Positions 1 through 22,786 of a stretch of DNA of 22,786 nucleotides are shown here, in pieces; the first letter of the stretch is position 1, and each line of letters begins with the position of its first letter. The notes beneath the pieces were generated by a model. That model was not told where the DNA came from. It was given only the letters and a program-made list of their open reading frames with translations, and did no database searches. This DNA comes from a virus. Made by a program: the position numbers and the translations under genes. The stretch spans positions 1-22,786 of IMG/VR virus record IMGVR_UViG_3300029268_001969; one strand, given 5' to 3'.

Positions 1-2
1 TC

Positions 3-830
3 ACGGGTTTGCTGGGCGGCCGGAGCGCGGATCCCGGGCCGTATTTGTTCGGGCGCACGGATTTCAATGGGGAAATGTTCTCCGCTGAGCACCTGATGAT
101 GGAAGATCCCGCGTCGTCCACCAAGACTGCCGATCGTGTGTTTTTTGGAGAGATGCTCAAGCAACTTGTCGTGAACGACACGCAGAGGCTTCACAGGAAG
201 CGGGAGGATGCGATGGTGGTCTCGCCTTTTTTCCGCACGACGATCAGCATCAATGACGATCCGGATAAAATGCGCGTGCTGCCTTTGCTCACGCCGGACA
301 TGAAGGACAAGGTCCACCTGTTTCTCGTGTCAGGATGCCCCCTGCCTGTGCCTGCAAAGACCCTGGAGGAGCGCGCAGCGTTCCGGGCAAGCATTGCTGC
401 CGAGTTGCCAGCTTACGCGTGGTTTCTGCTCAATGAATTCAAGATCCCCGAAGCAATGCACTCGGCTCGGTTCGGGGTGAAGGAATGGCATCATCCCGCG
501 CTGGCCCTCGAGTTGTTCGATGATACGCCGGCGGCAGAGCTCCTTCAGATCCTCGACGCGGCCACGTTCTTCCCCGATGACGAAAAGTTGTGGGATCACG
601 AAAGTGATTCAAAGTCGAAGGGCGAGTTGTGGGAGGGGACGGCCCTGTCTTTGGAGCGTTTGATACTGGACGACAAGTGCAGCGTGAAAACAGAAGCCAA
701 GAAATTGTGTATGCATAACAAGGTTGATCGCCTCCTTTCTCGCTTGAAAGAGGATCAGCCTGAACGTGTTGCACAACACCGGACAAAGCTTGCCCGCAAC
801 TGGGTTATTTCGCGTCCTTCTTCACTGTAG
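3..830 (+). CDS. Phage primase-helicase, C-terminal part (5' end outside window)
   Basis: The frame is open from the first bases, so the start lies upstream and about 275 C-terminal residues are visible. The pattern resembles the superfamily 3 helicase part of DUF5906 primase-helicase proteins: a hydrophobic-acidic motif (LMMEDPASS) about 30 residues in, a long helix with R and K, then an SINDDP motif suggesting the sensor asparagine, followed by VLPLLTPDMKDK, typical of this family. Such proteins unwind and prime phage DNA in the cytoplasm. The Walker A motif and the primase domain would be upstream. It is the only replication gene visible and is followed by a long gap, so it probably closes the early operon. 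The family assignment is from memory of motif shape; a related plasmid or satellite helicase is possible. Confidence 0.65.
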   Translation, partial: TGLLGGRSADPGPYLFGRTDFNGEMFSAEHLMMEDPASSTKTADRVFFGEMLKQLVVNDTQRLHRKREDAMVVSPFFRTTISINDDPDKMRVLPLLTPDMKDKVHLFLVSGCPLPVPAKTLEERAAFRASIAAELPAYAWFLLNEFKIPEAMHSARFGVKEWHHPALALELFDDTPAAELLQILDAATFFPDDEKLWDHESDSKSKGELWEGTALSLERLILDDKCSVKTEAKKLCMHNKVDRLLSRLKEDQPERVAQHRTKLARNWVISRPSSL

Positions 831-876
831 CAAATCCGTCATTGGTGACAGCAGCATGACTTGTTTTCAAGTTCGT

Positions 877-934
877 GCGTCAACCTTAGATTGCACAGGA
901 TCAATGATTAACGCAAAGCATGACGCGTTGACGC
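877..934. repeat. Inverted repeat GCGTCAAC/GTTGACGC with internal direct repeats
   Basis: Perfect 8-bp arms lie at 877-884 and 927-934, 42 bases apart. The right arm overlaps a TGACGC doublet (921-926, 929-934), so TGACGC or its complement occurs three times in 58 bases. AGCATGAC overlaps the same area at 917-924 and recurs at 853-860. This looks like a protein-binding cluster, but no regulator in the window can be linked to it. Confidence 0.4.
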
Positions 935-992
935 TGCTTTTCTATTGTGCCAGTGCGATGGTGAAAGGTTTTTGATTATTATTCTTGAACAG

Positions 993-1133
993 ATGATTAT
1001 GAAGCATATGCGTCACTTCTATTATATATCCAAGAGGATAAACAAATTAAGGTTGGCGTTTAGGCAGGCTGAGTGCTGCCGCAAGTGTCATTTTATGGCA
1101 GTTATGACAGGGGGGGGTAAGGAATCTTTTTAA
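993..1133 (+). CDS. Possible small basic, cysteine-containing ORF
   Basis: An open frame of 46 codons starts at ATG 993 (a second in-frame ATG is at 999) and ends at TAA 1131-1133. The product would be basic, with a cluster of three cysteines and a histidine near the middle (ECCRKCH). It is more AT-rich than the neighbouring genes and contains the G8 run at 1110-1117, where slippage would shift the frame. There is no clear ribosome binding site and no TTTGACA element. I do not recognise it. It could easily be a chance frame in the control region. Confidence 0.18.
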   Translation: MIMKHMRHFYYISKRINKLRLAFRQAECCRKCHFMAVMTGGGKESF

Positions 1134-1158
1134 TTCCGCCCTCAGTCGAAGGTGTCGC

Positions 1159-1181
1159 GTCGCAACGCAAGGGTTTGCGAC
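1159..1181. repeat. Inverted repeat GTCGCAA-N9-TTGCGAC
   Basis: Two perfect 7-bp arms at 1159-1165 and 1175-1181 are separated by nine bases, shortly before the methyltransferase gene. A T-run (1192-1198) starts ten bases after the hairpin, too far for a standard intrinsic terminator. An operator or a dyad nicking site are alternatives. Confidence 0.35.
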
Positions 1182-1205
1182 AGGATGCCGGTTTTTTTGT
1201 GACAA

Positions 1206-1212
1206 TTTGACA
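1206..1212 (+). promoter_or_regulatory. TTTGACA element before methyltransferase
   Basis: TTTGACA is followed by 16 bases and ATG 1229. A weak 5-bp hairpin, CAGCA (1218-1222) / TGCTG (1230-1234), covers part of the start codon. No Shine-Dalgarno sequence is seen. It belongs to the seven-member set described in the findings. Confidence 0.6.
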
Positions 1213-1228
1213 GCGACCAGCAATTACA

Positions 1229-2605
1229 ATGCTGACCGAAACAGAGAAAGTGGCCGTCCTTCGCGTCGAACGGATGGAACTCGCTGTGCTGAAACCTCAT
1301 CCGCGCAACCCTCGGGTTCATCCCAAGGAGAATTCGCCGGAGTGGGACGCGCTGCGCCGGAGCCTTGATCGCGATTATTTCGACCCATTGGTAGTGAACG
1401 TCCGGAATGGGATGCTGGTTTCCGGGCATCTTCGCCACAAAGTGCTGATCGCTTCCGGGTTCATTGCCGCCGATGTCTCTGTGGTGGACTATGACGAGGC
1501 CACACACGTCGCTAGGATGATCGCGGCGAACCAACTCCTCGGAGAGTGGGAGCAAGAGATCCTGGCCGGGCTGGCCGGGGATATCGCCCGCGCCGGCCTC
1601 GATGCCGGATTCGCGGGCATGACGGAAAAGGAACTGGCCGCGCTGCTCGAAGGTCCGGAAGTCCAAGACGACACAGAGACGGCCACGGAACTTGTCTCCC
1701 AGGCAGAAGAGATCGCAAAGCAATGGCAGGTGAAGAAAGGAGATCTTTATTCCGCCGGCGGGCAGCGCGTGCTTTGTGGCGACTGCACCGATCCGGAGAA
1801 TTGGAGGGTTTTACTCGGGGAAAAATTGGCTGACATGGTGTGGACGGATCCGCCATACAACGTCAACTACGACTCGATCCAACAGCGGCGCCTCGATTTG
1901 AAACGTGGCGAGGGAAAGACTCCTCGGGCAAAACCGGAGGAAATTCTGAACGATGATCTGAGTGAGAAGGATTACGGCAAACTCTTGGCGGCCTGCTTTG
2001 CCGTTGCCTTTCAATTCACGAAGCCCGGCGGATCGATTTATTGCGCACACGCCGACAGCTACGGATTGCTCACACGCCAGTCCCTCGCGGTGGCCGGATT
2101 CTATTTGGCGCAATGCCTGATCTGGGTGAAAAATTCCTTCACACTCGGTCGGCAGGATTACCAGTGGCAGCACGAGCCGGTGCTTTATGGTTGGAAGCCC
2201 GGGGCCGGTCATTATTGGCAGGGCGGCTTTTGCCAGTCCAGCGTCTTGGATGATGAGCCGAATTTGAGCAAGCTCTCGAAAGAAGAGCTTGTCGCGCTCG
2301 TTGGCCAGCTTCGCAACGCGAGAGAAACCACCGTTATCCGGGAGCCTCGAAATACCGGAAATTCCCTGCACCCCACCGTGAAGCCTCTGCCGCTGGTGGC
2401 CCGGCATATTTGGAATTCGAGCAAACGCGGTGACACCGTGATGGAACTATTCGGGGGCAGCGGAACAACGCTTCTCGCTGCGGAACAAACCGGGCGGCTC
2501 GGGGTAGCGACGGAACTCGACCCGAAATTCTGTGCCGTCATTCTGGAACGGCTGACTCGGTCCGGACTTAAGGTGGAGAAAATACGCGATGGAACCCCCG
2601 CATGA
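1229..2605 (+). CDS. ParB-domain DNA methyltransferase (beta class, N6-adenine or N4-cytosine)
   Basis: The 458-residue protein transfers a methyl group to an exocyclic amino group in DNA. Residues 1 to about 125 form a ParB/sulfiredoxin-like domain with the GHLRHKVL motif after a VVNVRNGMLVS strand. The catalytic motif DPPY is at 207-210 and the AdoMet-binding motif FGGSG at 408-412. DPPY coming before FGGSG, with a recognition region between, is the beta-class order. Fusion of a ParB-like domain to such enzymes is common in phages. There is no ParB helix-turn-helix, so this is not a partition ParB. The start at ATG 1229 is supported by TTTGACA 16 bases upstream. The 3' end overlaps the next gene by 17 bases. 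Likely roles are protection from host restriction or marking phage DNA; the target sequence cannot be read from the protein. Confidence 0.88.
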   Translation: MLTETEKVAVLRVERMELAVLKPHPRNPRVHPKENSPEWDALRRSLDRDYFDPLVVNVRNGMLVSGHLRHKVLIASGFIAADVSVVDYDEATHVARMIAANQLLGEWEQEILAGLAGDIARAGLDAGFAGMTEKELAALLEGPEVQDDTETATELVSQAEEIAKQWQVKKGDLYSAGGQRVLCGDCTDPENWRVLLGEKLADMVWTDPPYNVNYDSIQQRRLDLKRGEGKTPRAKPEEILNDDLSEKDYGKLLAACFAVAFQFTKPGGSIYCAHADSYGLLTRQSLAVAGFYLAQCLIWVKNSFTLGRQDYQWQHEPVLYGWKPGAGHYWQGGFCQSSVLDDEPNLSKLSKEELVALVGQLRNARETTVIREPRNTGNSLHPTVKPLPLVARHIWNSSKRGDTVMELFGGSGTTLLAAEQTGRLGVATELDPKFCAVILERLTRSGLKVEKIRDGTPA

Positions 2606-3281
2606 TCTCAAGGACATTCGCCTCGACACGGATATCGAGGCTGCGGCTGCCTTGCTTGATCAGCCGCGGGCTGAGCCTCAGTTTGCGTTGGATAGTAACC
2701 GCTTCCATTTCCACCGGGCGAAGGCAGAGGAAAAGCGAAATCGACGTGGGATCAAGAGCTTGATTCGCCCCGAGAACGCCCGGGCTGTCCTTGATGTGCT
2801 TCCATCCGATCCCTCAGATCGCACGCACTGCCTGCTGCGCGGCGACTTCGTTCTTTGCGATCTCATCCCCGCCATTGTCCGGGCGCGCGGGCATTGCCCC
2901 CATCTCCGAATTGCAACCCTCGGCATGAGCGTCGCCAACGCCGACACGCTCGCGGGTCTTGTTGCCCGCGGCGAGGTGTCCAGGTTGTCCCTGATCGTCA
3001 GCTCTTATTTTCAGCAGGTGGACAAAACTACCGTATTCCAGGCAGTGACAGCCCGGCTCGCCGGCATTGCCACGATCACAATCACCCGCAGTCACGCAAA
3101 AGTGATCTGTCTGCCGACGGCCTCGGGCGACCATTACGTCATTGAGGGAAGCGCAAATCTGCGGAGCTCCGACAACATCGAGCAAATGCTTATCACCAAC
3201 GATCCCGCCACGCACGCATTCCACGCGGCCTGGCTCGACGAACTAACCGGAAGACATGGAAACTCCGCAAGTCTCACCTGA
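2589..3281 (+). CDS. PLD-superfamily-like protein, single HKD-type motif
   Basis: The 230-residue protein has a C-terminal phospholipase D-like signature: H169-A-K171 on a strand, then G187-S-A-N190, then SSDNIEQ. The usual HxK(x)4D aspartate is not at its expected place; the nearest Asp is D181. A single HKD copy suggests a dimeric enzyme, as known for the Nuc and BfiI nucleases. Residues 1-60 are polar. The start at ATG 2589 has an AAGGTGGAG ribosome-binding-like sequence about 10 bases upstream, inside the methyltransferase gene. Overlaps on both sides (17 and 26 bases) suggest tight co-translation with the methyltransferase and the small terminase. It could be a nuclease linked to the methyltransferase, a packaging accessory, or an inactive homologue. 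Confidence 0.6.
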   Translation: MEPPHDLKDIRLDTDIEAAAALLDQPRAEPQFALDSNRFHFHRAKAEEKRNRRGIKSLIRPENARAVLDVLPSDPSDRTHCLLRGDFVLCDLIPAIVRARGHCPHLRIATLGMSVANADTLAGLVARGEVSRLSLIVSSYFQQVDKTTVFQAVTARLAGIATITITRSHAKVICLPTASGDHYVIEGSANLRSSDNIEQMLITNDPATHAFHAAWLDELTGRHGNSASLT

Positions 3282-4293
3282 TCTTGCCGCGAAGGTTCTT
3301 GCCGCTGACACGCGCAATGTGATCAAAGCCGTTGGCGAGGGGGGAGCTTTGCCGGTCGCGCACCGAAAGGTCATGGAGGGTTTGCTGACGCCTGAACTCG
3401 CCTCGCAGCGACGCGCCGTTTCCCTTCTGGGAAAATTCTGTGACGGTCAAGACCTCACCCCCTCGCAGTGGGAAGAGGTCCGGAACACACATCCGAACTT
3501 TGCAAATCAACCCATCCCGCCAAGCGTTGAAGCGTTTCGCGCGGAGACCGAGCCGGATCGGTCGGTCAAGCTGACGAAAACCGACGAATCCCGCTACGAA
3601 AAACTCTACGGCAAAAAATGGCGGCAGATCCGCCGGTGGATTGAGCGCGGCGAGGAACGCGCGGACCCGTGCCCGCTTCATGACCCGTCCAAAATGCCGG
3701 ACTGGTGGTCGCGCAACATGAAGTGGCGCGTGCCCGCAGAAATCGAGATGGCCGCAATCTCGTCCGCAAAGCCTTCTCCCGCGCCGGAGACGGAACCTGA
3801 TCCGGCAGACAATCCACCCCATGCCTCCGCTCCCCCTCGCCCGATGGTTAACCCGATTATTGATCTGGAGAGCATCGATCCCGAGGAAGGCGACCGCCTC
3901 CGTGAACTCAAGCAGATCCAGGCGGCGAAATTTACCCAGCTAAAAAACGCGCTAAAAGGCGGCGAGGATTGCGCGATGCTCGAAAGCAAATACCTCAAGC
4001 TTTCCGAGACGATCGACAAGATCGAGACGCGCGTCACTGAGCGACTGAAAAAACGCGGCCTTTTTATTTTGCGCGAGGCCGTCGAGCGCGATCTCGCTGC
4101 CGCGGCGGAGCTCCTGCGGCAGAGCCGGACATCGATGGTGCGGCGCGTGCAGGAATTGTGCCCGTCGTTAAGCGCGGAGCAGCGAGCCGAAGTGACCGCA
4201 GCGATCGAACGCGCCCGGGTTTCCGAGGAGCGCATGCTTTGCCAACTGGAATCTTTATCAACCAATGACCTCCTCCGCGAGCTTGCCGCCTGA
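3256..4293 (+). CDS. Putative terminase small subunit / DNA-packaging protein
   Basis: The 345-residue protein sits directly before the large terminase and overlaps it by 29 bases, the usual place of a small terminase subunit, which recognises phage DNA and recruits the motor. About residues 112-155 resemble the DNA-binding part of Nu1-like proteins: a YxKLYGKKWRQIRRWIERG helix, then CPLHDPSKMPDWW. A proline-rich linker (about 173-195) joins it to a long charged helical region (about 205-345) that could oligomerise. It is much longer than lambda Nu1 (181 residues). GGAAG lies just before the ATG. The function rests mainly on position and one motif region. Confidence 0.55.
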   Translation: METPQVSPDLAAKVLAADTRNVIKAVGEGGALPVAHRKVMEGLLTPELASQRRAVSLLGKFCDGQDLTPSQWEEVRNTHPNFANQPIPPSVEAFRAETEPDRSVKLTKTDESRYEKLYGKKWRQIRRWIERGEERADPCPLHDPSKMPDWWSRNMKWRVPAEIEMAAISSAKPSPAPETEPDPADNPPHASAPPRPMVNPIIDLESIDPEEGDRLRELKQIQAAKFTQLKNALKGGEDCAMLESKYLKLSETIDKIETRVTERLKKRGLFILREAVERDLAAAAELLRQSRTSMVRRVQELCPSLSAEQRAEVTAAIERARVSEERMLCQLESLSTNDLLRELAA

Positions 4294-6346
4294 GATTCTG
4301 AATCACGACTGGCGGCGCTCGTTGGTGGCCCAAGCCGTGTCCCGCGCCTTCACGCCGCCGCCGGATACAGAGATATGGGAATGGGCGGATGAGGTTGTCT
4401 TGCTTCAGAACGAGGACGCGGCCGAGCCCGGGGAATACCGCAGCAGCAAAACCCCATGGACGCGCCGCCTTCAGGTTATCATCCGCCACACGAAAATGTG
4501 GGTATGGGATTGGACCCTGTCCCGATACGTCCAGGTCAACGTCACGGAATTCAACGTCCAGAAATCCAGCCAGAGTGGATATAGCGAGGCGGCTTTGAAT
4601 GGCATTCGTTGGTTCGTGAGTTACCGCCCGCGCAATACGATCTACGCAATCGATTCGGCGGAAGAGGCAAAAAAAATCGCGCGGCGGCTGCTCAGAAGCT
4701 TCAAATTTCTCGACCAGTCCATCTTCACCGGAGATCCCGACGACATCAAAACCCTCGAGTTCCAACTCCGGGGCATGGAGCTCCTTTTCTACGGATCCTT
4801 TTCGAGCGGAAAGTTTGCGAACAAGCAGGCTCCGTTCACGGTCTCCGATGAAGTTGAGGAGCACGGGAAGTTCATTCTGGGCGATCTGGCATCCCGGAAA
4901 AAGACGAGCACCGGCGGGCTGCAAATCAATCTCTCCAAGCCGAAGCTCAAAGGCGGACCGATCAACAAGGCGTTCCTGCGCGGCAACCAGGAGGAATTCT
5001 TCGTCCCCTGCCCGCACTGCGGTCACAACCAGTTTCTGACATTTTTTCCGGAGGAACGCGACGTGCCGTTTCACGACTTCAACGATCTGATCGAGGTTGC
5101 CCCGGGCGAGTTCATGCCCCGCCCGCTCCCGCTTGGCGAGACGCGGAAGATGCGCACCGGTCGGTTTGTTTTCGACCACTGCAAAAACCTTCTTGGGAAA
5201 TGGGACCGCCTCCGCGTCCAGAACGAAACGTATTACGAGTGCGCCGCCTGCCAGGGGAAAATCGAAGAGCACCACAAACGGTGGATGTTGGATCGCGGCA
5301 GATGGCTCCCACTGGAAGTATCGAGTTCCCCGGGCATCGTCTCCCAGCATATCTCGGATTTCTATTCGGAGGATGAGCTCTCCAGCTTCGGAAAAATCGC
5401 TGACGAATACATCGAGGCCAAGCACGAGAGCCACGAACGCCTACAGTCGTTTTTCAACCACCGCTGTGGCAAGGCGTGGGCGGAGGAAGCCAATGCCACT
5501 CAGGAATCGGACATCCTCGCGAACGTTGCCGGTCGCTCGGTCTGGTTTGTGGACTCGCCAAATTCCGAAGGCCAGATCGTGCGGAACATTTTCCATGACG
5601 AGCCGAGCGCGGACCGTCTCGCGGCCGCAAATGCGGAGCGCGGAGTGGACACCCCGCCCATCTACTCGGCCTGCCAGCCATATACGCGCGGGACGATCCC
5701 ATTCGATCCCTACCGCGTGCGGGCGGACTCTCCCCCTATCCTCATTCTTGGCAGCGACGTCGGCGGCAACTACGCCCGATGGGCGGTCATCGCCATCCAT
5801 AAAAATCTCAGCGACGCGGCTGTCATCGACTGGGGCGAGGAACTGGATCCCGATTCCGTGCGCGAGCTTGCCGCGAACAAAACCTGGCCGATCCGCCTGA
5901 CCGGAGAGAAATGCCGGGTGGCCAGTGGCTGGATGGATGCCCGCTGGCGTCCGGGCGATGTTTACAAAGCCTGCCTGGCGAGCCGGGGAATCATCATCCC
6001 GACGAAAGGTCTTGGCGGCGCGGCGGCGGTCACCGTGAAGCTGTGGAGCTACGTCCACGTTACGAGCTACCACACGAGGTTTCGCGAGCTTCACTACAAT
6101 GACCAGCGGGCAAGAGACGCTCTCTATATCGACCGCATCAAGAAAATGCGCCGCCGGCTGTGGTTTCCTTCGGACGTGGAAAATGATGAGACCTTCCTCG
6201 AGGAAATGTGCGCGGAACGCCAGAAGCAGGACCGGCGCGGCAAGTGGATCTGGGATGAAAGTATCTCGGCTCCGAACCACTACGGCGACTGTGTGAAGGA
6301 AGCCATTCTCGGGCTCGACTTCATGACCCGCAATATCCGGTCCTGA
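4265..6346 (+). CDS. Terminase large subunit, GpA family
   Basis: This is the packaging motor ATPase and nuclease that cuts concatemers and pumps DNA into proheads. The 693 residues show a variant Walker A, K100-SSQSGYS-E108, close in form to lambda gpA KSARVGYSK. A Walker B-like SDEVEEH follows, with D195-E196. A zinc-ribbon-like pair of CxxC motifs is at C249/C252 and C326/C329. The nuclease domain begins around LGSDVGGN with D498 and ends with HYGDCVKEA containing D675, as expected for RuvC/RNase H-like terminase nucleases. Length agrees with the family (lambda gpA is 641). The start overlaps the preceding gene, so translation is probably coupled. GpA motors usually cut at cos sites, so cohesive ends are expected. 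Confidence 0.93.
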   Translation: MTSSASLPPEILNHDWRRSLVAQAVSRAFTPPPDTEIWEWADEVVLLQNEDAAEPGEYRSSKTPWTRRLQVIIRHTKMWVWDWTLSRYVQVNVTEFNVQKSSQSGYSEAALNGIRWFVSYRPRNTIYAIDSAEEAKKIARRLLRSFKFLDQSIFTGDPDDIKTLEFQLRGMELLFYGSFSSGKFANKQAPFTVSDEVEEHGKFILGDLASRKKTSTGGLQINLSKPKLKGGPINKAFLRGNQEEFFVPCPHCGHNQFLTFFPEERDVPFHDFNDLIEVAPGEFMPRPLPLGETRKMRTGRFVFDHCKNLLGKWDRLRVQNETYYECAACQGKIEEHHKRWMLDRGRWLPLEVSSSPGIVSQHISDFYSEDELSSFGKIADEYIEAKHESHERLQSFFNHRCGKAWAEEANATQESDILANVAGRSVWFVDSPNSEGQIVRNIFHDEPSADRLAAANAERGVDTPPIYSACQPYTRGTIPFDPYRVRADSPPILILGSDVGGNYARWAVIAIHKNLSDAAVIDWGEELDPDSVRELAANKTWPIRLTGEKCRVASGWMDARWRPGDVYKACLASRGIIIPTKGLGGAAAVTVKLWSYVHVTSYHTRFRELHYNDQRARDALYIDRIKKMRRRLWFPSDVENDETFLEEMCAERQKQDRRGKWIWDESISAPNHYGDCVKEAILGLDFMTRNIRS

Positions 6347-6356
6347 TTTCCCCGCC

Positions 6357-6363
6357 TTTGACA
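6357..6363 (+). promoter_or_regulatory. TTTGACA element before connector gene
   Basis: TTTGACA starts 10 bases after the terminase stop codon and 14 bases separate it from ATG 6378. A bulged stem, CATC (6362-6365) plus GCG (6368-6370) pairing with CGC (6374-6376) plus GATG (6377-6380), can form over the start codon. Confidence 0.6.
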
Positions 6364-6377
6364 TCCGGCGTCCCGCG

Positions 6378-6710
6378 ATGGCTGATGAATCTTTCCTCGA
6401 TGCGCTGGTTTATTACCGCACGATTTTTCCGACACTGGCGTCATTGGGAGCCGGCACGCCGCCAGCCGCATGGATTGCGGCCCTGAACGCAGTTTCCGAG
6501 GAAGCCTTTGATCCGATTACTGGCACGAGCGTGAATCTCGAAGGCGGAAGCGTCACGGGCGTGGTGAATTTTCGGCAGAAATACAAGGTGCGCGCTCTCC
6601 ATGCCCGGCGAGCGGAGCTCGATTCCAATTACCAAAATCCCTATCTGCTGCCCGCTGAGGAACCTCTTCCTCCTCGCCGCCTTGGATTCACAGTGAGGTT
6701 CGGGCCATGA
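6378..6710 (+). CDS. Small head-tail connector candidate (gpW position)
   Basis: The 110-residue protein lies between the large terminase and the portal, where lambda encodes the head-joining protein gpW (68 residues). The sequence does not clearly match gpW. It starts with an acidic, aromatic helix and ends with a basic, proline-containing tail (LPPRRLGFTVRF). Its ATG is preceded by TTTGACA at 14 bases and has no Shine-Dalgarno. Its stop overlaps the portal start in an ATGA, so the two are probably translated together. A head-joining role is inferred from position only. Confidence 0.5.
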   Translation: MADESFLDALVYYRTIFPTLASLGAGTPPAAWIAALNAVSEEAFDPITGTSVNLEGGSVTGVVNFRQKYKVRALHARRAELDSNYQNPYLLPAEEPLPPRRLGFTVRFGP

Positions 6711-8290
6711 TCGTTGATTCCTACGGCAAGCCGATCCGGTCGAAAAGCTCCGGGGGAGGGTTGAGCTGGGCGTTTGAATCAGCGCGCCAGTCCGGCTACC
6801 GCGGGTGGTTTTGGTTTCCATCCTTGGATCCCGGCCAGCAAATCACCGCCATGTCTCGCACGGAGACGGCCCGAAAAATCAACTGGGCCTACAACCACAT
6901 TGGCGCGGTCCGCGCCGTGATTGACGGCCTCGCGCTTGACGAGGTGGATACCGGCATCTGGCCGAAGCCGGCGACGAAAAGCATCGCCTTCAACTCTGCC
7001 GTCAAGCGGGCCTGGCAGCAGCAATGCGGGTTTCACAAGGCGTTCAGTGCGGACGGCGAGAACAATTTCTTTTCCGCGCAATTCATGATCCGCCGCGAGA
7101 TCCGCTTGCGCGGGGATTGCTTCGCGCAAAAGCTCCGCGCGGGCGAAGGTTCCTCCTGTCCGCAGTTGCATTTTCTCCCGGCCTGGCAGTGCGACAATGC
7201 CTATGACACGCCGCTCGATCAGACAAAATGGCGCGACGGTCGGATGGACAATTCCTTTGGACGCGCCCTGCAATGGCGGTTCAACACCGGCGGCGAGACC
7301 AAACGCTGGCTGGACCTCAGCGCGGATGACGTCATTCATTTTCATGATCCGTTCCTGATCGGTCAGAAGCGCGGGATGTCCGCGCTCGCGCCCGTCGCCC
7401 GTCAGCTTTTTTCGATGGATGACTTGGAGCGCACGGAGACGAGTGGCGTTCTCATGCGCGCCCGCATGGCCTATGCCATCGAGCGGACGGACGATGGCGA
7501 CACCTCGCCTTCGTTGCTTCCGGGTGCGAGTTCAATGGAAGTCATCACACAGGATGACGGAACGAAACTCTTCGTTCAAAAAATCGTTTCGCAGGATGGC
7601 ACGGAGGTGGACGTGGCCGATCTGCCCGCCGGAAAAAAACTCAAAGTGATCGAAAGTTCGAAGTCGAGCGAGACGTCGTCTTGGATGAAGGAATTGCTGG
7701 CCTCGATCGCCTACTGCACGCTTTACCCCCCGGATTATGTTTACAGCCTGGCCGGGCTTTCTCAGGGCACGCTGGTCCGCTTGGCGATGGGCAAGGTCCA
7801 ACGAGTGTTCAACACCGTCCGGGATTTCCAGATCATCGCTCAGGTCATCGAGGAATGGTGGCCGTTCTGGCTCTGGCAGAACATCAAGGCCGGCACGTTC
7901 AACGATGTCCGCGGCGGGATCCCGGACGAATGGTGGCCTTACCATGTCGTGCGCCCGAAGGACATCACGGTTGATGTGGGGCGCGAGGGGCGGCTCTACG
8001 ATGATCGTGTGACCACCGGGAAAATGCCGAACGGCCTGTATGTGGGCATGCTCTACGGGGAGGACAGCGAGGAGTTCGATGAACGCATCATCCGCGAGCG
8101 CGCCCGCCGGATCAAGCAGGTCGCGGAGATCGCGGAGGAGGAAGGCGTTCCCATGACGGTTGACGAAGTTTTCCGCCTGCCCGCCGGCTCCGCCGCGCCG
8201 CTTGCCGCCCCGGAGCCGCCTCCGGATGACAATCCTGATGATGATCCCAAGGCCGATCCCAAGGACTCCACCAATAAAAAATCCCAATAA
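6707..8290 (+). CDS. Portal protein, lambda gpB family
   Basis: The portal forms the dodecameric ring at one capsid vertex through which DNA enters and to which the tail attaches. The 527-residue length is almost that of lambda gpB (533), and the order terminase, small connector, portal, S49 protease is the lambda one. Visible features are the N-terminal RTETARKINWAYNH stretch followed by an AVIDGLALDEVDTGIWPKP strand region, the AQFMIRREIRLRGDCFAQ region, and DVIHFHDP with FLIGQKRGMSALAPV, typical of this portal class. The last 30 residues are a Pro/Asp/Lys-rich tail with repeated DDNPDDDPKADPKD character, probably disordered. Start at ATG 6707 by ATGA overlap with the connector; a GAGG is about 9 bases upstream. 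Confidence 0.9.
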   Translation: MIVDSYGKPIRSKSSGGGLSWAFESARQSGYRGWFWFPSLDPGQQITAMSRTETARKINWAYNHIGAVRAVIDGLALDEVDTGIWPKPATKSIAFNSAVKRAWQQQCGFHKAFSADGENNFFSAQFMIRREIRLRGDCFAQKLRAGEGSSCPQLHFLPAWQCDNAYDTPLDQTKWRDGRMDNSFGRALQWRFNTGGETKRWLDLSADDVIHFHDPFLIGQKRGMSALAPVARQLFSMDDLERTETSGVLMRARMAYAIERTDDGDTSPSLLPGASSMEVITQDDGTKLFVQKIVSQDGTEVDVADLPAGKKLKVIESSKSSETSSWMKELLASIAYCTLYPPDYVYSLAGLSQGTLVRLAMGKVQRVFNTVRDFQIIAQVIEEWWPFWLWQNIKAGTFNDVRGGIPDEWWPYHVVRPKDITVDVGREGRLYDDRVTTGKMPNGLYVGMLYGEDSEEFDERIIRERARRIKQVAEIAEEEGVPMTVDEVFRLPAGSAAPLAAPEPPPDDNPDDDPKADPKDSTNKKSQ

Positions 8291-8303
8291 ACACGTGTTT
8301 ATT
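8286..8303. repeat. 18-bp perfect palindrome centred on CACGTG over the portal stop codon
   Basis: AATAAACACGTGTTTATT is perfectly symmetric and includes the TAA stop (8288-8290) of the portal gene. As RNA it folds into a 7-bp stem with an ACGU tetraloop. It does not match parS outside the CACGTG core. There is no U-run after it, so intrinsic termination is unlikely. It may be an mRNA-processing or stability hairpin, or a protein site. Confidence 0.55.
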
Positions 8304-8309
8304 CGCCCC

Positions 8310-8332
8310 ATTTCGCATTTCACATTTTCATC
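8310..8332 (+). repeat. Short heptad array before S49 protease gene
   Basis: Units ATTTCGC, ATTTCAC and an extended ATTTTCATC run directly into ATG 8333. The stretch is nearly free of G and would be an unstructured leader. It belongs to the heptad family described in the findings, though this copy is short. Confidence 0.45.
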
Positions 8333-9148
8333 ATGAAAGCCCGATTCATTGACCGCCTGATCTCCCAGCCCTGGCACATTGGCGCCGCCCGTGGACGCAC
8401 GATCATCTCTTCCATCCTCCTCTCGGTCCTGAAAAACGAGCGCCCGGAGAAAGACATTTGCGGAAACCCTCTGCCGACGATGCAGTTTATCGGGGACGTC
8501 GCGGTGATTCCGATCAGCGGGGTCGTCATGCTGAACATCCCCGATTGGATCAAATCCTACGGGATCAATCTCACCGATCCGAACGACGTGGAGCAGGAAA
8601 TCGAGGAGGCCTTGAACAATCCCGACATCTCGGTCATCGCCCTCTCCATCGATTCCCCGGGCGGGGAAAGCATCGCCGGCGAAAAACTTTTCGACCTCAC
8701 GGAGTGCGCGAACCGCAGGAAGCCCGTGGTTTCGTTCGTTGGCGACGGGGCCCAGCTTTGCTCGTCTGCTTACCAAGCGGCCGCTCCGAGCCTGGCGATT
8801 TACGCGGGCAAGTATTCGGAGGTCGGGTGCATCGGTTCTTACCTGGCCTATCTCGATGATTCCGCGTTCTGGGAAAAGATGGGGATGATCTGGGAAACCT
8901 TCCGATCGGGAGATTTCAAGGGCATCGACGGAAAGCTGACCGAGCCGCAGCGCGAATACTTGCAGGGCCTTGTTGACGAATGCGGATCCCGCTTCCGTGC
9001 GGGCGTGAGCAAATACCGCACGTCCATCGATCCCGCCGATATGCAGGGGCAATCGTTCCGCGGCATCGAGGCGTCGCAGCGCGGATTTGTCGCGGGCACC
9101 GTGAAGGATCTCCCTGCTGCCATCGCGAAAGTCCGCCGCCTTTTTTAA
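8333..9148 (+). CDS. S49-family head maturation protease (gpC-like)
   Basis: This ClpP-fold serine protease (SppA/S49 clan) probably cleaves scaffold and other head proteins during prohead maturation. In the 271 residues, VAVIPISGVVM (56-66) is the first core strand and ALSIDSPGGE (103-112) the oxyanion strand with the family GG. LCSSAYQAA carries the likely nucleophile Ser144, and SGDFKGID carries the likely general base Lys196. The length matches a single protease domain. In lambda the scaffold Nu3 is encoded inside gene C, whereas here a separate coiled-coil gene follows. No Shine-Dalgarno is visible; the leader is a heptad-type pyrimidine stretch. It overlaps neither neighbour. Confidence 0.88.
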   Translation: MKARFIDRLISQPWHIGAARGRTIISSILLSVLKNERPEKDICGNPLPTMQFIGDVAVIPISGVVMLNIPDWIKSYGINLTDPNDVEQEIEEALNNPDISVIALSIDSPGGESIAGEKLFDLTECANRRKPVVSFVGDGAQLCSSAYQAAAPSLAIYAGKYSEVGCIGSYLAYLDDSAFWEKMGMIWETFRSGDFKGIDGKLTEPQREYLQGLVDECGSRFRAGVSKYRTSIDPADMQGQSFRGIEASQRGFVAGTVKDLPAAIAKVRRLF

Positions 9149-9149
9149 G

Positions 9150-9179
9150 CTTTCCGCTTTCCACTTTCCGCTTTCTCTT
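9150..9179 (+). repeat. Heptad array, copy of the 30-base repeat at 14625
   Basis: Units CTTTCCG, CTTTCCA, CTTTCCG and CTTTCTC plus TT fill the gap after the protease stop codon. All 30 bases are identical to 14625-14654, before a tail gene 5.5 kb away. TTTGACA follows immediately. Confidence 0.8.
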
Positions 9180-9186
9180 TTTGACA
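9180..9186 (+). promoter_or_regulatory. TTTGACA element before scaffold candidate
   Basis: TTTGACA is followed by 13 bases and GTG 9200. The spacing matches the other members of the set and is a main reason for choosing this GTG. Confidence 0.6.
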
Positions 9187-9202
9187 CGCGGCTTTCCGCG
9201 TG
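9185..9202 (+). promoter_or_regulatory. Hairpin enclosing the GTG start of the scaffold candidate
   Basis: CACGCGG (9185-9191) pairs perfectly with CCGCGTG (9196-9202) around a CTTT loop. The GTG start codon forms the last three bases of the 3' arm, so folding would hide it. This could restrict initiation, or it could mean that the real start is the in-frame ATG at 9245. Confidence 0.5.
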
Positions 9203-9733
9203 AATAAAAAACTCTTCTGTCTCTCCATCATCGGGCTTTCGCACATGTTACACGCTGCCGACAAGGGCGGCGAATCTGGCGGAGGCGGGAAAACTCTCTC
9301 CATCGAGGAACAACTCACCGCCGCTCGCAGCGAATTGAGCACCCTTCAGGGTTCCCTTTCCACGATCACCGGCGAACGCGACAAGCTGGTCATCGAGCGC
9401 GACGGCCTCAAGTCGCAGTTCGATGAAGCCACGAAAGTGGCCACGAGCGCGCAGACCGATCTGGCCACCGTGCGTGGCGAGCTGGCCACCGCGAAGGGGA
9501 ATATCACCTCGATCACCGCCGAGCGCGATTCCGCGTTTCAGAACGTCGCCCGCCTCGAGACCCTCTGCGGCGTGAAGGGCATCAAGAAGGACGCCGCCGC
9601 TTCTTCCGCTCCGGAGCTCCCGGCCATGAGCGAGGCCGATTTTGAGGCCCGCATCAAATCCGCCAAGTCGCCGTCCGAGCGCGCCGCCATCTGCTCGGAG
9701 TTCGAGCAGGCGGTCAAAGACAAGCGCATCTGA
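9200..9733 (+). CDS. Coiled-coil protein, capsid scaffold candidate
   Basis: The 177-residue protein lies between the head protease and the capsid gene, the usual scaffold place. About residues 32-120 form a long coiled coil of E, L, T, R and K heptads with two similar ITxERD segments (TITGERDKLV, SITAERDSAF). After an Ala/Ser/Pro linker comes a short charged C-terminal helical part. With the GTG start the first 20 residues (MNKKLFCLSIIGLSHMLHA) look like a Sec signal with an AxA-like LHA end, which would be strange for an internal capsid protein. A start at ATG 9245 would remove most of it. TTTGACA at 13 bases supports GTG 9200. Scaffold function is by position and coiled coil only. Confidence 0.6.
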   Translation: MNKKLFCLSIIGLSHMLHAADKGGESGGGGKTLSIEEQLTAARSELSTLQGSLSTITGERDKLVIERDGLKSQFDEATKVATSAQTDLATVRGELATAKGNITSITAERDSAFQNVARLETLCGVKGIKKDAAASSAPELPAMSEADFEARIKSAKSPSERAAICSEFEQAVKDKRI

Positions 9734-9744
9734 TCCGCCCCATA

Positions 9745-9751
9745 TTTGACA
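9745..9751 (+). promoter_or_regulatory. TTTGACA element before capsid gene (long spacing)
   Basis: This copy is 40 bases before ATG 9792, unlike the 13-16 bases elsewhere. The extra sequence contains two ATCACCG heptads (9758-9764, 9765-9771), so the spacing may have been enlarged by repeat insertion. No start codon lies at the usual distance. Confidence 0.5.
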
Positions 9752-9757
9752 GCACCC

Positions 9758-9771
9758 ATCACCGATCACCG
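9758..9771 (+). repeat. Two ATCACCG heptads before capsid gene
   Basis: ATCACCG is directly repeated and followed by looser variants up to the ATG. It is a short member of the heptad family, weaker than the others. Confidence 0.4.
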
Positions 9772-9791
9772 AAATCCGCCAATCACACCAA

Positions 9792-11225
9792 ATGAAAAAA
9801 CTGTTCGCATCCTTCCTTGTCCTGCTCTTCGTCCTCTCGCTCGCCATCACGGCGCGCGTCGCGCTTGAGCATGGTCCGCTCGCAGCCCTGACCGTATTCA
9901 TCGTCCTGGACGCCGCCATCGCCTCAATCGGCGTGGTGGGCTTTCAAATGCGCGAATACCGGCTGTTCAACCCGACGCTCATCACGAGCATTCTCACCGG
10001 CAAGGTGGCGGAGGCTTTCCGCACGAAGGTTCCCGAGCTTTCCTACTTCTCGACGGACTTTGGTAGGAACGGATCGATTTTTGCTCCGCCTGTGAAATTC
10101 GGGCAGGAAGTCATCTCACATCTGGCGATTGCTCCGACTGCCGCGGCGTTCACGCCTGGCTCCGGCCTCGGCACGGGGGCGACGAACGTCAAGGATCTGG
10201 TCGGCGACATCAAGGTCAAGATTGACCAGGCCGCGATCGTGAATATCAAGCTGCCCACTGTGGACAGCGTGAAGTATCTCCTCGAGCCGGCCTTCCAAGC
10301 CTCCATGCTCGAAGCCGGAAAGAGCCTGGGTCGCTGGGTCATCGGCAAGGTTGTTGAGAAATTCAACAAGAACAACTTCTCCAACGAGCTCGTAGCCACC
10401 GTGGCCGCTGCCGAGTATGAGACGCTCAGCCTCTCTCGTGCGAAGCTCAACAAGCTCGGAGCCCTCGCTCCCCGCTTCATCCTTGGCGAGACGGATTTCG
10501 TCCGCAACATCTCGCTCGATCCGATCGTTGCCAGCGGGGACTACCACGGCCAGCGCACCGGGGCGGATCCCTACATCACGCTCGTGAATATCGAGGGATT
10601 CGAGTCGGTCCGCGAGTTCCCGAACATGCCCAGCAACACCGTTGCCGTGGGCACTGTCACCGGGGAATCCGATGACGACAAGCTTACGCTCGTTGCTCAT
10701 GGCCTCACCGCCGGCACCCGCGTCCGCGTTGCGAATGTCGGAGGTGCGCTCCCCACGGGGCTCGCTGCCGCCACGGACTACTATGTCCGCGACGTCACAG
10801 ACGATACCTTCAAGGTTGCCGCCACTCCTGGCGGAGCCGCGATCAATCTCACCGGAGACGGCTCCGGCACGACTACCGTGTCGCGCTTCGAAGCCATCAA
10901 CGCATTCGCCGGCGAGAAACGCTCGATCCACATCGCGTTCCGTCCGTTGGACGATAACGAGAAGATGCGCCAGATGCTCGGCATCCCGCAGACCATGAAC
11001 GTCATTCCGGGCGTGGAAGCCGAGAGCGGTCTTTCCTTCACCTGGTATCTCTGGCAGGACGGCGCCGGAACCAACCCGACCGGCGACATCTATGCCGCCT
11101 GCGTCGTGGCCTTCGGCATCAAGGCCGGTCGCGAGATCGTGAATTCCGACCTGCCCGGCGAACAGGCTGCGGGCGCTGGCTTCGACAAAGCCGGTCTCCG
11201 CATCGTGGAATCCGCCGCTTCCTGA
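9792..11225 (+). CDS. Major capsid protein with N-terminal membrane extension and inserted domain
   Basis: The position after protease and scaffold, a 477-residue length and patterns such as FNPTLITSILTGKVAEAF near the start and GIKAGREIVNSDLPGE near the end indicate the shell protein; an HK97-type fold is inferred, not shown. Two oddities stand out. Residues 1-52 contain two predicted membrane helices (about 4-24 and 30-50) before an internal ATG (9948) where a normal capsid protein could begin. Residues about 284-363 form a compact beta module with VAHGLTAGTRVRV, LPTGLAAATDYYV and TDDTFKVAATPGG, interrupting the capsid domain; I know this kind of module from other virion proteins. No Shine-Dalgarno is seen at 9792. 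The head protease may remove the N-terminus. Confidence 0.78.
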   Translation: MKKLFASFLVLLFVLSLAITARVALEHGPLAALTVFIVLDAAIASIGVVGFQMREYRLFNPTLITSILTGKVAEAFRTKVPELSYFSTDFGRNGSIFAPPVKFGQEVISHLAIAPTAAAFTPGSGLGTGATNVKDLVGDIKVKIDQAAIVNIKLPTVDSVKYLLEPAFQASMLEAGKSLGRWVIGKVVEKFNKNNFSNELVATVAAAEYETLSLSRAKLNKLGALAPRFILGETDFVRNISLDPIVASGDYHGQRTGADPYITLVNIEGFESVREFPNMPSNTVAVGTVTGESDDDKLTLVAHGLTAGTRVRVANVGGALPTGLAAATDYYVRDVTDDTFKVAATPGGAAINLTGDGSGTTTVSRFEAINAFAGEKRSIHIAFRPLDDNEKMRQMLGIPQTMNVIPGVEAESGLSFTWYLWQDGAGTNPTGDIYAACVVAFGIKAGREIVNSDLPGEQAAGAGFDKAGLRIVESAAS

Positions 11226-11249
11226 CCCTTGGTCGCCCCATAGATCATC

Positions 11250-11651
11250 ATGCCTCAAGAAATCAAAGAGAGTGCGGCGGGGTTGGTGGTTTCCCGCCGC
11301 CCCGCAAAGCCCCTGGCCTTTCATGGCTCCGCTCCCGTCGCCCAGCGCGCGGGGGCGGCACAGGCGCTCGTTACCAAGGGCACTGGCGCGGTGCTTGGCG
11401 GTTCGCTCACTGGAACTCTTTCCGGTGCGCTCGCGGATCTGGAGGCAATCGCCCTCTCCACGTCGGACACTTACTCCGACGCCGCGGTCAACGGGGCGGT
11501 CAATGCCGTCATCACTGCCGCGAACTTGCAGAATAAAGAGATGCAGGCTCGGATCAACCAGCTTGTGGCGGACAACGCCGCGAGCATCGTTCTCGTCAAC
11601 GAACTCCGCGCCGCCCTGGTCGAAAAGGGCCTCATCAAAGGCGCAGCTTAA
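11250..11651 (+). CDS. Small virion-associated protein after capsid gene
   Basis: I do not recognise this 133-residue protein. Residues 1-40 are basic and variable in character, 40-60 are rich in G, A and T, and from about residue 65 the sequence becomes a helical segment ending in IKGAA (ITAANLQNKEMQARINQL, then ELRAALVEKGLIKG), suggesting a C-terminal coiled coil. The place after the capsid gene suits a decoration or head-fibre protein. The leader has no Shine-Dalgarno but carries CGCCCCAT (11234-11241), also found before the protease and capsid genes. Confidence 0.65.
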   Translation: MPQEIKESAAGLVVSRRPAKPLAFHGSAPVAQRAGAAQALVTKGTGAVLGGSLTGTLSGALADLEAIALSTSDTYSDAAVNGAVNAVITAANLQNKEMQARINQLVADNAASIVLVNELRAALVEKGLIKGAA

Positions 11652-11654
11652 GCC

Positions 11655-11987
11655 ATGCCTCAATTCCGCATCGCTGTTGGCTACCGCACGGCGCACCGCC
11701 GCAGTGAGCCGGTGATCATTGCTTCCGGGTTCTCTCCGGAGGAAGTTCAACTGGCCGTGGACAATTGCGATCCGTCTTTTGAACGCATTGAGATGGGTGC
11801 CTTCCACTTCATGCGCAAGGGCCGTCGCCGAAATTCTATAAACCCAAACCGAAGCCGGGAAGATGCTCCGCAAGCTGCTGAATCGGGTCTCTCTCCTACC
11901 TCTTCTGCGCCGGAGCAGCCCGGCGCAGAGGAACTTGAGGACGGCCCGTCTTTGGTTCCCCTTCCGGATCGCCGCCGCCGCAGATGA
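11655..11987 (+). CDS. Uncharacterised small protein
   Basis: The 110-residue protein starts three bases after the previous stop codon. Residues 1-55 look folded (IAVGYRTAHRRSEPVIIASGF, then FERIEMGAFHFM). Residues 60-105 are polar, rich in P, S and E, and the protein ends with five arginines. No family is recognised. The stop overlaps the next start in ATGA. Co-translation with head-completion genes suggests a virion or assembly role. Confidence 0.6.
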   Translation: MPQFRIAVGYRTAHRRSEPVIIASGFSPEEVQLAVDNCDPSFERIEMGAFHFMRKGRRRNSINPNRSREDAPQAAESGLSPTSSAPEQPGAEELEDGPSLVPLPDRRRRR

Positions 11988-12304
11988 GCCCCGGACAACT
12001 CGCCCGCCTGCGCTCGCGCGCCGCCGCGGCGATTGAAAAGGTCTTTCTCACGTCCATCACGATCGGCACGCACACGATCCCTGCCGCCCGCTTCAAGGCC
12101 ACGCAGGCCGTCGCCAACGAACTCACCGGGCTCATGCCGGATTGCGATGTCTCCTGGCGGATCCGCCGCGATGTCATCCCCACGGGCGTCACGATCCGCC
12201 CCGAGCGGACCACCATTGTCGAGGGGGAAAAAACCTACCGGGTCGCCAAGGTCCACGACCCGGTAGGGGATCCCTGCATTGTCGTCGAAGCCAAGGAAGC
12301 CTAA
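11984..12304 (+). CDS. Head completion / head-tail connector candidate
   Basis: The 106-residue protein begins with a basic helix, followed by a beta-rich part ending in GEKTYRVAKVHDPVGDPC. The general form, in which a short strand set is followed by an arm and a final strand that reports a physical unit of the neck, resembles head-closure proteins such as lambda gpFII, but no specific motif is certain. The ATGA overlap with the gene before and a five-base gap to the gene after suggest one translation unit. Position between capsid and tail genes supports a neck role. Confidence 0.45.
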   Translation: MSPGQLARLRSRAAAAIEKVFLTSITIGTHTIPAARFKATQAVANELTGLMPDCDVSWRIRRDVIPTGVTIRPERTTIVEGEKTYRVAKVHDPVGDPCIVVEAKEA

Positions 12305-12309
12305 ACTCC

Positions 12310-12741
12310 ATGAAAAACGATTTGCTCATCTCGCAGGAGATCGCCGCTGTGTTGAAGGCCAGCTACACGCTTGGAATCGCCCATGTGAACGCTGCTCAGG
12401 CTGCCGCCGATATCGTCCGCCCGTCGCTCTCGGTCACTGGAGAATGGCAGCAATATGGCGAGACGTTCCGCAAAGGCTCTCTCACTCTGGAACTGCGATC
12501 CCGCACCGGGGATGAGACCGCCGGACATGAGCACGATGCCATGTTTGCCGCGCTCCTGGGCGCGCTGTGTGGCGCGGGCGCGATCTCTTCCTCCTCCGCC
12601 AAAGCCACGTTCAAAGCCGCCCTCGCCACCCGCGCTGTGGTCAATGTCATTGATTACGGTCCGAAAGGAATCGAATCGGATGTGGATGGCGAAGATCTCC
12701 GCACGGTGCTCACGCTGAACATGGTTTGCAAGTTCGTTTGA
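12310..12741 (+). CDS. Tail terminator-like or early tail protein
   Basis: The protein has 143 residues from ATG 12310; frame extensions further upstream overlap the previous gene and are rejected. The body has beta strands such as RPSLSVTGEWQQYGETF and GSLTLELRSRTGDE, a helix (HDAMFAALLGALC), and a final strand VLTLNMVCKFV. This pattern and the place after the neck genes suit a tail terminator (lambda gpU-like), which caps the tail tube and joins it to the head. It is not certain. Its stop codon TGA lies inside the TTTGACA of the next gene. Confidence 0.45.
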   Translation: MKNDLLISQEIAAVLKASYTLGIAHVNAAQAAADIVRPSLSVTGEWQQYGETFRKGSLTLELRSRTGDETAGHEHDAMFAALLGALCGAGAISSSSAKATFKAALATRAVVNVIDYGPKGIESDVDGEDLRTVLTLNMVCKFV

Positions 12742-12743
12742 CA
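12737..12743 (+). promoter_or_regulatory. TTTGACA element overlapping a stop codon
   Basis: TTTGACA contains the TGA stop of the preceding gene (12739-12741) and lies 14 bases before ATG 12758. Because the stop codon is part of the element, the signal has been kept even where no free intergenic space exists. Confidence 0.6.
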
Positions 12744-12757
12744 CTGCCTTTTCTCGT

Positions 12758-12922
12758 ATGACAAACGAAGTCGCCATCGAACAGCTCCGCCAGCTTCGGC
12801 AGCAAAAGCTGAACCTGCAAAACACCCTCTCCGACTCCCAGGCCCGCATCGCCGTGCTGGACGCGCAGATTTCCTCTCTGGAAAACCTGGTGGCCGAAAC
12901 CGCGCCCGTCGAAAATCCCTAA
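12758..12922 (+). CDS. Small coiled-coil protein (54 residues)
   Basis: The 54-residue frame runs from ATG 12758 to TAA 12920-12922. It is almost entirely one helix with heptad hydrophobics (IEQLRQLRQQKLNLQNTL, then IAVLDAQISSLENLV). TTTGACA is 14 bases upstream, as for well-supported genes, and the base use matches the neighbours, so I accept it as real. The function is unknown. A chaperone or a structural peptide of the tail is possible. Confidence 0.6.
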   Translation: MTNEVAIEQLRQLRQQKLNLQNTLSDSQARIAVLDAQISSLENLVAETAPVENP

Positions 12923-12957
12923 TTTCACATTTCTAATTTCTAATTTCTAATTTTCCC
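12919..12957 (+). repeat. Five-unit CTAATTT/CACATTT heptad array
   Basis: In register, the units are CTAATTT, CACATTT, then CTAATTT three times, with TCCC at the end. The TAA stop codon of the 54-residue gene lies in the first unit and ATG 12961 follows three bases after the array. The stretch has no G and would be an unstructured leader. An array of the same units in inverted orientation is at 19151-19185. Confidence 0.8.
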
Positions 12958-12960
12958 ATT

Positions 12961-13293
12961 ATGCCTACCACCATCACTCAGGGAGTCGCCGGTTCCACGT
13001 CCGGGGGGGATTTCACGGACGAACTCAAGCTTTCCAAGCAGACGGAAATCATCGAGCGCAAGAGCTCCGCAGGTATCATCACGAAGGTCAAGGATCTCAA
13101 CCCGACCACGGATATCTCGCTTAAGGGCGGCGGCGCTCCTGCTGTGACCTTGGGCAGCGCGGGCGTTGCCGTCTCTGCTCTCACGGGCGGGGTCATCATG
13201 GTTAGCAAATTCGAGCACACCGAAAAGAACGCGGAGTTTGATGACTTCGACGCGAGCGCGAAACACTATCCGTCCGGCGCTGTTGTCACTTAA
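12961..13293 (+). CDS. Tail tube candidate or small tail protein
   Basis: The 110-residue protein is rich in beta character: ELKLSKQTEIIERKSSAGIIT, TTDISLKGGGAP, SALTGGVIMVSKFEHTEKN, and it ends with DASAKHYPSGAVVT. Strands of this kind with alternating charges and a C-terminal FxxSAxxYP-like ending remind me of tail tube or baseplate beta domains, but lambda gpV is longer (246). It lies before the chaperone pair, where lambda puts gene V. No Shine-Dalgarno is seen; the leader is the heptad array. The gap after it holds the parS-like palindrome. Confidence 0.4.
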   Translation: MPTTITQGVAGSTSGGDFTDELKLSKQTEIIERKSSAGIITKVKDLNPTTDISLKGGGAPAVTLGSAGVAVSALTGGVIMVSKFEHTEKNAEFDDFDASAKHYPSGAVVT

Positions 13294-13294
13294 T

Positions 13295-13310
13295 AGTTCC
13301 ACGTGGAACT
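13295..13310. promoter_or_regulatory. parS-like 16-bp palindrome
   Basis: AGTTCCACGTGGAACT is perfectly symmetric. Its 14 inner bases equal those of the parS variant TGTTCCACGTGGAACA; only the outermost pair differs. It begins two bases after the stop codon at 13291-13293. parS binds ParB, which spreads on DNA and drives segregation. No partition ParB or ParA is in the window, so a site for host ParB or for a phage ParB encoded elsewhere is possible. A hairpin reading (6-bp stem, ACGU loop) is the alternative. Confidence 0.55.
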
Positions 13311-13324
13311 AAGCCTTAGCCCCC

Positions 13325-13888
13325 GTGACCGGTAGCCTTGTTCAAATTCACGATCATGAAGATCCTTTGCGTTCAGATGTGACTCTTCTCATAGCCGCAT
13401 TGCTCACCCTTGGCATTCCATCTGCCGGCGGCGAGCTTTTTTATTCCACCTGCGAGGCCAAGTCCGGAGAGCTCGTCATCGATTCGGTCTGGACGCTCAA
13501 GGGCGAGAGCCGCGATGGGCGATTCGATACCGGAACCATGCGCGCCGCCTGGAACGATTCTCCCTGGCTGCTCGCGAATCCCAAGCATCCGATCGCGATC
13601 ATGCGCTGCGGGCTTTCCTACCAGCGCGCATTTTCCTACACGCCGCGGTTCACGCTTACTGAACTCGCCACGATTGAGAAGCCTGATACCTGGATGGAAG
13701 CGGCGATCCGCAACCTCATCTTCATCCTCCGCGAGCTCCCGGCTGTCCCACTACGCGGGGCCGTGCGCTTCGGGCCTGACTGGGCCGCGTTCGTCCCGCA
13801 AAATCTTCCCGAGGATCGGCGCACCCGCTTCCTCAAATACGTCGAAACCCAAGACCCCAACAAACGGAGAGCCATCCTAAGATCATGA
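13325..13888 (+). CDS. Uncharacterised tail-region protein
   Basis: The longest frame starts at GTG 13325 (187 residues). GTG 13379 is an alternative start; no TTTGACA or ribosome binding site decides. It begins with a hydrophobic helix (LLIAALLTLGI), then mixed strands with conserved-looking Trp and Tyr (WTLKGES, WNDSPWLL, GLSYQRAFSYTPRFTL), and a helical C-terminus ending in basic residues. I do not recognise a family. It lies between the tube candidate and the tail chaperones, and its stop overlaps the chaperone start in ATGA. A tail tube or tail completion role is possible by position. Confidence 0.6.
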   Translation: MTGSLVQIHDHEDPLRSDVTLLIAALLTLGIPSAGGELFYSTCEAKSGELVIDSVWTLKGESRDGRFDTGTMRAAWNDSPWLLANPKHPIAIMRCGLSYQRAFSYTPRFTLTELATIEKPDTWMEAAIRNLIFILRELPAVPLRGAVRFGPDWAAFVPQNLPEDRRTRFLKYVETQDPNKRRAILRS

Positions 13889-14382
13889 ACAACCGAGAAT
13901 CCAAAAACGCCCTCGCCTTCCTCGACAGCATCGTCACGGCGGGAGGGTTCAGCCTCCGGCCTCCCGGTTACTTCACCGTCAATGCCCTGCGCACGCTCGA
14001 CATGAAGCTGGGAAAGGGAAAGGACGTGTGCGCCACGCTGAGCGAATCGGCCATGAAGGAACAGGTTCATGCGTTCCTGTTCATCCAGGCCGCTCCGCTC
14101 GATACCGTCTCGCGGGCGATCCGCTTCTACGACCGGCTTGTCTCGCCGCGCGGCGATGCCGTGCCGCTTTCTCCGGATGACGCATGGGATGAGTTCATGA
14201 TCAAGTTTGTCGATCCCTTTCTGGCGCAGATCCCGCCGGAGGGCATCGCCGCCGCCTACGAGCAGCTTGGCACGCTTGACGAGGCCGATGCGGCTGTGGT
14301 GGACGCCAAGCCGCCCGCCGATGCCGGAAGGGAACGCCCGGACCCAAACTCCTTGAGCCAGGGTGGCTCGCCTGCCGAGTAG
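13885..14382 (+). CDS. Tail assembly chaperone, short form (gpG-like)
   Basis: The 165-residue protein lies two genes before the tape measure and contains the frameshift site, the usual arrangement of G/GT tail chaperones, which bind the tape measure and tube subunits during tail assembly. The N-terminal 130 residues are mainly helical (SKNALAFLDSIVTAGG, VHAFLFIQAAPLDTVSRAI, AWDEFMIKFVDPFLAQI), and the last 30 are polar and Pro/Ala-rich. ATGA overlap with the gene before. Most ribosomes would end at TAG 14380-14382 and some would shift to the -1 frame at 14343-14349. Confidence 0.65.
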   Translation: MNNRESKNALAFLDSIVTAGGFSLRPPGYFTVNALRTLDMKLGKGKDVCATLSESAMKEQVHAFLFIQAAPLDTVSRAIRFYDRLVSPRGDAVPLSPDDAWDEFMIKFVDPFLAQIPPEGIAAAYEQLGTLDEADAAVVDAKPPADAGRERPDPNSLSQGGSPAE

Positions 14383-14621
14383 CCGCCCTGGCCGAAGCCT
14401 TCCACTGGAGCGAGGAATTTATCCTCTTCCGCCTCCCGCTCTCCCGCGGGGAGCAATACTACCACTGGCTCCTGCGTCGCGCCCGCTGGCGCACCTACGA
14501 ACCGGCAGAATCCGCCGTGGATCAGGTTGCCAAGCTTGACACCGCCCTGCTCGCATGGCCGGCACGCGCGGTTGATCCCGAGGTCGAAGCCGCTTTCCAA
14601 CGGTTCAAAGCAAAAACATGA
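13885..14621 (+). CDS. Tail assembly chaperone, frameshifted long form (gpGT-like)
   Basis: The predicted -1 frameshift at 14343-14349 joins 155 residues of the short form to 90 residues of the -1 frame, giving 245. The -1 frame is open from 14280 to TGA 14619-14621 and has no ATG, GTG or TTG near its beginning, so it is unlikely to be translated by itself. Its content looks real: helical, with Trp-rich motifs (EAFHWSEEFILFRLPLSRGEQ, YYHWLLRRARWRTY) and a charged C-terminal helix. In lambda the T part contacts the tail tube while the G part contacts the tape measure. The fusion is inferred from the slippery site, the structure and the frame layout. Confidence 0.65.
14343..14392 (+). promoter_or_regulatory. 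Programmed -1 frameshift signal
   Basis: The heptamer CCCAAAC (14343-14349) is in the right phase: zero-frame codons CCA and AAC slip to CCC and AAA. Seven bases later GCCAGGGTGGCT (14357-14368) pairs with AGCCGCCCTGGC (14381-14392), a 12-bp stem with one T-G wobble and a 12-base loop. A smaller alternative stem is GAGCCA (14355-14360) with TGGCTC (14364-14369). Both spacings (7 or 5 bases) suit known stimulatory stems. The zero-frame stop TAG (14380-14382) spans the end of the loop and the first two bases of the 3' arm. Confidence 0.7.
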
Positions 14622-14624
14622 AGC

Positions 14625-14654
14625 CTTTCCGCTTTCCACTTTCCGCTTTCTCTT
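14625..14654 (+). repeat. Heptad array identical to 9150-9179
   Basis: The units are CTTTCCG, CTTTCCA, CTTTCCG and CTTTCTC, then TT, followed by CCC and ATG 14658. All 30 bases equal the copy before the scaffold candidate, but no TTTGACA follows here. Confidence 0.8.
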
Positions 14655-14657
14655 CCC

Positions 14658-15329
14658 ATGAAGCTCGACGCCTCTGATCTCCGCAATGCGATCCGCCGCC
14701 TGGCCGCCGAGACAAAGAAAGCCCCGCGCGAAGTCTGCGAGACCGCCGCCCGTGGGTTCATTCGCGATGTCGTGAAGATCACCCCGCCCGGATCCGCAGG
14801 GGTATCCGGTTCCGCAGCCAAGAAGGCGGGCGAGGCGGGCATCCGCATTGGCCTTGCCAGCATCATGGTTGCCGCTGCCAAGGGGTTCAACGGCCCGTTT
14901 GAAGATCCCGCCGATGTCCACGCCCGCACCCGTAATCCTCGCACCGGACGCACGGACAAGCGCATTTTGACCGGGGCTCTGCGTGGATCTGGGAAAGTGT
15001 CGGTAGATGTCGCCACCCTGCGCGCATTTGAAAAGAAACTTCTTGCCCTTGTAGGCATCCTTTCCGCCGGATGGAATGCTGCCGCCGAAAAACTTGGCGT
15101 GAAGCTCCCCGCTTGGGTTTCCAGGCATGGCGCTTCACGCGGGTCCGTGGTGGTAAAAGTGGATGCCTATAAATTCAGCATCACGCTCAACAATGAGGTC
15201 AAGTTCGTCGGTAATGTGAAGGACTACGAGCGCCGTGTTTCATGGGCCGTAAAAAATCAGGCAAAGAAGATGGACCGGCAATGTGACTTCCTGCTGAAGA
15301 AGGCCATCCGCGCCGCCGGTTGGCTGTAG
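14658..15329 (+). CDS. Uncharacterised tail protein before tape measure
   Basis: The 223-residue protein lies between the chaperone pair and the tape measure. It opens with a charged helix (LRNAIRRLAAETKKAPREV). An Ala/Gly-rich middle follows, with HARTRNPRTGRTDKRILTGALRG at about 94-115. Near residues 155-185 come RGSVVVKVDAYKFSITLNNEVKFV strands, and a basic helix ends the protein. I do not recognise a family. A minor tail role is inferred from position. Start at ATG 14658, three bases after a heptad array and without Shine-Dalgarno. Confidence 0.6.
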   Translation: MKLDASDLRNAIRRLAAETKKAPREVCETAARGFIRDVVKITPPGSAGVSGSAAKKAGEAGIRIGLASIMVAAAKGFNGPFEDPADVHARTRNPRTGRTDKRILTGALRGSGKVSVDVATLRAFEKKLLALVGILSAGWNAAAEKLGVKLPAWVSRHGASRGSVVVKVDAYKFSITLNNEVKFVGNVKDYERRVSWAVKNQAKKMDRQCDFLLKKAIRAAGWL

Positions 15330-15331
15330 CC

Positions 15332-15338
15332 TTTGACA
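15332..15338 (+). promoter_or_regulatory. TTTGACA element before tape measure gene
   Basis: TTTGACA starts three bases after the stop codon of the preceding gene and lies 13 bases before GTG 15352. It supports that GTG, for which no Shine-Dalgarno is visible. Confidence 0.6.
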
Positions 15339-15351
15339 TCGCCGCGCATCC

Positions 15352-16920
15352 GTGGCCAAAGCGACAGCAACATTCGATGCCAACGATAGTCCCATCCAGG
15401 CGGCATTCCGCCGGGTGGACAAGTCGCTTCTTGGTCTTGAAAAGAAATTTGTTTCAGTCGGGAAGTTTGCCGCAAAGCTCCTCGCGCTTCCGGCTGCCGC
15501 TGCCGGTGGTCTGGCCCTTGGTGTCGGCAAGGTTCTTGATATTGGTGGCGACCTGAGTGATCTCAGCGCCCGCACGGGCGTCGCCGCGGGCGAGCTGGCG
15601 AAACTCCAGCAGGAGTTCAAAAACAACGGCAAGGCGGCGGAGGATGTCGGTCCGGTCATCAACAAGATGCAGAAGTCTCTGGCGACCGGTGCCGGGGCCG
15701 ACACGATTGCCAAGCTCGGGCTCAACCTGAACGATCTGAAAAAACAGGCTCCGGTTGACCAGTTCCATGCCATCGGCGAGGCGCTCAACCGGATCGATGA
15801 TCCTGCTCAGAAATCCGCCGCGGCGATGGATATTTTTGGAAAGAGCGGGGGCGAGTTGCTCGCCTTGTTCGCCTCCGGGGGATTCGGGGATGCCGCCGCG
15901 CAGGTCGGTGGACAGGCGGATTTGCTGAGCAAGGATGCCGCGCTCTTCGATGATGTCAGCGACAAGCTCGCGCTGGCTGGGCTCAAGGTTCAAGGCTTCT
16001 TCGTCGGAGTCGCCGACAAGGTGGCTCCCGTGCTCAAGCCGATCCTCGACGGCCTGGCCGGCATGGATTTTTCCGCGCTTGGCCAACAGGTCGGCACGAT
16101 CATCGCCAATCTGGTTCAGGCGGTTTCCGATGGAACCATCGGGGAGATCTTTTTCACGTCGCTGAGCATCGCATTCCAAAATGCGGGCAATGTGTTGGTG
16201 GGGATTTTCGTCGCGATTGGAGACACCATTCTGGCGATCCTTGCCATCCCGTTCAAAAATGCCTGCACGATTTTTGAAATCCTGACCACGCCCGATTTCT
16301 GGCTGGGCTTGGGATCGGCTCTTATGGGCATTGCGAAAGGCTTCATCGCCATGATGCTTGATGGGGTTGCTTTGCTTCTCGAAAAGCTCTCTAAGGTTCC
16401 CGGCCTCGGAAAACTCTCGGGGGCGGCAGAGGCTATTCGTGAGAAAGCGCAAGGCATTCGCACCAGCGGACAGGAAGACCGATCGTCCGCGTCCGGCCTT
16501 CTGGGCCCCGTGCTCGAAAAGGCAAAGCAAAACACCGCGAAGGCCCTGCAAGATGTGCTCGACGCACCCGGAAAAGGTTATGCCACAGGCTCCAAAGTTT
16601 TCGATACCTCGGGCGATCAATCCCGTCTCGATGGCATCTGGGCCGGAGTTGCCAATAATGTCCAGGCCGTCAGCGAAAAGGCCCTGAAAGACGCCGCTCC
16701 TGCGAAGTCTGGATTGCCCGGCCTCGATGTCGATATGGGCAGCGGCAAATCGGCGGTTTCCGCATTGCAAAAAATCGGCGGCACCTCCGGTGGCGTTGGT
16801 GGAGATCCGCTGCTCAGTGAAACAAAAACCACGAACGGACTGCTCCGCGACATCCGGGCTGCGCTCAAGTCCGATGGCGGTCGCCCGGGTTCGCGTGTGG
16901 CGGTATTTGGAGCCGCCTGA
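15352..16920 (+). CDS. Tape measure protein
   Basis: The tape measure sets tail length and is later released with DNA. The N-terminus (PIQAAFRRVDKSLLGLEKKF) is the typical coiled start, followed by a hydrophobic Ala/Gly/Leu stretch (about 38-65), the segment DLSDLSARTGVAAGELAKLQ with EFKNNG, and from about residue 265 several hydrophobic helices (IAFQNAGNVLVGIFVAIGDT and following). The C-terminal 150 residues are Ser/Ala/Gly-rich. At about 0.15 nm per residue, 522 residues imply a tail near 80 nm. GTG start by TTTGACA spacing. The next gene starts two bases after the stop. Confidence 0.85.
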   Translation: MAKATATFDANDSPIQAAFRRVDKSLLGLEKKFVSVGKFAAKLLALPAAAAGGLALGVGKVLDIGGDLSDLSARTGVAAGELAKLQQEFKNNGKAAEDVGPVINKMQKSLATGAGADTIAKLGLNLNDLKKQAPVDQFHAIGEALNRIDDPAQKSAAAMDIFGKSGGELLALFASGGFGDAAAQVGGQADLLSKDAALFDDVSDKLALAGLKVQGFFVGVADKVAPVLKPILDGLAGMDFSALGQQVGTIIANLVQAVSDGTIGEIFFTSLSIAFQNAGNVLVGIFVAIGDTILAILAIPFKNACTIFEILTTPDFWLGLGSALMGIAKGFIAMMLDGVALLLEKLSKVPGLGKLSGAAEAIREKAQGIRTSGQEDRSSASGLLGPVLEKAKQNTAKALQDVLDAPGKGYATGSKVFDTSGDQSRLDGIWAGVANNVQAVSEKALKDAAPAKSGLPGLDVDMGSGKSAVSALQKIGGTSGGVGGDPLLSETKTTNGLLRDIRAALKSDGGRPGSRVAVFGAA

Positions 16921-16922
16921 TT

Positions 16923-17576
16923 ATGCCGGAACCCAATCGCATCGCTGGCGCATCGTTCAACGCGGATCGCTCGGGAGTTCTCACTTTCAAGATTCCGTGG
17001 GTTGTCTATTCGGAGGAACAGTGCGCGACGTTTGTCCCTTCCTCGCTTCCGCTCGACTTGCCGATCGTGGATCGATCGGCTTCGGATGACAATGGTGATT
17101 GGATTCTGACCCTGAACCATGAAGGGGTTCGCCCGGGCGCGGAGATCGAAGAGACGTTTGAGCTCGATGGAAGCACCAGCGAAGATCCCATCGAGACGCA
17201 TCCGGACTGGGAGGCGCTCAAGAACAAATACAAGGCGATCATGGACGGGGAAAAGCTGGATTCCTGGCCTGCAAAAATCACGATCGATGGGGAGTCCCGA
17301 AAGAACCCGATGCTTGGGGTCAGCGCGTTCTTAAATATCGGCGCGGTCTGGCGGCGCGGATTCGGGGAGAAAAATTTCCCCACCTATCTTCTTCGCGAAA
17401 TCGGCTGCATTGACAATCCGCGTGGAAAGATGCAGCCGCCGACTCTTCCGGAGGGCCGCAATTGGATCAAGCGAAGCCTCAAGGCGACATGGCGGGGCAA
17501 TATTTGGACGATCAACGAAGAGTGGCTCGCCAGCGGCCGGGGCGGCTGGAACCGAGATATTTACAAGGTGCGCTGA
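16923..17576 (+). CDS. Uncharacterised distal tail protein (217 residues)
   Basis: The protein follows the tape measure directly. It begins with a beta-type segment (SGVLTFKIPWVVYSEEQ), has an acidic middle (EIEETFELDGSTSEDP), then ILTLNHEG-like and IWTINEEWLASGRGG segments with many Trp, and ends in NRDIYKVR. I do not recognise the family. Distal tail or hub proteins are expected here in siphophages. Its stop codon and the next start share a base in TGATG, so the next gene is probably translationally coupled. Confidence 0.6.
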   Translation: MPEPNRIAGASFNADRSGVLTFKIPWVVYSEEQCATFVPSSLPLDLPIVDRSASDDNGDWILTLNHEGVRPGAEIEETFELDGSTSEDPIETHPDWEALKNKYKAIMDGEKLDSWPAKITIDGESRKNPMLGVSAFLNIGAVWRRGFGEKNFPTYLLREIGCIDNPRGKMQPPTLPEGRNWIKRSLKATWRGNIWTINEEWLASGRGGWNRDIYKVR

Positions 17577-18211
17577 TGTTTTCCGTTAATGACCTGATGG
17601 TTCGCCCGGGCGATCGGGTGTGTGATGAAGAAGGACGCCTGAGTCCGCAGTTCACCCGGAAATGGAACGCCTTCGTCCGCGCGATTGAGAGCATCGGAAA
17701 GCCGAGCGGGCGGGGGGTGCGCCGCCGCGAGCTCCCGGACCAAGTGATTGTTTCCTTCGATGTCCGCTCCACCGTGCGACAGGATATCGCCTTCAGGATC
17801 TCCGCTTCCTCCGGCGAGTCTGCGGATATCACGCTCGTGCGCTTCGGCTTCGGCCTTGTCGGCGGCATGGAGCCGGAGATCGATGATCTGGCGATCTCCG
17901 ATGAAGACGAAAACGGGGAGACCCCAGCGCTCAAAGTGAAGGCGTCCGACTTCAACAAGCAGCACCGCTGCCGCCTGTATTTCAAAGTCGTATGCAATAA
18001 GGACTGGTCGCGCAAGGAGGTGGCCATTATTGCCTCCCCCGATCTGCCAAAGGCCGAACCTTACACCGGGTTCAAGCTGATCGGCCTCCTCATCAACACA
18101 GACGGGGCGATCCGCAGCGTTCAGTGCGCCAAGCGGGATCTCGGCCACGACACCAGCGAGCGACGCGACAACGGCACCGCCAAACATTGGTTCTGGGCGG
18201 CGGACTCATAA
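17576..18211 (+). CDS. Uncharacterised distal tail protein (211 residues)
   Basis: Start at ATG 17576 in the TGATG overlap, with AAGGTG about seven bases upstream. The longer frame starting within the previous gene is rejected because of the clean overlap. The body has basic and acidic segments (LPDQVIVSFDVRSTVRQD, then EPEIDDLAISDEDENGE), a strand-rich part (RCRLYFKVVCNKDWSRKE) and IASPDLPKAEPYTGFKLIGL, ending with KHWFWAADS. The tail region and the beta-rich character suggest a structural component. No family is recognised. Confidence 0.6.
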   Translation: MFSVNDLMVRPGDRVCDEEGRLSPQFTRKWNAFVRAIESIGKPSGRGVRRRELPDQVIVSFDVRSTVRQDIAFRISASSGESADITLVRFGFGLVGGMEPEIDDLAISDEDENGETPALKVKASDFNKQHRCRLYFKVVCNKDWSRKEVAIIASPDLPKAEPYTGFKLIGLLINTDGAIRSVQCAKRDLGHDTSERRDNGTAKHWFWAADS

Positions 18212-18237
18212 GTCCCATTCCGTCCCATTCGTCCCAT
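18212..18237 (+). repeat. GTCCCATTC tandem repeat running into a start codon
   Basis: GTCCCATTC (18212-18220), one C, GTCCCATTC (18222-18230) and GTCCCAT (18231-18237), the last ending in the ATG at 18236. The unit is nine or ten bases rather than seven, but the position matches the heptad arrays. No Shine-Dalgarno is present. Confidence 0.6.
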
Positions 18238-19147
18238 GAAAAATCTCCGCGATCTCATCAAGCGGCGCGATGACAAGTTTCTCGCCGATGACTGGAATTC
18301 CCTTGTCCAGCAAGGCCGGAGCCGCTGCCTCAACCCGGGCGTCGTCAACTCGCAGGCTCCGGATCCGCCATTCGAGTGGAAGGTTTCCGCCGCGCGCTTC
18401 GATGAACGCCTAAAGTGGAAACTCTTCATCGGTCCCGGGTTCATCAATGACTCGGTCCCGAGCATCTCCTACCTGAAAAAGGACGATCCGCGCGGATGGG
18501 AGAAGCCCTCCGATTACCCGGAGCCGAAACCCGGGGAATCCGGATACAGTGAACATTTCATTGATCGCGATCTGTTGGAGGAAGATCCGCCGTTCCTGCT
18601 TGTCGAGGCTCCGCAGGCTGCGTCCGGAAACGAGGATTTTTCTCCGGTCGCCGATTCCGCCCGCATCCCGTATTTTCAGACCGCCGAGATGTGGGAGAAA
18701 ACGATCTTCCGGGCGCATGTGATCCTTGTGGCCGCGCCGCTGCGTGCGACGTTCTTCCCGGCGTCCCTTCCCCCGCCGCCGCTCGCACGCTACCGCCTGG
18801 CCGCGGTGCCGCGTCCATTGTCGCGTTCCTTCGGGGCGCTGGCCGGCGGCTGGGTGGAGATCGCCCGCCTGTTTCTCGTGCGGGAGGAAAAGGACGGCCC
18901 CGCCGGAGACCGCCTGCTTGTCCAGCAACGCGAGTTCCACAACCTCGCCGCCTCGATCGTGCGCCCGCATCAGGAATTCGCCGCCGGGCCGATCTCCACT
19001 CAGAGCTTCGGAGGCATCGGCGCGGGCCTGGCGGATTCCTTTGCCATGGGCATGGCGGATTCCTACAACGCCTTCGTTTCCCAGGTCCAGGCGGAGATCG
19101 ATAACATCCTCTTCACCACCGCCAGCGTCGAGTTTTGGACGGTCTGA
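18236..19147 (+). CDS. Uncharacterised tail-associated protein (303 residues)
   Basis: The N-terminal 40 residues are basic and helical. The middle contains FIGPGFINDSVPSISYLKKD, then DPRGWEKPSDYPEP, YSEHFIDRDLLEEDPPFLLV and IPYFQTAEMWEKTIFRAHVI. Towards the C-terminus are Ala/Gly-rich turns (FGGIGAGLADSFAMGMADSY). The order of dense aromatic and acidic segments suggests a folded structural protein. I do not recognise the family. The place before the fibre gene suggests a distal tail or baseplate component. Confidence 0.6.
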   Translation: MKNLRDLIKRRDDKFLADDWNSLVQQGRSRCLNPGVVNSQAPDPPFEWKVSAARFDERLKWKLFIGPGFINDSVPSISYLKKDDPRGWEKPSDYPEPKPGESGYSEHFIDRDLLEEDPPFLLVEAPQAASGNEDFSPVADSARIPYFQTAEMWEKTIFRAHVILVAAPLRATFFPASLPPPPLARYRLAAVPRPLSRSFGALAGGWVEIARLFLVREEKDGPAGDRLLVQQREFHNLAASIVRPHQEFAAGPISTQSFGGIGAGLADSFAMGMADSYNAFVSQVQAEIDNILFTTASVEFWTV

Positions 19148-19283
19148 AGAAAATTAGAAATGTGAAATTAGAAATTAGAAATTGGGCCGCACAGCGTCCA
19201 AGTGCCGCGCGGGCGCGGGATTCTTCCATTCCGCATTCCGCATTCCACATTCCGCATTCCCTTTGACACCTCCGGTGTCTTCG
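19148..19283 (+). repeat. Intergenic block with two five-unit heptad arrays and TTTGACA hairpin
   Basis: The first array (19151-19185) is AAATTAG, AAATGTG, AAATTAG, AAATTAG, AAATTGG, which is the 12919-12953 type inverted. After a GC-rich stretch with no frame of note comes a second array (19227-19261): CATTCCG, CATTCCG, CATTCCA, CATTCCG, CATTCCC. Then follow TTTGACA (19262-19268) and a hairpin GACACC (19265-19270) / GGTGTC (19274-19279) with a TCC loop, ending four bases before ATG 19284. Confidence 0.75.
19262..19268 (+). promoter_or_regulatory. TTTGACA element before 58-residue gene
   Basis: TTTGACA lies 15 bases before ATG 19284. Its last four bases belong to the 5' arm of a perfect 6-bp hairpin, so element and hairpin overlap here. 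Confidence 0.55.
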
Positions 19284-19460
19284 ATGCCCGCTCGCACCGT
19301 TGTTGAAAATCCGCCTCCTCTGACCCCGCGCGGGACTCGCCCCGTGCGCCCGTTCCCGTTTTCCTGGCTCCGGCAGTTTGCCGGGCTCACGCCCCTTCTC
19401 GCCACATCGCCCATTCCCGACGAATCCGAGCCCAACCCTCTGCGCTACGAAAATGCATAG
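19284..19460 (+). CDS. Small proline-rich protein (58 residues)
   Basis: A start at ATG 19284 is preferred over upstream frame extensions because TTTGACA lies 15 bases before it. The 58 residues are proline-rich (NPPPLTPRGTRPVRPFPF) and contain one short hydrophobic segment, with no recognised motif. It sits between tail genes and is followed by a heptad array and the fibre gene. It may be a small tail or accessory protein, or a chance frame in a GC-rich gap. Confidence 0.4.
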   Translation: MPARTVVENPPPLTPRGTRPVRPFPFSWLRQFAGLTPLLATSPIPDESEPNPLRYENA

Positions 19461-19463
19461 TCC

Positions 19464-19498
19464 CTTTCCGCTTTTCGCTTTCCGCTTTCCGCTTTTCT
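19464..19498 (+). repeat. Five-unit CTTTCCG heptad array before fibre gene
   Basis: The units are CTTTCCG, CTTTTCG, CTTTCCG, CTTTCCG and CTTTTCT, then C and ATG 19500. It belongs to the same type as 9150-9179 and 14625-14654 but is not identical to them. Confidence 0.8.
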
Positions 19499-19499
19499 C

Positions 19500-22235
19500 A
19501 TGAGGCTGGATCTCCACATCGATCTGCAAAACCGGGTGTTGATCCCGGACCCCGAGACCCGCGGGGCCGTCGCCCTCAATTTCATGCAGGGCGACACTTA
19601 CGAGGTTGTTCTCCACGGCTGGCGTCCTGTGACCAACTCGGCGTCGTTTGCGCTTTATGAAGCCGCCAGCATCGCATGGCACACGCTCGCAGCGGGAGTG
19701 CTGCTCATTGACGCGGCTCCAAAAGGCGGCACATTCAAGGTCAAGATCGGCGACGATTCCACTGCCGCCCTCGATTGGGATATCTCTAAAACCGCTCTCG
19801 CCGTCGCGCTGAATGCCCTCGCCTCGGTCACTGCCGCCGGCGGACTCACGATCCTCGAGGACGGCCCGGAGCATTTCTACATCGTCCAGTGGACGATCCC
19901 GGACAATGCGATCGAAATCGAATTTCCGATTGACGATAACAAGTTGACCCCGCTTTGCATCCCGCAGGTGCGGGTGGATGAAGCGATCTCGGGCAAGGTC
20001 AACCTCAAGCTCGTGCGGGCCCCGGTCGCGTTCACGAACCAGTTTGCCTTGCCAGCTCCTCCGGCAGTCACGGTCACCCGCGTGCGGGCGGGCAGCGCGC
20101 TGCGCAACGAGGTCCAGCGGCTGACGATCCCCGCCGCGGCCGTGGGCAGCTTCGCGCTGGCCAGCGGCAAGGTGCTCCCCGTTTCCACCGTCACGGCCTC
20201 CGCGATCGCGGATTCCCTCAACGCGCAATACACCGCGCTCGACGCTGCCGATATCCGGTATGTGGTCACCGCGCGGGATCGCGGGCTTTTCGATATCGAG
20301 TTCATCGGCGCGTTTGCCCAGACCGCGAAGGATCTCACGGCGGTAGAAATGTTCGACCAGGTGGCGATCGATTCCCCTACGGCCTCGCTGCCGTTCACCT
20401 CGACGGCGATCGAGGATGTCCTCGCCGGGGCGCGAAACATTCCGATGGTCTTTGAGATCGTCGCCGCTGACGAGGCGGGCGCTGAGGATACCATCGTCCA
20501 ACAAGCCTGCACGCTGATCAACGATGGGCTCAGTGCCGGAGTTGCCGCCTACATCGCCGCTGTGGCCACCCGCACGGATACCGTCTATGTCTATCCCCTC
20601 GAGACCGATCCCGTTGCCATCGGTCTCCTCGGGCAAAAGTTCTCCACTCCGGCCCTGGCGGAAGATTTCGTTTACACGCACGATTTCAACACCCGTGAGG
20701 TTGAGGTTGTCGTGCTGGAAAAAATCGCCGATGCCCCGGATAAGTTCCGCCAGGTCATGGATGACGAATTCGAGGTGGACGTCATCAATGCGAATCAAGT
20801 CCAGGTCTGGTTCGGAAAAGAGATCCCCGCCTCCCCGGCTCTTGGCAGCATGAATGTCTGGGTGCGCTCGCTCAACGCGATGCCGATCCTCAATGCCCAC
20901 CGGCACCCGACTGACCAGGTGGACGGCGTGGGCGCTCGCGATGGCCAGACGCTCACGGAGATCATCGAGGAGCTTTACAACAGCCTCCCGGCTGATTGGC
21001 CGAACATCCCGGCCAGCAAGATCATCGGCTCCCTCCTGTGGAGCCAGCTTGGCGGGCTCATCCCCGATGCCAAGATCCCCGTCAACATTCCCCGCCTCAA
21101 CGCCGGCGGCTACCTGGACATCTCCACGATCCCGCTCACGGTTCCCCGTCTGGATTCCGAAACCGGCGAGCTCGTCTATTGGGGGCTCAATACCGAAACC
21201 GGCGAGCTCGAACGCCGCGTGCTCGCCGATGCGGATGGCCTTCTCAACGCCGATCGCTTCGGCGATCTCTCCCGCATCCCAGGGTTTGCCGATGCCGTGA
21301 AAAAGGTTCTCTCCGGAGACGCGGCCAATGACCTGGCTCTCACGTTCGCGCTGCCGTCCTATCTGGAGCTTTACCCTGGCCGCGCAACAGCTGTCGCGGG
21401 CACGCTGGACGCCACGGTCCTGCCGACGTCTGGCACATTGATTCCCGCGGTGCGCAGCGCGACTGCCACGAACAAGGAAATGATCGGAAGCCTCGACGCT
21501 GCCACGCTGCCCCGCCCCGGCGGACTCCTCCCGGCGATCCACGATGCCACGATAGCCAACCTGACAATTCCCATTCCGGCCCCTGGCGCGCCCTACACGG
21601 GCAACGTTTACCTCAATGCGTCGGGTGCAGAGGTCTCATTGTCGGGAGGCATGGGTCGCAAGGGATCGAAGCTCAAGGCGGGCGAGCACGCGGTCTGCGA
21701 TGGCCGTCTTTGGTATCGCGTCGCCCGTGAGGGAACGACAACCAGCTACCACCCGACAGATTTCGAGCGCGAGCTTCTCATGCTCGACGTGAACGGCTCG
21801 ATGTTCCCTGTCGGATCGCTCTTCACCCTTCAACTGGATTTTGAGACGCAGATCATTCGCAGCGAGACCCGTGCGCAATGGGTGCTCATTGTGGAGATCG
21901 GAGCCTTTGCGGCGGTCGCCGGCGGCGCGGGAACCAACATCTCGGGCATCACATGGGGCGCGACTCCGGTCATCTCCTGCCCGATGCATCTGACCTCGAT
22001 CCGGACCCCGCACACGTTCGGCGTCCGCTTCACCTGCGGGTCCGCTACGATCGCGGGCGAAACCAAACTCTACCGCGGCGCATGGGCCACGACCGCTGTC
22101 GTTCCCGCCGGCCCTGGCTTCGCGGTCCGCGCCCGCCTCGCCCGCTTCGACACGGAGGACAGCCTCGCGGATCCCCGCGGCTACGTGTTCCTCGCCTTCA
22201 ACCCGCACAAGAAATCCTTGGCTACCATCGTTTGA
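19500..22235 (+). CDS. Large tail fibre / receptor-binding protein
   Basis: The 911-residue protein is probably the main distal fibre that contacts the host surface. The N-terminal 450 residues hold Ala/Thr/Val-rich beta modules; two segments, about 85-140 and 205-265, share an alternation of SALAVALNAL-like helix and TAAGGLTI-like strand. At 465-476 lies NAHRHPTDQVDG, a His-rich motif form often seen in tail fibres. A 29-residue tandem repeat follows (634-662 and 663-about 690, each with LDA-TLP, G-L-PA, AT-N), then a beta-rich C-terminus with a WYRVAREGTTTSYHPTDF segment. A short repeat with ETGEL occurs at about 555-580. Start ATG 19500, three bases after a heptad array, without Shine-Dalgarno. 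Confidence 0.7.
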   Translation: MRLDLHIDLQNRVLIPDPETRGAVALNFMQGDTYEVVLHGWRPVTNSASFALYEAASIAWHTLAAGVLLIDAAPKGGTFKVKIGDDSTAALDWDISKTALAVALNALASVTAAGGLTILEDGPEHFYIVQWTIPDNAIEIEFPIDDNKLTPLCIPQVRVDEAISGKVNLKLVRAPVAFTNQFALPAPPAVTVTRVRAGSALRNEVQRLTIPAAAVGSFALASGKVLPVSTVTASAIADSLNAQYTALDAADIRYVVTARDRGLFDIEFIGAFAQTAKDLTAVEMFDQVAIDSPTASLPFTSTAIEDVLAGARNIPMVFEIVAADEAGAEDTIVQQACTLINDGLSAGVAAYIAAVATRTDTVYVYPLETDPVAIGLLGQKFSTPALAEDFVYTHDFNTREVEVVVLEKIADAPDKFRQVMDDEFEVDVINANQVQVWFGKEIPASPALGSMNVWVRSLNAMPILNAHRHPTDQVDGVGARDGQTLTEIIEELYNSLPADWPNIPASKIIGSLLWSQLGGLIPDAKIPVNIPRLNAGGYLDISTIPLTVPRLDSETGELVYWGLNTETGELERRVLADADGLLNADRFGDLSRIPGFADAVKKVLSGDAANDLALTFALPSYLELYPGRATAVAGTLDATVLPTSGTLIPAVRSATATNKEMIGSLDAATLPRPGGLLPAIHDATIANLTIPIPAPGAPYTGNVYLNASGAEVSLSGGMGRKGSKLKAGEHAVCDGRLWYRVAREGTTTSYHPTDFERELLMLDVNGSMFPVGSLFTLQLDFETQIIRSETRAQWVLIVEIGAFAAVAGGAGTNISGITWGATPVISCPMHLTSIRTPHTFGVRFTCGSATIAGETKLYRGAWATTAVVPAGPGFAVRARLARFDTEDSLADPRGYVFLAFNPHKKSLATIV

Positions 22236-22239
22236 TTTT

Positions 22240-22786
22240 ATGGCCGCTCCCGTCATCAATACCACCACTTCGGTCCTCGGCTACAAGCAGTGGGAAGCCT
22301 GGGAATATCAGCCCTACGCGACGAACACGCCGACATCGTGGTCCTGCCCGAATCTCCCCGCTGGCCTCGCGATCGACGCGGGCACAGGGAAGATCTCCGG
22401 CGCTGCGGAGGCCCCGGGGGTTTTCGTCTGCGGACTCACTGCGACGAATGGCGACGGAACCAGCGCGCCGCTTGTTCTTACGATCGGCATCGAGGCCGCG
22501 AATGCCGCGCTCACCAGCTCAGGATACGAGGTCAAAATTGATGTGGCAAAGCGCACGGTTGAGTTCATCGCGGCTTCGGCTGGCTCCTCGCAGACGGTGG
22601 AGAAAACCGTCACGAGCGCGGACACGACGACCAAGACGACAGGCACGCAGACGGTGGACGCCAATGCGCCTCACCTTTTCGCCAAGGAGGGCGACGATCT
22701 CCTGCTGTGGATTTCGTTTCAAAAGAACGGCCAGAACCTCGATCTCGACGTGCAGAGCCTCGCGATCGCGATCAAGGAATATGAGC
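22240..22786 (+). CDS. Putative Ig-like domain protein, 5' part (runs off window)
   Basis: The frame starts at ATG 22240, five bases after the stop of the fibre gene, and is open to the end of the window (182 residues seen). Residues about 14-78 match the pattern of the putative Ig (He_PIG) fold: EAWEYQPYATNTP, then LPAGLAIDAGTGKISGAAEAPG, then GLTATNGDGTSAPLVLTI. A Thr/Ser-rich segment follows (TVEKTVTSADTTTKTTGTQTV). Such domains occur on tail fibres and are common in virion surface proteins. It is probably another tail-tip or fibre component. Confidence 0.65.
   Translation, partial: MAAPVINTTTSVLGYKQWEAWEYQPYATNTPTSWSCPNLPAGLAIDAGTGKISGAAEAPGVFVCGLTATNGDGTSAPLVLTIGIEAANAALTSSGYEVKIDVAKRTVEFIAASAGSSQTVEKTVTSADTTTKTTGTQTVDANAPHLFAKEGDDLLLWISFQKNGQNLDLDVQSLAIAIKEYE

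Follow-up and report, generated by a model that had tools for sequence, protein, structure and literature searches.

Locus and gene neighborhood

The window analyzed here is a 22,786-nt stretch of the IMG/VR virus record IMGVR_UViG_3300029268_001969. It carries two overlapping forward-strand frames, G and a −1 extension T, between a putative tail-tube gene and a tape measure gene (Table 1). The 187-aa gene upstream overlaps the ATG of G by 4 bases (ATGA). In the ORF list, no ATG/GTG/TTG ORF of at least 60 aa begins within 14383–14621 on the + strand. The tape measure match is clear and the tail-tube match is weak (E 0.042). The original prediction placed the pair before the tape measure; the tape measure is indeed downstream, with a 223-aa gene (14658–15329), for which no family match was found, lying in between.

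Table 1. Features of the G/T locus, in window coordinates.
Feature	Coordinates	Strand	Basis
Putative tail-tube gene, 110 aa	12961..13293	+	Weak PHROGs major tail protein match (E 0.042); position and conservation in relatives
Conserved 187-aa gene upstream of G	13325..13888	+	ORF; homologues at same position in relatives
G, 165-aa putative tail assembly chaperone, product of normal decoding	13885..14382	+	ORF; homologues in relatives
Purine patch GGAAGGGAA, possible internal Shine-Dalgarno-like stimulator (tentative)	14326..14334	+	Position-specific anti-Shine-Dalgarno pairing
Slip heptamer C_CCA_AAC	14343..14349	+	Phase; X_XXA_AAC in 54/60 distinct sites
T, −1 frame extension, 90 codons + TGA, predicted only as G-T fusion	14349..14621	+	Open frame without early start; pN/pS 0.17; alignment
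Hairpin 5′ arm (12 bp)	14357..14368	+	Fold z −4.5; covariation
TAG stop of G frame, 11 codons past heptamer	14380..14382	+	ORF reading
Hairpin 3′ arm	14381..14392	+	Folding; covariation
Conserved 223-aa gene between T and tape measure	14658..15329	+	Homologues adjoin T in relatives
Tail length tape measure protein	15352..16920	+	PHROGs tape measure (E 4.7e-16)

Elsewhere in the window, the ORF at the usual major-capsid position (9792–11225) matches tail-fibre/baseplate families only at residues ~293–363, which suggests an inserted domain. Long antisense ORFs on the − strand at 7532–9244 (570 aa), 10116–11873 (585 aa), and 19113–21542 (809 aa) lie opposite structural genes and are probably a by-product of GC-rich coding sequence.

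Reading frames, slip heptamer, and relatives

CCCAAAC (14343–14349) lies near the end of ORF 13885–14382 and, in the frame set by ATG 13885, reads C_CCA_AAC, a phase that fits tandem −1 slippage. No other XXXYYYZ heptamer in the stretch has both frames open. The −1 frame runs open over 14280–14621, with 90 codons beyond the heptamer (14349–14618) before a TGA. Its first ATG, GTG, or TTG is GTG 14517, the 57th codon. The phase and the long open frame lacking an early start had both been predicted, and both were borne out. ORF geometry is weak evidence, because five window heptamers have a comparable arrangement when both strands are counted; the heptamer rises above chance because it is conserved in relatives.

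Two queries, the tape-measure protein and the gene that separates it from T, were used to fetch relatives without presupposing a frameshift. Searching with G alone found no relatives. The sole locus returned by T alone was spurious. Sixty distinct sites, the window included, match a T-domain profile at >30 bits; the profile was built from alignments containing the two heptamer codons, a slight circularity, though it also picked up sites lacking the heptamer. The relatives were examined for cases in which the heptamer or the −1 frame had been lost. X_XXA_AAC is kept at the same codon in 54 of the 60 sites, as CCCAAAC (36), AAAAAAC (12), or GGGAAAC (6), and is absent from about 5–6 divergent sites; remaining T-matched sites include CCCAAAA, GGGGGAA, and AAATTTT. 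The first triplet thus swaps among CCC, AAA, and GGG, altering the residue and keeping the homotriplet, as expected for a slip site and not for a protein motif.

The −1 frame is under strong purifying selection. Its pN/pS is 0.17, against 1.4 and 2.5 in the two other frames (107 pairs, 75–98% identical, not mutually independent). The first 20 residues of T proteins align without gaps, with the consensus PKLIEPxWxASxVFxLA.

An apparent loss of T in locus L039 was rejected: the chaperone region lies ~6 kb further upstream, with CCCAAAC and the T frame intact. On the same record (L112, about 4832–10575), ~5.7 kb of mainly reverse-strand frames splits the post-T gene from the tape measure, unlike other relatives, where the two are adjacent. 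The claim of conservation covers relatives with a T-family match; about 20 more distant tape-measure relatives have none. Other candidate −1 sites occur among distant relatives, with GGGAAAG in L080, L103, and L107 and CCCAAAA in L031. At L080:3605, L103:3598, and L107:3540, a different T-like −1 frame (GKVxGxxxEYV) follows the lambda-type GGGAAAG, which suggests that heptamer and T domain were both replaced.

Putative stimulatory elements

RNA folding recovered the predicted 12-bp stem (14357–14368 / 14381–14392) after a 7-nt spacer. The window fold at 14350–14399 has −28.5 kcal/mol (z −4.5), and 0 of 200 shuffles were as good. RNAalifold gave no consensus fold on 34 diverse sites, and the analysis turned to folding individual sequences and counting pairs directly. 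Of 10 individually folded sites, nine reach z −3.3 or lower, L065 among them through a different stem; in L008 a strong stem was not found by this method. In 34 distinct sequences, pairing at the positions of the window pairs is seen in 79% of cells; sliding by up to 3 columns gives 30–44%. Changes on both sides that keep pairing occur in 37 cells versus 13.5 in shuffles; the count of pairs showing a double change (6) is not above shuffles. When synonymous codons are swapped between sequences site by site, leaving the proteins unchanged, pairing falls from 485 to 456 ± 3 of 594 (z 8.9). These scores overstate significance, because the controls take no account of relatedness among the sequences. 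The hairpin is conserved and covarying, with pairing above the level expected from synonymous codon choice. A stable structure begins 7 nt past the heptamer, within the 5–9 nt spacing of hairpin-stimulated sites, with conserved pairing though no RNAalifold consensus.

Anti-Shine-Dalgarno pairing is strongest shortly before the heptamer, in segments ending 6–9 nt before it (37 non-redundant sites). The peak mostly follows from the amino acids and exceeds a synonymous null only modestly (z −2.7), and a stimulatory role for the purine patch is tentative.

A 0-frame stop lies directly 3′ of the heptamer in 34 of the 60 sites and one codon later in 14. Among the X_XXA_AAC sites, 44 of 54 have a stop within 2 codons, versus 21 ± 3 expected when T codons are drawn synonymously. 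The window itself has no adjacent stop: it reads CTT GAG, against CTA GAG in relatives L009, L025, and L028, and its G therefore continues for another 11 codons. For comparison, the mean heptamer-to-stop distance is 26 nt in SEA-PHAGES chaperones (PMC10885494) and 36 nt in the Xu set, as quoted in that paper. Rous sarcoma and barley yellow dwarf viruses have a natural stop in the same position after the slip site (PMC4373837). This eukaryotic system resembles most relatives, and not the window, in its stop immediately 3′ of the slip heptamer; it differs in its eukaryotic ribosomes, polymerase expression, and unrelated genes. In bacteria, a stop engineered after a −1 site lowered slippage and raised RF2 abolished it, which was taken as evidence for post-translocation slippage (PMC4373837). 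The stop in the phage family may tune slippage or may just bring G to an early end.

Probable host and choice of heptamer

All relatives from genome collections are in Verrucomicrobiota assemblies, so the window virus probably infects this phylum. On E. coli ribosomes, heptamers ending in A_AAG form the strong class and AAC heptamers are weaker; in roughly half of the bacteria known there is only one tRNA-Lys (PMC5009743). The genome of Chthoniobacter flavus, home to a related prophage, encodes tRNA-Lys UUU and CUU, tRNA-Asn(GUU), and tRNA-Pro UGG, CGG, and GGG. From this one genome, it may be hypothesized that a dedicated tRNA-Lys(CUU) lowers the slipperiness of AAG, which would explain AAC. 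We regard the following extension as speculative and rather unlikely as a whole: that the adjacent stop is a working part of the signal, with post-translocation slippage while the stop is in the A site, so that release-factor supply would help set the ratio of G to G-T, and that the AAC heptamer is adapted to hosts in which a dedicated tRNA-Lys(CUU) reduces slippage on AAG.

The C. flavus assembly also has 17 tRNA genes within 10 kb (G007:C52:145000-155000), many with low tRNA-model scores. The array repeats anticodons, Lys CTT, Lys TTT, and Asn GTT among them, that the genome also has at other places, and it may belong to a mobile element.

Protein identity and known systems

Searches of G and T against Pfam and PHROGs, and of G against PDB sequences, returned no match. 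AlphaFold models of G and T are helical (mean pLDDT 80 and 92), and fold searches with them gave no significant match. The chaperone assignment consequently rests on arrangement, signal, and selection rather than homology, and the pair is apparently an undescribed chaperone family.

The locus resembles lambda gpG/gpGT in having two overlapping frames before the tape measure and a −1 shift site at a heptamer near the end of G, expected to yield a short G and a rarer G-T fusion. It differs in its X_XXA_AAC heptamer, where lambda has G_GGA_AAG, in the conserved covarying hairpin of the family, and in the gene between T and tape measure, and no sequence or fold match was found. Certain tailed-phage shifts seem to lack stimulators (PMC5009743). 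The G-T sites of haloarchaeal HCTV-1 and HCTV-2 share the AAC second codon, as G_GGA_AAC and A_AAA_AAC (PMC5009743); their hosts are archaeal, and C_CCA_AAC is the commonest form in the window family. CCCAAAC with a strong stem had been called a distinct version of the lambda signal. That description suits the family, given its AAC second codon, hairpin, and adjacent stop, and is less apt for the slip sequence, as G/GT slip sites are known to vary and GGGAAAC and AAAAAAC occur in archaeal tailed viruses (PMC5009743).

The cultured Akkermansia phage Moulinsart (ON453896), obtained by induction from its lysogenic host A. muciniphila YL44 (PMC10197239), shares the layout: its AAAAAAC has a TAG after it, and it has a strong hairpin, a T-family −1 frame, and a tape measure downstream. 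It has more genes between T and the tape measure, and the C-terminal half of its T has diverged. Its G and T are annotated as two separate hypothetical proteins. A search of mainly open-access literature found no prior report of a CCCAAAC frameshift or of Verrucomicrobia tail assembly chaperones.

Proposed mechanism and alternatives

We conclude, with a probability of about 0.93, that the locus is a lambda-type G/GT tail-assembly-chaperone pair expressed by predicted programmed −1 ribosomal frameshifting. An in-phase X_XXY_YYZ heptamer lies near the end of the first ORF, and the second ORF is in the −1 frame, has no start of its own, and is conserved as protein. Phase, the open −1 frame, conservation, selection, the covarying hairpin, and gene neighborhood all support the original prediction of such a pair; slippage itself, its rate, and the chaperone role are what we infer. 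Most ribosomes would finish G at the TAG at 14380–14382. While a ribosome occupies C_CCA_AAC, the hairpin 7 nt downstream would resist unwinding, and the upstream purine patch perhaps helps slippage. In a minority of ribosomes, tRNA-Pro and tRNA-Asn would re-pair one base back (CCC AAA), and these would read 90 more codons to make a G-T fusion. By analogy with lambda, G may bind the tape measure, and tail-tube subunits may be recruited by the T portion of the fusion, the less abundant product.

T could instead be a separate protein, started within the overlap or by re-initiation after G terminates, with no fusion made. Some ATG, GTG, or TTG does lie between the upstream stop and codon +15 in 36 of 54 T frames, and Moulinsart is annotated with two separate genes. 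However, 18 of the 54, the window among them, have no such start, and the first usable start in the window (GTG 14517) falls after the conserved half of T. Independent expression also leaves the conserved in-phase homotriplet heptamer and the hairpin spacing unexplained, and we consider it improbable.

Two further explanations are less probable still, each to the point of being negligible. The first is that one gene was split by a recent frameshift mutation or by a sequencing error, which is conceivable in a lone contig; T alone also lacks a start. Yet 60 distinct sites, drawn from many samples, isolates, and MAGs, are all broken at this codon, and the products of both frames are under selection, so the relatives refute this reading. 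The second is that RNA polymerase, not the ribosome, slips to change the frame; a few divergent relatives have longer A runs, such as CCCAAAAAAA in L104. Runs known for transcriptional slippage are well above three bases, whereas no homopolymer at the window site exceeds three, and the phase and hairpin spacing fit the ribosome.

Significance

The G/GT arrangement and −1 slippage are already known; the AAC second codon, the covarying hairpin, and a stop within 2 codons (44/54) are distinctive. With this locus, a textbook recoding system gains what is apparently an undescribed chaperone family, one whose T domain is missed or split by annotation. It offers >50 natural versions of one site, in which homotriplet, nearby stop, and hairpin vary together, and the inducible Akkermansia muciniphila prophage provides an experimental system. 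Because adjacent stops, previously engineered in bacteria, occur here naturally, the native sites could serve to study whether tRNAs slip before or after translocation.
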